Assembly (NCBI RefSeq): GCF_038007965.1
Contig: NZ_JBBOYD010000001.1
Coordinates: 908,501-972,500 of the forward strand
DNA length: 64,000 bases
Direction: 5' to 3'
From: Niallia sp. FSL W8-0635
GTDB lineage: Bacteria > Bacillota > Bacilli > Bacillales > Cytobacillaceae
A program made the translations under genes and the position numbers. Shown here one piece after another: positions 1 to 64,000 of this stretch (position 1 is the stretch's first letter; every line of letters begins with the position of its first letter). The notes under the pieces were generated by a model that was not told where the DNA came from, ran no database searches, and saw only the letters and a program-made list of their open reading frames with translations.

Positions 1-802
1 TATCGTAAGTAAGGCTTATTTCAGCTGCTTCAACTATTTTTTTGACGAGGAGGAGCTCGTCTTTTAATTTTATGCCACGCATTTCAGAAACCATCTTCCT
101 GACTTCATTTAATGCTGTTCTAGAAGCATGCTGAATATCTTTCAGTTCCAATCGGGCTTGCTCTGGATCCTTATAAACTAGCTTTCTTGCTAAATCACTT
201 TTTAAACCAATAAGGGATAGTTTTTGTCCAAGAGTATCATGAAGATCTCTGGCAATTCGCTGTCTTTCTTCTAGTTTTACTAAATCGGAAATACGCTTAT
301 TCGCATCTTCTAGTTTTTCCTGTAGCTGATCCTTCTCTTTACGGTTCTGGATGGTCAAGGGTAATAAAATAACGCCAAACCAGATGATTAGCACAAAGGG
401 AAGCTGCTTTATCAGCAAGGAATCACCTATGATGATTTTGAAGTAAATCGCGAATGTTGTAACCGCTAAGTGTATAAAGTAAAGGATAAAAAAGGGAATC
501 CGTTTTTTTATATTGCCGATAAAATAGGAAAGAAAAAAAGAAAAATACACATAGCTGTATGCATAAATGGCGATAGTAGATATCCCGATTAATAAGGATG
601 GCCATAAATAGATCGTCCAGCCTTTTGAAAGATACGCAATTCTGTAAAATAGAAAAAATAAAATGGTTAGGATGATGCCAGCTATCACATCAACTGCTGC
701 AGAGGCGTGGAATATAAAATAAAAGGGCAAAATGGTAAGCAATGTCCAAATATAAGGAGAAATGCCGGTGCTTTTTTTTAAAATCTCTAATCTTTTTATC
801 AT
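1..802 (-). CDS. desK: DesK-type membrane sensor histidine kinase, C-terminus cut by window edge
   Basis: This gene is not closed inside the window: it starts at an ATG at 802-800 and runs off the left edge. Translation gives about five hydrophobic segments in the first 150 residues, then a linker helix (KEKDQLQEKLEDA) and the DHp motif RQRIARDLHDTLGQKL, whose phosphorylatable His is residue 188, the same number as in B. subtilis DesK. DesK senses membrane thickness or fluidity in the cold and phosphorylates DesR. The des desaturase gene lies just upstream on the same strand, so des-desK(-desR) is probably one transcription unit; desR would lie beyond the edge. The ATPase domain is not visible. 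Confidence 0.88.
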   Translation of the reverse strand, partial: MIKRLEILKKSTGISPYIWTLLTILPFYFIFHASAAVDVIAGIILTILFFLFYRIAYLSKGWTIYLWPSLLIGISTIAIYAYSYVYFSFFLSYFIGNIKKRIPFFILYFIHLAVTTFAIYFKIIIGDSLLIKQLPFVLIIWFGVILLPLTIQNRKEKDQLQEKLEDANKRISDLVKLEERQRIARDLHDTLGQKLSLIGLKSDLARKLVYKDPEQARLELKDIQHASRTALNEVRKMVSEMRGIKLKDELLLVKKIVEAAEISLTYD

Positions 803-929
803 TGTTTAGAACCTCGTTATTTATTGGCTGTTATTCATCCATTTTAACATAATCAAGCAGCAATTAATGGCATTAAACCTTATAATTGCTGCTCAGATTA
901 GTTGCTTCCATCAAAAGAGACTTTTCGTT

Positions 930-1961
930 TTACTGCATTTCAGATCTTGCAGACATAGAAAGAGCTTTCTTTTGTTTTTTCCATTCATAAAAACTGATAA
1001 ACTTTTTGTCTTTTTCATCCCATAAACGGAATTTTAAAGAACGAAGACTGCTTGCCAGTGTTATAGTTGGAACATTCTGAAGAGGCTCCGTCTGTTGATG
1101 GACATGCTCTAAGTTGTAATTAGGCACTCTCGGACTTAAATGATGCACATGATGGTAGCCAATATTGCCAGTCAGCCATTGCATCCATTTTGGAAGGCGA
1201 TAGAAGGAGCTTCCTTCTACTGCAGCTTTTACGTAATCCCAATTTTTATCTTCCTCAAAGTAAGTGTCTTCAAAGGTATGCTGCACATAAAACAGCCATA
1301 CCCCAACAGATCCAGAAATAAGAAAGATCGGCAGCTGGACGAGCAAGAAAGAAGACCAGCCAAGTGTTGTTCCAAGAAGAACTACTAATAGAACGATAGA
1401 AATATTCGTTACGTACGTATTTAACCTTTCCTTCGATCTAGCTCCTTTACGGTTGAATCGATTAGCTAATAGGAATTCATAAATAGGTCCTAATATAAAC
1501 ATGATGAACGGATTGCGGTATAAACGATATTGGATTTTTACCATTAAAGAGGCATTTTCATACTCCTCTATCGTCATCATCCATAAATCGCCAACTCCGC
1601 GCTTATCCAGGTTGCTGCTTGTTGCATGGTGAATAGAATGGCTATGCTGCCATTTACTATAGGGAAATAAGGTTAAGATTCCAGTAATTGTTCCTAAAAT
1701 CTTATTGGCCTTACGGTTCTTAAAGAAAGAAAAGTGGCAGCAATCGTGAAAAATGATAAAAATTCTTACCAAAAATCCTGCCGCTGCTATTGAAAACACA
1801 AGGGTTAATAGATAGGAAATGCTCAAGCTTTTATAGGCTACAATCCAAAGTAATAAAAAGGGTAGAATAGTATTGATAAGCTGCCAGACACTTGTTTTTA
1901 CAGTGGATTTCTCAAAGGGTGCTACAGCATTTCTCAATTGTTTTAAGTTTTTAATATTCAT
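930..1961 (-). CDS. des: membrane fatty acid desaturase, Des-like
   Basis: A 343-residue integral membrane desaturase, close to the length of B. subtilis Des (delta-5 phospholipid acyl desaturase). The three histidine clusters that hold the di-iron centre are present: HDCCH at 72-76, HSHSIHH at 106-112 and HHVHH near residue 270, interspersed with long hydrophobic segments. The start has a ribosome site (AAGGGAAGC) a few bases upstream. desK follows 127 bp downstream on the same strand. Family knowledge says it restores membrane fluidity after cold shock; control by DesR is inferred from the adjacent desK gene and from the palindrome upstream (2042-2063). Confidence 0.92.
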   Translation of the reverse strand: MNIKNLKQLRNAVAPFEKSTVKTSVWQLINTILPFLLLWIVAYKSLSISYLLTLVFSIAAAGFLVRIFIIFHDCCHFSFFKNRKANKILGTITGILTLFPYSKWQHSHSIHHATSSNLDKRGVGDLWMMTIEEYENASLMVKIQYRLYRNPFIMFILGPIYEFLLANRFNRKGARSKERLNTYVTNISIVLLVVLLGTTLGWSSFLLVQLPIFLISGSVGVWLFYVQHTFEDTYFEEDKNWDYVKAAVEGSSFYRLPKWMQWLTGNIGYHHVHHLSPRVPNYNLEHVHQQTEPLQNVPTITLASSLRSLKFRLWDEKDKKFISFYEWKKQKKALSMSARSEMQ

Positions 1962-2041
1962 TTTTTGCTTCCCTTCTATAAATAGTTATCTATAGTATAA
2001 AGATGTACCAAACATATTTGCAGACATACATGTCATGTTTG

Positions 2042-2063
2042 CTATATGACATTTGTCATATAG
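2042..2063. promoter_or_regulatory. perfect 10+2+10 palindrome in the des/Crp divergent region (possible DesR operator)
   Basis: The arms CTATATGACA (2042-2051) and TGTCATATAG (2054-2063) are exact inverted repeats around TT. A second ATGTCAT-containing stretch lies at about 2029-2036. On the minus strand a TATACT -10 (1994-1999) with a poor -35 precedes des, putting the palindrome roughly 60-65 bp upstream of the inferred des transcription start, a normal activator position. It could instead serve the divergent Crp/Fnr gene. Confidence 0.6.
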
Positions 2064-2228
2064 AGAAATTTGTCCTTGGAAAAGTCATGTAACCAAGGGG
2101 CAAAGCGTAAGCTGAAATGACAGGAATCAAGCATATTATCAAGTCTATATGTTTATCTTTTCCAAATATGGAGGAGCCTATGTTTTTTACTTTTTGTTTT
2201 GAAGTCATATCATAAAGGGAGGCTTGTT

Positions 2229-2804
2229 ATGAAAGAAATCCTTATGAAATATATGGAGAAATATACAACGCTAAAGGAAGAAGAGCAGCAGGCGATTATA
2301 GAAGAGATAGTAATAAAGGAATTTAATAAGGGGACTTATTTAATTAAACAGGGAGATTTCCCGACTAAGCATTGTTTTTTTGTATTGAAAGGGTGTGTAA
2401 GGCAATACCATGTAGAGGTGGATGGAAAAGAAATTACCACCAATTTTTTTACAGAAGAACAAGCAATTATGCTGGTTAATTTGGAAGAAGCGGGTCAAGC
2501 ATCGAATTACTCCTTAAATTGTTTAGAAGACTGCGTATTGGTTGTTGCAGATGTTGAATCGGAACAAGAAATGTACCAGCAATATAAGGGACTGGAATCT
2601 ATGACCCGTCGTATGATGGAAGCTTATCTAATTCAAGCGCAACATGAATATGCAAAATTTATTCGTTCTTCCCCTGAAGAGCGCTATAAAGCAATCATTC
2701 AAACACGAGCAGATTTACTCCAACGTGTACCCCAACATCAATTGGCAAGCTACCTAGGTATAACCCCTGAGTCATTAAGCAGAATCAAAAAGCGAATGCA
2801 ATAA
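2229..2804 (+). CDS. Crp/Fnr family transcriptional regulator
   Basis: I start it at ATG 2229, which has AAAGGGAGG just upstream; an upstream in-frame TTG at 2199 lacks this. The 191-residue product has an N-terminal cyclic-nucleotide-binding-type beta barrel (about 20-115, including YLIKQGDFPTKHCFFVLKG) and a C-terminal winged helix ending in LASYLGITPESLSRIKKR. No iron-sulfur cysteine set like that of Fnr is evident. It is divergent from des and 91 bp before an oxidoreductase on the same strand, which is a likely target. The effector is unknown. Confidence 0.85.
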   Translation: MKEILMKYMEKYTTLKEEEQQAIIEEIVIKEFNKGTYLIKQGDFPTKHCFFVLKGCVRQYHVEVDGKEITTNFFTEEQAIMLVNLEEAGQASNYSLNCLEDCVLVVADVESEQEMYQQYKGLESMTRRMMEAYLIQAQHEYAKFIRSSPEERYKAIIQTRADLLQRVPQHQLASYLGITPESLSRIKKRMQ

Positions 2805-2895
2805 ACCTTCCCGATATATCTCTATTAACTTAAGTCAATGCAGTATCTGTATGATCCATCTACAATGATGAAAAAGGAATTCAAGGAGGATAAAG

Positions 2896-3867
2896 ATGAA
2901 AGCAATTATTTCGGAAAAGTATGGAACGCCAGATACGCTTAAAGTAGGGGAGGTAGATAAGCCTATACCTAAAGATAAGGAAGTACTTGTAAAAGTTTAT
3001 GCATCATCCATTAATTTTGGCAATCTTGCTCTTTTAACAGGAAAACCGCTGCCAGTGCGGTTGGCATTTGGACTTAAGAAACCGAAATATCGTATTCCTG
3101 GTGGAGACATCGCAGGAGTAGTGGAGGCTATAGGGAAGGATGTTACTAAACTACAGATTGGAAATCGGGTATATGGTGACTTAGCTACTAGCGGCTGGGG
3201 TGCCTTTGCAGAGTATGCTGCTGTGGATGAAAAAGTATTGGCTTTAATGCCTAGTAATCTATCGTTTACAGAAATGGCCGGCGTCCCAATGGCAGGAACC
3301 ACTGCAATACAAGCGATTAGAGATATAGGCAAGGTAAGGGCTGGACAAAATGTACTAATTCATGGTGCATCAGGTGGTGTAGGAACATTTGCTGTCCAAA
3401 TCGCAAAGGCATTGGGTGCAGAAGTAACAGCGGTGGTCAGTACGAGAAACGTCGACCTTGTAAAATCCCTTGGAGCTGATCATGTGATTGATTATAAAAA
3501 AGATGATTTTGTCAATGAAACTAAGACCTTTGATACGATATTCGGAGTGAACGGATCCCAATCTATTTTTACCTATAAGAAAAAGCTAAAAGAAAATGGC
3601 GTATTCATTCATGTTGGTGGAGCTAATAGTCAATTCTATCAAACGATGCTATTAGGTCCCTTGTTATCCCTATTTGGAAAAAAGAAATTTATCCCCTTCC
3701 TGCAGAGACCAAATCAACAAGATTTAGTTTTTATAAATGGGCTAATAGAAGAAGGGAAAGTAAAGCCAGTAATGGATAGAAGCTATTCTCTAAAGGAGGT
3801 TCCAAAAGCATTTCAATATTTCGAAAAAGGGCATGCACAGGGAAAAGTGATTATTACAATAGAATAG
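2896..3867 (+). CDS. NAD(P)-dependent medium-chain alcohol dehydrogenase / quinone oxidoreductase-like
   Basis: A 323-residue MDR-superfamily enzyme. The N-terminal GroES-like domain contains GGDIAGVVEAIG, and the Rossmann part carries HGASGGVGTFAVQIAKALGA followed by VVSTRNVDLVKSLGADHVIDY. The zinc-binding cysteine set of classical alcohol dehydrogenases is missing, so a zinc-free quinone or enone reductase is more likely. RBS AAGGAGG precedes the ATG. It follows the Crp/Fnr regulator and may be induced by it (inference). The substrate is unknown. Confidence 0.85.
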   Translation: MKAIISEKYGTPDTLKVGEVDKPIPKDKEVLVKVYASSINFGNLALLTGKPLPVRLAFGLKKPKYRIPGGDIAGVVEAIGKDVTKLQIGNRVYGDLATSGWGAFAEYAAVDEKVLALMPSNLSFTEMAGVPMAGTTAIQAIRDIGKVRAGQNVLIHGASGGVGTFAVQIAKALGAEVTAVVSTRNVDLVKSLGADHVIDYKKDDFVNETKTFDTIFGVNGSQSIFTYKKKLKENGVFIHVGGANSQFYQTMLLGPLLSLFGKKKFIPFLQRPNQQDLVFINGLIEEGKVKPVMDRSYSLKEVPKAFQYFEKGHAQGKVIITIE

Positions 3868-3880
3868 GTCGAATAGTTTT

Positions 3881-3912
3881 CAGGGACAAGGGGTCTGTCC
3901 CTTTTGTCCCTG
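3881..3912. repeat. GGGACA-family palindrome, copy 1
   Basis: The arms CAGGGACAA (3881-3889) and TTGTCCCTG (3904-3912) pair exactly, with further GGGG/CCC pairing inside. It lies 13 bp after the oxidoreductase stop codon. Related palindromes occur at 7404, 8499 and 15196, so this is a dispersed element rather than only a local terminator. Confidence 0.8.
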
Positions 3913-3940
3913 GGAGCGCTCAGTTTGGGACATAGGGCTA

Positions 3941-3970
3941 TTGACAAGTGAAGCTATTCTGCGGTACTAT
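3941..3970 (+). promoter_or_regulatory. sigma-A promoter of padR-DUF1048
   Basis: TTGACA (3941-3946), an 18-bp spacer and TACTAT (3965-3970) form a good housekeeping promoter. The start point would be near 3977, giving an untranslated leader of about 90 nt that contains the operator-like dyad at 3995. Confidence 0.75.
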
Positions 3971-3994
3971 ATACCAGTAGTAAGTAATACTTAA

Positions 3995-4009
3995 TATGTG
4001 TGTCACATA
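3995..4009. promoter_or_regulatory. putative PadR operator
   Basis: TATGTG-TGT-CACATA is a perfect 6+3+6 inverted repeat just downstream of the predicted transcription start. PadR-family repressors commonly bind ATGT/ACAT dyads in their own promoters, so autorepression is likely. Confidence 0.6.
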
Positions 4010-4065
4010 CTACCTAAGAATATAGTACTTTGAAAATATGGTGAATTATAAATGGGGTTGAAAAG

Positions 4066-4410
4066 GTGGAAAATATTACAGAAATGCTAAAAGGAGTGCT
4101 TGAGGGGTGTGTGCTTGAGATCATCAGCCGTGGGGAAACTTACGGATATGAAATCACGCAACAGCTGCGAGAACTTGGCTTCACGGATGTAGTGGAAGGA
4201 ACAGTTTATACGATTACCATGCGGTTGGAAAAAAACAATTTGGTGGATATCGAGAAAAAGCCATCTAATATGGGACCTCCAAGGAAATTTTATACTTTAA
4301 ATGGAGCTGGCCAAGAGCAACTTAAAATGTTTTGGGCAAAATGGGAATTTGTCTCTAGCAAAATTACTGAACTTAAAACAAAAAAATCAAAAGGGGATAA
4401 CATTATATGA
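4066..4410 (+). CDS. PadR family transcriptional regulator
   Basis: A 114-residue protein with a GTG start. The winged-helix core is recognisable in [18 protein letters not shown] (residues 17-34) and in [20 protein letters not shown], followed by the wing residues [17 protein letters not shown]. Its stop overlaps the next start by 4 bp (ATGA), so it is co-translated with the DUF1048 gene. In related bacilli such pairs are followed by an ABC exporter that the PadR protein represses; here only a remnant of such a transporter survives at 5022. Its own promoter and operator lie at 3941-4009. Confidence 0.9.
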
Positions 4411-4748
4411 GTATTTTTGAAAAAATTATTGGCAGTTTGGAAGATAAGCGTGAATGGAAGGAGATGGAGGCACGTGCGAAGGCTCTTCCGGTTGAGTACC
4501 ACCATGCATACAAGGCTATTCAAAAATATATGTGGACTGCTGGTGGTGCTCCGACCGACTGGAAGGACAGCAGTCGTATCTTTTCCGGTATACTGGAGCT
4601 CTTGGAGGAAGGAGCAGCGGAAGGCAAGCAAGTTACTGACCTAACAGGCGAGGATGTAGCAGCTTTTTGTGACGAGCTAGTGAAGGATGAGCAAACTTGG
4701 AAGGATAAGTATCGTAAGAAGTTGATCGATACCATTGGTCGTGGATAA
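4407..4748 (+). CDS. DUF1048 family protein
   Basis: A 113-residue, predicted all-helical, charged protein with no signal peptide or membrane segment. Length and composition, including the features [17 protein letters not shown] start and [11 protein letters not shown], fit DUF1048, a family of unknown biochemical function often encoded with PadR regulators and ABC transporters. It is translationally coupled to padR by a 4-bp overlap. The transporter that normally completes such an operon is broken immediately downstream. Confidence 0.85.
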
Positions 4749-5021
4749 CGGTCACACTCTAGTGAACCTTAACCAAATATTTACGATGCAAATCTGAAAA
4801 TTTAGTTTGAGTTGCTTTACACGAAAATATTGGGAATGAGAGCATTATGAACCAAATAATAGCTATATGGACTGAATAGTTGTTACCAAGGTAAATTACC
4901 ATCTTAACTATTCAGTTATATTTTTTAACTGTGTAGTCAGTAATACAGAATATCAGTATGGCTAAGTAGAGATGGAGTCAATATAGCTTCCGCAGGCACT
5001 TTAAATAAGGGGGAAATTTAT

Positions 5022-5114
5022 ATGAGCAATGTAGCAATTTCTGTAAAAGGGGTTAAAGAAATCCTTTAAAGACAAAGAAGTATTAAAGGAGGGGATTTTG
5101 AGGTTCGGCGTGGA
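5022..5114 (+). pseudogene. N-terminal remnant of an ABC transporter ATP-binding protein
   Basis: A ribosome site (AGGGGG) and ATG at 5022 open a frame reading MSNVAISVKGVKEIL then stop. Shifting frame recovers KSFKDKEVLKG and then DFEVRRG, the usual first strand and loop of ABC ATPases that precede the Walker A motif. At least two frameshifts are needed, and the similarity stops at about 5114, five bases before the TGTCAGG hairpin. It sits where the PadR/DUF1048 operon would be expected to encode its exporter. Identification rests on the residue pattern only. Confidence 0.65.
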
Positions 5115-5118
5115 TGTT

Positions 5119-5168
5119 GGTGTCAGGCACCGTAAAAAGACAGTTGTCTTTTGATGGTGCCTGACACC
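5119..5168. repeat. long TGACACC hairpin element
   Basis: The arms GGTGTCAGGCACC (5119-5131) and GGTGCCTGACACC (5156-5168) are exact inverted repeats, and the loop holds a second exact pair, AAAAGACA (5135-5142) and TGTCTTTT (5145-5152). The whole can fold into one long stem. ATTTTTC follows on the plus strand, so it could act as a terminator. The ABC remnant stops next to it, which suggests that the repeat marks a deletion or insertion junction. Related TGACACCAT sequence occurs at 6983-6995 and about 8991-8999. Confidence 0.85.
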
Positions 5169-5201
5169 ATTTTTCAACTTTTTTTTGCTTACTTAATTTA
5201 G

Positions 5202-6779
5202 TTAATAACCAGAGTCTTCTGAGGTAAGATTATCTATCAGTTTATAATCATATTTTTGTAATGGCTTCTCTGCAGGTCCTTCCAGCACTTCCCCTGCATA
5301 CGAGAATCTAGAACCATGGCACGGGCAATCCCAAGATCGTTCACCATTATTCCATTTCACTTCACACCCCATATGAGTACAAGTTGTATCTACGATATGA
5401 AGCATACCCTCTTTATCTCTATAAGCCCCTTTTCTGTGCCCATCAATGTCAATAACAGCCCCCTCATCGTTGGCTAGATGATGGATACTCTTCTGAGGAA
5501 TTTCTAATTTCCCTTTAATTAAATGACTAACAACGTTCGCATTTTCCGTTAAGAAGTTTTTCAGACTTGGATTCGGATGAAAACGGGAGGGAGAATATAA
5601 TTCCTGGTATTTGTTCTTTTTTCCTAGTATGATATCACGGAATAAAAGCGCAGCTACGGTTCCATTTGTCATCCCCCATTTCCGATATCCACTAGCGATT
5701 AATATATTTTTTTGACCAGGGGTAATTTCGCCAATGTAAGGAATCTTATCCAGTGTAACTAAATCTTGAGCTGACCAACGGTATGTAATATTTTCAATGC
5801 CGAATACTTGTTGACCGAAAGTCTCCAAGGCCTCGTAATGTTTGAGTGTTTCCCCTCCTTGTCCTGTTTTATGACTTTCTCCAGATATAAGAATCATTTC
5901 TTCGCCATTGATTGTTGCATAGCGGAGAGATCTTTTCGGTTCCTCGGCACTAATATACATTCCACCTGGATATTCTGTTTTTATTTTAGCAGCAATAATA
6001 TAGGAACGGTCTGCATGCATTCTTGTAGAGTAAAGTCCTGCCCCTTCATAAAAAGGGAAATGAGAACAGGTAAGAACGTATTTTCCTGTAATTCGAGCTC
6101 CTCCACGGGTAAGCACGACGGGGTGTTCGCCAGTTTCTATATCTACAGCTGTTGTATTTTCAAAGATGTATCCACCTTTTTCGGTAATTATTTTTGTAAG
6201 ATGAGCCAAGTATTTAAGTGGATGGAATTGTGCTTGATTTTTCATAACAAGTGCATTAAATATTTCTAAATCGAAAGGGAGTTTATTTACGAGTTCGCCT
6301 TCAATAAGAAGCTCCTTATAGGCATCTGCCTCTTTTTCTAGTTTAAGTGCATATTCTTCTGTTGTGCTATAAACATACGCATCTTGCTGAGTGAACTCAC
6401 AATCAATTTGATGTTTATTGATTGTTTCTTGAACAAAGTTTAAAGCATCGGTGTTCGCCTCGTAGTATAATCTTGCCATCGTGTTCCCAGCATAGCGGAT
6501 TAGTTCTTCATAGATTAAATCATGCTGGGCAGTGATTTTAGCTGTGGTATGTCCTGTTGTCCCGTTCAGTAATTTGTCTGCTTCGATAATAGCAACTTTC
6601 AGCCCTTCATTCGCCAGCAGATAGGCAGAAGTAATGCCTGTAATGCCACTACCTACAATAACGACATCAACTTGCACGTCATGCTCAAGGCGGGGGTACT
6701 CTGATAAATGAGTCGTGTTTATCCAATATGATTCTGCGTTAGGCGGTAATTTTCCATTGTAATTAGCGTTGGTAGTCAC
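5202..6779 (-). CDS. yhfW: FAD-dependent oxidoreductase with C-terminal Rieske domain (YhfW-like)
   Basis: A 525-residue two-domain protein. The N-terminal DAO-type FAD domain has VVIVGSGITGITSAYLL near residue 40 followed by an E-ending strand (VAIIEAD). The C-terminal Rieske domain has CTH (C467, H469) and CPCH (C485, H488), the four ligands of a [2Fe-2S] cluster. The same architecture is found in B. subtilis YhfW and is taken to be cytosolic; the substrate is not established. It is a single gene convergent with the ABC remnant, and its stop is 34 bp from the hairpin at 5119-5168. Confidence 0.85.
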   Translation of the reverse strand: MTTNANYNGKLPPNAESYWINTTHLSEYPRLEHDVQVDVVIVGSGITGITSAYLLANEGLKVAIIEADKLLNGTTGHTTAKITAQHDLIYEELIRYAGNTMARLYYEANTDALNFVQETINKHQIDCEFTQQDAYVYSTTEEYALKLEKEADAYKELLIEGELVNKLPFDLEIFNALVMKNQAQFHPLKYLAHLTKIITEKGGYIFENTTAVDIETGEHPVVLTRGGARITGKYVLTCSHFPFYEGAGLYSTRMHADRSYIIAAKIKTEYPGGMYISAEEPKRSLRYATINGEEMILISGESHKTGQGGETLKHYEALETFGQQVFGIENITYRWSAQDLVTLDKIPYIGEITPGQKNILIASGYRKWGMTNGTVAALLFRDIILGKKNKYQELYSPSRFHPNPSLKNFLTENANVVSHLIKGKLEIPQKSIHHLANDEGAVIDIDGHRKGAYRDKEGMLHIVDTTCTHMGCEVKWNNGERSWDCPCHGSRFSYAGEVLEGPAEKPLQKYDYKLIDNLTSEDSGY

Positions 6780-6877
6780 TATATAAATCCTCCATCTAAT
6801 AGGTTAGGTTATATCTTTATTATTTCCATTTACTAGAAGGATGAAACTTGCAAATAATGGAGTAAGGAGAATATACA

Positions 6878-6985
6878 ATGCAAATATACTGGACTAAAAT
6901 AAATAAGACTATTGAGGAAACGCTAGAGGTTAAAACATATCTATTTGACCGCCAGAAAGACTTTATATGGGAGGTTGCTGCTTGA
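6878..6985 (+). pseudogene. short frame of 35 codons, probable N-terminal gene remnant
   Basis: A good ribosome site (TAAGGAGA, 6863-6870) leads to ATG 6878 and a 35-codon frame beginning MQIYWTKINKTIEETLEVKT. The frame stops inside a TGACACCATTTTTT sequence, that is, at a copy of the repeat seen at 5119. The pattern V-x-T-Y-L-F-D-x4-F-x-W resembles the first two beta strands of FAD-binding ferredoxin-reductase (FR-type) domains, so a truncated flavoprotein gene is my best guess. A genuine small protein cannot be excluded. Confidence 0.4.
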
Positions 6986-7403
6986 CACCATTTTTTCCCT
7001 TACTCCCCATGCGCAAAGGAAAGAATTTAAATTAATTTAAAAGTAAATTAGCTATAGTATGTAGATAAGCAGTTGGTGACAAAAGATGAAAACATCAATA
7101 ATCAGTATCTGGTAATCTAGATTAGCCTTTCATTTTTTTCTTCATCAGCTCATTACCAAATGGACTTATTATTTAACAACGGGGATTAACATGCAACAAA
7201 TATAAAACGCTAACTTCTAAAGAGCTAAAATAATTTTACGAGAGACTTAGGCACAACCCGTCAAAATCGTTAGTGAGAAATTTAAAATCTATTAATTGTG
7301 TATTGGAAATCACGTTATAGGGTTTGAATTTTCTCAGTCTATAATTGTTGGGATATTCTAATAGCATCACATATTAATAAAAAAAATATAAAATAATTAC
7401 AAT
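6986..7403. other. A+T-rich intergenic stretch without a recognisable gene
   Basis: It begins with the CACCATTTTTT tail of a TGACACC repeat. No frame with a ribosome site was found. On the minus strand around 7120-7165 a short frame ends in a basic stretch (MKKKMKG then stop), possibly the tail of a lost gene, too short to assign. Confidence 0.4.
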
Positions 7404-7431
7404 GGGACAAGGAGACTGTCTCCCTAGTCCC
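7404..7431. repeat. GGGACA-family palindrome, copy 2 (imperfect)
   Basis: GGGACAAGGAGA (7404-7415) faces TCTCCCTAGTCCC (7419-7431) with two mismatches or bulges. It lies just before the GNAT gene, in the same sense as copy 4 at 15196. Confidence 0.65.
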
Positions 7432-7483
7432 TTACTTTGCTATAATTATGTCATCAAATATGATATTCGGAGTGTAAAAATAA

Positions 7484-8194
7484 ATGAAAAAGAATAGATT
7501 CAAGCATGATGATTTTGAAGATGATACAAACGATGAATTTTATTTTATAGCTGGTCACACGGATGGTGGTGCAACATTTGGACTTCATTGGGAAGATATT
7601 ATCCCAGAAGAATTGAATTTCAGACCAGCTATCAAAAAAGATGCAGAAGAAGTTGTAGAGCTAATTCATCTTGCAATTGGAGATATCGCTGAGCAGTTAA
7701 CCGGTCAAACGAAGATGGAAAATATTCATGCGACTCTTGCAAAATTTTTTCGTGAAGAAAACAATCGTCTTAGCTATCAAAATGTGATAGTTGCGGATAT
7801 TTTTGACGAGATAACTGGAATTATCGTAACTTATTCTGGAACAGATGCTTACCAATTGGACAAGCCTCTACTTGAACGTTTAAGAAGAAAAACAAGGAAT
7901 CAGAACATTAACTTTGATCAAGAGGCGGATATTGGAGATTTATATATTGACACGATTTCTGTCTCACCAAAGTTTCAGGGCTATGGAATTGGGTCGAAAT
8001 TGCTGAGAAAGGCTGAAGAATTAGCGTTACAGAAAGGATATGAGCGAATATCCCTCAATGTCGCCAAGGATAATCCCGATGCAAAAAAGTTATACACTCG
8101 TATGGGATATCAAGAAGTTAAAGAGATACAGATTAATGGTCATACTTATGACTATATGGTGCATACATTGAATTTTCATGCTAGTAGGGATTAA
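7484..8194 (+). CDS. GNAT family N-acetyltransferase
   Basis: A 236-residue protein. An acidic N-terminal lead (about 1-45, with FIAGHTDGGATFGLHWEDI) precedes a GNAT domain. The acetyl-CoA binding motif is clear: VSPKFQGYGIGSKLLRKAEE, then NVAKDNPDAKKLYTRMGYQEV, typical of motifs A and B. The residue pattern around motif A shows a normal Q/G-x-G-x-G/S loop. The ribosome site is weak and overlaps GGAGTG upstream of the ATG. The substrate is unknown, and it stands alone between repeats and intergenic DNA. Confidence 0.85.
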   Translation: MKKNRFKHDDFEDDTNDEFYFIAGHTDGGATFGLHWEDIIPEELNFRPAIKKDAEEVVELIHLAIGDIAEQLTGQTKMENIHATLAKFFREENNRLSYQNVIVADIFDEITGIIVTYSGTDAYQLDKPLLERLRRKTRNQNINFDQEADIGDLYIDTISVSPKFQGYGIGSKLLRKAEELALQKGYERISLNVAKDNPDAKKLYTRMGYQEVKEIQINGHTYDYMVHTLNFHASRD

Positions 8195-8498
8195 TTTATG
8201 CTGTTTCATCCACTGTCTATTTCGGCGATTTTACAAAGGAGAGCATCTTCTTAAATTAGGAACCAATAAAGCAAGAGCGATTGAGTGATTCAAGCGGAAG
8301 CGAACATTGATGTGGAACGCGATAAGTAAGGATAATTTAATATACTAAATAAACTTATAGAGTCATATTAGAAAAAATTTAATTGTTAGATGGGTAAACG
8401 TTTTAATTAATTTATGATAATAGGACAAATGGAATGAAACGGAATGGTCAAGGGTTTAGAAGATTGTAGTGAAATGATAGCTCAACTATTAATGTTTC
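8195..8498. other. intergenic region with a possible decayed coding remnant
   Basis: No intact gene was seen. Around 8250-8330 two overlapping frames read KLGTNKARAIE and then IQAEANIDVERDK before a stop, which could be a frameshifted C-terminal fragment of a lost gene. This is too short to identify. Confidence 0.35.
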
Positions 8499-8521
8499 AT
8501 GGGACAAGAAATCTGTCCCAT
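8499..8521. repeat. GGGACA-family palindrome, copy 3
   Basis: ATGGGACA (8499-8506) and TGTCCCAT (8514-8521) are exact inverted repeats, and a further GGTCCC follows to 8527. It lies directly after the stop of the minus-strand gene at 8529 and could act as that gene's terminator. Confidence 0.75.
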
Positions 8522-8528
8522 GGTCCCT

Positions 8529-8834
8529 TTAGTATCCTGGATAATAAGGATTCGAATATGGATATGGGGATGGATAAGGATAGGCATAAGGGTATGGAGC
8601 AGGTACTGGATAAGGAGCTGGTGTTGCTGCCGCGCCAAGTGCTAATCCTGTAAGAGTACCTAATGCAAACCCTCCTCCTGGATAATTTCCACCTTGATGA
8701 GACCAGTTTCCACCATGTCCCCAATTTGGATGTCCGCCTCCATGTTGATGCCAATTAGTGTGACCACCATGGCCTCCTGATGGATGACCTCCACCGCCAT
8801 GATGTGACCTCATACCTGTTTGATTAAAATTCAT
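8529..8834 (-). CDS. Gly/His-rich, Tyr-Pro repeat protein (spore-coat or surface-like)
   Basis: A 101-residue low-complexity protein. The first half is Gly-His rich (HHGGGGHPSGGHGGH), a middle hydrophobic stretch reads GFALGTLTGLALGAAA, and the tail is built from Pro-Tyr units (PYPYAYPYPSPYPY). A strong ribosome site (AAGGAAAGGGG) precedes the ATG, which supports real expression. The composition resembles exosporium or coat proteins and small metal-binding surface proteins of bacilli; no family is recognised. The His runs could bind metal (inference). A plus-strand frame over the same bases (8444-8653) is treated as its shadow. Confidence 0.65.
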   Translation of the reverse strand: MNFNQTGMRSHHGGGGHPSGGHGGHTNWHQHGGGHPNWGHGGNWSHQGGNYPGGGFALGTLTGLALGAAATPAPYPVPAPYPYAYPYPSPYPYSNPYYPGY

Positions 8835-9081
8835 TATTGTTTTGGGCCCCTTTCCTTTAAAATCTCTATATCATATGCCTATCCTATCCAAATGGATATA
8901 ATATAGTTGGTAAAAAAACAACCTCACCCGTAGTTAGGGAATGGGATATTTTCCAAATAGTATTTCAAAGTCGGTGGCACCATTTTTTTGTGACACCATT
9001 TTAAATGAAAGTTGGGGTTATGCCTTTACAAATTTGTGGTATAACAACCATGAAAACATATCTTATTTTTCAGAATTCAAT

Positions 9082-9119
9082 TGAGAATCGTTTTCAGCAA
9101 ATGGAATTTAGTGTATAAT
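9082..9119 (+). promoter_or_regulatory. promoter of the TctA/mevalonate cluster with a Fur-like dyad
   Basis: A TATAAT -10 (9114-9119) with TTTTCA 17 bp upstream (9091-9096) forms a plausible sigma-A promoter. The 7-1-7 sequence TGAGAAT-C-GTTTTCA (9082-9096) overlaps the -35 and matches the Fur box pattern TGATAATNATTATCA at 11 of 14 defined positions. Iron control of the cluster is only a possibility. The rest of 8835-9186 holds a TGGCACC/TGACACC repeat fragment near 8974-8999 and no gene. Confidence 0.45.
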
Positions 9120-9186
9120 CTTCGTGGGGAAGCGGAACCTAACAGTATGCTCATTTCTGCTCATTAAATACAAGGAGTTTGATTAT

Positions 9187-9432
9187 ATGGATAATAAACA
9201 TAATCAAGATACAAACGATAATATTGAAGTCTGGGAGGATCTTGTTCAAATAAAGGATTTGGTTATGGCACTAGTTATTTGTAGTATAACGACTATGGGT
9301 GCCTATTTTATCGCGCCAAATGAAGCGCCAAAGCCATTGTTTTTTGGCCTTGCTGGTGCACTTATTGGGTTTATCATTTGCAGTTTTATTATTAAGCCAA
9401 AAAGAAACTTTAAGGGAACAGGAGATAAATAA
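9187..9432 (+). CDS. small two-span membrane protein coupled to the TctA-like permease
   Basis: I start at ATG 9187, preceded by AAGGAG, rather than at upstream codons. The 81-residue product has an acidic cytoplasmic-type lead, two hydrophobic helices (about 25-43 and 50-68) and a basic tail. Its stop codon TAA shares one base with the ATG of the permease, so the two are translated together. By position it may be the small subunit of the transporter, analogous to TctB, although it is shorter than typical TctB and no sequence family is recognised. Confidence 0.7.
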   Translation: MDNKHNQDTNDNIEVWEDLVQIKDLVMALVICSITTMGAYFIAPNEAPKPLFFGLAGALIGFIICSFIIKPKRNFKGTGDK

Positions 9433-10781
9433 TGGACATCGTATTAATTATAGAGATGATTGCTGCTGCCGTATTAGCAGCTGTTTTATATACAATAATC
9501 GGTGTTGCACCAGGGACAGATGAAACGGCTGTTTTAGCACCGGTGACGTTAGCGATCGTATTGGCAGGGGTAGAGCCAATTGTAGTTTTAACCTTCTTTA
9601 TTTCTGCGATTGTGGCCAATAAAGTAACAGATTCGATTCCGGTTGCTCTCGCTGGTATTCCTGGCGGGGTGATGGCGACTCCGATGGTGGAGCATGCACT
9701 CGTGTTAAAAAAACATGGCATGCCTGATATCAGTATTCGCAAAATGGCATCCGGTTCTGTCATCGGGACGCTCGTTTCGGTTCCCGTAAGTTTACTGATG
9801 GCACAAGCTTTAATCCCATTTTCTGATGTCATCAAAGAATACGCAAATCCTCTCTTTTTCATTGGTGCCGTTTTACTTGCATTAATGACAAAAAATAAGT
9901 TGTTAGCCCTTGTATCGATTCTTCCATTTGCTCTATTAATTGAAGGCTTGCGCTATCTTTATTGGGGAATTGGCGTTGTACCAGAGGAAACGAATGTCTT
10001 CACTTCTTTCTTCTTAGGAATCACAATCGGTCCCGTCATTCTGACCTTGTTTGAACTTTTACATAAAGAAAAACGAGATAGTATGCCAAGATTTCCGAAG
10101 AAAACGATTGATTTTGCGCAAACGAATCCCGTTAAAGGATTCCCAAGTCCCTTTAAACTATTGACTAAACAGGAAACTGGATCGAGTATGCTTGCTAGTT
10201 TTATTGGCTCGATTACCTTTATTATGAGCCCTGTTGGCATGACTATTTTCCTTGGAGAACTTTTTTCAAGCAGGGTCAAAGATCCGGTGAAAAAGGCTTC
10301 TGTAGCTATCGCGTCTATGGAGGGGCTGACTAATGCTACCTATATTTCTGGAACCTTGATTCCGTTAATTGCACTCGGTATCCCATTGTCTCCAATGGCG
10401 ATTGGTCCAGCAAATGCACTTTTTAATGCACCGCCAGTGTTTACAACAGAGCATAATCTGCATCACCTCTTATCGAATGCAGACTTTGTCTGGGCAACTC
10501 TCATTGGTGCAACGATTGCCCTTGCGATCACGTATTTTGTTACCGTAAAATATGCCCACAAAATCTGTGCTTTTGTGTTCCGGTGGGTTCCCCACGAAGC
10601 AATCCTAGGACTATTTTTTGGACTTGTGCTATTATTAGCTTTTATGGACGCTGGTTTTATCAATATTATCGGTGTTCTAGTCATTGGGTTATTTGCTGGT
10701 ATGCTTCATCGATGGGGCGTGAATTATGGCGTACAGTTTATGATCCTTTATTCAGCGCCATGGATTATTACTTGGTTTTAA
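9432..10781 (+). CDS. TctA-family (tripartite tricarboxylate transporter-like) membrane permease
   Basis: A 449-residue polytopic protein with about ten hydrophobic segments. Glycine/proline-rich loops typical of TctA are visible: GVAPGTDETAVLAPVTLA early on, SIPVALAGIPGGVMATPM, and IPLIALGIPLSPMAIGP in the second half. TctA proteins import carboxylates, usually with a binding protein and TctB; neither is nearby apart from the 81-residue neighbour. It is followed after 63 bp by mevalonate kinase in the same direction. Since mevalonate is a monocarboxylate, import of mevalonate is an attractive inference. A 14-bp palindrome (TTCATCTAGATGAA, 10799-10812) separates the two genes. Confidence 0.75.
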   Translation: MDIVLIIEMIAAAVLAAVLYTIIGVAPGTDETAVLAPVTLAIVLAGVEPIVVLTFFISAIVANKVTDSIPVALAGIPGGVMATPMVEHALVLKKHGMPDISIRKMASGSVIGTLVSVPVSLLMAQALIPFSDVIKEYANPLFFIGAVLLALMTKNKLLALVSILPFALLIEGLRYLYWGIGVVPEETNVFTSFFLGITIGPVILTLFELLHKEKRDSMPRFPKKTIDFAQTNPVKGFPSPFKLLTKQETGSSMLASFIGSITFIMSPVGMTIFLGELFSSRVKDPVKKASVAIASMEGLTNATYISGTLIPLIALGIPLSPMAIGPANALFNAPPVFTTEHNLHHLLSNADFVWATLIGATIALAITYFVTVKYAHKICAFVFRWVPHEAILGLFFGLVLLLAFMDAGFINIIGVLVIGLFAGMLHRWGVNYGVQFMILYSAPWIITWF

Positions 10782-10844
10782 AAATTAGACAAGAGATATT
10801 CATCTAGATGAACATCCAATTTTTCTATGAAAGTGGGGATATCG

Positions 10845-11795
10845 ATGCTTGAAACTCCACAAAAAGTTGCGGTAGGCCGAGCACATAGTAAATTGATTTT
10901 AATTGGAGAACACTCGGTTGTTTACGGACAACCAGCAATTGCTTTTCCATTTAAACAAATAGAAGTAAAAGTAACAGTGAAAAATATCGGGGGAAATGCG
11001 ATACAAATCGAAAGCCCTTTTTATCAAGGACCGATAGAACAGATTCCTGAAAAGATGGAGGGAATTGGTGATTGTGTCATCCAAACATTAAAGGTTCTTG
11101 AGCAACGTTCTTCAGGATTAAAAATTCAAATTGCATCCTCGATTCCAATTGGACGGGGATTAGGTTCAAGTGCAGCGATTGCGATTGCACTTGTTCGCGG
11201 TCTTTTTGCCTTTTTTAATCAAAAGCCCAAGCATAGTCAACTGATGACATTGGTGGAGCGTGCGGAAAAATTTGCTCACGGAACGCCAAGTGGAATTGAT
11301 ATGATGGCGGCATCTAGCGCCAATCCAATTTGGTTTCAAAAACAACAAGAGGTTGAAAGTGTGAAAATAGGTGCTCCCTTTCATTTGGTCGTAGCAGATA
11401 GCGGCAGGGTTGGCGATACTTATTCAGCAGTTAAATCGATTCGTGATAAGTACGAAATGAAACCAGAAAAAATCGAGGAATCCATTACACTACTTGGCAA
11501 ATGGACGGAAGAGGTTCGTTTAGGACTAGCAGTTGGTGATTATCAAAAGGTTGGCGAAAAATTAAACCTAGCACACCATCATTTAGCCTTGTTAGGTGTC
11601 AGTGATGAAGGATTAGATCATCTCGTCGATACGGCTCGAACTTCTGGAGCAATAGGCGCGAAATTAACAGGTGGTGGCCGTGGTGGTTGTATTTTGGCAC
11701 TAGTAGAAAATGAGACTATCGGCAAAAAGGTTGCGGATGCCTTGATACAAGCTGGTGCTGCTCAAACATGGCGGTACACGATAGCTAAATGCTAA
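10845..11795 (+). CDS. mvaK1: mevalonate kinase
   Basis: The start at ATG 10845 is chosen because GTGGGG lies 6 bp upstream; ATG 10827 has none. The 316-residue product is a GHMP kinase with KLILIGEHSVVYGQPAIA at the N-terminus, the phosphate-binding loop PIGRGLGSSAA (about 101-111), SGIDMMAASS, and the C-terminal KLTGGGRGGC. These match mevalonate kinase (ATP-dependent phosphorylation of mevalonate to 5-phosphomevalonate, cytosolic). It is the first of four consecutive mevalonate-pathway genes. Confidence 0.92.
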   Translation: MLETPQKVAVGRAHSKLILIGEHSVVYGQPAIAFPFKQIEVKVTVKNIGGNAIQIESPFYQGPIEQIPEKMEGIGDCVIQTLKVLEQRSSGLKIQIASSIPIGRGLGSSAAIAIALVRGLFAFFNQKPKHSQLMTLVERAEKFAHGTPSGIDMMAASSANPIWFQKQQEVESVKIGAPFHLVVADSGRVGDTYSAVKSIRDKYEMKPEKIEESITLLGKWTEEVRLGLAVGDYQKVGEKLNLAHHHLALLGVSDEGLDHLVDTARTSGAIGAKLTGGGRGGCILALVENETIGKKVADALIQAGAAQTWRYTIAKC

Positions 11796-11818
11796 TTATA
11801 AAATGAGGAGTGTGGTTA

Positions 11819-12799
11819 ATGGAAGCGATCGCTCGAGCTCACACGAATATTGCATTAATAAAATATTGGGGAAAACGTGATTCCAAATTGTTTTTACCCA
11901 TGAACAGTAGTTTATCCATTACATTGGATCATTTTTATACAGAAACAAAGGTACAGTTTTCTGATCAGTTTGAGAAGGATTCCCTCGTATTAGATGGAAA
12001 TCAAGTTTCAGAGCATGAGCTAGTAAAAATAACAGCGTTTCTAAATCATGTACGTAATCTTGCAGGTACCAATACCTTTGCAAAGGTGACATCGGTGAAT
12101 CATGTGCCAACAGCTGCTGGATTTGCTTCTTCGGCTTCTGGATATGCGGCATTAGCAGCAGCAGCAAGCAAAGCATTACAATTAGATTTAACAGGTACAG
12201 AGCTTTCTGCTTTAGCTCGTCAAGGTTCTGGTTCTGCTTCTCGCTCTATTTTTGGAGGATTTGTTGAATGGCAAAAAGGAGAGAAAACGGACGGAACGGA
12301 TTCGTTTGCGACACAAATCATAGACGAAAAAGCGTGGGATGTGAGTGTTCTATCTGTTGTGGTGGAAGCTGGTCCTAAGTCTGTTTCGAGCAGAGATGGT
12401 ATGCAACGGACAGTAGATACATCGCCATTCTATGATGGCTGGTTAGCTACTATCGAAGAGGATTTAATACAGATTAAGGAAGCAATTAGCACTCGTGACT
12501 TTACGAAGCTAGGGGAAACTGCTGAAGCGAATGCCATGAAAATGCACGCTACGATGCTAGGAGCAAAGCCACCATTTTTATATTGGCAAAGTGCAACATT
12601 TGACGTTATGCAAAAGGTCATGGAATTGCGCCAACATGGCTTAGAAGCTTATTTCACCATTGATGCAGGTCCAAATGTAAAAGTGCTTTGTGAACCTAAG
12701 AATGAACAGATGATAAAAGATAAGCTAGCTGATTTACCTTCTGTTCGTGATGTGATTGTATGTCATCCAGGACCTGGGATTCAGTATTTATCTGAATAG
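11819..12799 (+). CDS. mvaD: diphosphomevalonate decarboxylase
   Basis: ATG 11819 follows GAGGAG with an 8-bp gap; an upstream in-frame ATG at 11810 overlaps the ribosome site. The 326-residue enzyme shows NIALIKYWGKRD (10-21), the ATP loop PTAAGFASSASGYAAL (about 97-112) and RQGSGSASRSIFGGFVEW, all hallmarks of the decarboxylase that converts 5-diphosphomevalonate to isopentenyl diphosphate using ATP. It lies 23 bp behind mvaK1 and 60 bp before mvaK2. Confidence 0.95.
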   Translation: MEAIARAHTNIALIKYWGKRDSKLFLPMNSSLSITLDHFYTETKVQFSDQFEKDSLVLDGNQVSEHELVKITAFLNHVRNLAGTNTFAKVTSVNHVPTAAGFASSASGYAALAAAASKALQLDLTGTELSALARQGSGSASRSIFGGFVEWQKGEKTDGTDSFATQIIDEKAWDVSVLSVVVEAGPKSVSSRDGMQRTVDTSPFYDGWLATIEEDLIQIKEAISTRDFTKLGETAEANAMKMHATMLGAKPPFLYWQSATFDVMQKVMELRQHGLEAYFTIDAGPNVKVLCEPKNEQMIKDKLADLPSVRDVIVCHPGPGIQYLSE

Positions 12800-12859
12800 A
12801 ATGGATAATAGCAAAAAAGATAACTGTTTAAATTAGCACTTTAAAGGGAGTGAGTCTGG

Positions 12860-13936
12860 ATGCACGAAATCAAAGTTCCAGGGAAACTTTTTATTGCTGG
12901 GGAATACGCCGTATTGGAACCAGGCTATCCAGCAATTGTGGTAGCAGTTGATAGGTATATTACAGCGAGAGTGGCAACTAGTGAACGACAGACTCTTTCT
13001 TTGCCACAGTTAGGTCTTCCTAATGTCGCTTGTCGGTTTGAACAAGGGCAAGTCGTTTTTGAAGAGACAGATGCAAGATTGGATTTTATAAAAAATACAT
13101 CTGATGTGGTCCATCAATATTTACGTGAAAGGTCGATTGAAACCAAGCCTTTTTCCCTCACGATAACGAGTGAATTGGATGATGCAGATTCTGGCCGAAA
13201 ATACGGATTGGGTTCAAGTGCAGCAGTAGTTGTCGCCGTTGTAACCTCTATTTTAAAGTTATATAGAGATTGCTTGTCTGTTTCTAAAACCCTTATTTTT
13301 AAACTTGCTGCAATTGCTCATTATCAGACACAGGGGAGCGGTTCCTGTGCAGATGTGGCAGCATCGACCTATGGCGGTTGGCTCCACTATACAGCGTTTA
13401 AAGCGAGCTGGTTAAAAGAAAAGATTATGGAGCAAGGATCTATTTCTCCATTGTTGGAAGAGACATGGCCATATTTACAGATCGAGCAGCTAGAAGCCCC
13501 TGAGGAATTAGTACTTGCTGTTGGCTGGACAGGTAGTTCTGCCAAAACAGCTTCTTTGATAAAAAAGATCGAGCCGCTTAAAAATCAAAATTCCACTATT
13601 TATGGAGAATTCTTACGTAAAAGCCGTGATGCCGTTTCTACTATGGTTGAAGGCTTTAAACATAATAAAATGGAGTTAGTGATGGCAAGCTTATCCGCTA
13701 ATCGGTCGGCATTGTTAGAGTTAAGTCAAGAGACTGGTGGAGCAATTGAAACGATTCATTTAGAAAAACTAATTGCAATTGCTAATCATAACGGAGCCGG
13801 TAAATCGTCTGGAGCAGGTGGCGGCGATTGTGGAATTGCTTTTACAAGTACAGACAAACTTGAACAATTACATAAAGAATGGCAGGAGGCTGGTGTCGTT
13901 CCTTTAGATATCCACCCTGCAACCAAATATAATTAG
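12860..13936 (+). CDS. mvaK2: phosphomevalonate kinase
   Basis: A 358-residue GHMP kinase with an N-terminal PGKLFIAGEYAVLEPGYPAI, ATP loop KYGLGSSAAVVVAVV (about 110-124), QGSGSCADVAASTYGGW and a C-terminal GAGKSSGAGGGDCGIAF. These identify the firmicute-type phosphomevalonate kinase, which makes 5-diphosphomevalonate. The RBS AAAGGGAG precedes the ATG. The gene order K1-D-K2 is the one familiar from staphylococci and lactic acid bacteria. Confidence 0.95.
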   Translation: MHEIKVPGKLFIAGEYAVLEPGYPAIVVAVDRYITARVATSERQTLSLPQLGLPNVACRFEQGQVVFEETDARLDFIKNTSDVVHQYLRERSIETKPFSLTITSELDDADSGRKYGLGSSAAVVVAVVTSILKLYRDCLSVSKTLIFKLAAIAHYQTQGSGSCADVAASTYGGWLHYTAFKASWLKEKIMEQGSISPLLEETWPYLQIEQLEAPEELVLAVGWTGSSAKTASLIKKIEPLKNQNSTIYGEFLRKSRDAVSTMVEGFKHNKMELVMASLSANRSALLELSQETGGAIETIHLEKLIAIANHNGAGKSSGAGGGDCGIAFTSTDKLEQLHKEWQEAGVVPLDIHPATKYN

Positions 13937-13951
13937 ACTGGAGTTTGTAGA

Positions 13952-14971
13952 ATGACTGATTCAATTGACAAAAGAAAAGCCCAGCACATTGAGTTGGTTT
14001 TAAATGAGAAAGTAACAGGTGATAACATAACGACTGGTCTTGAAAAGTATCGTTTTTTACATAATGCCTTGCCTGAAATTGATTTTGACGAAATTACATT
14101 AGACACAACGTTTCTAGGTAAAAAGATGAAGACGCCTTTCTTGGTAAGCTCGATGACTGGTGGAGCTGCAATGGCGGAGACGATTAATCGAAACCTTGCC
14201 ATTGCTGCAGAGGAACGAGGTTGGGCATTTGCCTTAGGTTCCACAAGAGCGCTCATCGAAAATGAAAAATATCGAGAATCCTTTCAAATTCGAAAATATG
14301 CACCAACCATCCCAATCATCGCCAATTTAGGTGCGGTGCAGTTTAATTATGGATTTGGAATCGACCAATGTAAACAAATTATCGAGATGACAGAAGCAGA
14401 TATGCTCGTTCTCCATTTGAATAGTATTCAAGAAATTATTCAACAAGAAGGAGATCGTAATTTTAAAGATCTGTTAGGGAAAATCGAGCAAGTATGTACA
14501 CAGCTAGATATTCCCGTTGGAGCAAAAGAGGTAGGCTTTGGAATCGATGGGACCATCGCCAAAAAATTGACCGACGTTGGAATCTCCTTTATCGATGTCG
14601 CAGGTGCAGGCGGTACATCATGGAGCCAAGTGGAAAAGCTGCGCTCCAAAGAGAAAATTAAGAAAATAGCAGCCGAAGCTTTTACTAGCTGGGGGATTCC
14701 AACTGCTGAATGTATTGTTTCCGTTAACGAAGCGATTGACAAACCAATCATCGCCAGTGGTGGAATCAAAAATGGAATGGATGCTGCTAAGGCTATCGCG
14801 CTTGGATCAGATATGGTTGGTTTCGCCCGTTCCATTCTAAAAGAAGCGACAGAATCACCAGAAGACCTGATAGAGGTTTTTGAAATCAGAGAGCTAGAAC
14901 TGCAGATGGCTATGTTTGGAATTGGTGCGGCAACTATTGAAGAATTGAAGGGAACAGATAGGATTAAGTAG
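13952..14971 (+). CDS. fni: type 2 isopentenyl-diphosphate delta-isomerase (FMN-dependent)
   Basis: A 339-residue TIM-barrel flavoenzyme. It has RKAQHIELVLNE at the start, the FMN-contact loop SSMTGGA, the LGSTRALIE segment, NLGAVQ, and phosphate-binding glycines at IASGGIKNGMDAAKAIALG. It interconverts isopentenyl and dimethylallyl diphosphate. It starts 15 bp after mvaK2, so it completes the cluster that turns mevalonate into both C5 units. Type 2 isomerase usually accompanies the mevalonate pathway in Gram-positive bacteria. Confidence 0.95.
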   Translation: MTDSIDKRKAQHIELVLNEKVTGDNITTGLEKYRFLHNALPEIDFDEITLDTTFLGKKMKTPFLVSSMTGGAAMAETINRNLAIAAEERGWAFALGSTRALIENEKYRESFQIRKYAPTIPIIANLGAVQFNYGFGIDQCKQIIEMTEADMLVLHLNSIQEIIQQEGDRNFKDLLGKIEQVCTQLDIPVGAKEVGFGIDGTIAKKLTDVGISFIDVAGAGGTSWSQVEKLRSKEKIKKIAAEAFTSWGIPTAECIVSVNEAIDKPIIASGGIKNGMDAAKAIALGSDMVGFARSILKEATESPEDLIEVFEIRELELQMAMFGIGAATIEELKGTDRIK

Positions 14972-15005
14972 GGAAGCAGAGGGACGGTTCTTTTGCTTCC
15001 TTTTT
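14972..15005 (+). terminator. probable terminator of the mevalonate cluster
   Basis: GGAAGCA (14972-14978) and TGCTTCC (14994-15000) pair exactly around a 15-nt loop containing GGGACGGTTC, followed by TTTTT. The loop resembles the GGGACA repeat family, so it may be a repeat recruited as a terminator. Confidence 0.6.
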
Positions 15006-15195
15006 GGCTGTCTTTTATACTATATTAAATGTACACTTAATACTTTTTAGCATATAGAGTAGAGGCTTAGGTCTTAGGTAAGAACCACATCTAAAGTTTT
15101 CCTATATCTAATAGAATGTTAAAATTTTCTTTAGTTTGATAAAAGGTACTGGAAAATGGTATAAGTGTAAAAGAATCAAGAAATATGTACTTATT

Positions 15196-15224
15196 AGGGA
15201 CAAGGGGTCTGTCCCCTTGTCCCT
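15196..15224. repeat. GGGACA-family palindrome, copy 4 (perfect)
   Basis: AGGGACAAGGGG (15196-15207) and CCCCTTGTCCCT (15213-15224) form a perfect 12-bp stem with a 5-nt TCTGT loop. It ends only a few bases before the GAAAGGAT ribosome site of dus, so it could affect that gene's expression. Confidence 0.85.
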
Positions 15225-15244
15225 TTGAAAGGATTTGAATAGAT

Positions 15245-16210
15245 ATGACAGAAAATTTTTGGCGTGACTTGCCTCGGCCATTTTTTGTGCTTGCACCTAT
15301 GGAAGATGTGACGGATGTTGTTTTTCGCCATGTGGTGAGTAAAGCAGGTAGACCGGATGTGTTTTTTACCGAGTTTACAAATACGGAGAGCTATTGTCAT
15401 CCAGAGGGTAAACAAAGTGTCCGTGGACGACTAACTTTTACAGAAGATGAACAGCCAATGGTTGCACATATATGGGGAGACAAGCCTGAATATTTTCGCC
15501 AAATGAGTATTGGTATGGCGGAGCTTGGATTTAAGGGGATTGACCTTAATATGGGCTGTCCTGTACCAAATGTGGCAGCTAAAGGGAAGGGCAGTGGGCT
15601 TATCCTACGTCCAGAAGTCGCTGCAGAATTAATCCAAGCGGCGAAAGCGGGAGGATTACCTGTAAGTGTGAAGACAAGACTTGGTTATACGGAAATAGAA
15701 GAGTGGCGCGATTGGTTAGCACATATATTGGAACAAGATATCGCCAATCTTTCTATTCATTTACGTACAAGAAAAGAAATGAGCCAAGTGGATGCCCATT
15801 GGGAGCTAATTCCAGAAATCAAGAAGCTGCGTGATCGTATCGCACCAAATACCCTTTTGACAATCAATGGGGATATTCCTGACCGTCAAACTGGCTTGAA
15901 GCTAGCTGAACAATATGGTGTTGACGGGATTATGATTGGTCGTGGAATTTTCAAAAATCCATTTGCCTTTGAAAAAGAACCGAGAGAGCATAGCAGTAAG
16001 GAATATTTGGATCTCTTAAGATTGCAGCTGGATCTCCATGATAAATATTCAAGTGAATTAGAACCCCGTCCATTCCAAGCTCTTCATCGCTTTTTTAAGA
16101 TATATGTAAAAGGATTTAGAGGGGCGAGTGAATTGAGAAATCAATTGATGAGCACCAAGTCGACGGATGAAGTGCGTGCGATGCTTGATGGATTTGAGAT
16201 TGTTGAGTGA
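15245..16210 (+). CDS. dus: tRNA-dihydrouridine synthase
   Basis: A 321-residue FMN-dependent enzyme that reduces uridine to dihydrouridine in tRNA D-loops. The N-terminal [20 protein letters not shown] and [20 protein letters not shown] carry the FMN-binding strand and the catalytic Cys (in GCPV), followed by [18 protein letters not shown] and [10 protein letters not shown]. Bacilli usually carry two or three dus paralogues; which one this is cannot be told. It stands alone between a palindrome and a terminator. Confidence 0.92.
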
Positions 16211-16263
16211 GATTAGGGGATAGTAGACTAAAGCGATTCTCCAAATATATAGGCTAATATTAA

Positions 16264-16306
16264 ATGGGTATGTGTGTTTTGTATAAAACTCACACACCCA
16301 TTTTTT
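16264..16306 (+). terminator. intrinsic terminator after dus
   Basis: TGGGTATGTGTGTTTT faces AAAACTCACACACCCA with minor mismatches, then six T residues. It separates dus from the Wadjet operon. Confidence 0.7.
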
Positions 16307-16441
16307 GCATTGCCTGAAACTTGTAAGTCAGCGTTTCTAAAAATATTAATAGTCCATATTACATAAATTGTTAATTCTTTAATAGAAAGTAAATCCTAGC
16401 TCTATGATAAAATAAAAGTACCGATAGAGGGGGACTAAAGC

Positions 16442-17719
16442 TTGATAAATAATGCATGGAAAGATTATTTATATAAATATATCTTATTGAAAAATGAGGA
16501 GCTTAATTTACTGGACATTAGAGAGAATAATGGAATTTTAGATATTCCTGTGATAAAAAAGACTTCTCGAACTAGAAGGACTGTTGCGATGTTGACGGTG
16601 GGGATTAATCATCAAATTAACCCTCCAGAACATTTGGTGAGTGGCTTTGCAAGTCCAAAGTCTAAGAAACAATTTGTACTTACAGATGAAATTTATGAAT
16701 TTATTCGTAATGCATGGATTATTAGAGAATATCGCTTGGCAAAAGACGAACGAACTGTGAAAAGTGAACAGTTTCGCATGGGATTGTCTTTATTCCAATA
16801 TAAAAAACAAATGGAGGCTGAACAAGAAACATTGAGAACTGAATCCATTCTCGAATGGAAAAATCAATGGATTAATATAAAGAATTGTTCTTCCGCGCAT
16901 AATCATGAACGAATAGACAAGCTTAATAGATTAAAAGATATATTAGATGAAATTGTAGCAAAAGATAAAATTAACAGTATTAATTCTACTTGGAGATTTC
17001 AAAAACAACTTTTATTTCTACACTTTTTAGTAGCTTTTTATCAAATTTCAATGGTCGAACATCATTTTGATTGGAAGCAAATTGGTGCAAGGTATTACAG
17101 GAAAATAGGCGGATCAAAGGAATTTGATGCATACAAAAAGGAATTTATTGAGGTTGCCGAAGAGTTACTTGAGTATCCATTACATTTACTTGGGCTAAGT
17201 AGTTTAGGTACGATTACTTCCATATATTTTACTGGACCAATGCAGGGGGATAGTGCTTCATACAATTATGGAGCAATTCATGCAACTACAGATTTAGCGG
17301 TTTTCACCGAGGAATTTAAAACGGAAGCCGATGTATTGTGGTTAGTTGAGAATAGAGGGATTGTAACGCGGATGGGTTATGAAAGGGATTTTTTAATAGG
17401 CTCTAACAGTTTTATATTAGGGATAGATGGCCAGTTAAGGTCCGCGCATCGACGATTAATTGAACAGTTGGCTTCTACTGTTAAACAAGTGATTATTTGG
17501 ACAGATGTTGATGAAGCAGGACTCATCATTGCTAAAGAAGTAGGAGAAACGGTACAAAAATTTCAGGCAATAACTAAATGGGTTGTTCCACCATTAGAAG
17601 TCGCACTAAATTTTGAAGAGTTTCAATCGCGATATGAAAGAGCTATACAGGTTAAGAAAGAAGAACAGGAGCAGGAGATTGGAGGAGTAGAACTTTGGAA
17701 AAAATGGATCAATCCTTAA
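16442..17719 (+). CDS. jetD: Wadjet system protein JetD (toprim nuclease subunit)
   Basis: A 425-residue protein with a TTG start supported by GAGGGGG 8 bp upstream. The C-terminal part is a Toprim-like domain: VLWLVENRG at about 299-306 gives the catalytic Glu, and IIWTDVDEAG at 351-360 gives the DxD pair. The N-terminal ~250 residues are helical and act as an arm in JetD relatives. In characterised Wadjet systems JetD is the topoisomerase VI-like nuclease that cuts small circular plasmids after the SMC part has extruded them. It overlaps jetA by 25 bp. Placing jetD first is unlike the A-B-C-D order of type I systems. Confidence 0.85.
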   Translation: MINNAWKDYLYKYILLKNEELNLLDIRENNGILDIPVIKKTSRTRRTVAMLTVGINHQINPPEHLVSGFASPKSKKQFVLTDEIYEFIRNAWIIREYRLAKDERTVKSEQFRMGLSLFQYKKQMEAEQETLRTESILEWKNQWINIKNCSSAHNHERIDKLNRLKDILDEIVAKDKINSINSTWRFQKQLLFLHFLVAFYQISMVEHHFDWKQIGARYYRKIGGSKEFDAYKKEFIEVAEELLEYPLHLLGLSSLGTITSIYFTGPMQGDSASYNYGAIHATTDLAVFTEEFKTEADVLWLVENRGIVTRMGYERDFLIGSNSFILGIDGQLRSAHRRLIEQLASTVKQVIIWTDVDEAGLIIAKEVGETVQKFQAITKWVVPPLEVALNFEEFQSRYERAIQVKKEEQEQEIGGVELWKKWINP

Positions 17720-19104
17720 TTTCTATTTTTAACATGGATATGGAGAAACCAGAGCTACTCCAAACAATGCGGGATATGGCTGCTTTAGCTGGTGTTTTGA
17801 ATGAATTAAGTGATAAAGAATCATTTCAGGCTCCAAAGAATGTATTACGCTTTATACGCATACTTAATCTCATTAATCAGGAAGCACTTGGTATCACTGA
17901 TCCAATTGAAAATGAGGACACACTCTTTTATCGGTATCGTCACACATATGGATACGATGAAGAGATGACTATTGAATATGTGAAGCACTTAATCTATATA
18001 TTAGGGAAATTTAATTGGATAACGAAGACAGCGAAGCGCATTAAGATGCGCGATTTAGGAAAAAGAATGATGGATGTATTAATTCGATTGGCAAATGATT
18101 CACTTGCTTATTATATGAATGACGATGTGGCCAGATCCTTGTTTCAAGCAAAAAGAGATGCAGAAATTAGTGAAGCTTATGATGACAAAGGTATTTCTGG
18201 AGGAAATAAATTAGCTAGTATGATCAAGAATGTAGAAGAAGCAATTTTATTACTAAAGGAAAGAGAACTAGAATATTTAGCTGATCGAAATGCGTTATCA
18301 CAAGTAGAAGTAATTCATCAACTGATGAAAGAATTGGAAATGAAAATGGTGGAACGTCTAGCTAAATTTGAGACATTGGATCAGGAATTAGTATTTGCAT
18401 CTATCAAGCAGAGGGGTATGACAGCTATAAGTGAAGGAACCAAGATTAGCCTTGGTACCATTAACAAAATTTTGAAGTTTGCACATATACAAGAGACTAA
18501 TTTTATTGAAACGATACAACCAGATTTACTAAGAAATTTTATCGTGCAAACATTTGATCCGCCAATGGGTTCAGATATTCCAAATGCTCATCAAATTCTT
18601 AGTTTTATGGAACAAGGACAGTATGAGGATGAAAATATGGAGGGCCTTTGGGTTCCGATTAAATTCGCTAGCCCATTATCTCCTACCGCTATTGTTGAAG
18701 GTATAGACTATATTGAGAATTATGAACCTATCACAGATGAAATTGAAGAAAAGATGGATGCTGATTTTCAAGAGATTGAAGAAATCATGGAGGAGAAGTT
18801 AGAAGAAGTAATGGGTGATTCAAAATGGCAAATGACGAAGCAAATGATTCATACCGAGCATATTGAAAAATACCTTGCTGAGGTAGAAGAAGCCGGATTA
18901 GATGAGTTAGTTATACAAGCTGGCTCTGAAAAATGGAGTGATGTATTAAATGGTTTAATCGGAGTATCTGCACTGGTGGCAAATAAAAAGGCAGATATTG
19001 ATGAAAAAGCAAACCGAAAATTACTAGGTAATATGGAAAAAAGAGATTGGAGGTGGACCGATGATGAACAAGGAAGCTATGGAATTAGAAAACGAGGCAA
19101 ATGA
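17695..19104 (+). CDS. jetA: Wadjet system protein JetA (MukF/kleisin-like)
   Basis: I choose TTG 17695 because GGAGGAG ends 7 bp before it; ATG 17704 would be too far. The 469-residue protein is acidic and helical with a long coiled-coil-like centre (about 165-245) and an acidic segment near 345-375. It lacks signal or membrane segments. Position and size match JetA, the kleisin that bridges JetC heads and holds JetB. Sequence families are less obvious than for JetC or JetD, so the call relies partly on operon context. It overlaps jetB by 44 bp. Confidence 0.8.
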   Translation: MEKMDQSLISIFNMDMEKPELLQTMRDMAALAGVLNELSDKESFQAPKNVLRFIRILNLINQEALGITDPIENEDTLFYRYRHTYGYDEEMTIEYVKHLIYILGKFNWITKTAKRIKMRDLGKRMMDVLIRLANDSLAYYMNDDVARSLFQAKRDAEISEAYDDKGISGGNKLASMIKNVEEAILLLKERELEYLADRNALSQVEVIHQLMKELEMKMVERLAKFETLDQELVFASIKQRGMTAISEGTKISLGTINKILKFAHIQETNFIETIQPDLLRNFIVQTFDPPMGSDIPNAHQILSFMEQGQYEDENMEGLWVPIKFASPLSPTAIVEGIDYIENYEPITDEIEEKMDADFQEIEEIMEEKLEEVMGDSKWQMTKQMIHTEHIEKYLAEVEEAGLDELVIQAGSEKWSDVLNGLIGVSALVANKKADIDEKANRKLLGNMEKRDWRWTDDEQGSYGIRKRGK

Positions 19105-19771
19105 ATCTATTAACAATAATCCCTTGTATGCATTACAGTCGCTACAAGGATTTTTAACTAAAGAAGAAGAGCTTACTTTTATGCAAATTTTATTTTCCTC
19201 CTCGGCAACGATTCGACAGGGGAACTTTGGGCTTTCCCGCAAAGAGGTGGAGAAATTACTTGGAGCAAATGAGGAAGAAGCATTTTTTTCTTTTTTAAAG
19301 CGAGTAAATCAAGCAGTTAGTCGGTATTTCAAAGTTGTTTATGATGAACGAAGAAATCAAGTAGTGGTGTTGATGCGTGTCCCTGCAAAACAAGCAAGAA
19401 ATGTGTTAAATAAAGAGAGCTTGGCGATTCTTATGTTTATTTTTTACCATCAAGAAGTGCTTCAAAATGAATATACATTATTTTCTCAATTGATAAATAG
19501 TTTCGGTCATGAATCCTTACAGGTAACAAGAAAAATTCAAGCTAATTTAGATCCACTAAAAAAAATCGGAGCAATCGAAATATATAATACTAACTCGGAT
19601 GAAGAGGCTTACCAATTAACAACCATTGGTACCCATCTATTTTCTGATTCATTTTTACGAAGATACGCAGAGTTCAGTCAATCCAATCAGCTTCATATGG
19701 AGGATGTTCTTCGCTTCTTTAAGCGCTACAACATGAATGGAGGTTTACAGAATGATACCTTGGAGGATTAG
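19061..19771 (+). CDS. jetB: Wadjet system protein JetB (MukE-like)
   Basis: A 236-residue protein with GGAGGTGG 5-7 bp before ATG 19061. The sequence suggests tandem winged-helix folds as in MukE (for example NVLNKESLAILMFIFYHQEV and LDPLKKIGAIEIYNT). In Wadjet complexes JetB is a kleisin-associated dimer. The gene starts inside jetA and ends inside jetC (20-bp overlap), indicating coordinated translation of the complex subunits. Confidence 0.8.
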   Translation: MMNKEAMELENEANESINNNPLYALQSLQGFLTKEEELTFMQILFSSSATIRQGNFGLSRKEVEKLLGANEEEAFFSFLKRVNQAVSRYFKVVYDERRNQVVVLMRVPAKQARNVLNKESLAILMFIFYHQEVLQNEYTLFSQLINSFGHESLQVTRKIQANLDPLKKIGAIEIYNTNSDEEAYQLTTIGTHLFSDSFLRRYAEFSQSNQLHMEDVLRFFKRYNMNGGLQNDTLED

Positions 19772-22700
19772 ATTTTCAGGAATTAGGGATTATATTCCAA
19801 CTGTAATGGATTTATCTGGGGAACTCGATCATATTCTTATCTCTGGACCAAACGGAGCAGGTAAATCAACCGTCACATTTTGTATAGGTGGGGTTCTTTA
19901 TTCCAGTAAAGTAGACGTGGAAGGACTAAAGTCTAATAATCTGCCTTCTGATCATACTTGGCGAGCAAAAATTGATTTTCTATTCAAAAATGCAGGGAGA
20001 ATTAAGGTGGATGCCCCTCTTTTTGTTCAATTCCGTTTGGAAATTGAACAAAAACCTGGAGAGCCAATAAAGAGAGAGTTTTATATTGAAGAAGGGGACG
20101 AAATTGATAAATGGGAGCGAACCACGAAATTCACTAGCGGCGGTAATTTGAATTTTTCGGAATATAAAAATCAAGTGCTATATAAGTATGCTGTCGATCC
20201 TGATGCTTTTTATTTGATTTGGTATCAAAAAGAAGTAAATCAGTTTGCAGTTATGCATCCAGAGGAACGTTTTCGAATTTTTAGTGAGATGAACGGTATT
20301 GATAAAATCCAGAAAAACTGGGAAGAAAGTAAGGAGCTTGTTAAGGAAACAGAACAAAGCTTAAAAGAAGCAGAAAGCAAACAAGGTCTCAATAAAATGC
20401 ATTTAAAGCAAAAGAAAATGGAACTTGATAGGTATCATGATCGTAATCGGCGACGTGAAGAAGGCTTTAACCAATATTTCAGAGGATTAAAATGGTTAGA
20501 AGCATACTATCTAAAGCAAATCGACTCTTTGAAATTTCAAATTGAAGATTTATTAGAGGATAAAAAGGAAAAGATTGATACCAATCAGGAGATTAGAATT
20601 CATTTTGTTGAGAAAAAAGAAGAACTTGAACAGTTCAGGACGCTGCTTAACCAGCTTGAAAATCAAGATAATGAATTTAGAGTAGAAGTAAAAGAAATTA
20701 ATGAACAGCTAAAAGAGACGAATGAAAAAATAAACACTATTTCCGACCAGATTTCGGAAATCACAAAACAAGTTGACCGTATTGGTATGTCAGAAGAGGA
20801 TGTGTTAGTAAAATTAGGGGAAGCAGAGAAGAAATATAAAGAGATAGATGATTCTATTAAATCAATGATTACAAAGGCACAAAAACTATGGAATTATCTG
20901 AATGACTTAACTTCAAAACAAGCAAAATTGTCTCTAGAGATTAAACAGGATAAAGAGCAGAAAAGAAAATTCAAAGATTTGATAGAAACATATAAAAGTA
21001 GTAATGCGATTCAAGGGGAGATGGAAACAAACAATCGTGATATAGAACGAAATAAAGATAGATTACGAGAGTTGAATGAAAAGAATCAAAAGATTGAAAA
21101 AGAGCTGTCTCTCTTAAAAAATAATAAAGTGTATAATCCTCGTCAAGAGCAGTCCATCCGATTTTTCGAAAAAAATCAAATTGATGTTTACCCGTTACGA
21201 GAACTTGTGGAATTAGATGAGACAGCTAGCCAGCAAGATGAATATTTATTCGACACGATTAAATATACTATATTCGTTAATAAAAAAGTATTTCAAGCAC
21301 CTAATGATCTATATCATGTTTCTTTACCCGACTTAGTCCCAGATAAAACATTGATACATTTACCTGACAAACATTTAAAGGTTAAAGATCATCTAGATGA
21401 CTATCTTTATCCATATGCAATAAAAGCGCTTTGGTGGGTAGAATCATTTTTTAAAGAAGAGAAACCTTTAATCCTTAATGGCCAACTTATAGATAATAAG
21501 GGGATTCGAGGACCACAAGAGGGAAAAAGAATTATTTTAAGTGAAAAAGTACTGAAATTCCACCAAGTTAAATTGGAGGAAGAGTTAACTCAGCTAAAGA
21601 AAGAAAAGCTTCAACTGGAAAAGGAAATACAGGAGCTTAACAATCGAAACTCTATCTTATTTAGCAGGAGAGAGTCACTTAAAGAGGCAGAAGCCTTTTT
21701 AACGAAAGAAAATGAAAGAGAATGGCGGCAGAGTCAGTTTGAAAAGGTAAGCAAAGAGAAAGAAGCTATAGAGAATGAATATCAAATGATTCAAGATGAA
21801 TTAAATGAACAAAGCAAGTTATTCGCTAAATGGGAACAAGCTGTGTCAATCCACCAAGAATATTTAGAAATCTACCAACGCTTTCGGAAAGAACAAGCAA
21901 AAATATTGGAAGTTCAAAGATTAAATAGTCTACTAGCTGAACTTCATCGAAATAAAATAGAAAAAAACAATCAATTAAATGAGATTTCAGATACACTAGA
22001 TACAAAACGTCGTGAAGAAAAACAGTTAATTAGGAAATTAGAAGATTTAGAAACCGATCTTGATTATCAAGATCGAGAAATCGAACAAATTGAAAGGCAA
22101 ATAAAAATAAGATCTGAAGAGCGTGTATCAAACGAAGAGGGATATTCTCGTACAAGAAAAGAAGTACAAAAGCTTCAAGAAATCTCGGGAGATTTAGTGG
22201 ATAAGTTCCATGATGAGATGGGGCATTTCTCTGAGTTGACAAAATCTCAATCAGAGGAATTACGTAATAATGGGAAAGTAACCTTTGATTTTGCGATAAC
22301 TGAACCTGGGATAGATGAAGCAGCTCCAGAGAACTATGCAAAAATGAAAGAAGAATATGATCGATCAGAAAATGAAGTGAAAAAATCAAAAATTTTATTA
22401 GAAGAATATTCAGAACGAATGGAACAGTTTAAAGAGGATTTAGAAGATACGATCAATATGAAAATCATCGGTGTGAATCAGAAATTTATTAATTATATGT
22501 CTATATTCGGTTTTGAAGGAAAAATTGACTGGGATATGAATACCGATCGCCGAGGACAAATTCGCTATACTTTATTTATTAAAGCAAGAAAAGAAGGACA
22601 TCGTGGAAAGTTAGAGGATGTAAGTGTTAAAGCACGAGGTGGGAAAGTTGGGAAGGGAGTCTCAGGTGGAGAAGAATCACTCAGTTCTTTATTGTTTGCA

Positions 22701-22967
22701 CTAGCATTATTACAAACAATCGAAGCATCGCCAGGATACATCGTACTAGATGAATTTGATAGTGCACTTGATGAAGGAAGAAAGGAAAAAGTGTTTGGAT
22801 TATATGAACAAGAATTGCAACGGAAAATGATCATTCTTACTCCAAAATCTCATGAGGAAGATTATTTATATCGTTTCTCTAAGGCTTATGTTGTGCACCA
22901 CAATCCCAATATACCTAAAAGTACAGTGTTTAAAGTCAAACGAGTTAGAGATAAAGTGACTGATTAA
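19752..22967 (+). CDS. jetC: Wadjet system protein JetC (SMC/MukB-like ATPase)
   Basis: The start at ATG 19752 is favoured by GGAGG 8 bp upstream; ATG 19737 overlaps that site. The 1071-residue protein has Walker A GPNGAGKST at 32-40, two long coiled coils (about 180-480 and 600-880), a central globular hinge (about 480-600), the ABC signature SGGEE at 971-975 and Walker B GYIVLDEFD near 995-1003. This is a complete SMC ATPase, shorter than MukB. It powers DNA loop extrusion on circular plasmids before cleavage by JetD. The gene ends the operon; a terminator lies 200 bp further on. Confidence 0.92.
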   Translation: MIPWRIRFSGIRDYIPTVMDLSGELDHILISGPNGAGKSTVTFCIGGVLYSSKVDVEGLKSNNLPSDHTWRAKIDFLFKNAGRIKVDAPLFVQFRLEIEQKPGEPIKREFYIEEGDEIDKWERTTKFTSGGNLNFSEYKNQVLYKYAVDPDAFYLIWYQKEVNQFAVMHPEERFRIFSEMNGIDKIQKNWEESKELVKETEQSLKEAESKQGLNKMHLKQKKMELDRYHDRNRRREEGFNQYFRGLKWLEAYYLKQIDSLKFQIEDLLEDKKEKIDTNQEIRIHFVEKKEELEQFRTLLNQLENQDNEFRVEVKEINEQLKETNEKINTISDQISEITKQVDRIGMSEEDVLVKLGEAEKKYKEIDDSIKSMITKAQKLWNYLNDLTSKQAKLSLEIKQDKEQKRKFKDLIETYKSSNAIQGEMETNNRDIERNKDRLRELNEKNQKIEKELSLLKNNKVYNPRQEQSIRFFEKNQIDVYPLRELVELDETASQQDEYLFDTIKYTIFVNKKVFQAPNDLYHVSLPDLVPDKTLIHLPDKHLKVKDHLDDYLYPYAIKALWWVESFFKEEKPLILNGQLIDNKGIRGPQEGKRIILSEKVLKFHQVKLEEELTQLKKEKLQLEKEIQELNNRNSILFSRRESLKEAEAFLTKENEREWRQSQFEKVSKEKEAIENEYQMIQDELNEQSKLFAKWEQAVSIHQEYLEIYQRFRKEQAKILEVQRLNSLLAELHRNKIEKNNQLNEISDTLDTKRREEKQLIRKLEDLETDLDYQDREIEQIERQIKIRSEERVSNEEGYSRTRKEVQKLQEISGDLVDKFHDEMGHFSELTKSQSEELRNNGKVTFDFAITEPGIDEAAPENYAKMKEEYDRSENEVKKSKILLEEYSERMEQFKEDLEDTINMKIIGVNQKFINYMSIFGFEGKIDWDMNTDRRGQIRYTLFIKARKEGHRGKLEDVSVKARGGKVGKGVSGGEESLSSLLFALALLQTIEASPGYIVLDEFDSALDEGRKEKVFGLYEQELQRKMIILTPKSHEEDYLYRFSKAYVVHHNPNIPKSTVFKVKRVRDKVTD

Positions 22968-23167
22968 TTGATCCAATAGAGATAGGTATTCAGTTCCCAT
23001 ACAAGTAAGTTGTAAAACCATTTAAGAAATAAGGTATGATGTCATTAGGTCCGTAGCTTATACACTACTATTTCAAAGATTAAGTAAAGCAATAATTAAA
23101 ATAGTTTCTATTCTAATAGTAGAAAGTTCCGTTTTCGGGTGCATTCTAATTAAATAACACAAGAATT

Positions 23168-23194
23168 GACGTATGAATTGGCATACGTCTTTTT
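23168..23194 (+). terminator. intrinsic terminator downstream of the Wadjet operon
   Basis: GACGTATG (23168-23175) and CATACGTC (23182-23189) pair exactly around AATTGG and run into TTTTT. The 200 bp between jetC and this hairpin hold no gene. Confidence 0.8.
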
Positions 23195-23341
23195 CCTTAT
23201 TTATCAAGGTTTCTATGGAATTACCTTACCTTTGGCATAGTAATGATGTCAAGTCTTCTGTCCTTTGCAGTGCCGTTTTGAGTATCGAGGGTCCGCACTG
23301 TGGTTGTGGTATAAGGTAAAGCATCTGAGGTGAAAAATAGA

Positions 23342-23525
23342 CGGAAAATTTTCGCTTATTTAGTAATTATTATTAAAAAATGCTTAAATAGACGGAGAGA
23401 ATCCGCTTATTGACTCGGAAAATGCGAAAAAGAGAGATTTTGCTTTGCATAATCGGAAAACCTACCCTTATTTATCCCGAAACAAGCTCTATTTTGCATT
23501 TAGCCGGAAAACCTCCGCTTATTTT
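23342..23525. repeat. four degenerate CGGA(A)AA...CGCTTATT units spaced 51-61 bp
   Basis: Units starting at 23342, 23393, 23454 and 23505 share the form CGGAAAACCTCCGCTTATTT with substitutions, each preceded by T/A-rich sequence that in two cases contains TTTGCAT. Spacing is 51, 61 and 51 bp. Each unit can form a short dyad around CCGC. No gene lies between 22968 and 23612, so this repeat field fills the gap between jetC and the amidohydrolase remnant. Confidence 0.7.
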
Positions 23526-23612
23526 CCTTTTGCCGGTTACTCGATTCAGGACAAAACATATTATTTAAAAGGGAGTGAGTCCGAGAGATCCTATTTAATC
23601 TTATAAAAATAT

Positions 23613-23828
23613 GTGGCGATTGATACGAATGATTTGTCATTATTACCAAAAACTAATTTAATTGCAAATATTGTCTATTCGATGCAGCCGAATGCTATTA
23701 AAGATATGTTTGTGGAAGGGAAGCAGATTGTCGGGGATGGTAAGCTTTTGACCATTTCAGAGGAGGCTATCGGGAAGCGAGTGAATGCTTTTTTTGAAAA
23801 GACTAAGGAAGAAATGAGTAGAGGTTAA
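23613..23828 (+). pseudogene. C-terminal remnant of an amidohydrolase (MtaD/SsnA/TrzN-like)
   Basis: The 71-codon frame has no good ATG start; it reads AIDTNDLSLLPKTNLIANIV and DMFVEGKQIVGDGKLLTI. This matches the end of cytosolic amidohydrolases of the deaminase/chlorohydrolase superfamily, where G-K-x-A-D-L-I/A-I-D precedes a closing domain ending in V-x-x-G-K-x-x-x-x-G. The roughly 370 catalytic residues that should come first are absent. The loss probably accompanied rearrangement next to the Wadjet locus. Confidence 0.75.
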
Positions 23829-24099
23829 ACGAAAAAGAATAAGCGTATGTTAGGGCAGGGGATACCTTGTCCTTTTTCAGTTGTGAGCAGATGGGAGCTT
23901 GCTTCAATATATCAACTAAGTGTTGTAAAAGGTCATAGATCTTTGTCTTTTTTCATTAAATGGAACAAGAATATATTTTTCTACTTTTTCTCTCTAACAA
24001 AGGATGTAGTAGTAGCAAACTATGTAATAGGCATCATTTTGTATTCATATAGTTATAGACTGAATAATAGAATATGTTATTATTTGTAATAGAACCATT
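23829..24099. other. intergenic region before the GH115 gene
   Basis: An open frame of 80 codons (23847-24089) is present but has no ribosome site, is rich in Phe/Tyr/Ile from A+T-rich DNA, and I treat it as noncoding. A weak GGGCAGGGGATACCTTGTCC dyad occurs near 23855. Confidence 0.4.
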
Positions 24100-24113
24100 G
24101 GTAATCGCTTACA
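24100..24113 (+). promoter_or_regulatory. cre (CcpA) site upstream of GH115
   Basis: GGTAATCGCTTACA matches the cre consensus TGWAANCGNTNWCA at 13 of 14 positions and lies 61 bp before the GH115 start. Carbon catabolite repression of the glycoside hydrolase is therefore expected. Confidence 0.65.
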
Positions 24114-24173
24114 AGAACATTAGCTAGTTGTAAAAAATCTGTCTGAAACCTAATCAATAGAAGAGGTGTTTAA

Positions 24174-27086
24174 ATGGAATTCCTAATTAACCAAGACATG
24201 TTAAAAAACGTAACGACAACGGATGATTCTGGCTCCTTATTTTATCAAGAAAAAGAGGCATTTAGTGGAATACATAAAATAGCTAGAAAGGTTATGGGGG
24301 ACGTGGAGCTAGTATTTGGCTATGCGCCACAAGCGACTACAGATAGAAAAAAGCTTGGGAAGCATGCTGTTTTATATGGAACCTTAGATCATAGCCCAAT
24401 GCTTCTTGAATTGGAAGAGAAAAAGCTGATTGATCTGTCAGAAGTGAAAGGAAAGAGGGAGGTATATTTATTTCAAGTCATCGATCATCCCTTTGAAGAG
24501 GTGGAAAAAGCGCTAGTAATCGCTGGGAGTGATAAACGTGGTACAATCTATGGTTTGTTTCATTTATCAGAGCTCCTTGGTGTTTCTCCATTGGTAGATT
24601 GGTGTGATGTCAAACCGAAGCGGAAAGAGTCATTCTCATTAAATGGAGATTTAAAATATCTTTCGAAAGAGCCGTCTGTTCGTTACCGTGGCTTTTTTAT
24701 CAATGATGAATGGCCAGCTTTTGGAAACTGGACGACGAAGAATTTTGGTGGCTTTAATGCGGAAATGTATGATCATGTATTTGAATTGTTGCTGAGGTTA
24801 AAAGGGAATTATCTATGGCCAGCTATGTGGTCTGCCCGTTTTAGTGAGGATGGACCAGGCTTGTTAAATGCAGAACTTGCAGATGAATATGGGGTAGTCA
24901 TGGGTGCATCCCATCATGAGCCTTGTTTGCGAAATGGAGAGGAATATAAATATTTGCGTGGGAAGGACTCTATTTATGGAGAAGCTTGGAATTTTATTGC
25001 AAATAGAGAAGGGATTACGAAGTTTTGGGAAGATGGTCTGAAGCGGAACGGAAACTTTGAAAATGTCATTACGGTTGGGATGCGCGGGGAAGCGGATACA
25101 ACTATTATGGGGAAAGATGCTACCCTTGCAGATAATATCGAATTACTGCGAGAAGTCATAAAGACGCAGAATCAATTAATCCAAGAAACGATTAATCCCA
25201 ATCTTTCAGAAGTTCCGAGAATGCTAGCTTTATATAAAGAAGTGGAGCCCTTCTTTTATGGGGATGAACATACACCGGGCTTAATCGGCTCCGAGGAGCT
25301 TGAAGATATCATCCTCATGCTCTGTGATGATAACCATGGAAATCTGCGTACCTTGCCAACCGAAGAAATGCGTAGCCATTCAGGTGGGTATGGGATGTAC
25401 TATCATTTTGATTACCATGGCGGACCAATTTCGTATGAATGGATAAACAGCTCTTATCTTCCAAAGATATGGGAGCAGATGACAATGGCTTACGATTTTG
25501 GCGTTCGCGACTTATGGATTGTAAATGTAGGAGATATTGCTACACAGGAATTCCCGTTATCCTATTTCTTGGATTTGGCTTATGACTTTGAAAAATGGGG
25601 AACTTCTGCAAAAAATAAGACAGATGATTATACGAGAAAATGGATTGATACCCAGTTTGACGGCGTATTTAATGAGGAGGAAAAGGAGAAGGTTTTTGAG
25701 CTCCTAACAGGCTACACGAAAATGGCACATAATCGCAGACCAGAGCATATGAATGCTGAAGTTTATCATCCGGTTCACTATATGGAAATAGATCAAGCAT
25801 TAAAGCAAATCGATTATCTTTTAAATGCTGCGGATGAGCTATATAAGCAAGTGGACACAGAGAAATTATCAAAGTATTTCTCTTTGGTCTATTATCCAGC
25901 TGTAGGAAATTTGAATTTGCAGAAGATGTGGCTACTTACCGGGAAAAATCATTATGATGCCAAGCTTGGTAAAGTAGAAGCAAATAAATTAGCGGAACAG
26001 ATTAGAGCGTGTTTGAACAGAGATAGAGAACTAGTAGAGCAATATCATACCATTGATAATGGGAAGTGGTATGGAATGGGGATGTCAGAGCATATCGGTT
26101 TTACAAACTGGAATGAAGAAGGCTGCCAAAATCCAATTGTTATGCAGGTATTGCCTGCTAATAAACCGCGATTAGTCGTTTCAATAGATGGGACCAATCA
26201 GCATTCAGAGGGCCCAGCGTGGCATAATAATACGCTGTATTTAGATGCCTTCCTACAGCCACATATAGAGGAAGCCACATTTACTATTTCTAGCATGAGT
26301 GACAAAAATGCGGACTTTACAATCACTTGTGAAAATCAGTGGCTAACATGTTTGAAGACAAGTGGCAGCTTAGATGGTAGAGAAAAAACAACGGAAGTCA
26401 TTCAGGTGAAGATTAATCGTAAGAAGATGAGCGACGAGACAGAAGGACGTATTGTCGTAGAAATGCCTTGTGGCACATGTACCATTCTAGTATACGCGTC
26501 AAAAAGTGATTACAGGGAATTCTCAGAACGAACCTTTGTAGATACAAATGGCTATATTGCGATAGAAGCAGAGCATTATTTTTTAAACAAGGAAGCGGTG
26601 ACTCGACAGGGGGACATTTACCGATTTGAAGTGCTTGAGGGCTATGGCAAGACATTATCTGCGATGAAGGCTTTTCCGACAACCATGCATTTTAAAGCAG
26701 GGGAGAATGCACCTTATCTGGAATACCATTTTGTCGTACAGGAAGCGGGAACGCATGAAGTAGAATTATATCTGCAGCCTTCTAATCCAGTCACGAAGGA
26801 TAATACGTTATTCTGTGGTATCCAAGCAAATGAGGATGACATCAATATTGTTAATATTATCCCAGAAGAATATATCGTTGGGAAAAGTGACAATTGGGGA
26901 ATGGATGTGCTGAATAATATCCATAAATACTGTCATCGAATCGAGTGTAAAGCAGGATTGAATACACTAAGAATTTATGCAGTAAGCCCAGGATTTGTAT
27001 TGGAAAAGCTAGTAATTTATCCTGAAGGTAAGACGCCGGCAGCTAGTTATTTAGGACCGACGGAAACTTATTATGTGGGGAAGTAA
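24174..27086 (+). CDS. glycoside hydrolase family 115 (xylan alpha-1,2-glucuronidase)
   Basis: A 970-residue protein without a signal peptide. The GH115 catalytic region is recognisable from RYRGFFINDEWPAFGNW, LLRLKGNYLWPAMWSARF, DEYGVVMGASHHEP and GMYYHFDYHGGPISYEW; a C-terminal beta-rich domain of about 150 residues ends the protein. GH115 enzymes remove (4-O-methyl)glucuronic acid from xylan or xylo-oligosaccharides, including from internal positions. Lack of secretion suggests it works on imported oligosaccharides. It is a single gene with a cre site in front and a strong terminator behind. Confidence 0.9.
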   Translation: MEFLINQDMLKNVTTTDDSGSLFYQEKEAFSGIHKIARKVMGDVELVFGYAPQATTDRKKLGKHAVLYGTLDHSPMLLELEEKKLIDLSEVKGKREVYLFQVIDHPFEEVEKALVIAGSDKRGTIYGLFHLSELLGVSPLVDWCDVKPKRKESFSLNGDLKYLSKEPSVRYRGFFINDEWPAFGNWTTKNFGGFNAEMYDHVFELLLRLKGNYLWPAMWSARFSEDGPGLLNAELADEYGVVMGASHHEPCLRNGEEYKYLRGKDSIYGEAWNFIANREGITKFWEDGLKRNGNFENVITVGMRGEADTTIMGKDATLADNIELLREVIKTQNQLIQETINPNLSEVPRMLALYKEVEPFFYGDEHTPGLIGSEELEDIILMLCDDNHGNLRTLPTEEMRSHSGGYGMYYHFDYHGGPISYEWINSSYLPKIWEQMTMAYDFGVRDLWIVNVGDIATQEFPLSYFLDLAYDFEKWGTSAKNKTDDYTRKWIDTQFDGVFNEEEKEKVFELLTGYTKMAHNRRPEHMNAEVYHPVHYMEIDQALKQIDYLLNAADELYKQVDTEKLSKYFSLVYYPAVGNLNLQKMWLLTGKNHYDAKLGKVEANKLAEQIRACLNRDRELVEQYHTIDNGKWYGMGMSEHIGFTNWNEEGCQNPIVMQVLPANKPRLVVSIDGTNQHSEGPAWHNNTLYLDAFLQPHIEEATFTISSMSDKNADFTITCENQWLTCLKTSGSLDGREKTTEVIQVKINRKKMSDETEGRIVVEMPCGTCTILVYASKSDYREFSERTFVDTNGYIAIEAEHYFLNKEAVTRQGDIYRFEVLEGYGKTLSAMKAFPTTMHFKAGENAPYLEYHFVVQEAGTHEVELYLQPSNPVTKDNTLFCGIQANEDDINIVNIIPEEYIVGKSDNWGMDVLNNIHKYCHRIECKAGLNTLRIYAVSPGFVLEKLVIYPEGKTPAASYLGPTETYYVGK

Positions 27087-27101
27087 CATTTAAATAAGGA
27101 A

Positions 27102-27150
27102 AAAGCAAGTAGAGATAAATAGCTTATTTTTCTCTACTTGCTTTATTTTA
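27102..27150. terminator. strong terminator after GH115
   Basis: AAAGCAAGTAGAGA (27102-27115) and TCTCTACTTGCTTT (27131-27144) are a perfect 14-bp inverted repeat followed by ATTTTA. Confidence 0.85.
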
Positions 27151-27281
27151 GTTCTATTTCAGAACAGCCTCTTTTTCATTGGTATTCTATTTTCTTTCCA
27201 TAAACAGACCAATTACCTAGAAACTTAAAGTAAGCAAAATCGTACTATTACCAAAGACGAAAAAAGGAAAGGAAACGATAG

Positions 27282-27974
27282 ATGGGAAACATGACTTTTG
27301 AAAAAGCGGTGAAGGAAGAGAATAAGCGCCAGTGGAAAGATCTTGTACTGGGTATCCTTTATATTGCTTCAGGAATAGCCATTGCCTTTGGGGGATTAGA
27401 GGGAATGGAGCATTTACAACGTAACTATTTTGCTACGGCTGATTCTTTCTTAATAACTACTGTAATGCATCCTCTGTATGAATTGATGATATTCTTGATT
27501 GCTTTGTTAATTATTCCTACCTTTTTAGAATTCATTTTTGTAAATCGGGCGAAATTGACATTTAAGAAGTACGCAAAAAGATTTTTATGGTTGATTTTCC
27601 TTTGTATACCAGTTATGTATTTGGCGTTTTCCAGTTATTTAATAATAGAAGAAAACGGCGTTATTTATGATCCCTTTTGGCCTGGTGAAAAAAAGACATA
27701 CGCGTGGGAAGATATTGATTCGGTAGTTGTTGATAAGGCAAGGTCGAAGCAAAAAAGTTTTGATTACTATGTTAATTTCAAAGATGGAACCAATGTAGAT
27801 ATTTGGGGAGATACAAGAATGAAAATAGAAGAGCTGAAACAAATAGATGATCGAATCAGGGAAAATGGAATTCCCAAATATATCGCCGATCCTCCATATG
27901 AAAATGGGATTAAAGGAAGCTACAAGAAAAATCCAGAAAAGTATAAAATGCTGCAGCAAGTCATCAGTGAATAA
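27282..27974 (+). CDS. hypothetical membrane protein with a C-terminal PH-like domain
   Basis: A 230-residue protein. Hydrophobic helices are seen at about 22-40, 63-85 and 103-123, and the soluble C-terminal half reads NGVIYDPFWPGEKKTYAWED then a strand-turn pattern (VVVDKARSKQKSFDYYVNF), as in bacterial PH-like membrane proteins. The RBS AAGGAAAGG precedes the ATG. It is followed 41 bp later by a gene of the same general architecture. Function unknown. Confidence 0.65.
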   Translation: MGNMTFEKAVKEENKRQWKDLVLGILYIASGIAIAFGGLEGMEHLQRNYFATADSFLITTVMHPLYELMIFLIALLIIPTFLEFIFVNRAKLTFKKYAKRFLWLIFLCIPVMYLAFSSYLIIEENGVIYDPFWPGEKKTYAWEDIDSVVVDKARSKQKSFDYYVNFKDGTNVDIWGDTRMKIEELKQIDDRIRENGIPKYIADPPYENGIKGSYKKNPEKYKMLQQVISE

Positions 27975-28015
27975 TAGGATTATACGACTGAATGGCTACC
28001 AAAAGGAGGTGTCAA

Positions 28016-28750
28016 ATGGAACAGGACATAAATGAACTTTATGCTTTTGATTCTTTCTATACAAGAGAAACGGATTTAACCTATTCTAATCAGTTTAAAA
28101 AGAAAGATAAATGGGGGAATATCATCGGTAGTGTTTTCTTTTTCGGAGTAGCAGTTGCTTTAATTGGGGTGGCTGTCCATGTATATTTAGTAGAAGCCTT
28201 GGTTTGGCCAGTAATACTCATTGGATTATTTACGATATTGCCGATAGCCATTGGGATTGTGTTAGCAAGACATACACGCAAAATCCTTGATTACGACGTG
28301 TCTATTGAACTAGACCAACAAGGTTTCAGCCAAATAATAAAAAATCGAAAAACTCAAGAAGTGCAGGAGTTCCATCTTCCTTTTGAAACAATGGAAAGTG
28401 TGACAATGGGACGGTTTATTGTCGTTCTTACGGGGAGAAAATACGGTCCTGGTACCTATTGGATTTGCATAGAATTAGCCATGAAGGGACGCGCGCAAGA
28501 TGGAAAAATGGCATTGAAACGATTCCCTTTAAAAAATCCAGATGAAATTCAACTGTGGATTAAACAATTTCAACAAAATAATATCCCCATCTATTTTACA
28601 AATACCCTAATAAAAGATCTACCATTAGAAGAATACGACAACATTAAAAAGGTGAAATACCCGAACGAATCAGGAGAGATTTCGCTAGCTTATAAAACAG
28701 AAGGAGTAGTGGCGCCTGTTAGTTGGGAGGGGAAGAGGGTTTATTATTAA
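28016..28750 (+). CDS. hypothetical membrane protein, partner of the preceding gene
   Basis: I use ATG 28016, preceded by AAGGAGGT; the in-frame ATG at 27992 lacks a site. The 244-residue product has two hydrophobic helices (about 38-60 and 66-88), then a soluble domain with ISIELDQQGFS-like strands and a conserved-looking PLKNPDEIQLWIKQFQ segment. As with its neighbour, the soluble part looks like a membrane-tethered PH-type fold. No named family is recognised. The three-gene run 27282-29063 is probably an operon. Confidence 0.65.
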   Translation: MEQDINELYAFDSFYTRETDLTYSNQFKKKDKWGNIIGSVFFFGVAVALIGVAVHVYLVEALVWPVILIGLFTILPIAIGIVLARHTRKILDYDVSIELDQQGFSQIIKNRKTQEVQEFHLPFETMESVTMGRFIVVLTGRKYGPGTYWICIELAMKGRAQDGKMALKRFPLKNPDEIQLWIKQFQQNNIPIYFTNTLIKDLPLEEYDNIKKVKYPNESGEISLAYKTEGVVAPVSWEGKRVYY

Positions 28751-28814
28751 GTGGATATCTACTTATAATAAATCTCCGATGAAAAACAAGAGGAGGATGT
28801 GGCTCTAGGCCATA

Positions 28815-29063
28815 GTGATTATGATGATAGCAATCTATTTTATTATTGGTAGTTTATATTTTTTGTATTACGGGATTAAGCTGAAAAATGATAAGAAAAA
28901 GGATATTAGCTTCCCGTTCATCGTTAGTTTTCTTCTATTTCTATTTGGGACTTTTAGTTTTTTTGATTATGTTATTGGAAAAGTAATAGTTGGCATACCG
29001 CTTATTATCTTCATATTCGGCAATAAATTTTTAAGAAAAATGGAAAGGCGGAAAAAAGCTTAA
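28815..29063 (+). CDS. small hypothetical membrane protein
   Basis: An 82-residue, very hydrophobic protein with three candidate helices (about 2-20, 30-48, 55-70) and a basic tail (RKMERRKKA). The start is uncertain: GTG 28815 or ATG 28821/28824. The good ribosome site GAGGAGG near 28790 instead fits an ATG at 28797 that opens only a three-codon frame (Met-Trp-Leu-stop), so translation may depend on re-initiation. Function unknown. Confidence 0.5.
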   Translation: MIMMIAIYFIIGSLYFLYYGIKLKNDKKKDISFPFIVSFLLFLFGTFSFFDYVIGKVIVGIPLIIFIFGNKFLRKMERRKKA

Positions 29064-29074
29064 TACTTGTGTGA

Positions 29075-29107
29075 AAAAGCACCTACTAGTGATAAGCAGG
29101 TGCTTTT
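29075..29107. terminator. bidirectional terminator
   Basis: AAAAGCACCT (29075-29084) and AGGTGCTTTT (29098-29107) pair exactly, between convergent genes ending at 29063 and 29130. Confidence 0.85.
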
Positions 29108-29129
29108 CTGTGTAAATGTGTAAGTTTCT

Positions 29130-30245
29130 TTAAACTCCAGGAAACCAACCAGGAGAATGGATAATCGCATTCCAAAGAGGATCAGGAATGACAAGCTCTT
29201 TCTGCTTTTCTTTATTAATCACTGTAATAATCGTGTCTTCTTTCCCCTCGGCAACTTTTTGTACCCAATAGGGGTCAATAATAAGCTCTCTGCCTAAAGC
29301 GAGAAGAGGTATTCCTGATTCTAGAGCTTGTTGTGCATCTGCTGCACTGTAAATCGAACCAACTCCGATAAGTGGAACACGATTATTGATTGTTTCAAGC
29401 AAATAAGCGATGCGTGTTTTCGTTAAGTCTTCCACACCTCTTCTTGGCGTGGAATGGAAATCTTGGAGAGAAACATGCAAATAATCCAAGCCTTTGTCTG
29501 CGAGTTTATCGACTAGAGCAAGGGTATCTCCCATTGTAATTCCAGGTGTCTCAGGTTCCTCTGGGGAAAAACGATAGCCTACAATGAACGGAGAGGTGGC
29601 GTATTTGTCTACCACACTTTTTACTTTGTCAATAATCGCTAACGGAAAAGTCATCCGTTTTTCAAGGCTTCCGCCAAAGCGATCTTCTCGACGGTTGGCA
29701 TGGGGAGAGAAAAATTGTTGAATAAGGTACCCGTTTGCTCCATGAATTTCCACACCATCATAACCTGCTTCAATCGCACGTCGTGTTGTTTCCCCGAAAG
29801 CATCAATAATAGCTTCTACCTCAGATTCTGATAAAGCTCGTGGAACAGGATTTCCACTTCCTTCAGCAGGTATATCACTAGCACTTACAATATCTCCATT
29901 TACTAAGTCAGGAGGACACATCCGTCCGCCATGGAAAATTTGGAGAACTGCTTTTGCCCCTTGCTGTTTAATGCTTGAGGCTAATTTCGTTAAGCTAGGA
30001 ATAAAGTCGTCACTATAGGCAGCGAATTCGCCTGGAAACCCTTGACCATTACGCGTAACGTTTGTGCATGCAGTAATTACCATACTGATTCCTGCAGAAC
30101 GATGTGCGTAATAGTTTACTTCATCATCTGTAACAGTTCCATCTTGATTGGAAGAAAAATTGGTCATGGGAGCCATAACCACTCGGTTTTTTAGTGTTAC
30201 TCCATTGGGCAAGGTAAACGAAGATAATAGCTCATTTTTAATCAT
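29130..30245 (-). CDS. NADH-dependent flavin oxidoreductase (Old Yellow Enzyme family)
   Basis: A 371-residue TIM-barrel flavoenzyme. It shows LKNRVVMAPMTNFSS near the N-terminus, a QIFHGGRM strand, EIHGANGYLIQQFFSPHANR with the substrate-binding His pair region, and GGSLEKRMTFPL. It resembles the YqiG-like NADH:flavin oxidoreductases of bacilli. Such enzymes reduce activated alkenes; the physiological substrate is unknown. It is a single gene divergent from the licT operon. Confidence 0.88.
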   Translation of the reverse strand: MIKNELLSSFTLPNGVTLKNRVVMAPMTNFSSNQDGTVTDDEVNYYAHRSAGISMVITACTNVTRNGQGFPGEFAAYSDDFIPSLTKLASSIKQQGAKAVLQIFHGGRMCPPDLVNGDIVSASDIPAEGSGNPVPRALSESEVEAIIDAFGETTRRAIEAGYDGVEIHGANGYLIQQFFSPHANRREDRFGGSLEKRMTFPLAIIDKVKSVVDKYATSPFIVGYRFSPEEPETPGITMGDTLALVDKLADKGLDYLHVSLQDFHSTPRRGVEDLTKTRIAYLLETINNRVPLIGVGSIYSAADAQQALESGIPLLALGRELIIDPYWVQKVAEGKEDTIITVINKEKQKELVIPDPLWNAIIHSPGWFPGV

Positions 30246-30391
30246 CTATTTATGCTCCTTTACAAAAGTATAAGCGTAATCATATACAAATTAATTCATT
30301 ATGTAAATTATATTGCTTTGGTAGTTTTTCCGGTTTTTATTATGAATAAACGCAGGAAACTAGTTTTTAAGATTTTTCAGGAAATATCAAA

Positions 30392-30420
30392 TTGACAGTA
30401 GAAATTACCTATGCTAGACT
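30392..30420 (+). promoter_or_regulatory. sigma-A promoter of the licT-PTS-GH1 operon
   Basis: TTGACA (30392-30397), a 17-bp spacer and TAGACT (30415-30420) predict a start near 30427, so the RAT sequence at 30430 would lie at the very 5' end of the transcript. Confidence 0.7.
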
Positions 30421-30429
30421 GATTTTAAA

Positions 30430-30462
30430 GGATTGTTACCGCTTTATTGTGGGCTATACCTA
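30430..30462 (+). promoter_or_regulatory. RAT antiterminator element 1 (upstream of licT)
   Basis: The sequence begins GGATTGTTACCGC and ends GGGCTATACCTA, matching the ribonucleic antiterminator (RAT) consensus bound by BglG/LicT proteins. Unlike RAT 2, I see no clear competing terminator immediately after it; only CCTATT and AATAGG segments 33 nt apart. Confidence 0.75.
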
Positions 30463-30506
30463 TTTTTTGTTGTAGATGAAGAAAATAAAAGAATAGGGAC
30501 TATCTT

Positions 30507-31343
30507 ATGAATGTATTAAAAGTGATAAATAATAATATTGTATTGTCTAGGAATCAGGATAATCAAGAGCTTGTCGTGATGGGTAAGGGGCTTGGTTTTA
30601 AGAAAAAGGTTGGAGACATTATTGATGAGTCTAAGATTGAGAATATGTATCTCAGTTCAAAAGAGTGGAGTGTCAATAAATTAACCCAAATGCTTTCCTC
30701 GATTCCGATGGAACATATTCAGGTAGCTAATGAAATCATTAGCTTTGCGAAAGTTTCCCTTGGGAAAAAATTAAGTGAGAATATCTTCTTAACATTAACT
30801 GATCATATCAGTTATGCGATTGAGCGCTATCAAAATGGAATGGAAATCAAGAATGCTCTTCTTTGGGAGATTAAACGATTTTATAATCATGAGTTCTTGA
30901 TTGGAAAAGAAGCGTTATCGATTGTAAAAAACCGACTTGGGGTAGATTTGCCAGAAGATGAAGCAGGTTTTATTGCTTTGCATATCGTAAATGCTGAGCT
31001 TGATATGGGAGAAGTAAGCCGAGTTTCTGAAATAGCAAAAGTTATCCAAAATATCCTTAATATTGTGAAGTATCATTTCAAAATTGACTTAGATGAATAT
31101 TCGCTTAATTATGAACGATTCATCACCCACTTGAAATTTTTCTTTCAACGAATGTTTAGTGGTGTTAAATTGGATGATGCAGGAACGTCAAGTTTCATTT
31201 TCATGCTGAAGGAAAAGTACACGGATGAGTACGCTTGTGCATTGAAAATTAGGGAGTACATTAAAAAGGAATTTGGAAGAGAACTAGAAGAAGATGAGTT
31301 AATCTATCTAACGATTCATATAAAAAGAATAACCAGTGATTAG
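30507..31343 (+). CDS. licT: LicT/BglG family transcriptional antiterminator
   Basis: A 278-residue protein with an RNA-binding CAT domain (1-55, MNVLKVINNNIVLSRNQDNQ) followed by two PTS regulation domains. Candidate phosphorylated histidines are in DHISYAI and HIVNAEL (PRD1) and in THLKFFFQR and IHIKRI (PRD2). It binds RAT hairpins to prevent termination and is switched by PTS phosphorylation according to beta-glucoside supply. RATs lie before this gene and between it and the PTS gene, so it controls both itself and the transporter. Length fits the family. Confidence 0.93.
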   Translation: MNVLKVINNNIVLSRNQDNQELVVMGKGLGFKKKVGDIIDESKIENMYLSSKEWSVNKLTQMLSSIPMEHIQVANEIISFAKVSLGKKLSENIFLTLTDHISYAIERYQNGMEIKNALLWEIKRFYNHEFLIGKEALSIVKNRLGVDLPEDEAGFIALHIVNAELDMGEVSRVSEIAKVIQNILNIVKYHFKIDLDEYSLNYERFITHLKFFFQRMFSGVKLDDAGTSSFIFMLKEKYTDEYACALKIREYIKKEFGRELEEDELIYLTIHIKRITSD

Positions 31344-31418
31344 GATTGTTACTGATAATGCAGGCTATACCTAAATGAAACCTCTACTTGTTAGGAGGGT
31401 TCATTTAGGTATTTTTTT
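31343..31418 (+). promoter_or_regulatory. RAT element 2 with overlapping terminator
   Basis: RAT 2 (31343-31375: GGATTGTTACTGATAATG... ending CTATACCTAAA) overlaps the left arm of a terminator: ACCTAAATGAAACC (31369-31382) pairs with GGTTCATTTAGGT (31398-31410), then seven T residues. The two structures are mutually exclusive, the classic LicT switch, here in front of the PTS gene. Confidence 0.92.
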
Positions 31419-31480
31419 ATTCCTTTTAATCTACTACAAATATTTTATGGTTTTATATATAAGAATGGAGGATAAACAAG

Positions 31481-34802
<3,322 letters not shown>

Positions 34803-34888
34803 GCTCAAATAGATAGCAAAAAGTTATTATGTTACCTATCCTGTAGTTAAACTAATTTATGTTTTTTTATAGTAATATTTCAATACAG

Positions 34889-34920
34889 AAGGGTGTACTA
34901 TTTTGGTACACCCTTTTTGT
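34889..34920 (+). terminator. terminator of the licT-PTS-GH1 operon
   Basis: AAGGGTGTAC (34889-34898) and GTACACCCTT (34906-34915) pair exactly, followed by TTTT. The rest of 34921-35395 is A+T rich, contains a cre site and no gene. Confidence 0.85.
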
Positions 34921-35197
34921 TGATTGCAATTATCAACTTTAAAGGAACAAAAATAATAGATTTATGATTAATAGAGTATGTTTAAATTAATACAGAATAA
35001 GTGTCAATCACAATAAAGGTCTAAACTGATTAATTCAATTGTATTATACCTTATTGTTACTTCCAATAATTGTACGGTCAACTAAAGCGTAATTGTTGTG
35101 TGAAATATCTTTTTTAAAATATTGTGTTTATGAGTAGATTTTTTTTAAAACTTAATTAACCATCATACACAGGAGATGCAGTACATACAATATATCT

Positions 35198-35211
35198 TGA
35201 AAACGATTTCT
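35198..35211 (+). promoter_or_regulatory. cre (CcpA) site upstream of GH51
   Basis: TGAAAACGATTTCT matches the cre consensus at 13 of 14 positions, about 185 bp before the arabinofuranosidase start. Confidence 0.65.
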
Positions 35212-35377
35212 AGATGGAGGGAGCGTAGAAGAGTAGAAAATGCTATCATGCTATTTTGTTTACTTTACTACTTTTACTAAGAATAGGATCTTAAAGTAGT
35301 ACGGTTTAGGTGAGTGAACTTATGAAATTGTATGGTTTAATTTGCATCTAAGATTGCTTATTACAAATAAAAATTAA

Positions 35378-36949
<1,572 letters not shown>

Positions 36950-37187
36950 ACATTAAAAATGAAATGTAGCATTAGGAAATACATTTGATTTTTTCATTCC
37001 TACAACAGAACAATCGTTTGAGATGAGGTATCTCTAACCAATTATTTTTCATTTGGTACATAGCACACACTCACCATTATAACGCTTAAGAAAAAATCAA
37101 ATAACTTGTTTCATATTGAATCCTTTAAAACAATGGATTATTAAAGTTATTGTTTCATAGTTTATTACATATTTTGGGAGGTAGTGT

Positions 37188-38597
37188 ATGAACAATGGCA
37201 GTGAGGTCAATACCAATGAAAATTTACAGTCAGTAGATACAACGATAGGGAAGAAAATCGCATTTGGTGAGAGACTGGGATTCGGAGTTGGCGATTTAGC
37301 TGTCAACTTCGTTTGGGCATCAATGGGAATGTTTATTGTTTTTTTCTATACAGACGTAGTGGGAATATCTGCTGCTGTAGTAGGAACGATTATGCTTGTC
37401 TCCCGTTTTTTAGATGGGATTTCAGATGTTGCAATGGGGGTAGTGGTAGACAGAACGAAGTCAAAACATGGGAAAGCAAGACCTTGGATTTTGTGGATGT
37501 GTGTACCATTTGCGGCTTTGACTGTTTTATTATTTACGGTTCCAGATGTTGGCGATACAGGGAAAATTATTTATGCATTCATCACGTATAACATACTGAC
37601 TCTAGCCTTTACTGCAGTAGTTATTCCGTATGGGACACTAAATTCTTTGATAACCCAAGATCAGCATCAACGTTCTCTATTAAATATTTTTAGAATGTTC
37701 CTTGCTCAAATAGGGGTCATTCTTGTTAGTAGTTTGACGCTACCATTGGTGGATTTCTTTGGTGGGACACAAACGGGATGGATTATGACATATATTGTTT
37801 ATGGGATTATCGCTGTTTTCTTGTTTTTATTTACCTTTAAGGCGACGAAAGAAAGGGTACAAATTACACAAGAAAAAACAGAAGAAAAGATACCTTTAAA
37901 AGTTAGTTTAAGGGCTTTATTACAAAATAAATATTGGGCAATGATATTCGGTTTCTTTATCATTTACAGTATGGGAACCGCTCTATGGCAAGGTAGTACC
38001 ATTTATTATGCTCAATACCTACTTAATAATCAAACATTAACAGGTATATTAACAATGGCCATCACTATTCCGGTTATCGTTGGATTCTTCTTCATGCCAG
38101 CACTATTTAGGAGATTTGGGAAAAGAAATATTGTATTAGCTGGTTCGGTTATTTCCATAATAGGTACACTTATTATTATGATCGATATAACCAATATCTA
38201 TTTCGTCATAATTGGGCAAATCATAAGAGGATTAGGAAAATCACCGTTTACAGGGGCATTATGGGCGTTTTTACCGGATACGATAGAATATGGGGAATAT
38301 AAAACAGGTGTTAGAAATGAAGGTTTGGTCTACAGTGCGGGCAGTATGGGACAGAAAATTGGTGTCGGACTTGGAGCAGCTTTAGTAGGATGGGTGTTGG
38401 GATGGACTGGTTATATCGGTGGAGCAGCAGTGCAGTCAGATGAAGCGCTATTCGGTATTAACGCTCTCTTCCTTTACCTGCCACTGGCAACATATGTTTT
38501 ACAATCTATCTTACTATTATTCTATAAATTAGATAAAATCTATCCTCAAGTAGAAAAAGAGCTTTTAGCAAGAAGAAGTAAAATAAATTCCCATTGA
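37188..38597 (+). CDS. glycoside-pentoside-hexuronide (GPH) cation symporter
   Basis: A 469-residue transporter of the MFS-related GPH family with about 12 membrane segments. The signature DGISDVAMGVVVDRTKSKHGKARPWILW and a later TIEYGEYKTGVRNEGLVYS region (with the conserved D/E-Y-G-E-x-x-T-G-x-R) are clear. Family members import melibiose, xylosides or pentose oligosaccharides with Na+ or H+. It lies 239 bp after the GH51 gene, with RBS GGGAGG, and ends at a good terminator. Arabino- or xylo-oligosaccharide uptake is inferred. Confidence 0.9.
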   Translation: MNNGSEVNTNENLQSVDTTIGKKIAFGERLGFGVGDLAVNFVWASMGMFIVFFYTDVVGISAAVVGTIMLVSRFLDGISDVAMGVVVDRTKSKHGKARPWILWMCVPFAALTVLLFTVPDVGDTGKIIYAFITYNILTLAFTAVVIPYGTLNSLITQDQHQRSLLNIFRMFLAQIGVILVSSLTLPLVDFFGGTQTGWIMTYIVYGIIAVFLFLFTFKATKERVQITQEKTEEKIPLKVSLRALLQNKYWAMIFGFFIIYSMGTALWQGSTIYYAQYLLNNQTLTGILTMAITIPVIVGFFFMPALFRRFGKRNIVLAGSVISIIGTLIIMIDITNIYFVIIGQIIRGLGKSPFTGALWAFLPDTIEYGEYKTGVRNEGLVYSAGSMGQKIGVGLGAALVGWVLGWTGYIGGAAVQSDEALFGINALFLYLPLATYVLQSILLLFYKLDKIYPQVEKELLARRSKINSH

Positions 38598-38613
38598 AAA
38601 TAGCTTGAAATAG

Positions 38614-38645
38614 AATGCGTACAAGAGTTGCTTGTACGCATTTTT
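38614..38645 (+). terminator. terminator after the GPH symporter
   Basis: AATGCGTACAAG (38614-38625) pairs with CTTGTACGCAT (38631-38641) and runs into TTTT. Confidence 0.85.
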
Positions 38646-38728
38646 GTATGATGTTGCATGGTGTCAAGTATCTTAAATCAGTTCATTGGTTACTAGTTAT
38701 AATTTTTAGAAAATTAATAAAATTCTCA

Positions 38729-38811
38729 TTTACAAACAATAAATAGTAGTATAATATAACCCCTATAAAGGAAAACATGTTATAAAAGATAACATCTATA
38801 TGGGGTTTTTT
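38729..38811 (+). promoter_or_regulatory. promoter followed at once by a nested hairpin with T-run (possible attenuator or short RNA)
   Basis: TTTACA (38729-38734) and TATAAT (38750-38755; 15-bp spacer) predict a start near 38762. There AACCCCTATA (38758-38767) can pair with TATATGGGGTT (38797-38807, one bulge), enclosing ATGTTAT (38777-38783) paired with ATAACAT (38789-38795), then six T residues (38806-38811). Transcripts would stop after about 50 nt unless read-through is allowed. The aminotransferase begins 140 bp further on. Confidence 0.55.
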
Positions 38812-38950
38812 ACAGGTGAATATGTATCCTTCTCCTCCTCGTGTAATTCCTCTAGCCATCATCCCCGCAGATAACCCATTTTTTTAATGGCCCCTTTCAT
38901 GAAAAATTCGCTTGAAAGTAAAATTTATAAAACGTTTGGAGGAGCTTATA

Positions 38951-40138
38951 GTGTCAATAGAAATTTCGAATCGTTTAACCAATATTCCTTTTTCTAGTAT
39001 TAGAGAAATCTTTGATGAAGCAAATGCGATGCAAAAAAGTGGGATAAATATTACACATATGGAAATAGGAAGACCAGATTTTGATACACCTATACATATT
39101 AAAGAAGCTGCAAATGCAGCATTGCAAGAGGGCTTTGTTCATTATACTGCAAATAACGGTATTCAAGAATTAAGGGAAGCAATTGCAGTTAAGTTAAAAA
39201 GGGAAAACAATATTAATGTTGACCCGAATAAAGAAATAGTTGTTTCAGTTGGTTGTAAAGAAGCGATCGTCAGCATGATTTTTGCCTTTATTAACCCTGG
39301 TGATGAAGTATTAATTCCTGATCCTGCATGGCTTGAATATCAATATATTGTCGAGCTTGCTGGCGGGGTAGTCGTGTCAATTCCGCTTCGTGAAGACGAG
39401 GACTTCATTCTTCATCCAGATGATGTACGAGCTGGACTTACAAGTAAAACAAAAATGATTCTTTTAAATTCTCCTCATAATCCAACAGGAGCAGTATTGC
39501 CAGAGTCTTATTTAAAAGAATTGGCTGACATTGCGATTAATCATAATTTATTAGTCCTATCCGATGAAATCTATGAAAAACTAATTTATGAAGATGCAAA
39601 ACATATAAGCATTGCTACATTGCCAGGTATGTTTGAACGGACAATTACGATAAATGGTTTTTCAAAGGCATATGCAATGGATGGATGGAGATTAGGATAT
39701 GCAGCTGGTCCTGAAAAATTAATGCAACCTATTATGAAAGTGCATCAATATAATACTTCTAGCGCTACTTCCTTTGCGCAATATGGAGCGGTGGCTGCGT
39801 ATATGGGGACCCAGGAGCCTGTTTTTGAAATGGTTCAAGAGTTTGATAAACGACGTCAATTATTAGTTAAAAGATTAAAGGAGATAGAGCATGTTAGTTG
39901 TGTTGTTCCTAAAGGTGCCTTTTACGTATTTCCTTCTTTCAAGGAAATTGGAATGACCTCAAAAGAATTGGCAACATTTCTTTTAAGAGAAGCCCAGATT
40001 GCTTGCGTTCCTGGATCGGCATTCGGAAACTATGGAGAGGGTTATATCCGCATGGCGTATTCAACAGAGTATAAGCAAATCGACGAAGCAATGGATCGAT
40101 TAGCAGAGGCTCTGAAAAAGGTAAAAGTAAAAGGCTAG
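38951..40138 (+). CDS. pyridoxal-phosphate aminotransferase, class I
   Basis: The start is GTG 38951 because TTGGAGGAG lies 6-7 bp before it; the upstream codons have no site. The 395-residue protein has the class I fold signature: VGCKEAIVSMIFAF, LLNSPHNPTGAVL, LSDEIYEKLIYE, and the PLP-binding Lys in TINGFSKAYAMDGWRLGY. It transfers amino groups between an amino acid and a 2-oxoacid; substrate unknown. The next gene, 98 bp on, encodes a 2-hydroxyacid dehydrogenase, so the pair may interconvert an amino acid, a keto acid and a hydroxy acid. Confidence 0.9.
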   Translation: MSIEISNRLTNIPFSSIREIFDEANAMQKSGINITHMEIGRPDFDTPIHIKEAANAALQEGFVHYTANNGIQELREAIAVKLKRENNINVDPNKEIVVSVGCKEAIVSMIFAFINPGDEVLIPDPAWLEYQYIVELAGGVVVSIPLREDEDFILHPDDVRAGLTSKTKMILLNSPHNPTGAVLPESYLKELADIAINHNLLVLSDEIYEKLIYEDAKHISIATLPGMFERTITINGFSKAYAMDGWRLGYAAGPEKLMQPIMKVHQYNTSSATSFAQYGAVAAYMGTQEPVFEMVQEFDKRRQLLVKRLKEIEHVSCVVPKGAFYVFPSFKEIGMTSKELATFLLREAQIACVPGSAFGNYGEGYIRMAYSTEYKQIDEAMDRLAEALKKVKVKG

Positions 40139-40236
40139 TTTTCAAAAGAGAATGAGATTTGGATGGAAGAAATTACAGTCTAATAGATTAATAACAGCTA
40201 CTACGAGATACTACTATGTGTTTGGAGGTTAAATAC

Positions 40237-41196
40237 TTGAAGCTTTTAATCATGTTAAGAGATGCTTTCTATGAAGCAAATCCCCAATTTATAGAAGATG
40301 CAAGGCAGCTAGGTGAAGTGAAAATATTATATACCGATCATGGAATTGGGAAAGAGGAATTGAAAAAGGAAGTGGAAGATGTAGATATTATTATTGTTGC
40401 AGTAGTGAAAATTGATAGCGAAGTAATAGAAGCAGCACCTAATTTAAAATACATTATTAAATATGGAGCAGGTTATGACAATATTGATGTTGATTATGCC
40501 TATGAAAAAGGAATTCTAGTAACAAATGCGCCTGGTGTAAATGCCCAATCAGCAGCTGATCTTGCGTTCGGTTTGATGTTATCAGCAGCAAGAAATATTC
40601 CTAAAAAAGATAGAGAAATAAAATCTGGACATTGGGAATTGTCGATGGGAAATGAAATTTATCAGAAGAAGCTTGGAATCATAGGATTTGGCACCATTGC
40701 TAAGGCAATCGCAAAACGTGCAATCGGATTTGATATGGAAACAATTGTTTACACTAACTATCCTGATCAAGCTACAGCAGAAACATTACATATTAGATTT
40801 GTGGATAAAGAAGAACTGTTTAAGACGGCTGACTATCTTATTATTGCTACTTCTTTAAACGAAAAAAATAGGCACTTCATTAATAGTGAAACCTTAAGTT
40901 TAATGAAAGAAACAGCTTACATCATCAATATATCCCGTGGTCCATTAGTGAACGAAATAGATTTAGTCAAAGCCTTAGAGGAGAAAAAAATTAAAGGTGC
41001 AGCATTAGATGTATTTGAGGTAGAGCCGCCAATTAATGATTTACCGGGAAGGAAGGAGATTGTTGCGACACCGCATATTGGAGGCGCAACCTTTGAATCG
41101 ATAAAGAGAGTAGGTGACTTATCTATTTCTAATATAAAGAAATTTGTTAATAAAGAAGAACTTGATTATGTTGTGGTTCCGAAGCTAAGAACGTAA
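40237..41196 (+). CDS. D-2-hydroxyacid dehydrogenase (phosphoglycerate dehydrogenase-like), paralogue 1
   Basis: TTG 40237 is chosen, 8 bp behind TTTGGAGG; ATG 40216 precedes that ribosome site. The 319-residue enzyme has the NAD loop GIIGFGTIAKAIAKRA, catalytic Arg in NISRGPLVNE, Glu in ALDVFEVEPP and His in ATPHIGGA. It lacks the C-terminal ACT domain of true SerA. Probably reduces a 2-oxoacid to the D-hydroxyacid (or reverse) with NAD. It is similar in plan to the gene at 50516. Confidence 0.88.
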   Translation: MKLLIMLRDAFYEANPQFIEDARQLGEVKILYTDHGIGKEELKKEVEDVDIIIVAVVKIDSEVIEAAPNLKYIIKYGAGYDNIDVDYAYEKGILVTNAPGVNAQSAADLAFGLMLSAARNIPKKDREIKSGHWELSMGNEIYQKKLGIIGFGTIAKAIAKRAIGFDMETIVYTNYPDQATAETLHIRFVDKEELFKTADYLIIATSLNEKNRHFINSETLSLMKETAYIINISRGPLVNEIDLVKALEEKKIKGAALDVFEVEPPINDLPGRKEIVATPHIGGATFESIKRVGDLSISNIKKFVNKEELDYVVVPKLRT

Positions 41197-41218
41197 TTCT
41201 TTGTTATGGAATAATTAC

Positions 41219-41249
41219 TAGCTCTCCGTCTTAATGAGGGAGGGCTTTT
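41219..41249 (+). terminator. terminator after the hydroxyacid dehydrogenase
   Basis: AGCTCTCC and GGAGGGCT (G-U pair tolerated) form a stem around GTCTTAATGA, followed by TTTT. Confidence 0.65.
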
Positions 41250-41330
41250 AAGTTAATTAGGCTCAGAACATATAAAAGTGAGTGTTGTGCGTCGCTTCAT
41301 TCGTTAAAAATAACGAAAGAGGGAAAAAAA

Positions 41331-41361
41331 GAAAAAATGATACCTTTTTATGAAAACGCTT
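41331..41361 (+). promoter_or_regulatory. 31-bp shared element, copy A, upstream of the sugar-binding lipoprotein
   Basis: The element (GAAAAAATGATACC, then TTTTTATGAAAACGCTT) is identical at 30 of 31 positions to 45413-45443 in front of the ABC permease genes. It contains a cre-like TGAAAACGCTTTAT (12 of 14 to consensus). Such near-perfect conservation at two promoters of one transport system suggests a specific activator site, most likely for the AraC-type response regulator encoded at 44590-45339. Confidence 0.7.
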
Positions 41362-41459
41362 TATTATTCGATACAAATTATCAAACGAGATACCTTTCAT
41401 GCGACTATCCATTTGATTTACAATACAAGTACACGAACAGAATAGGGGGAGGATGCAAT

Positions 41460-42764
41460 ATGAAAGGCTCAAAGAGGAAGTTTTTTGCAGGCTTTTTAAC
41501 GTTGATGATGATTTTGTTAGCGCTTTCTGGATGTGGTAGTAATGCAGCTGATAAGAGTGATTCTGGTAAAGTCCAACTACGGTTTGCGTGGTGGGGTGGC
41601 GAGGACCGTCATGATGCAACATTAAAGGCAATAAAAAGATATATGGAATTGAATCCAAATGTAGAAATCAAAGGGGAATATGGTGGTTTTGATGGCTATA
41701 ATCAGAAGCTTAGCACGCAAATAGCTGGAGGAACAGCACCAGATATTATGCAGATGGATTACTATTATATGGCAGAGTACGCAATGAAGGGGGATGCTTT
41801 TGTCAATCTAGATGACTATGAAGAGCTGTTATCCTTATCTGAATTTAGTGATGAATTTCTGCAGGATTTTAGTGTGGTTGATGGGAAGCTGACTGGTCTT
41901 CCAACTGGTGTTAATGCAGTTATGTTATTCGCTGATAAAAATCTACTCTCCCAAAATAATATTGATTTAACTGGAAAGTATGATTGGGATAAACTGATTG
42001 AAGAGGGAGAAAAGGTGAATAAGAATAATCCTGATCAATATTTCTTTAATATGGGTCCAAGTGAGATGGCAGATCTAGTATCCACTTATATGAAACAAAA
42101 AACAGGCAATAATTTAATTAATGATGACTATACCTTAGGGTTCGAGAAGGCCGATTTAGTAGATGGCTTTACCTATGTGCAAGAATTATGGGACAAAAAA
42201 GTGGCTCCAAAGGTGAGCGATTACTCAACAATTGTTCATAAAATTCAAGAGGCGCCAAAATGGATTAATGGCAATCTTGCAGCAGTTATGATGAGTGCTT
42301 CTGCTATTGAAACGTTTAAAACTAGTAAAAATGATTTAACAGCATTATTATTACCAATAAGTGATGATGCAGTAGATACTGCGATTCGAACACAGCCTTC
42401 TCAGGTTTTTTCTGTCAGCAAGAAATCAAAAAATCCTGAGGAAGCAGTCAAATTTATGAATTGGTTTTTAACAGATGAGGAAGCTATTGAGATTCTTGGA
42501 TCTGTACGTGGTGCTCAACCAACGGAAAAAGGCAGAAACCTTCTGGCTGAAAGTGACCAGTTGGATCCTTTAATTGCAGAAGGTGTGGATTTAGGATTGG
42601 AGTATAGTGGAAAACCAGTGAATTCTATTTCCATAAATACCGAAATTGATAATGAATTTACAGATACCATTGAACAATTGGGGTATGGTAAATTATCAGC
42701 TGAAGAAGCAGCCGATCATTTAATTGCCCAGATTAATAAGGTGATAGAAGATGTGAAGCCATAA
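41460..42764 (+). CDS. extracellular solute-binding protein of a sugar ABC transporter (lipoprotein)
   Basis: I start at ATG 41460, right behind GGGGGAGG, not at the ATG 41337 that lies within the promoter element. The 434-residue product has a lipoprotein signal ending LLALSGC (Cys25) and family-1 binding-protein features (WWGGEDRHDATLKAIKRYME; AGGTAPDIMQMDYYYMAEY). It would capture an oligosaccharide for the permeases at 45595-47376, which lie 2.8 kb away across the oppositely oriented two-component genes but share the 31-bp promoter element. Confidence 0.92.
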   Translation: MKGSKRKFFAGFLTLMMILLALSGCGSNAADKSDSGKVQLRFAWWGGEDRHDATLKAIKRYMELNPNVEIKGEYGGFDGYNQKLSTQIAGGTAPDIMQMDYYYMAEYAMKGDAFVNLDDYEELLSLSEFSDEFLQDFSVVDGKLTGLPTGVNAVMLFADKNLLSQNNIDLTGKYDWDKLIEEGEKVNKNNPDQYFFNMGPSEMADLVSTYMKQKTGNNLINDDYTLGFEKADLVDGFTYVQELWDKKVAPKVSDYSTIVHKIQEAPKWINGNLAAVMMSASAIETFKTSKNDLTALLLPISDDAVDTAIRTQPSQVFSVSKKSKNPEEAVKFMNWFLTDEEAIEILGSVRGAQPTEKGRNLLAESDQLDPLIAEGVDLGLEYSGKPVNSISINTEIDNEFTDTIEQLGYGKLSAEEAADHLIAQINKVIEDVKP

Positions 42765-42773
42765 TAATAGGAG

Positions 42774-42817
42774 AAAGAAAACGGGAAGCAATGAATGGTC
42801 TGCTTCCCGTTTTCTTT
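42774..42817. terminator. bidirectional terminator between the binding protein and the sensor kinase
   Basis: AAAGAAAACGGGAAGCA (42774-42790) and its exact complement TGCTTCCCGTTTTCTTT (42801-42817) form a perfect 17-bp stem with a 10-nt loop between convergent genes. Confidence 0.92.
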
Positions 42818-42826
42818 GACTTGATT

Positions 42827-44593
42827 CTAGTCAAAGGGATAATAGATGATTACAGCGGTCCCACACCCAGGCTTACTTAATAGGCGAAAGGTGCTTTTAT
42901 AATTATAAGTGAGCTGTAGTCGTTTAACCGTATTACTTAAGCCGATATGCTCAGTGGAAAAGTCATTGTGAGAAAAACTTTCATATAGTTCTTTTATTCT
43001 TTCTTTTGGAATTCCTTTGCCGTTATCAATAATAGAGACTTCAATCCCATCCTGCCTCTGTCTAATTTTAATCTTCATTTTAATAGAGTCAGACTCATTC
43101 TCTTTATTTAATCCATGTGAAATACTATTTTCAATAAAAGGCTGAAAAAGGAGCTTTAAAATGTTTTCATGTAATATCGTTTCATCATAATCCCAGTAAA
43201 CCGAAAGCTGATCCTTAAAACGAATTTGAAGTATTTTAATATAATTTTCCGTATTACGAATTTCTTCTTCTATCGTAACAGTTCTTCCACCAATTCTTAA
43301 TGAGAAGTTTAATAGATCGGATAAATATTCGAGCATGCGAACTGCCTCATTTGGTTTACCAGTTAAAGCGAGTATTTTCCAATATATAGTGGTTAGTGTA
43401 TTTGTTAAAAAATGTGGATTCATTTGACTTTGTAATGCTAGGATTTCTGCAGATTGTAATTGGTATTTCTTTTCTGTTAATTCCATTTTCAGCTGATTTT
43501 GTTCCACATAGGATTTGATGATATTTTCCACTATATATTGATATTCCGCATCTTTAAATTGATTTGGATTAGGCAAGAGCTGTTGGCCAGTTTTGGCAGA
43601 TTGAATAATCGAAATGACATTACGAAGATGGCTGATATTCTTATGGGAAAAATAAATGACAATTAAAATACCTAGAATGAAAGAGATAATACTTAAAGAA
43701 ATAGTTATACGCTTTAACATAATTGGTACTTCATACAAAATGTTTGTTTGTACAATGGAGACATATTTCCAACCACTTGTACTAGAATGATGTTTTGTAA
43801 TCAAATAAGATTCCCCATTTATTTTGAGTGGGAAGGAATCTTCTTTTTTATTACCAATCTGGTTAAGGTCTATACTTTTAATGGAAGGACTATTTTTGTT
43901 GCCAAAGAGAAACTGATTATTTTCATCAAGGACAAAAATGGTTTGGTTTTGATAGGTTTTTAAGTTATTTAAAATGGTGTTGAAATAACTTTTTTTCATA
44001 TTTAAGACAATGATTCCTTGGGCCTTTGTTGAATTAGACCAATAGATATTCCGATAAAGGCTAATAACGTCACGTGGCGTATGAAAGTTATAGTTTTTGA
44101 TTGTTCGATTTTGGACCCAAACATTACTGTTCGTATCTTTTTTATTGAATTGATGAAACCATTCTTGATCATAGAAATGATCTAAGGTTACTAATCCATC
44201 GCTCGAAGTAAGGACTCGTTTGTATTGGTTATCATAATACACATAAATAGAATAAATATAGGGGCGAGCGATGGCTTGTGTAGTTAGTGTGCTTAAGCTG
44301 AAATTTAGTGCTCGTGTTTGCTCGTAATTTAGTGTTTCTGCCCGTAGGAAGTCTTTGAAGTTCATTATATTCTCGGAATTAGCGCTATTATCTAAGTATA
44401 AAGAATTTAGTTCATTAAAGATTAAGTCGATATGCTGCTCCATTTGGTTTAATAGATTGTTATTATTCATCGTGATAGATTGTTTAAATTGATGCTCGAC
44501 AATGGTATAGGATAGCGCTCCAAGGAGAGTTAATGGAATTAACATGGGACATAGGAAAAATAGGATGTTTTTGACGAAATATTTCTGACTCAT
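42827..44593 (-). CDS. YesM-type sensor histidine kinase
   Basis: A 588-residue protein. A first membrane helix (about 9-32), an extracytoplasmic sensing domain (about 33-285), a second helix (SIISFILGILIVIYF, about 295-313), a linker, then the His_kinase motif SQMNPHFLTNTLTTIYW and an ATPase domain with NSISHGL and DNGKGIP. In this subfamily the kinase usually senses a sugar, often through the binding protein. It overlaps its response regulator by 4 bp and is transcribed from the divergent promoter region. Confidence 0.93.
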   Translation of the reverse strand: MSQKYFVKNILFFLCPMLIPLTLLGALSYTIVEHQFKQSITMNNNNLLNQMEQHIDLIFNELNSLYLDNSANSENIMNFKDFLRAETLNYEQTRALNFSLSTLTTQAIARPYIYSIYVYYDNQYKRVLTSSDGLVTLDHFYDQEWFHQFNKKDTNSNVWVQNRTIKNYNFHTPRDVISLYRNIYWSNSTKAQGIIVLNMKKSYFNTILNNLKTYQNQTIFVLDENNQFLFGNKNSPSIKSIDLNQIGNKKEDSFPLKINGESYLITKHHSSTSGWKYVSIVQTNILYEVPIMLKRITISLSIISFILGILIVIYFSHKNISHLRNVISIIQSAKTGQQLLPNPNQFKDAEYQYIVENIIKSYVEQNQLKMELTEKKYQLQSAEILALQSQMNPHFLTNTLTTIYWKILALTGKPNEAVRMLEYLSDLLNFSLRIGGRTVTIEEEIRNTENYIKILQIRFKDQLSVYWDYDETILHENILKLLFQPFIENSISHGLNKENESDSIKMKIKIRQRQDGIEVSIIDNGKGIPKERIKELYESFSHNDFSTEHIGLSNTVKRLQLTYNYKSTFRLLSKPGCGTAVIIYYPFD

Positions 44594-45339
44594 AATCCAT
44601 CCCGATTAGGCTTTTTCCTATACTCTCTTGGACTTTTTCCGAAAAATTTAATGAACATCCTAGTGAAATTTTTTGGATTGCTATAGCCAACCAATGTGCT
44701 GACATCATAGATTTTATATTGACTATCTAAGATAAAGGCTGCTGCTTTTTGCATTCGAACAGTATGTACATACGTTGAAAAATTTTCTCCCGTTTTGTTT
44801 TTAAAATAGGTACTAACATAATTAGCGCTCATATGAACAAGGGTGGCTGCATCTTCAAGCGTTGCGTTACTATAATGTTCATTTACATAATTTTTTATTG
44901 TTTCAATGATGTTATCACTATAGGTCATTTTTTCTGGTTTATTATCTGTTGTGTTTGTTGGAAGAGGATCTAATTCTTTTTTTAAATTTGAAAGAACACT
45001 GTATAGTTCATCGTATTTACTCGGTTTGAGGACATAATCATAAACTCCGTATTTGATCGCTTTTCTTGCATACTCAAAGTCTCGATAGCCGCTTAATAAA
45101 ATGATTTTGATCGGCAATCCCCGCTTAACCACTTCTTCTGCCAGCTCTAATCCATCCATGACGGGCATTTGAATATCACTGAATAATACATCCACTTCAT
45201 TGTTTGTGATGAATTCTAGTGCCTTTTTTCCATTCTGGCATTCTGATACAACTTCAAATCCAAGTTCATTCCAAGGAAAGTAATGGATAAGACCATTGCG
45301 AATTTCCGGTTCATCATCGACCAATAACACTTTATACAT
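44590..45339 (-). CDS. AraC-type response regulator (YesN-like)
   Basis: A 249-residue protein, shorter than the usual 350-550 of this class. The receiver domain (1-120) has DDE at 8-10, the phosphorylated Asp55 in LFSDIQMPVMDG and Lys in LKPSKYDE. The C-terminal AraC domain carries LVHMSANYVSTYFKNKTGEN and VGYSNPKNFTRMFIKFFGKS. It is the partner of the kinase that follows, and is divergent from the permease operon it probably activates; the 31-bp element lies in the shared upstream region. Confidence 0.93.
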   Translation of the reverse strand: MYKVLLVDDEPEIRNGLIHYFPWNELGFEVVSECQNGKKALEFITNNEVDVLFSDIQMPVMDGLELAEEVVKRGLPIKIILLSGYRDFEYARKAIKYGVYDYVLKPSKYDELYSVLSNLKKELDPLPTNTTDNKPEKMTYSDNIIETIKNYVNEHYSNATLEDAATLVHMSANYVSTYFKNKTGENFSTYVHTVRMQKAAAFILDSQYKIYDVSTLVGYSNPKNFTRMFIKFFGKSPREYRKKPNRDGL

Positions 45340-45412
45340 ATAGACCTCCTCCTATGAAATGATCATTTTGGGCCAATGGATACTTAGCTCTGAAGAAAAG
45401 ATACATATAAGA

Positions 45413-45443
45413 GAAAAAATGATACTTTTTTATGAAAACGCTT
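45413..45443 (+). promoter_or_regulatory. 31-bp shared element, copy B, in the regulator/permease divergent region
   Basis: Differs from copy A (41331-41361) at one base only (C to T at position 14). It lies about 180 bp before permease 1 and about 75 bp from the start of the response regulator gene on the other strand, so it could regulate both directions. Confidence 0.7.
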
Positions 45444-45554
45444 AACTTTTGGTGGATTATAAAAATTGGAATACCTTTTTATTCTTGTATTCCTTCTATA
45501 AAATAAGAATTAATAAAATAACTACTATGAATATATTACATGAGGAGGCTGGAA

Positions 45555-45632
45555 ATGACAATCATTAGCAGTGAAATGGAAGGGAGAAATGGATATGTAT
45601 TCGAAGAAAGAAATAAGTTTACCTCAGAATGA
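45555..45632 (+). CDS. possible 25-residue leader peptide overlapping the first permease gene
   Basis: GAGGAGG lies 5-6 bp before ATG 45555, which opens a 25-codon frame (MTIISSEMEGRNGYVFEERN...) that ends inside the permease gene in another frame. The ribosome site is better than that of the permease itself, so translation may be coupled. It resembles no known protein and may only be a regulatory frame. Confidence 0.4.
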   Translation: MTIISSEMEGRNGYVFEERNKFTSE

Positions 45633-46536
45633 TATTCAATTAAATGTAAAGACAAAGAAGAAAAAGAAATACCAATATATCGGTCTTGTGTACATTCTGC
45701 CTTGGTTAATTGGTATTAGTGTATTTGAGCTTTTTCCTTTACTCTATTCGTTTTATTTATCCTTTACCGATTTCAATATTATTAGCTCCCCAAAATTTAT
45801 TGGACTATCAAACTATGTCAAGATGTTTACCGATGATCCAGATTTTTATACCTCTCTAAAAGTGACTTTCTATTATGTGCTGATTGCTGTACCATTAAAA
45901 ATTGCCTTTGCCTTGTTAGTAGCAGTTCTTCTTAATTTTAATATCAAAGGGATGGGCATCTTCCGGACAGCATATTATTTACCCTCCATTTTAGGTGGAG
46001 GGATTGCGGTAGCGATTTTATGGAGATTTATGTTCTCCGAAGATGGATTAATTAATGATGTCTTGGGATTCTTCCATTTACCAACAGAAAACTGGTTAGG
46101 TAATCCTGAAACATCTCTATTGACGATTAGCTTGTTAACGGTTTGGCAGTTTGGTTCTTCGATGGTTTTATTCTTGGCAGGCTTAAAGCAGGTTCCATCT
46201 GAATTATATGAAGCGGCTAAGGTTGATGGTGCTTCTAAAATACGGACGTTTTTTTCCGTTACATTACCAATGCTTACCCCTATTTTATTATTCAACATTA
46301 TTATGCAGACAATTAATGCCTTTCAAGAGTTTACGGCAGCCTTTGTCATTACAAATGGTGGACCATTAAAGTCTACGTATTTATATGGTGTAATGCTTTA
46401 TGAAAACGCATTCACTTATTTGAAAATGGGTTATGCCTCTGCACTTTCTTGGATTTTGTTTATCATTATTCTAATTTTCACATTAATACTATTCAAAACG
46501 TCCAAACAATGGGTGTTTTATCAAGATGAGAGGTGA
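45595..46536 (+). CDS. sugar ABC transporter permease 1 (LplB/UgpA-like)
   Basis: The start is set at ATG 45595 (9 bp behind AAGGGAG); ATG 45589 is too close to it. The 313-residue protein has six membrane helices after a basic N-terminus and the EAA loop ELYEAAKVDGASKIRTFFSV that contacts the ATPase. It pairs with permease 2. The ATP-binding subunit is not encoded here and is probably a shared MsmX-type ATPase, as is common in bacilli. Confidence 0.92.
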   Translation: MYSKKEISLPQNDIQLNVKTKKKKKYQYIGLVYILPWLIGISVFELFPLLYSFYLSFTDFNIISSPKFIGLSNYVKMFTDDPDFYTSLKVTFYYVLIAVPLKIAFALLVAVLLNFNIKGMGIFRTAYYLPSILGGGIAVAILWRFMFSEDGLINDVLGFFHLPTENWLGNPETSLLTISLLTVWQFGSSMVLFLAGLKQVPSELYEAAKVDGASKIRTFFSVTLPMLTPILLFNIIMQTINAFQEFTAAFVITNGGPLKSTYLYGVMLYENAFTYLKMGYASALSWILFIIILIFTLILFKTSKQWVFYQDER

Positions 46537-46542
46537 GTAAAC

Positions 46543-47376
46543 GTGACGAAAAGAAATAACATCCTTTTATACGTATTTTTAATTATTTTTGGCCTAGTGC
46601 TGATTTATCCCTTTTTATTTATGATCTCCGCAACATTTAAAACGAATGAGGAAATTTTCACAGGAATTGGGTTGATTCCTGATCAGTTTTCCTTGGAGGC
46701 TTTTCGGAACGGATGGAAGGGAATTGGGGATACTACTTACGGAATGTTTTTAATGAATTCTATTAAACTAGTTGTTCCTACCGTTCTATTTACCATTGTA
46801 TCAAGTGTCATTGTGGCTTACGGATTTGCGAGATTTGAATTTCCGTTTAAAAAAATACTGTTTGGGATTATGGTAGCAACGCTTATGCTTCCACAAGCAG
46901 TTGTTATTGTACCGAGGTATTTATTGTTTCATAAGCTTGGATGGCTAGATACGTATTTGCCATTTTATGTGCCAGCACTATTGGCTACCTTCCCATTCTT
47001 TACATTTATGCTCATACAGTTTATTCGCGGTTTGCCAAAGGAACTAGATGAATCGGCTATTTTAGATGGATGTAATTCCTTTATGATTTTAACGAAAATC
47101 CATCTTCCGTTATTAAAACCAGCTTTAATCTCAGTGGGGATTTTCCAATTCATGTGGACATGGAATGATTTCTTTAATTCCCTTATTTATATCAATAGTG
47201 TGGATAAATATCCTGTTTCACTTGGCTTGCGAATGTTTTTAGACGCAGAGGGGGCTGTTTCTTGGAATGAAATTATGGCGATGTCAGTAGTGACAATTTT
47301 TCCTTGTGTGCTTGTTTTCTTTATCTGTCAAAAGTATTTTGTTTCAGGTATTAGTACAAGTGGGCTAAAGGGCTAA
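46543..47376 (+). CDS. sugar ABC transporter permease 2 (LplC/UgpE-like)
   Basis: GTG start 6 bp after the stop of permease 1, with GAGAGGTGAG as ribosome site. The 277-residue product has six membrane helices and the EAA loop LDESAILDGCNSFMILTKIH. Together with the lipoprotein at 41460 it forms the importer. The GH4 gene follows after 34 bp, so import and intracellular hydrolysis are co-expressed. Confidence 0.93.
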   Translation: MTKRNNILLYVFLIIFGLVLIYPFLFMISATFKTNEEIFTGIGLIPDQFSLEAFRNGWKGIGDTTYGMFLMNSIKLVVPTVLFTIVSSVIVAYGFARFEFPFKKILFGIMVATLMLPQAVVIVPRYLLFHKLGWLDTYLPFYVPALLATFPFFTFMLIQFIRGLPKELDESAILDGCNSFMILTKIHLPLLKPALISVGIFQFMWTWNDFFNSLIYINSVDKYPVSLGLRMFLDAEGAVSWNEIMAMSVVTIFPCVLVFFICQKYFVSGISTSGLKG

Positions 47377-47410
47377 TCAAAATTTTGTATAAAAGGGAGA
47401 GCGTAAAAAT

Positions 47411-48781
47411 ATGAATACGATAAAAACAAACGATATTCAAATAGCGTATATTGGTGGAGGTTCACAAGGCTGGGCATGGGGCTTAATGAGTGATTTGGCG
47501 AATGAGGAAGCAATTTCGGGTAAGGTGAAATTGTATGACATTAACTATCAGGCTGCCTATCAAAATGAATTAATTGGCAATCAATTATTGGATCGCTCAG
47601 ATGTAGCTGGTAAATGGGAATATGAAGCAGTTAGAACAATTGATGAAGCCTTAACAGGTGCTGACTTTGTCATTATCTCGATTCTTCCTGGATCGTTTGA
47701 CGATATGGAGTCTGACGTCCATTTACCGGAAAAGTATGGGGTGTATCAATCAGTTGGGGATACGGTTGGACCAGGTGGGTTGGTTAGAGCATTACGGTCG
47801 ATTCCAATCTTCGTTGATATTGCGAATCAGATTCGCGAATTTGCACCAAAAGCTTGGGTGATAAATTATACAAATCCAATGAGTCTATGTACAAGAGCTT
47901 TGTATGCGACTTTTCCTGAAATAAAAGCGATTGGCTGTTGTCATGAAGTGTTTGGTACACAGAAGTTACTTGCTTCCATGGTTCAAGAATTTTTAGGGAT
48001 AGAGGAGGTAAAGCGACAAGAGATAAAAGTCAATGTATTAGGGATTAATCACTTTACATGGATAAATCAAGCTTCCTACAAAGGATTAGATTTAATGCCA
48101 TTGTATGAAAAGTTTGTAGAGAAATATGCGGCCAGTGGGTTTGAAGGCTCCGAGAAAGGTCATTGGATGAACAATCATTTTGTTTCAGCCGAGAGAGTGA
48201 AATTTGATTTATTTAAACAATTTGGCCTTATTGCAGCAGCGGGAGATCGTCATTTGGCTGAATTTATGCCCAATACATGGTATTTAAAAAGCCCGGAAAC
48301 AGTAAGAGAGTGGAAGTTTGGTTTAACACCAGTTGCTTGGCGAAAGCAAAATAAGCAAGCGCTCGTGGAAAAAAGTAAACGATTAGCAGATGGTACCGAT
48401 CCATTTGAACAAAAAATGACTGGAGAAGAAGGAATCGATATTATGAAAGCTCTTCTTGGTTTAGGAGAATTTATGACGAATGTGAATGTCCCGAACCAAG
48501 GCCAGATAGGTGGCATCCCGCATGATGTGATAGTAGAAACGAATGCTGTTGTTAGCTATGACAGTGTACGACCAGTGCTTGCTGGGAAATTAACAAAGCC
48601 TGTACACAATATGGTCATGCGCCATGTGACAAATCAAGAAACCGTTCTACAAGCAGTTCTCCACAAGGATATGGACTTAGCATTCCAGGCATTTGTGCAG
48701 GATCCTTTGTTGAGTACAGTGAAACCGGAAGATGCTCAAGCGTTATTTCATGAAATGCTGGCTAAGACGGGGCAGATGTAG
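47411..48781 (+). CDS. glycoside hydrolase family 4, alpha-galacturonidase type (CHEV motif)
   Basis: A 456-residue NAD- and Mn-dependent GH4 enzyme. The N-terminal Rossmann loop is AYIGGGSQGWAWGL; VGDTVGPGGLVRALRSIP, NYTNPMSLCTRAL and NHFTW follow. The metal-site stretch reads CHEV (177-180). A published group of GH4 alpha-galacturonidases, including B. subtilis LplD, is defined by this CHEV motif, so the likely substrate is an alpha-galacturonoside (or another uronoside). The neighbouring permeases and binding protein match the lplABCD plan of B. subtilis, with a two-component system added. Confidence 0.85.
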   Translation: MNTIKTNDIQIAYIGGGSQGWAWGLMSDLANEEAISGKVKLYDINYQAAYQNELIGNQLLDRSDVAGKWEYEAVRTIDEALTGADFVIISILPGSFDDMESDVHLPEKYGVYQSVGDTVGPGGLVRALRSIPIFVDIANQIREFAPKAWVINYTNPMSLCTRALYATFPEIKAIGCCHEVFGTQKLLASMVQEFLGIEEVKRQEIKVNVLGINHFTWINQASYKGLDLMPLYEKFVEKYAASGFEGSEKGHWMNNHFVSAERVKFDLFKQFGLIAAAGDRHLAEFMPNTWYLKSPETVREWKFGLTPVAWRKQNKQALVEKSKRLADGTDPFEQKMTGEEGIDIMKALLGLGEFMTNVNVPNQGQIGGIPHDVIVETNAVVSYDSVRPVLAGKLTKPVHNMVMRHVTNQETVLQAVLHKDMDLAFQAFVQDPLLSTVKPEDAQALFHEMLAKTGQM

Positions 48782-48813
48782 AGGGGGATTTTAAGGCTAT
48801 TAAAGATACGTTC

Positions 48814-48841
48814 AAGAACACTCACAATGGTGAGTGTTCTT
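48814..48841. terminator. hairpin after the GH4 gene
   Basis: AAGAACACTCAC (48814-48825) and GTGAGTGTTCTT (48830-48841) pair exactly around AATG. Only a weak T-run follows, but the stem is strong. Confidence 0.7.
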
Positions 48842-48984
48842 AGTCATTGTAAATAAAACCAATGTGCTTAAATTGCAAACTTGCGATAAATTCAAGAAAA
48901 CAGCTATAAAAAAAATTAATGAAAAAAATAAGTGCATAAGTAGTGAAATATTTCAAGATTCGTAATACAATATGTAAAGCAACG

Positions 48985-49017
48985 AATGCTTCCTTCTTTG
49001 AACGAAGCATTTTTTTA
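48985..49017 (+). terminator. terminator-like hairpin in the leader of the MFS gene
   Basis: AATGCTTC (48985-48992) and GAAGCATT (49004-49011) followed by six T residues, 54 bp before the start of the efflux gene. It may end a transcript from upstream or act as an attenuator. Confidence 0.6.
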
Positions 49018-49070
49018 AGGTCATGTTCGAAAAGGATACAGAAAATTTATTGTAGGAAGGCGATAGAAAA

Positions 49071-50294
49071 TTGAACACATTATCAAATACTAAAAGGCTA
49101 CAAATTGCTTTTCTATTGGGATCATTATCCCTGTTAGGTCCATTTACAATAGATACATATTTACCGGCATTTCCAACTATTGTAGAAGAATTTCACACGA
49201 ATGCATCCCTAGTCCAAGTTAGTTTAACGACTTGCTTGTTAGGATTGGGATTGGGACAGTTAATAATTGGACCGATGAGTGATGTACAGGGCCGTCGTAA
49301 ACCATTGCTTATTTTTCTTGGCTTATACCTACTTTCTTCATTAGTGTGTGCGATAGCACCCAATATATCCATGTTGATTGTTGCTCGTTTCATACAAGGA
49401 TTTGCAGCTGCGGGTGGTCTTGTTATTTCAAGAGCGGTGGTTCGAGATCTTTATAGTGGAAGAGAATTAACAAAGTTTTTTGCTACATTGATGCTGATTG
49501 GTAATTTAGGTCCAATTGTGGCTCCAATCATAGGGGGAGCAATACTTTCTTTTGCAAATTGGAAAGTGGTTTTCCTTGTATTAACTTGTGTTGGTGCTAT
49601 TTTGACTGTAGTCGTTTCCTTTAAACTAGAAGAAACGTTACCAACTGAAAAACGGGTACCAAGCAATATTAAACAAGTAGTCATGAATTTCGGTTCGTTA
49701 TTAAAAGATCGTGAATTTGCAGGTTATGCATTTACTCAAGGTTTCACTACTGCAGGAATCTTTGCGTACGTATCTGGTATTTCTTTTGTTTACCAAAATA
49801 TTTACGGCGTTTCTCCTCAAGTCTTTAGCTTATTGTTTGGAATAAATGGGGTCGGTTTAATTATCGGAACGCAACTCGTTGGTCGATTATCTAGATTTTC
49901 TGAAAAAACATTCTTGAAAAGCGGTTTAGCTCTTTCCATGTCAGCTTCTATTCTTTTAGTAATCGCGATTTTACTACATGCACCATTACTAGCTGTTGCG
50001 ATACCTATTTTTCTATTCGTAACTTCTATCAGTATTATTGGTACATCCTCTTTTTCATTAGCGATGGAAACAAAGGGGCATATGGCAGGAAGTGCTTCTG
50101 CATTATTAGGCTTATTACCATTCTTACTAGGGTCATTAACAGCACCATTAGTAGGAATTGGAGGAGAACATACAGCTGTACCGATGGGCATTATCATCTT
50201 CGCATCAAGCTTATTAGCCTTCTTATCCTACTACGTATTAGTTCGAAAAGCTTCTTTAAAGGTAAATACACCAAAGCATGTTACGCATAATTAA
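49071..50294 (+). CDS. Bcr/CflA family multidrug efflux MFS transporter
   Basis: TTG start with TAGGAAGG 10 bp upstream. The 407-residue protein has 12 membrane segments and the family motifs LGPFTIDTYLPAFPTI and GPMSDVQGRRKPL, plus RFIQGFAAAGGLVISRAVVRD. Proteins of this family export drugs or small metabolites such as bicyclomycin or cysteine. It stands alone between terminators; a drug substrate cannot be told from sequence. Confidence 0.9.
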   Translation: MNTLSNTKRLQIAFLLGSLSLLGPFTIDTYLPAFPTIVEEFHTNASLVQVSLTTCLLGLGLGQLIIGPMSDVQGRRKPLLIFLGLYLLSSLVCAIAPNISMLIVARFIQGFAAAGGLVISRAVVRDLYSGRELTKFFATLMLIGNLGPIVAPIIGGAILSFANWKVVFLVLTCVGAILTVVVSFKLEETLPTEKRVPSNIKQVVMNFGSLLKDREFAGYAFTQGFTTAGIFAYVSGISFVYQNIYGVSPQVFSLLFGINGVGLIIGTQLVGRLSRFSEKTFLKSGLALSMSASILLVIAILLHAPLLAVAIPIFLFVTSISIIGTSSFSLAMETKGHMAGSASALLGLLPFLLGSLTAPLVGIGGEHTAVPMGIIIFASSLLAFLSYYVLVRKASLKVNTPKHVTHN

Positions 50295-50315
50295 TAAAAT
50301 AGAGCTTTTCTGTAA

Positions 50316-50353
50316 AACAGGTACTTTCGAGTGAGAAAGTGCCTGTTTTTTTT
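50316..50353 (+). terminator. terminator after the efflux gene
   Basis: AACAGGTACTTTC (50316-50328) and GAAAGTGCCTGTT (50334-50346) pair with one mismatch, followed by seven or eight T residues. Confidence 0.85.
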
Positions 50354-50515
50354 GAAGAAGAGAAACGTTGTCTAATCATTTTCAATAAAAGACAAAATAG
50401 TTTGATAAAATGATTAAGAATAGAAAAGTCCAGTTTGTATCGGAAAGCAAGGAAAGGGAATTTTATTACTTTTTCACAGGAAATAAAACCAATTAATAAT
50501 AAGGAGGTATTACAG

Positions 50516-51520
50516 ATGAACAAACCTAAAGTGCTACAAATATTATCCATGTATGATGAAGCAGCAGAGGAAATTTTAAAAAGTAAGGCAGAGGTTATAA
50601 GAACAGATGATTATAGTGTGGATAATTTATGTGAACTAGTTAAAGGTGTGGATGGGGTAGTATTAAGAGCACCAGCAAGAATAGAGAAAGAGGTAATCGA
50701 TGCGAATCCTCATTTAAAAGTGATTTCTGGTGCAGGAGTGGGACTTGATAATATTGATGTTACATATGCTACAAAGGTTGGGATTCCAGTATTACATGCA
50801 CCTTCCGTAAATAAAGTTTCCACTGCAGAACATACGGTAATGTTTATCATGGCATTAAGTAAGTCCCTTCTAAGCTTTCATAAAGAAATGGAAAAGGGAA
50901 ATTTTGATTCGAGGAATCGAATAAGTACTCAAGAATTAAAAGGAAAGAAAGTGGGTCTAATAGGTTTTGGAAGCATTGCACAAGAGGTAGCAAAACGATT
51001 AGTGTTTGGGTTAGATATGAAAGTGTCAGCTTGGGTAAGAGAGGCTAGTCCTACTAAACAGAAAAAAGCGGATGATTTAGAAGTTGAAATTACCGTTGAT
51101 ATCAAGAAAGTATTCGCTGAGTCTGACTTTATATCTATACATATTCCATTAAAGGAAGAAACGAAATATTCCATTGATAATGCGTTATTATCTTTAATGA
51201 AACCAACGGCATACATCATTAATACAGCAAGAGGGGCTGTTATTAATCAAGATGATCTATACACTATTTTAGCATCTAATAAAATCGCAGGAGCTGCCCT
51301 AGATGTATATGAAGTGGAGCCAATACCAAAAGACAACAAATTATTAAGCTTATCCAATGTCCTTCTCACCCCACATGTAGGTGGAACAACGAAGGAAAGT
51401 AATTATATTATGGCTACTACTGTTGCACAGAATGTTATTAATTTCTTAAATGGGGAGGAGGCAGAGTTTGTTGCTAATCCAGGTGTATTGGAGAAGAATG
51501 AAAGTCTGATTAGGAAGTAA
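50516..51520 (+). CDS. D-2-hydroxyacid dehydrogenase (phosphoglycerate dehydrogenase-like), paralogue 2
   Basis: ATG 50516 follows AAGGAGG with an 8-bp gap. The 334-residue enzyme contains GAGVGLDNIDVTYA, the NAD loop VGLIGFGSIAQEVAKR, the catalytic NTARGAVINQ, ALDVYEVEP and LTPHVGGTT. It has the same layout as the gene at 40237 and no ACT domain. A single gene bounded by terminators on both sides. The substrate is unknown; 2-oxoacid/2-hydroxyacid interconversion is expected. Confidence 0.88.
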   Translation: MNKPKVLQILSMYDEAAEEILKSKAEVIRTDDYSVDNLCELVKGVDGVVLRAPARIEKEVIDANPHLKVISGAGVGLDNIDVTYATKVGIPVLHAPSVNKVSTAEHTVMFIMALSKSLLSFHKEMEKGNFDSRNRISTQELKGKKVGLIGFGSIAQEVAKRLVFGLDMKVSAWVREASPTKQKKADDLEVEITVDIKKVFAESDFISIHIPLKEETKYSIDNALLSLMKPTAYIINTARGAVINQDDLYTILASNKIAGAALDVYEVEPIPKDNKLLSLSNVLLTPHVGGTTKESNYIMATTVAQNVINFLNGEEAEFVANPGVLEKNESLIRK

Positions 51521-51560
51521 ATCCGGCTTAGTGATTAAACCAATAATGTAAGATTCGAAG

Positions 51561-51590
51561 AAAGCTCACCTACAGAAGGGTGAGCTTTTT
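51561..51590 (+). terminator. terminator after paralogue 2
   Basis: AAAGCTCACC (51561-51570) and GGTGAGCTTT (51579-51588) pair exactly with T residues after. From here to the riboswitch at 51815 (about 225 bp) I see only A+T-rich DNA. Confidence 0.85.
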
Positions 51591-51814
51591 ATGTTCCGAT
51601 ATTTAATCAATTAATGTATTACTTATCTTTTTTTGATTATATCAATATAATGTGATTTCTTATTTATTATTTGTTTTTTTAATGTTATTTCGAGAAAATT
51701 ATTATTCTGGAAAAATTTTATATCTATCTCTTTTTTCATATCCAGAGTATAGTTAGTTTCAGAGAGTGATGGACGACGATATTCGACAATAAATACAGAG
51801 AGTCCAATCGTTCT

Positions 51815-51917
51815 CATTCTGCAACAAAGGCAAACCAGTTGAAAAATTGGGACGCAAAGTTACAGACCTAAACGAGAGAATCACCATGGTGGCTGGGCTG
51901 CTGAAGGATGGAGAATG
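51815..51917 (+). ncRNA. cyclic-di-GMP-I (GEMM-I) riboswitch
   Basis: The sequence contains AAGGCAAACC (51827-51836), GGGACGCAAAG (51849-51859), a following TTACAGACCTAA, ACCATGGTGGCTGGGCTGC (51883-51901), the conserved core of the GEMM-I aptamer: G-C-A-A-A-C-C, a stem capped by GAAA-type loop, GGGACGCAAAGC/T, CAGGNCU-like turn, and the CCAUG...UGGCUGGG receptor. CATTCT (51815) and AGAATG (51912) can close the outer helix. It lies about 70-130 nt before the WxL gene starts, where it would control the surface-protein genes in response to c-di-GMP. I see no clear terminator after it, so control may be translational. Confidence 0.88.
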
Positions 51918-52049
51918 ATACTCGTGTTATGAGTTGAAATTCAAGATTCTTCCGATTCAAAAAATTTGTGTTGGAGGGATTTTTTTATGGGAAAAAATAA
52001 CGTGCTTATTTCAAATAAATTAAACAAACAGTCTAAAGGAGGAAATTCA

Positions 52050-52595
52050 ATGATTAAAAAATTATTTGCAACTGTTTCTACTTTAGCAATTATAGGTTCC
52101 GCATTTGTAGGTGGACAATCAGCATTTGCAGCTACAACAGCAATCGAAGGTGGTTCATTATCATTTGGTACTCAACCAAGTGTTGATAACTTTGGCTCTG
52201 TAACTCTTAATGGACAAGTTCAAAATAGTACTGCTGCTCTCAGTGCATTTACTGTAATTGACGCAACAGGAACTGGAGATGGATGGAACGTTGTGGTGAA
52301 AGCTGATCAATTTACGGATTCAGCTAATGGATTAACATTACCAACCAATTCAATAGATATCGCTCTTCCAACAGTATCTGCGCAGGCTGGAGCTAGTGAT
52401 GTAACAACTATAACAAAAGCAGATGGTAAAATCGACAATGCTACTGGCGTGAAAATTCTTTCTGCTGCTGAAGGCGGCGGCATGGGTACGTATAATGTAG
52501 ATGCAAACACTTTAACATTAAACCTTTTACCGAAAGATGTAAAAGAAGGAAATTACACTTCAACTGTTACTGTAACTGTTACAACTGGACCTTGA
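52050..52595 (+). CDS. secreted WxL-like surface protein
   Basis: The 181-residue product starts at ATG 52050 behind a perfect AAAGGAGG. A second in-frame ATG at 51987 with GGAGGG would add 21 residues before the same signal peptide. The signal peptide ends SAFA near residue 27. The mature part is a beta-rich, Thr/Ala/Gly-rich domain with DGWNVVVKADQF near the middle and YTSTVTVTVTTGP at the end. With the DUF916/DUF3324 gene next to it, this matches the WxL surface-protein pairs that attach to peptidoglycan; the W-x-L signature itself is degenerate (GWNV). Confidence 0.75.
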   Translation: MIKKLFATVSTLAIIGSAFVGGQSAFAATTAIEGGSLSFGTQPSVDNFGSVTLNGQVQNSTAALSAFTVIDATGTGDGWNVVVKADQFTDSANGLTLPTNSIDIALPTVSAQAGASDVTTITKADGKIDNATGVKILSAAEGGGMGTYNVDANTLTLNLLPKDVKEGNYTSTVTVTVTTGP

Positions 52596-52782
52596 TATAA
52601 AGGAATTCTGAATCACCATGTCTAATAAGGCATGTTTTTTTTTGTTTATTATTAATCCCTTTTTAGCATTAAATATTCAAAGATAAGGAAGTCATGTTCA
52701 ATCGATATTGTTTTTTCTTTTTCTACTCTAATGAAAATTCTCTAACTTGGTTAAAATAAACCAACGATAGGGAGGTACAAGC

Positions 52783-53802
52783 ATGAAAGTGTTTCGAATT
52801 TTGTTTTTAACACTCATATTTGGAATGGCATCTCCATTAGTTAGTATATATGTGAAGGCAGAGAAAGCTAGCGTTCCTTTAACCATTGAGCCAATCTATC
52901 CAGAAAATCAAAATCCTCAAACAAAAGGGTACTTTGATCTGTCTGTAAATTCGAGCGAAGCACAAACACTTCAAGTGCGCATTACCAACAATGAGGACAA
53001 AGAGGTAACGATAAGTATTAAGCCAGCAAATGCTTATACTAATCCAAATGGTGGAATGCTCTATGAGGATGAGCTAGACTCTGCCGATACCGTTCTTTTG
53101 GAGGATGCTGTTCGATTGGCTGAATTTATTAAAGTAGAAGAGACTGTAAAGGTACCTCCATTAACATCTGTGGAGGTACCCATTGAGTTAACAGTTCCAG
53201 AATTAGATGGACAGCATATTTTAGGAGGTATTCTATTTACAACGCAAGGAGAAGAAACGGAAACACAACAAGAAGCGGAAGAGGGCACTGCGAATTTTAT
53301 TTTGAAAACAGAGACCGTCTATGCCATTGCACTTCAACTAAATATACCAAATGAAGTGCCTGATAACTTCCAATATGGAGAAGCAGGTTTTATTGGCGAA
53401 ACTGGTTCTGTGTTTATGGAAATGAGCAACGATGCAAAAAAAATCCAAGAAAAAATAGCTGGTACTTATTCGGTTTCAGATAAGGATGGAAACGAGTTGT
53501 TTAAAGGGGAATATGGACCTTTTAAAATGGCCCCTAAGACAAAAATAAGATATCCAATCCAATGGAATGATGAAACACTTGAAGATGGCGACTATACATT
53601 AAATATAAAAGGGACAGTTGATGGGAAAGAGGTATCCACATCTAAACCCTTTACCATTAATAACAAAGATGTAACGGAATATGTAGAGAAAACACAAGCT
53701 ACTCAAGTGAAAGTAGATAATGGCATTCCAATATGGGTTTGGATAATTGGAGCGGTATTATTTGGTTTAGTAATGTTTTTGATTGGAAAAAGAAGAATGT
53801 AG
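52783..53802 (+). CDS. DUF916/DUF3324 protein (WxL-interacting protein)
   Basis: A 339-residue protein with a signal peptide (MKVFRILFLTLIFGMASPLVS), two immunoglobulin-like domains in the order DUF916 (about 30-150, with YFDLSVNSSEAQTLQVRITN) and DUF3324 (about 155-295), and a C-terminal anchor (WIIGAVLFGLVMFLIGKRRM). Such proteins bind WxL proteins and hold them to the membrane and wall. It starts 188 bp after the WxL gene with GGGAGG and probably shares the c-di-GMP-controlled transcript. Confidence 0.9.
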   Translation: MKVFRILFLTLIFGMASPLVSIYVKAEKASVPLTIEPIYPENQNPQTKGYFDLSVNSSEAQTLQVRITNNEDKEVTISIKPANAYTNPNGGMLYEDELDSADTVLLEDAVRLAEFIKVEETVKVPPLTSVEVPIELTVPELDGQHILGGILFTTQGEETETQQEAEEGTANFILKTETVYAIALQLNIPNEVPDNFQYGEAGFIGETGSVFMEMSNDAKKIQEKIAGTYSVSDKDGNELFKGEYGPFKMAPKTKIRYPIQWNDETLEDGDYTLNIKGTVDGKEVSTSKPFTINNKDVTEYVEKTQATQVKVDNGIPIWVWIIGAVLFGLVMFLIGKRRM

Positions 53803-53823
53803 AAGATTGGATATAGAATTTAA

Positions 53824-53870
53824 TTCGCTAGAAAAAACTCATCCAACACGGTGAGTTTTTTTCTAGCGAA
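53824..53870. terminator. bidirectional terminator
   Basis: TTCGCTAGAAAAAACTCA (53824-53841) and TGAGTTTTTTTCTAGCGAA (53852-53870) form a long stem between the WxL operon and the minus-strand SDR gene. Confidence 0.88.
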
Positions 53871-53883
53871 AGTAATATACGAT

Positions 53884-54645
53884 TTACTCAATCGTCTTTT
53901 TCATCGCATTGTACATATTTTCCACATGGTTATCCAATTCATCACGTGACATGCGCAAGCGATCGACAGAACTACCATATCCAATCTCCATCTTTCCTTC
54001 TTCTAATCCTTGGAAAATTCCATCGGCAAAGGCATCTAATGGTTCACCACTAGTATGTAAGCCGGCACCGCCTAAATCTGTATTTACAGCAGGAGGAGCA
54101 ACTTCGATTACTTCTACAGAAGTGTCGGAAAGCTGGTGTCTTAAACTCATGGTAAACGAATGCATTGCCGCTTTGGTTGCTGAATAAATCGGACCAATTG
54201 CCATTGGTGTAAAGGCTAAACCTGATGTTACATTAATAATGGTCGCATTTTCTTTATCAAAAAAATATGGCGCAAACAACATAGACAGATGGATAGAAGC
54301 TTCCATATTAATCGTGATTTCTTTGTTGAAATAACTCCAATCATTCTTAGCGTCTGCTATTAACACATTAAAACGTTGTTGAATTCCTGCGTTGTTCACT
54401 AACACATTTACTTCTGGATAGTTCGTTGTCACCCAATCGAATAGTGCAATACGGTCAGCTTCTACTGCTAGATCGCTCACAAATGTAATAAGGGTAGGGA
54501 ATTTCTCTTTCGCCTGTTGAAGCATATCTTCTCGGCGACCACAAACAATAACTGTATTTCCTGCTTTGATAAACCGTTCTGCAAAAGCTAACCCGATCCC
54601 GGCGCTTCCACCTGTAATTAGAATTGTATTGCTTGAGAGTTTCAT
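53884..54645 (-). CDS. short-chain dehydrogenase/reductase
   Basis: A 253-residue SDR enzyme. Its N-terminal cofactor loop is LITGGSAGIGLAFAERF, NNAG occurs in VNVLVNNAGIQQ, and the catalytic Ser/Tyr/Lys set is in NVTSGLAFTPM and YSATKAAMH. The Arg pair after the second strand (CGRRED) suggests NADPH use. It follows the MerR regulator on the same strand (56-bp gap) and is likely controlled by it. The substrate is unknown; the sequence resembles DltE-type SDRs. Confidence 0.88.
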   Translation of the reverse strand: MKLSSNTILITGGSAGIGLAFAERFIKAGNTVIVCGRREDMLQQAKEKFPTLITFVSDLAVEADRIALFDWVTTNYPEVNVLVNNAGIQQRFNVLIADAKNDWSYFNKEITINMEASIHLSMLFAPYFFDKENATIINVTSGLAFTPMAIGPIYSATKAAMHSFTMSLRHQLSDTSVEVIEVAPPAVNTDLGGAGLHTSGEPLDAFADGIFQGLEEGKMEIGYGSSVDRLRMSRDELDNHVENMYNAMKKTIE

Positions 54646-54701
54646 TTGGATTCCTCTTTTCGAATTATTTTATACTCTATATATAGCTACCAAATTTCTT
54701 C

Positions 54702-55073
54702 CTATATTCTTTCCTCTATCTTTTTCGTATACCGTGCTATTTTTACATCAATTCCTTTTAGGGATTCCCCCATTAACGATATCTCAGCGACTACATCTTG
54801 CCTGTGATTTTCCATCATTGCAAGTCGTAGCTGAATGGTGCTATCTCCTTCTATAATCCAATCCATATATTGTTTAATCTTTTTTATAGGCATATGCGTA
54901 TTCTTTAAACAGATAACTGTTCCGAGGAGTTCCATTTGATTTTCTGAAAATAACCGCCTTCCAGCTTCATCACGTTCTATTAATGGAAGCAGTCCTTGCT
55001 TTTCATAATATCTTATCGTTGATTCAGGAATATTAAATTTTGCTGATGCATCACTGATATGACAATATTTCAT
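54702..55073 (-). CDS. MerR family transcriptional regulator
   Basis: I start at ATG 55073, with GGAGGT seven bases upstream, instead of the ATG at 55091 that includes the site. The 123-residue product has the MerR DNA-binding domain (DASAKFNIPESTIRYYEKQG, then GRRLFSENQMELLG) and a coiled-coil region. No metal-binding Cys set is present, so it probably senses an organic inducer. It controls its own promoter (55105-55135) and probably the SDR gene downstream. Confidence 0.9.
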   Translation of the reverse strand: MKYCHISDASAKFNIPESTIRYYEKQGLLPLIERDEAGRRLFSENQMELLGTVICLKNTHMPIKKIKQYMDWIIEGDSTIQLRLAMMENHRQDVVAEISLMGESLKGIDVKIARYTKKIEERI

Positions 55074-55104
55074 TCGGAGACCTCCATTCATTGTCGACAG
55101 AATT

Positions 55105-55135
55105 AGTATACGACTTAAACTACGGTTTAAGTCAA
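55105..55135 (-). promoter_or_regulatory. MerR-type promoter with 19-bp spacer and dyad
   Basis: On the minus strand TTGACT (55135-55130) and TATACT (55110-55105) are separated by 19 bp, and the spacer holds GACTTAAAC (55112-55120) inverted with GTTTAAGTC (55125-55133) around TACG. This overlong spacer plus dyad is the standard arrangement that MerR proteins twist to activate. Confidence 0.88.
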
Positions 55136-55235
55136 GTAGGCTATTTAGGTAAATTTTTTTAAAAAGGAAATATAAAAAATTAGAAACTTAACCATCCCTA
55201 CAAAAATATGATACGATCATCCTGAGGTGGAAATT

Positions 55236-55988
55236 TTGGAACAGTTAATTTATACACTTTTAGCGTACATAAATAATTCTCTAGAAAAGGACATCAATTA
55301 TTCTATTGCCAATAGTTTTCTTGAAAATATCCATCATATAGAAGGATATTCTTTAGAGATGGCTGCGGAAGTATGTAATGTTGCCCCTTCTACGATAAAC
55401 CGTTTTTGTAAGCGAATAGGGTTTCGTAATTTTTCAAATCTCCGAAACAGTGTTGCTTTTCAAGGTGGAATGTACGAGGCGAGAGAAAAACAGTTGAATG
55501 CAGATTCATTTGAATCAAAACTTAAGGAAAATGTGGAGATTATTGAAGGTATTCCAAAGGATCAACTAGAACGGATTATCCAAAAAATTCATGAATCTAA
55601 AAGGATTGTCATTTTAGGCTTTGAAAAACATCAAATTCAAGCGATGGAGCTTCAAAAACAATTATTTCTTCTTGGAAAGCTATGTGAATGCAATACCAAT
55701 TTCTTTAAACAGCTGGAGGCATTGGCTCATTTAACAGAGGAGGATATGATTATCACGATTTCGATCCAAGGGAATATCCTCACAGAAGAGTTGGCTATAA
55801 ATGATAAAATAAAGGAAGCAAACGGAAAGAAGTTATTGATTACATTTTCGGATTCAGATCGATATAAATATGTTTTTGATGAGGTCTTACGCTGTGGAGA
55901 AATCGAAAATAGTGAAGTTAGCAGCTATACGTTATTACGGTTATTTGATGTGCTCGTTTATCAATTTCAAAAGCAATATCCTGCTTAA
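55236..55988 (+). CDS. RpiR/MurR family transcriptional regulator
   Basis: The start is uncertain: TTG 55236 (behind GAGGTGG) is preferred over GTG 55227. The roughly 250-residue protein has an N-terminal helix-turn-helix (SLEMAAEVCNVAPSTINRFC, about 40-60) and a C-terminal SIS sugar-isomerase domain (from about 95) that binds phosphorylated sugars. It lies 84 bp before a GH1 phospho-beta-glucosidase gene, so it probably regulates that gene in response to a sugar phosphate. Confidence 0.85.
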   Translation: MEQLIYTLLAYINNSLEKDINYSIANSFLENIHHIEGYSLEMAAEVCNVAPSTINRFCKRIGFRNFSNLRNSVAFQGGMYEAREKQLNADSFESKLKENVEIIEGIPKDQLERIIQKIHESKRIVILGFEKHQIQAMELQKQLFLLGKLCECNTNFFKQLEALAHLTEEDMIITISIQGNILTEELAINDKIKEANGKKLLITFSDSDRYKYVFDEVLRCGEIENSEVSSYTLLRLFDVLVYQFQKQYPA

Positions 55989-56015
55989 AACTGGTCTAAA
56001 AGAGACCAGTTTTTT
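55988..56015 (+). terminator. terminator between rpiR and GH1
   Basis: AAACTGGTCT (55988-55997) and AGACCAGTTT (56003-56012) pair exactly with a T-run, so the GH1 gene likely has its own promoter in 56013-56071 or is reached by read-through. Confidence 0.8.
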
Positions 56016-56071
56016 CCCTTTTGTAAGCGTATCATTATCTATAGGGATTAGAAAAAGGGAGGATATTATAA

Positions 56072-57526
<1,455 letters not shown>

Positions 57527-57540
57527 AATTTTAAATGACA

Positions 57541-57578
57541 AACAGTGCTTCTTCCTTTTATGAAGGAGTACTGTTTTT
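57541..57578 (+). terminator. terminator after GH1 paralogue 2
   Basis: AACAGTGCTTCTTC (57541-57554) and GAAGGAGTACTGTT pair with two mismatches, followed by TTTTT. From 57579 to 57886 the DNA is strongly A+T rich with no gene seen. Confidence 0.7.
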
Positions 57579-57886
57579 ATTTTTGGGGAAATAATAGCTA
57601 GTTTAATAGAATGATTAATTGACTTTTTAGAATTAATAAACAAATCATAATATATTGATATAACAAAATGAGTATGCTAAAATGTTCCAGTCAAGCATCT
57701 TTGTGAAGGATTTTTTAGATTATTTTTCAGCGTAGAATGAATAATAATTTAATTTTTCTGATAATACACAACAATCTAAGAAGTGATATGATTCTATTTT
57801 TTATTTAAGTATCTACATAGGTTACATAAGTAATAACATTTTTTAGAATAATAATTATATTATATGTATATAAGGAGAGGTTTTAA

Positions 57887-58276
57887 ATGAGATATCTTTC
57901 TCTATTTATGGTAGCGTTCTTATTCTTGCTTGCAGGATGTGGAAATGCAGCAGATGAGAAAAAAGAAGAAGTAGTAAAGGAAGAAAGTAATGCAAACGAA
58001 GAAACAAAAGCAAAAGAATTAACAGATGAAGACAAGAAATATATTGGCTTATTAGAAAAAGGCGACTACCAAACAATTATTGATGAAACAATTAGTCTTG
58101 GCAGCGATGCTCAAGTGAATTTTTATTTTCTAGCAAATGCGTTTAAAGCAGTTCCAGATTATTCATTAAGTCAGACATACTTGAATAAATCAAAATATAT
58201 TCCAGCTGAAATTGAAGATGAAGTAAATAAGTTAAAAGAAGAGATAGATGCTAACGTGGAAAAAGAGGGAGCCTAA
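57887..58276 (+). CDS. hypothetical lipoprotein
   Basis: A 129-residue protein with a lipoprotein signal peptide (lipobox LLAGC, Cys18) and a Lys/Glu-rich linker, then a helical region with GDYQTIIDETISLG and YFLANAF, a pattern like a single tetratricopeptide-type helix pair. RBS AAGGAGAGG. No family recognised. It is a single gene. Confidence 0.7.
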   Translation: MRYLSLFMVAFLFLLAGCGNAADEKKEEVVKEESNANEETKAKELTDEDKKYIGLLEKGDYQTIIDETISLGSDAQVNFYFLANAFKAVPDYSLSQTYLNKSKYIPAEIEDEVNKLKEEIDANVEKEGA

Positions 58277-58330
58277 GCTCTTTAATCCAATTAGATTAGG
58301 TGCTTGACCTAATAGAAAGATTTAATGATG

Positions 58331-58363
58331 AACCTTGTCAGAAGATTTCTGGCAGGGTTTTTT
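58331..58363 (+). terminator. terminator after the lipoprotein gene
   Basis: AACCTTGTCAGAA (58331-58343) and TTCTGGCAGGGTT (58347-58359) pair with mismatches allowed as G-U, then TTTTTT. Confidence 0.75.
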
Positions 58364-58521
58364 ATATAGTTAACAGATGACTATCTACGAAAAAAATGGT
58401 AGTACTCTGAAAGTATTAAAATCAAGAGCGTAATGTAATGAACCAATTATTAACTATTAATATTTTTATTGATTTAGGAACTTTTAGTAAGTAATATTAG
58501 ATTAATAAGGGAGAGATCTTT

Positions 58522-58956
58522 TTGGTAAAAAAATTTATAATATTATTAGTAATTGTTTTCTTAGTAGTAATTATAATTAAAGTTAATCGAATTCCTTCAA
58601 TCGAGGTTACTTCTGAAGGAAATAAAGTCTCAACAGTTCGAGGGTCTTATTGTTGGAAAGGCTTTTTAAATTCCAAATGCGAAGATTTACTTTCTCCTTA
58701 TTTATTAGTTGATGAAGAAAATATTGAATCAATCAGTATTAACCAAGGATCCAAAATAAATGTAAACTTTACCCCTTCTCCTATAGATGGAAAATATGAG
58801 GCATATATTTGGCAAGGTAATGAAAAAACTGTAAAAGCAAATCTTAAAGAGGACATTTTAGAAGCTCCAACTCAAAAAGGTACCTATATTTATGAGATAT
58901 CAGCTGATTGGAAAAGAGGTCAAGTAAGCTATGCCTTTATTATAGAGGTCAATTAA
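58522..58956 (+). CDS. hypothetical membrane-anchored extracytoplasmic protein
   Basis: A 144-residue protein with TTG start (AGGGAGAG upstream). One N-terminal membrane helix (about 4-22), then an exported domain with two cysteines (SYCWKGFLNSKCED) that may form a disulfide and a beta-rich remainder ending GQVSYAFIIEV. Related small proteins occur in bacilli but I recognise no function. It stands alone. Confidence 0.6.
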   Translation: MVKKFIILLVIVFLVVIIIKVNRIPSIEVTSEGNKVSTVRGSYCWKGFLNSKCEDLLSPYLLVDEENIESISINQGSKINVNFTPSPIDGKYEAYIWQGNEKTVKANLKEDILEAPTQKGTYIYEISADWKRGQVSYAFIIEVN

Positions 58957-59173
58957 ACTTACTCATCTGAAAGAAGGTTATATATATTATGGTTATGTAT
59001 GTGTACTTTAAAATGAAACCAGATGTGTTTACAAAACTGTGGGAGGGAATTAAGTAAAATAGAAGTAAATCATTATAGGAAATGAAAAGAAGATAAAAAA
59101 AATATAATACAATTTATGTAAAAAAATAGATTACTAGTTAACATAAAACATCCTATAAACAGCAATAGGAAAA

Positions 59174-59220
59174 GTAAAAAGTCGGAAAACGTCCATATTG
59201 GGGGAAATTCCGACTTTTAC
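59174..59220. terminator. hairpin in the 58957-59401 intergenic region
   Basis: GTAAAAAGTCGGAA (59174-59187) and TTCCGACTTTTAC (59208-59220) pair with one extra A. The rest of this region (about 445 bp) holds only a 22-codon frame at 58989 that I do not accept as a gene. Confidence 0.6.
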
Positions 59221-59401
59221 CTTTCAGGAAATAAAAAATAGAAACTAATTATCCAAAAGGAACGTTCTCGATTTCTGCGTTTTTCTTTCTAACATTATTA
59301 AATGGATGGATAGAATATAAAATGAATGGATGGAATCAAAAATTTTATATCCTCCCCCTTAAAAAAACAAATCAACCAAAATAAAGTTGATTTGTTTCTC
59401 G

Positions 59402-59647
59402 TCATCCTTCATATGTTTTGTAAAAATCAATCGCCTTCTGGATATAGGCTTGTTCTTCCGGGGGTACTTCTTCTTCATGATAAATGGCGGAAACAGGACA
59501 TACTGCTTCACATGCACCACAATCAATACAAATATCTGGATCAATATAAAATTGATCTGCTCCCTTTGCAATACAATCTACAGGACAAACATCTACACAA
59601 TCCCCTGCTTTTTCATGCATACATGGTGAAGTTATAACGAAAGGCAT
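59402..59647 (-). CDS. 7Fe-type ferredoxin ([3Fe-4S] + [4Fe-4S])
   Basis: An 81-residue protein. The cysteines follow the Azotobacter-type 7Fe spacing: C9, C17 and C50 for a [3Fe-4S] cluster; C21, C40, C43 and C46 for a [4Fe-4S] cluster; C25 matches the non-ligand Cys of that family. The acidic C-terminal tail helix is short. It carries electrons in the cytosol; no partner reductase or oxidase is adjacent. It differs from the single-cluster ferredoxin common in B. subtilis. Confidence 0.9.
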   Translation of the reverse strand: MPFVITSPCMHEKAGDCVDVCPVDCIAKGADQFYIDPDICIDCGACEAVCPVSAIYHEEEVPPEEQAYIQKAIDFYKTYEG

Positions 59648-59675
59648 TAAATCTCCCCTCCCTCATTAAATAATA

Positions 59676-60092
59676 TTAAGATCTTATGCTGAGTAGTACT
59701 TCATTCATTCGATTTATATTTTCTCGGATCTTTACAGCACTTAAGTAATCAATCTTATCATGATAGCTTTCGGGCTGTTCCCTTTGCTCATCAATGGACA
59801 TATGTTGATATTCATCAATGCCTCCTGTTGATGCTTGATAATCCTCCATTAAACTTGCTTCTAATTGTTGGACTAGATTGTTTATTCTATCCAAGCTTTG
59901 TGTCATGGAAATCGCAGTGTTAGTGATTTCTTCGTCCGATTTTGTCAGTCTATCCATTTGATCATTCTGTTCTTGTAAGTCATTTTTTACTTGCTGAAGC
60001 ATCGTATCTTTGTCTGCATCTACTTTCATATGATCAAGTAATTGTAACGTGTCGCCCATCAATATTTGCAATCTTTTTGAGGCGTTTTCCAT
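59676..60092 (-). CDS. hypothetical coiled-coil protein
   Basis: Starting at the ATG at 60092 (AAGGTGGG upstream) the protein has 138 residues, no membrane segment, and a heptad-rich middle (about 40-90: DLQEQNDQMDRLTKSDEEIT). The composition recalls methyl-accepting signalling helices but there is no HAMP or signalling hairpin. No family recognised. It is 28 bp upstream of the ferredoxin gene in transcription order, so the two may be co-transcribed. Confidence 0.6.
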   Translation of the reverse strand: MENASKRLQILMGDTLQLLDHMKVDADKDTMLQQVKNDLQEQNDQMDRLTKSDEEITNTAISMTQSLDRINNLVQQLEASLMEDYQASTGGIDEYQHMSIDEQREQPESYHDKIDYLSAVKIRENINRMNEVLLSIRS

Positions 60093-60157
60093 AGAGATCC
60101 CACCTTTAAGCATTGTATCTATAAAATGTACATAAAATCAGCATAATATACATGATC

Positions 60158-60913
60158 TTACGAGAGCTCGCGATACTTTCTAGGTGAAAAGCGAGTGATC
60201 TTTTTAAAGTTCCGGTGAAAGGATCGCAAATTATTGTATCCGCAATTCATTGCAATTTCACCAATTGGCTGTTGACTATTTTTTAACTGATAACAAGCCT
60301 GTGATATTCGATATTGGGTCAGGTATTCGGTAAAAGTCATGTTCGTAATATGAACAAAGAGCTTGGAAAGGTAAGCATAATCATATTGCAGATGCTTTGC
60401 AACGGCTTTTAATGTGCAATCCTGACTATAATGGTTATCTACATAAAGCAATATTTTATGAAATACTTTCATCTTTGTGGAGTATGCAACTGGTGTTAAT
60501 TTTGTGTTCTCTACTAAATTACCACATATATCATAAAGAAAACTTTTTTGACGATAAATAGAATTGAGCGCTTGCAAATTTGGTGTTTCCTTTAAATGAA
60601 TCACATTGCTTTCAGGGATAAAGCCCTTATAATTCATAAAAAAATGTCCTATTAATTCAGGTGAAAAAATAACGACACTAATATGGGAATGGTGGATTGT
60701 TTTAATTTCATGCATTTGGTTCGTAAAAATAAAGGCTGCATCATTTTTTTTTAGTATATACTCTTTTTGATCGACTCGGACGAATAGTTCCCCTTCGTTG
60801 ACAATGATTAATTCATAGGCGCGATGAAAGTGAAGAGGAAAGTTGAAATTCATGAGGGTGAATTTCTCAAAGGATTCTTTTTCTTCTACGCCGTGATTTT
60901 CGAAAAAAACCAC
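60158..60913 (-). CDS. AraC family transcriptional regulator
   Basis: A 251-residue protein. The N-terminal cupin-like sensing domain includes LHFHRAYELIIVNEGELFV, and the C-terminal AraC domain has LQYDYAYLSKLFVHITNMTF and CGYNNLRSFHRNFKKITRFS. It is divergent from the GH120 gene and probably activates it: GH120 has a TATAAT (60995-61000) but no recognisable -35, a common feature of activator-dependent promoters. Confidence 0.9.
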   Translation of the reverse strand: MVFFENHGVEEKESFEKFTLMNFNFPLHFHRAYELIIVNEGELFVRVDQKEYILKKNDAAFIFTNQMHEIKTIHHSHISVVIFSPELIGHFFMNYKGFIPESNVIHLKETPNLQALNSIYRQKSFLYDICGNLVENTKLTPVAYSTKMKVFHKILLYVDNHYSQDCTLKAVAKHLQYDYAYLSKLFVHITNMTFTEYLTQYRISQACYQLKNSQQPIGEIAMNCGYNNLRSFHRNFKKITRFSPRKYRELS

Positions 60914-61033
60914 TATCTTTTCCTCCTATCCAAAAACACTAATATTGTCTTAAATTATACTACATTTTGAATAGTAACAACTTTTTAAAGTTTCTATAAT
61001 GAGGACAGAGTCACAATGAAGGAGGAAGAAAAG

Positions 61034-62956
61034 ATGGCTGTAGAATATCACGTAGCAAAAAATGGTTCAGATTTAGGAGAGGGAACGACACAGAGTCCAT
61101 TTTTAACCATCAACAAGGCAGCTTCAGTTGCGGTTGCAGGAGACACCGTTATTGTGCATGAAGGGGAATATCGCGAATGGGTAAAACCGAAAAATTCAGG
61201 ATTAAGCAATACAAGAAGAATTACCTATCAAGCTGCTGAAGGTGAAAAAGTAGTCATTAAAGGCTCTGAGCACATTCAAAATTGGCAGCAAGTAGAAGGT
61301 ACTGTGTGGAAAACGGAACTCCCAAACTCATTCTTTGGAGAATATAATCCCTATAAAGAAGAAATATTTGGCGATTGGATTGTCTATAATCCAGGCAGAC
61401 ATCTAGGAGATGTATACTTAAATGGTAAATCTTTTTATGAAGCAGAAACATTAGAACAAGTTAAAAATCCTCAAAAGCAAACAGAAGTATTAGATCACTG
61501 GACAAACAAAATTGTTCCTGTACATAACCCAGAGCAAACTGTTTTTGTTTGGTTTACTGAGGTGAATGAAAATACAACAAGTATTTATGCTAATTTTCAC
61601 GAGTATAATCCGAATGAAGAATTAGTGGAAATAAATGTTCGAAAAGCTTGCTTCTATCCAGAGGAAACTGGCATTAATTATATAACGGTAAAAGGGTTCG
61701 AGATGGCTCAAGCAGCAACACCATGGACACCGCCTACTGCTGATCAGCCAGGATTATTAGGTCCTCATTGGAGTAAAGGCTGGATTATTGAAGATAATAT
61801 CATCCACGATTCTAAATGTAGTGGCATAAGTCTTGGAAAAGAAGGCTCTACTGGAAATAACTATCGTACAAAACGAAAAGACAAACCAGGCTATCAATAT
61901 CAATTAGAATCTGTTTTCCTTGCGAGACAAGCTGGTTGGAGCAAAGAGAAGATTGGATTCCATATCGTGCGAAATAATACAATCTATGATTGCGGACAAA
62001 ATGGTGTTGTAGGGCATTTAGGCTGTGTATTTAGCGAAATTTATAACAATCACATTTATAATATTGCCTTAAAGAGAGAGTTTTACGGCCATGAAATTGC
62101 TGGTATCAAACTACATGCGGCGATTGATGTGCAAATATACCATAATCGCATTCATGATTGTTCATTAGGAACATGGCTAGATTGGCAAACACAAGGAACA
62201 AGAGTCAGCAGCAATCTTTATTATCGCAATAATCGTGATTTATTCGTAGAAGTTAGCAGCGGTCCTTATATTGTAGATCATAATATTTTAACAGCAGATT
62301 ATGCTTTAGATAATCATGCCCAAGGTGGAGCTTACATTAATAATTTAATTCGCGGAAAAATGGTCCACCGCAAAATGCTTGATCGTGCGACACCATATCA
62401 TTATCCACATAGCACAGAGGTAGCAGGTTTTGCGGTTACCTATGGTGGCGATGATCGTTTTTACAATAATATCTTTGTTGGCGATGAGAAGCTAGAAGAT
62501 GTTGGTACATCCCATTACAACGGCTATACAGCTTCCCTTGAGGAATATATTGAAACCGTTCACCAAGAGGACGGTGATCATGAATCATTTAATAAAGTAG
62601 AGCAGCCGGTTTATATTAATCGTAATGCCTATTTAAATGGTGCAGAATCTTTTGAAAGAGAAGAGGAAAGATTAGTAGAAAGTACATTTAATCCAAGCTT
62701 AAAGATAGTAGAGGAAGGAACAGAAGTATATCTATCTGTAGAACTCCCAGAGAACTTTGATACCATTTTTGGCGAGGTGCAAACAACGCAAACTCTTGAA
62801 AGAGTCCGGATTGTAGATGCTAACTTTGAAAATCCAGATGGAAGCGAAGTAGCCGTTAATACGGATTATTTAGGCGAATTGCGAGAAGCGAAAAGTGTGT
62901 TAGGACCAATTAGCACATTGAAAAAAGGGAAGAATTATGTGAAGGTCTGGGGATAA
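61034..62956 (+). CDS. glycoside hydrolase family 120 beta-xylosidase (parallel beta-helix)
   Basis: ATG 61034 (AAGGAGG 8 bp upstream) is preferred to ATG 61016. The 640-residue protein resembles the GH120 beta-xylosidase XylC of Thermoanaerobacterium in length and segments: EYHVAKNGSD at the start, TAVAAGDTVIVHEGEYREW-like helix rung, GPHWSKGWIIEDNIIHDSKC, IVRNNTIYDCGQNGVVGHL and EFYGHEIAGIKLHAAIDVQI. It has no signal peptide, so it should cleave xylo-oligosaccharides in the cytoplasm. It complements the GH115 and GH51 enzymes in glucuronoarabinoxylan breakdown. Confidence 0.9.
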   Translation: MAVEYHVAKNGSDLGEGTTQSPFLTINKAASVAVAGDTVIVHEGEYREWVKPKNSGLSNTRRITYQAAEGEKVVIKGSEHIQNWQQVEGTVWKTELPNSFFGEYNPYKEEIFGDWIVYNPGRHLGDVYLNGKSFYEAETLEQVKNPQKQTEVLDHWTNKIVPVHNPEQTVFVWFTEVNENTTSIYANFHEYNPNEELVEINVRKACFYPEETGINYITVKGFEMAQAATPWTPPTADQPGLLGPHWSKGWIIEDNIIHDSKCSGISLGKEGSTGNNYRTKRKDKPGYQYQLESVFLARQAGWSKEKIGFHIVRNNTIYDCGQNGVVGHLGCVFSEIYNNHIYNIALKREFYGHEIAGIKLHAAIDVQIYHNRIHDCSLGTWLDWQTQGTRVSSNLYYRNNRDLFVEVSSGPYIVDHNILTADYALDNHAQGGAYINNLIRGKMVHRKMLDRATPYHYPHSTEVAGFAVTYGGDDRFYNNIFVGDEKLEDVGTSHYNGYTASLEEYIETVHQEDGDHESFNKVEQPVYINRNAYLNGAESFEREEERLVESTFNPSLKIVEEGTEVYLSVELPENFDTIFGEVQTTQTLERVRIVDANFENPDGSEVAVNTDYLGELREAKSVLGPISTLKKGKNYVKVWG

Positions 62957-62986
62957 TGTTTACTGAAAACTTTCCCTATTAAGAAA

Positions 62987-63024
62987 AAAAGCTAGTAAGT
63001 CAGAAAATGGACTTGCTAGCTTTT
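62987..63024. terminator. bidirectional terminator after GH120
   Basis: AAAAGCTAGTAAGTC (62987-63001) and GACTTGCTAGCTTTT (63010-63024) pair with one mismatch, between the GH120 gene and the minus-strand gene at 63035. Confidence 0.85.
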
Positions 63025-63034
63025 CTGTATGAAA

Positions 63035-63670
63035 TTAATCGATAATTTCCAAGCCTAATAAAGCAGAAAATTGAATGGCTTGATAAGTAGAAACCTTACA
63101 GCCTCTTAAATCTGATGGAGATACCATTAGTGATTGGAAAGTCGATGTACTAATGTCTACACCGTTAAGGGAGGTCCTTTCAAAATTCGCTCCGTCCATG
63201 ATACACTTATTAAATTCAACTTTCTTAAAGATACAATCATAAAAATCAGATGATTCTACTGGTGAGTCTTGAAAACGAACTTTTTCTAATTTGGAGCTCC
63301 CAAAAGCAGCTAAATTTAATAAAGAATCCTTAAATTGAACATTACCAAGCCGAGAGTCCGTAAAATCGACACCTAATAATTTGCAATTGCTAAATGTACA
63401 TTTATGTATCGAAGAAATACTCATTTTCGCGTTAGAGAAATCACAGTTTTCAAATACAACATCTGTCATTTCAATACCAGAAAAATCAGTGCTGATAAAT
63501 TTGCAATTTTTAAGAACCATTTTAGATAATCGTACTTTATTTAATACTTCATCATTAAAAACCGAATGCTGAATTTGGCACATTTCTAGTTCTAATTCTT
63601 CCTCATATAAAATATCGTGAAAATTCCTTGAAGGTAAATCTGCTGGAATTTTTGGTGCTTCTATTTTCAT
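63035..63670 (-). CDS. pentapeptide repeat protein
   Basis: A 211-residue protein made mostly of A(D/N)LXX-like pentapeptides (for example ENCDFSNAKM, TFSNCKLLGVDFTD, RFQDSPVESSDFYD, MDGANFERTSL) from about residue 50 to 180, which fold into a quadrilateral beta helix. Some family members (Qnr, MfpA) mimic DNA and protect gyrase; the function of this one is unknown. RBS GGAGAG lies upstream of the ATG. Confidence 0.88.
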   Translation of the reverse strand: MKIEAPKIPADLPSRNFHDILYEEELELEMCQIQHSVFNDEVLNKVRLSKMVLKNCKFISTDFSGIEMTDVVFENCDFSNAKMSISSIHKCTFSNCKLLGVDFTDSRLGNVQFKDSLLNLAAFGSSKLEKVRFQDSPVESSDFYDCIFKKVEFNKCIMDGANFERTSLNGVDISTSTFQSLMVSPSDLRGCKVSTYQAIQFSALLGLEIID

Positions 63671-63829
63671 CTAATTACTCCTCTCCAGTTACTTTCCTGT
63701 GTCATTAACTATAATTAAATTGAAAGTGAAAGGAAAGACTGTATTTTTTAATGCAGTTATGTACAAGCACAATTAGCTATTACATAACTTCCCAATTTCA
63801 AGGAACAATAGAAAGTGGAGGTGATTAGC

Positions 63830-63961
63830 ATGCCAAACAGAAAAGCAGACCCATCAACTATTGGATTAGGTTCCACACAACCTGAAGGACAAGGAACAAC
63901 TACAAAGGAAACGGGGAGAACGAAGGCAGATTCTTCTCGGAAAAAACAAAAGAAGTCTTAA
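63830..63961 (+). CDS. small basic, Thr/Ser/Lys-rich protein of 43 residues
   Basis: ATG 63830 is preceded by GGAGGTGATT, an almost perfect ribosome site, which makes a real gene likely. The 43-residue product (MPNRKADPSTIGLGSTQPEG... ending RKKQKKS) has no membrane or signal segment and resembles the small spore-associated or YuzL-type peptides of bacilli. That identification is uncertain. The gene is entirely inside the window. Confidence 0.5.
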   Translation: MPNRKADPSTIGLGSTQPEGQGTTTKETGRTKADSSRKKQKKS

Positions 63962-64000
63962 TTATTATTAACATGAGCAAACAGGCGGAAGAAATTCCAC

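Follow-up and report, generated by a model that had tools for sequence, protein, structure and literature searches.

A six-gene operon of the window, the 64-kb stretch of DNA analysed here, probably encodes a TctAB mevalonate importer that works without TctC, together with a salvage pathway that would feed an iron-sulphur-free bypass of IspG and IspH. Import of mevalonate by TctA and its small partner, a substrate and a direction that we infer from sequence comparison, is highly likely, and regulation of the bypass by iron, with the benefit that this would bring, is moderately favoured. External mevalonate would thus enter the cell through TctA and the small TctB-like protein, with no TctC; MvaK1, MvaK2 and MvaD would convert it to IPP, and Idi2 would balance IPP and DMAPP, with the MEP pathway kept as the main isoprenoid route. 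Under iron shortage, IspG and IspH would falter and the MEP route would be hit, and Fur would release the operon, so that mevalonate from neighbours would feed the iron-free bypass. To our knowledge, neither the lower mevalonate enzymes nor Idi2 are iron-sulphur proteins. IspG and IspH are [4Fe-4S] proteins, as stated in the accessible part of PMC11218510. Iron shortage would thus be expected to hit the MEP route while lifting Fur from the salvage genes.

The operon and the isoprenoid routes of its genome

The operon consists of six adjacent ORFs, in the order TctB-like gene, tctA, mvaK1, mvaD, mvaK2 and idi2 (Table 1), so that the lower mevalonate half, the three mva genes and the isomerase, is all present in the window. 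In a profile search, all four enzymes scored above the curated NCBIfam cut-offs. The sequence-only reading, which had placed four consecutive lower-pathway genes directly behind a TctA-type permease and a small partner on the same strand, is thus borne out in its gene set; only its start, at 10845, has to be moved, as it falls 18 bases within the mvaK1 ORF. The closest named TctA, with 94% identity, is that of Niallia circulans, and the operon is also found on a contig of N. circulans NBRC 13626. Elsewhere in the window, a Wadjet-type operon (JetD3, JetA3, JetB3 and JetC3 at 16442-22967, PADLOC) lies just downstream of a Dus-family gene (15245-16210), and an FAD-dependent oxidoreductase with a C-terminal Rieske domain is encoded on the minus strand at 5202-6779.

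Table 1. Features of the putative mevalonate salvage operon, in window coordinates.
Feature	Position	Strand	Remarks
Fur-box-like 15-mer TGAGAATCGTTTTCA	9082..9096	+	11/14 consensus positions; overlaps putative -35
Putative -10, TATAAT	9114..9119	+	Read from sequence; invariant in six species of Niallia
TctB-like small protein, 81 aa from ATG	9187..9432	+	Homologue precedes TctA in relatives
TctA-type permease of 449 aa, putative mevalonate importer	9432..10781	+	PF01970, 94.5 bits (cut-off 28.9)
mvaK1, mevalonate kinase	10827..11795	+	TIGR00549, 258 bits (cut-off 163)
mvaD, diphosphomevalonate decarboxylase, GTG start	11810..12799	+	TIGR01240, 361 bits (cut-off 171)
mvaK2, phosphomevalonate kinase	12860..13936	+	TIGR01220, 346 bits (cut-off 166)
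idi2, type 2 isopentenyl-diphosphate isomerase	13952..14971	+	TIGR02151, 420 bits (cut-off 281)

We then considered the make-up of the transporter. The TctB-like protein and four homologues from relatives gave no match to Pfam TctB up to an E value of 10. TctC (PF03401) had no match in 18 of the 41 genomes with this TctA or its relatives, so that an importer in those 18 cannot depend on TctC; the nearest TctC on the same contig was found about 84 kb away (in G362), and in the genome of the window the distance is 3.4 Mb. The predicted structure of TctA has a mean pLDDT of 82.8; Foldseek retrieved no PDB match for the model at E 0.001 or better, and phmmer returned no solved relative of note for the sequence.

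The genome of the window (G000; 5.14 Mb in three contigs) was searched for the two upper-pathway genes and for the MEP genes dxr and ispH. The mvaS model TIGR01835 gave no match over its cut-off (360) in this genome or in any of 41 genomes, and its two partial matches in G000, at 40 and 33 bits, were rejected as HMG-CoA synthases and are presumably ketoacyl-synthase-like instead. Similarly, a whole-genome profile search for HMGR (PF00368) was negative for G000 and positive for 2 of 41 genomes. As positive controls, 14 named genomes were searched, with mvaS over the cut-off in one and HMGR in five. On the other hand, dxr was present in all 22 genomes searched and IspH in 50 of 58, G000 included in both. 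The lower mevalonate genes of G000 are thus an addition to the MEP pathway and not its replacement, and the lack of an upper pathway, earlier noted for the window, extends to the whole genome: a genome with mvaS and mvaA and devoid of MEP genes, which would have spoken against scavenging, is the reverse of what was found.

Transporter and HMGR across related genomes

To place the operon among its relatives, we used two samples, in which mvaD scored over the cut-off in 21 of 193 genomes (family sample) and 33 of 397 (order sample), giving 53 distinct mvaD-bearing genomes, as G000 is counted in both. Second TIGR01240 matches, of about 19-32 bits in many genomes, were left uncounted, as they probably belong to further GHMP kinases, for example IspE. 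The HMGR search covered all 53 genomes, and the searches for mvaS and IspH those 53 plus five more. As a result, 33 of the 53 genomes have neither HMGR nor mvaS, and all 33 carry IspH; 18 have both HMGR and mvaS, eight of them without IspH; and two (G022 and G103) have HMGR without mvaS. The eight genomes without IspH among the 58 searched all carry mvaS and HMGR. Several of the lower-only genomes are incomplete (G392, 80%; G367, 87%; G065, G179 and G415, 94%).

Presence and linkage of TctA, scored from at most eight candidates per genome in the family sample and at most four in the order sample (E cut-offs 1e-30 and 1e-60), were compiled by hand from the search results; a search for related loci with TctA as the query gave seven. 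A TctA of at least 59% identity is present in 30 of the 33 mvaD genomes without HMGR versus 5 of the 20 with HMGR (Fisher p 1.3e-6). Linkage of TctA to the lower genes is still more uneven, at 28/33 versus 1/20 (p 6e-9), with linkage in G415 not judgeable, as TctA and mvaD lie there on short contigs; in G570, TctBA is unlinked to mevalonate genes. The lower-only genomes without such a TctA are G475, which has a TctA of 41-42% divergent from mvaK1, and G392 and G065, with neither HMGR nor TctA. Locus L055 of G065 has a divergent mvaD (53%), and tblastn found no mvaK1, mvaK2 or TctA in its 14-kb contig. Among the genomes with HMGR, TctA adjoins a second HMGR in G362, G474 and G551; G388 has TctA, HMGR and mvaS, with TctBA unlinked to mevalonate genes; and G527 has TctA within the lower operon, plus HMGR and mvaS. 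The TctA of G338, G493 and G532 (43-45%) adjoins neither lower genes nor HMGR.

HMGR changes at least seven times on supported branches of the mvaD tree. With correction for kinship, about five of seven supported independent pairs had linkage running opposite to HMGR and none had it running in parallel (sign test, median p 0.06), and TctA presence ran opposite to HMGR in about 4.4 pairs (median p 0.125), with a same-way pair in a few of 200 pairings. The trade-off between TctA and HMGR thus keeps a consistent direction after correction, which is suggestive and not conclusive alone. In the family sample, a close TctA (at least 71%) occurs in 14 of the 21 mvaD genomes versus none of the 172 mvaD-less genomes. 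Across the loci compared, three distinct gene orders are found around mvaD. The co-occurrence of TctA with mvaK1-D-K2 that scavenging predicts is seen across genomes, and TctA in relatives is tied to mevalonate genes, the opposite of the tricarboxylate linkage that would have spoken against scavenging; the earlier proposal of mevalonate scavenging gains support from this linkage and from the trade-off, as judged from gene content.

Remnants of the transporter were found where HMGR exists. Only TctA residues 390-447 (G176) or 403-449 (G485) are left ahead of mvaK1, three TctA pieces lie there in G289, and G022 and G103 retain only the TctB-like gene. All five are HMGR genomes; G176, G289 and G485 also carry mvaS, and the TctA candidates scored per genome include no further one in any of the five. 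One could regard the lower genes as the decaying and now idle rest of a complete pathway, as the missing upper genes and the presence of dxr and ispH might suggest. However, the window genes are open and score over their cut-offs, mvaD does likewise in 53 genomes of many genera, and what decays in relatives, in the presence of HMGR, is the transporter, which makes such idleness extremely improbable.

TctA was furthermore found in a second context. It adjoins HMGR in eight loci, including all five TctA relatives detected in mvaD-less genomes: three of the 172 in the family sample (G060, G078 and G098, 41-43%) and the only two in the order sample (G420, 64%; G489, 59%). None of these five genomes has mvaS. 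HMG-CoA lyase adjoins in two (L124 and L160) of the seven HMGR-TctA loci compared. TIGR00532, the 'degradative' HMGR model, matches the three TctA-linked HMGRs scanned, of the eight, at 406-465 bits; as it also matches HMGRs of other contexts, one beside mvaS, at 335 and 385 bits, its name alone is no proof of catabolism or direction. Mevalonate is the metabolite common to mevalonate kinase and HMGR. On the TctA tree, which like the mvaD tree comprises hits longer than 250 aa, the five HMGR-linked TctA with 59-65% identity group in a single supported clade, and the position of this clade among the lower-linked proteins has weak support; the Clostridiales row and the two outgroup rows are partial sequences, the outgroup lies very far off, and deep branching is weak. 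TctA also adjoins mvaK1 on an Izimaplasma contig (50%) and mvaK2 on a Clostridiales contig.

Related HTH-cupin regulators lie near the HMGR-TctA clusters (L126 7391-7951, L124 11229-11747, L160 6061-6651) and are candidate mevalonate-responsive regulators. In L076 (G102), the HMGR next to an above-cut-off mvaS is split into two frames that overlap (9052-10349), which reflects either a sequencing error or a broken gene. In G022 (L077 12545-17744, by domain scan) and G103 (L072 7788-12799, by homology), HMGR lies next to a carboxyltransferase, an enoyl-CoA hydratase and an acyl-CoA dehydrogenase, and these genomes, which have no mvaS, possibly obtain mevalonate from leucine-derived HMG-CoA.

Such leucine-degradation-like clusters show that odd sources of mevalonate exist, and one may thus ask whether mevalonate is made inside the cell by another enzyme, with TctA exporting it or carrying something else. 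This is scarcely credible, as PF00368 matches no HMGR in G000 or in the other 32 lower-only genomes, and TctA beside HMGR, in two loci also with HMG-CoA lyase, calls for import. Transport of an ordinary carboxylate, for instance citrate, by a TctA whose adjacency is an inherited chance order is likewise very unlikely. In its favour, the Pfam family takes its name from tricarboxylates, the sequence does not reveal the substrate, the searches turned up no solved relative, and six TctA of the tree adjoin neither module; for one of these, G415, the contig is too short for a judgement. Against this stand the three gene orders with two different mevalonate-using neighbours, the HMGR trade-off with remnants where HMGR exists, and the lack of a close TctA in all 172 mvaD-less family genomes. 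A chance neighbourhood of TctA and the lower genes was rejected on the trade-off, the remnants and the second linkage, to HMGR.

Fur-like boxes ahead of the lower genes

Upstream regions were scored against TGATAATNATTATCA, which we take to be the Fur box consensus. In the window, TATAAT follows TGAGAATCGTTTTCA 17 bases on, and 13 of the 15 positions of the site are invariant in six species of Niallia, three of which score 12/14. A Fur-like box of at least 12/14 precedes 18 of the 28 intact TctBA-lower operons of HMGR-less genomes versus 16 of 699 control upstreams (300 bases each, from other ORFs of at least 100 aa in the same loci, which may include false ORFs); at 11/14 or better the counts are 23/28 and 61/699, and five operons score below 11. 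For this count, L056 stands in for L052 (G179), which has 2 bases of upstream sequence. Six of the 28 operons (G052, G174, G175, G177, G434 and G513) have boxes of 14/14.

None of the seven HMGR-led lower operons reaches 11/14. However, among the 13 other HMGR genomes, five that lack the importer have boxes of 13-14/14 ahead of the lower genes (G022, G102, G169, G170 and G176; 14/14 in the last three), and the Fur-like box thus marks the lower genes, not the importer alone. The score of G289 is 9 or 13, depending on the assumed start of its TctA remnant. When 260 bases were scored at the HMGR-TctA loci, with L170 left out, none reached 12 and L160 reached 11. An FNR-like TTGATnnnnATCAA was also observed immediately before the Fur box of some operons (L036 6736-6749, L049 6712-6725).

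These data bear on a rival in which importer and salvage are the same and iron is neither trigger nor purpose, with economy in general, stress on the MEP pathway from oxygen or NO, or another regulator in its place. The 11/14 of the window site, the five operons without a site of at least 11 and the FNR-like motif by some promoters would fit it. The boxes of 14/14 in six operons and in the importer-less G169, G170 and G176, the excess over controls at 12/14 and the near invariance of the site in Niallia speak for iron, and we regard a non-iron trigger as possible but the less likely case. The window site alone is unconvincing, since 61 of the 699 controls reach 11; it is the lineage-wide pattern that carries the prediction of Fur control.

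Two observations go beyond the sequence-only reading: the transporter also occurs with HMGR in genomes without mvaS and mvaD, and Fur-like boxes lie on many related operons. We lean, by a narrow preference, towards a family of TctAB-only importers with two uses, HMGR catabolism and a Fur-controlled salvage that bypasses the MEP pathway free of iron-sulphur proteins, in which mevalonate would be a public good that free-living bacteria trade when starved of iron. As part of this reading, the family would extend across the order and, if the one Izimaplasma and the one Clostridiales contig are a guide, beyond it, and lineages acquiring an HMGR of their own, supplied with mvaS from acetyl-CoA or perhaps by leucine-derived HMG-CoA, would tend to lose the importer.

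Significance and comparison with known systems

If the proposal is correct, naming the importer would account for lower-only mevalonate pathways, cross-feeding would be predicted between mevalonate makers and bacilli, and metabolic engineers would gain a natural import protein. Should Fur control hold, isoprenoid supply would join the iron-sparing response, and such strains would be predicted to resist MEP inhibitors, for example fosmidomycin, in the presence of mevalonate. The open-access titles and beginnings of abstracts that we examined mention neither a gene for a bacterial mevalonate transporter nor a link to Fur.

The mevalonate pathway is known in bacteria from Staphylococcus, Listeria and others. 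The window shares with it mvaK1, mvaD, mvaK2 and idi2 of the same NCBIfam families, but differs in that its genome has no mvaS over the cut-off and no HMGR and keeps MEP genes, and an importer is proposed. Pseudomonas mevalonii catabolizes mevalonate with HMGR and HMG-CoA lyase. The likeness there lies in the coupling of mevalonate uptake, as proposed here, to its use, with relatives of TctA adjoining HMGR, in two loci with the lyase; unlike that system, G000 has no HMGR, and the product would be IPP, not acetoacetate. The survey of incomplete and dual isoprenoid pathways in PMC13001223, in its accessible part, does not describe a lower-only route with an importer.

With the tripartite tricarboxylate transporter TctABC, the operon shares a PF01970 permease directly preceded by the gene of a small partner. 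It departs from that system in having no TctC beside it and a partner of about 80 aa which, though in the position of TctB, has no Pfam TctB match. The TctB of such systems is a 19-kDa protein with four transmembrane segments, TctA is viewed as the core transporter, and archaeal TctA without TctB or TctC exist, according to the part of the review PMC5812351 consulted, whose main text does not contain the word 'mevalonate'. In the accessible text of PMC12405511, several bacteria are said to have mevalonate import systems, with no gene named there, and yeast JEN1 was evolved into a mevalonate importer. That importer is an engineered MFS protein, unlike TctA, but there, as proposed for the window, imported mevalonate feeds the lower pathway.
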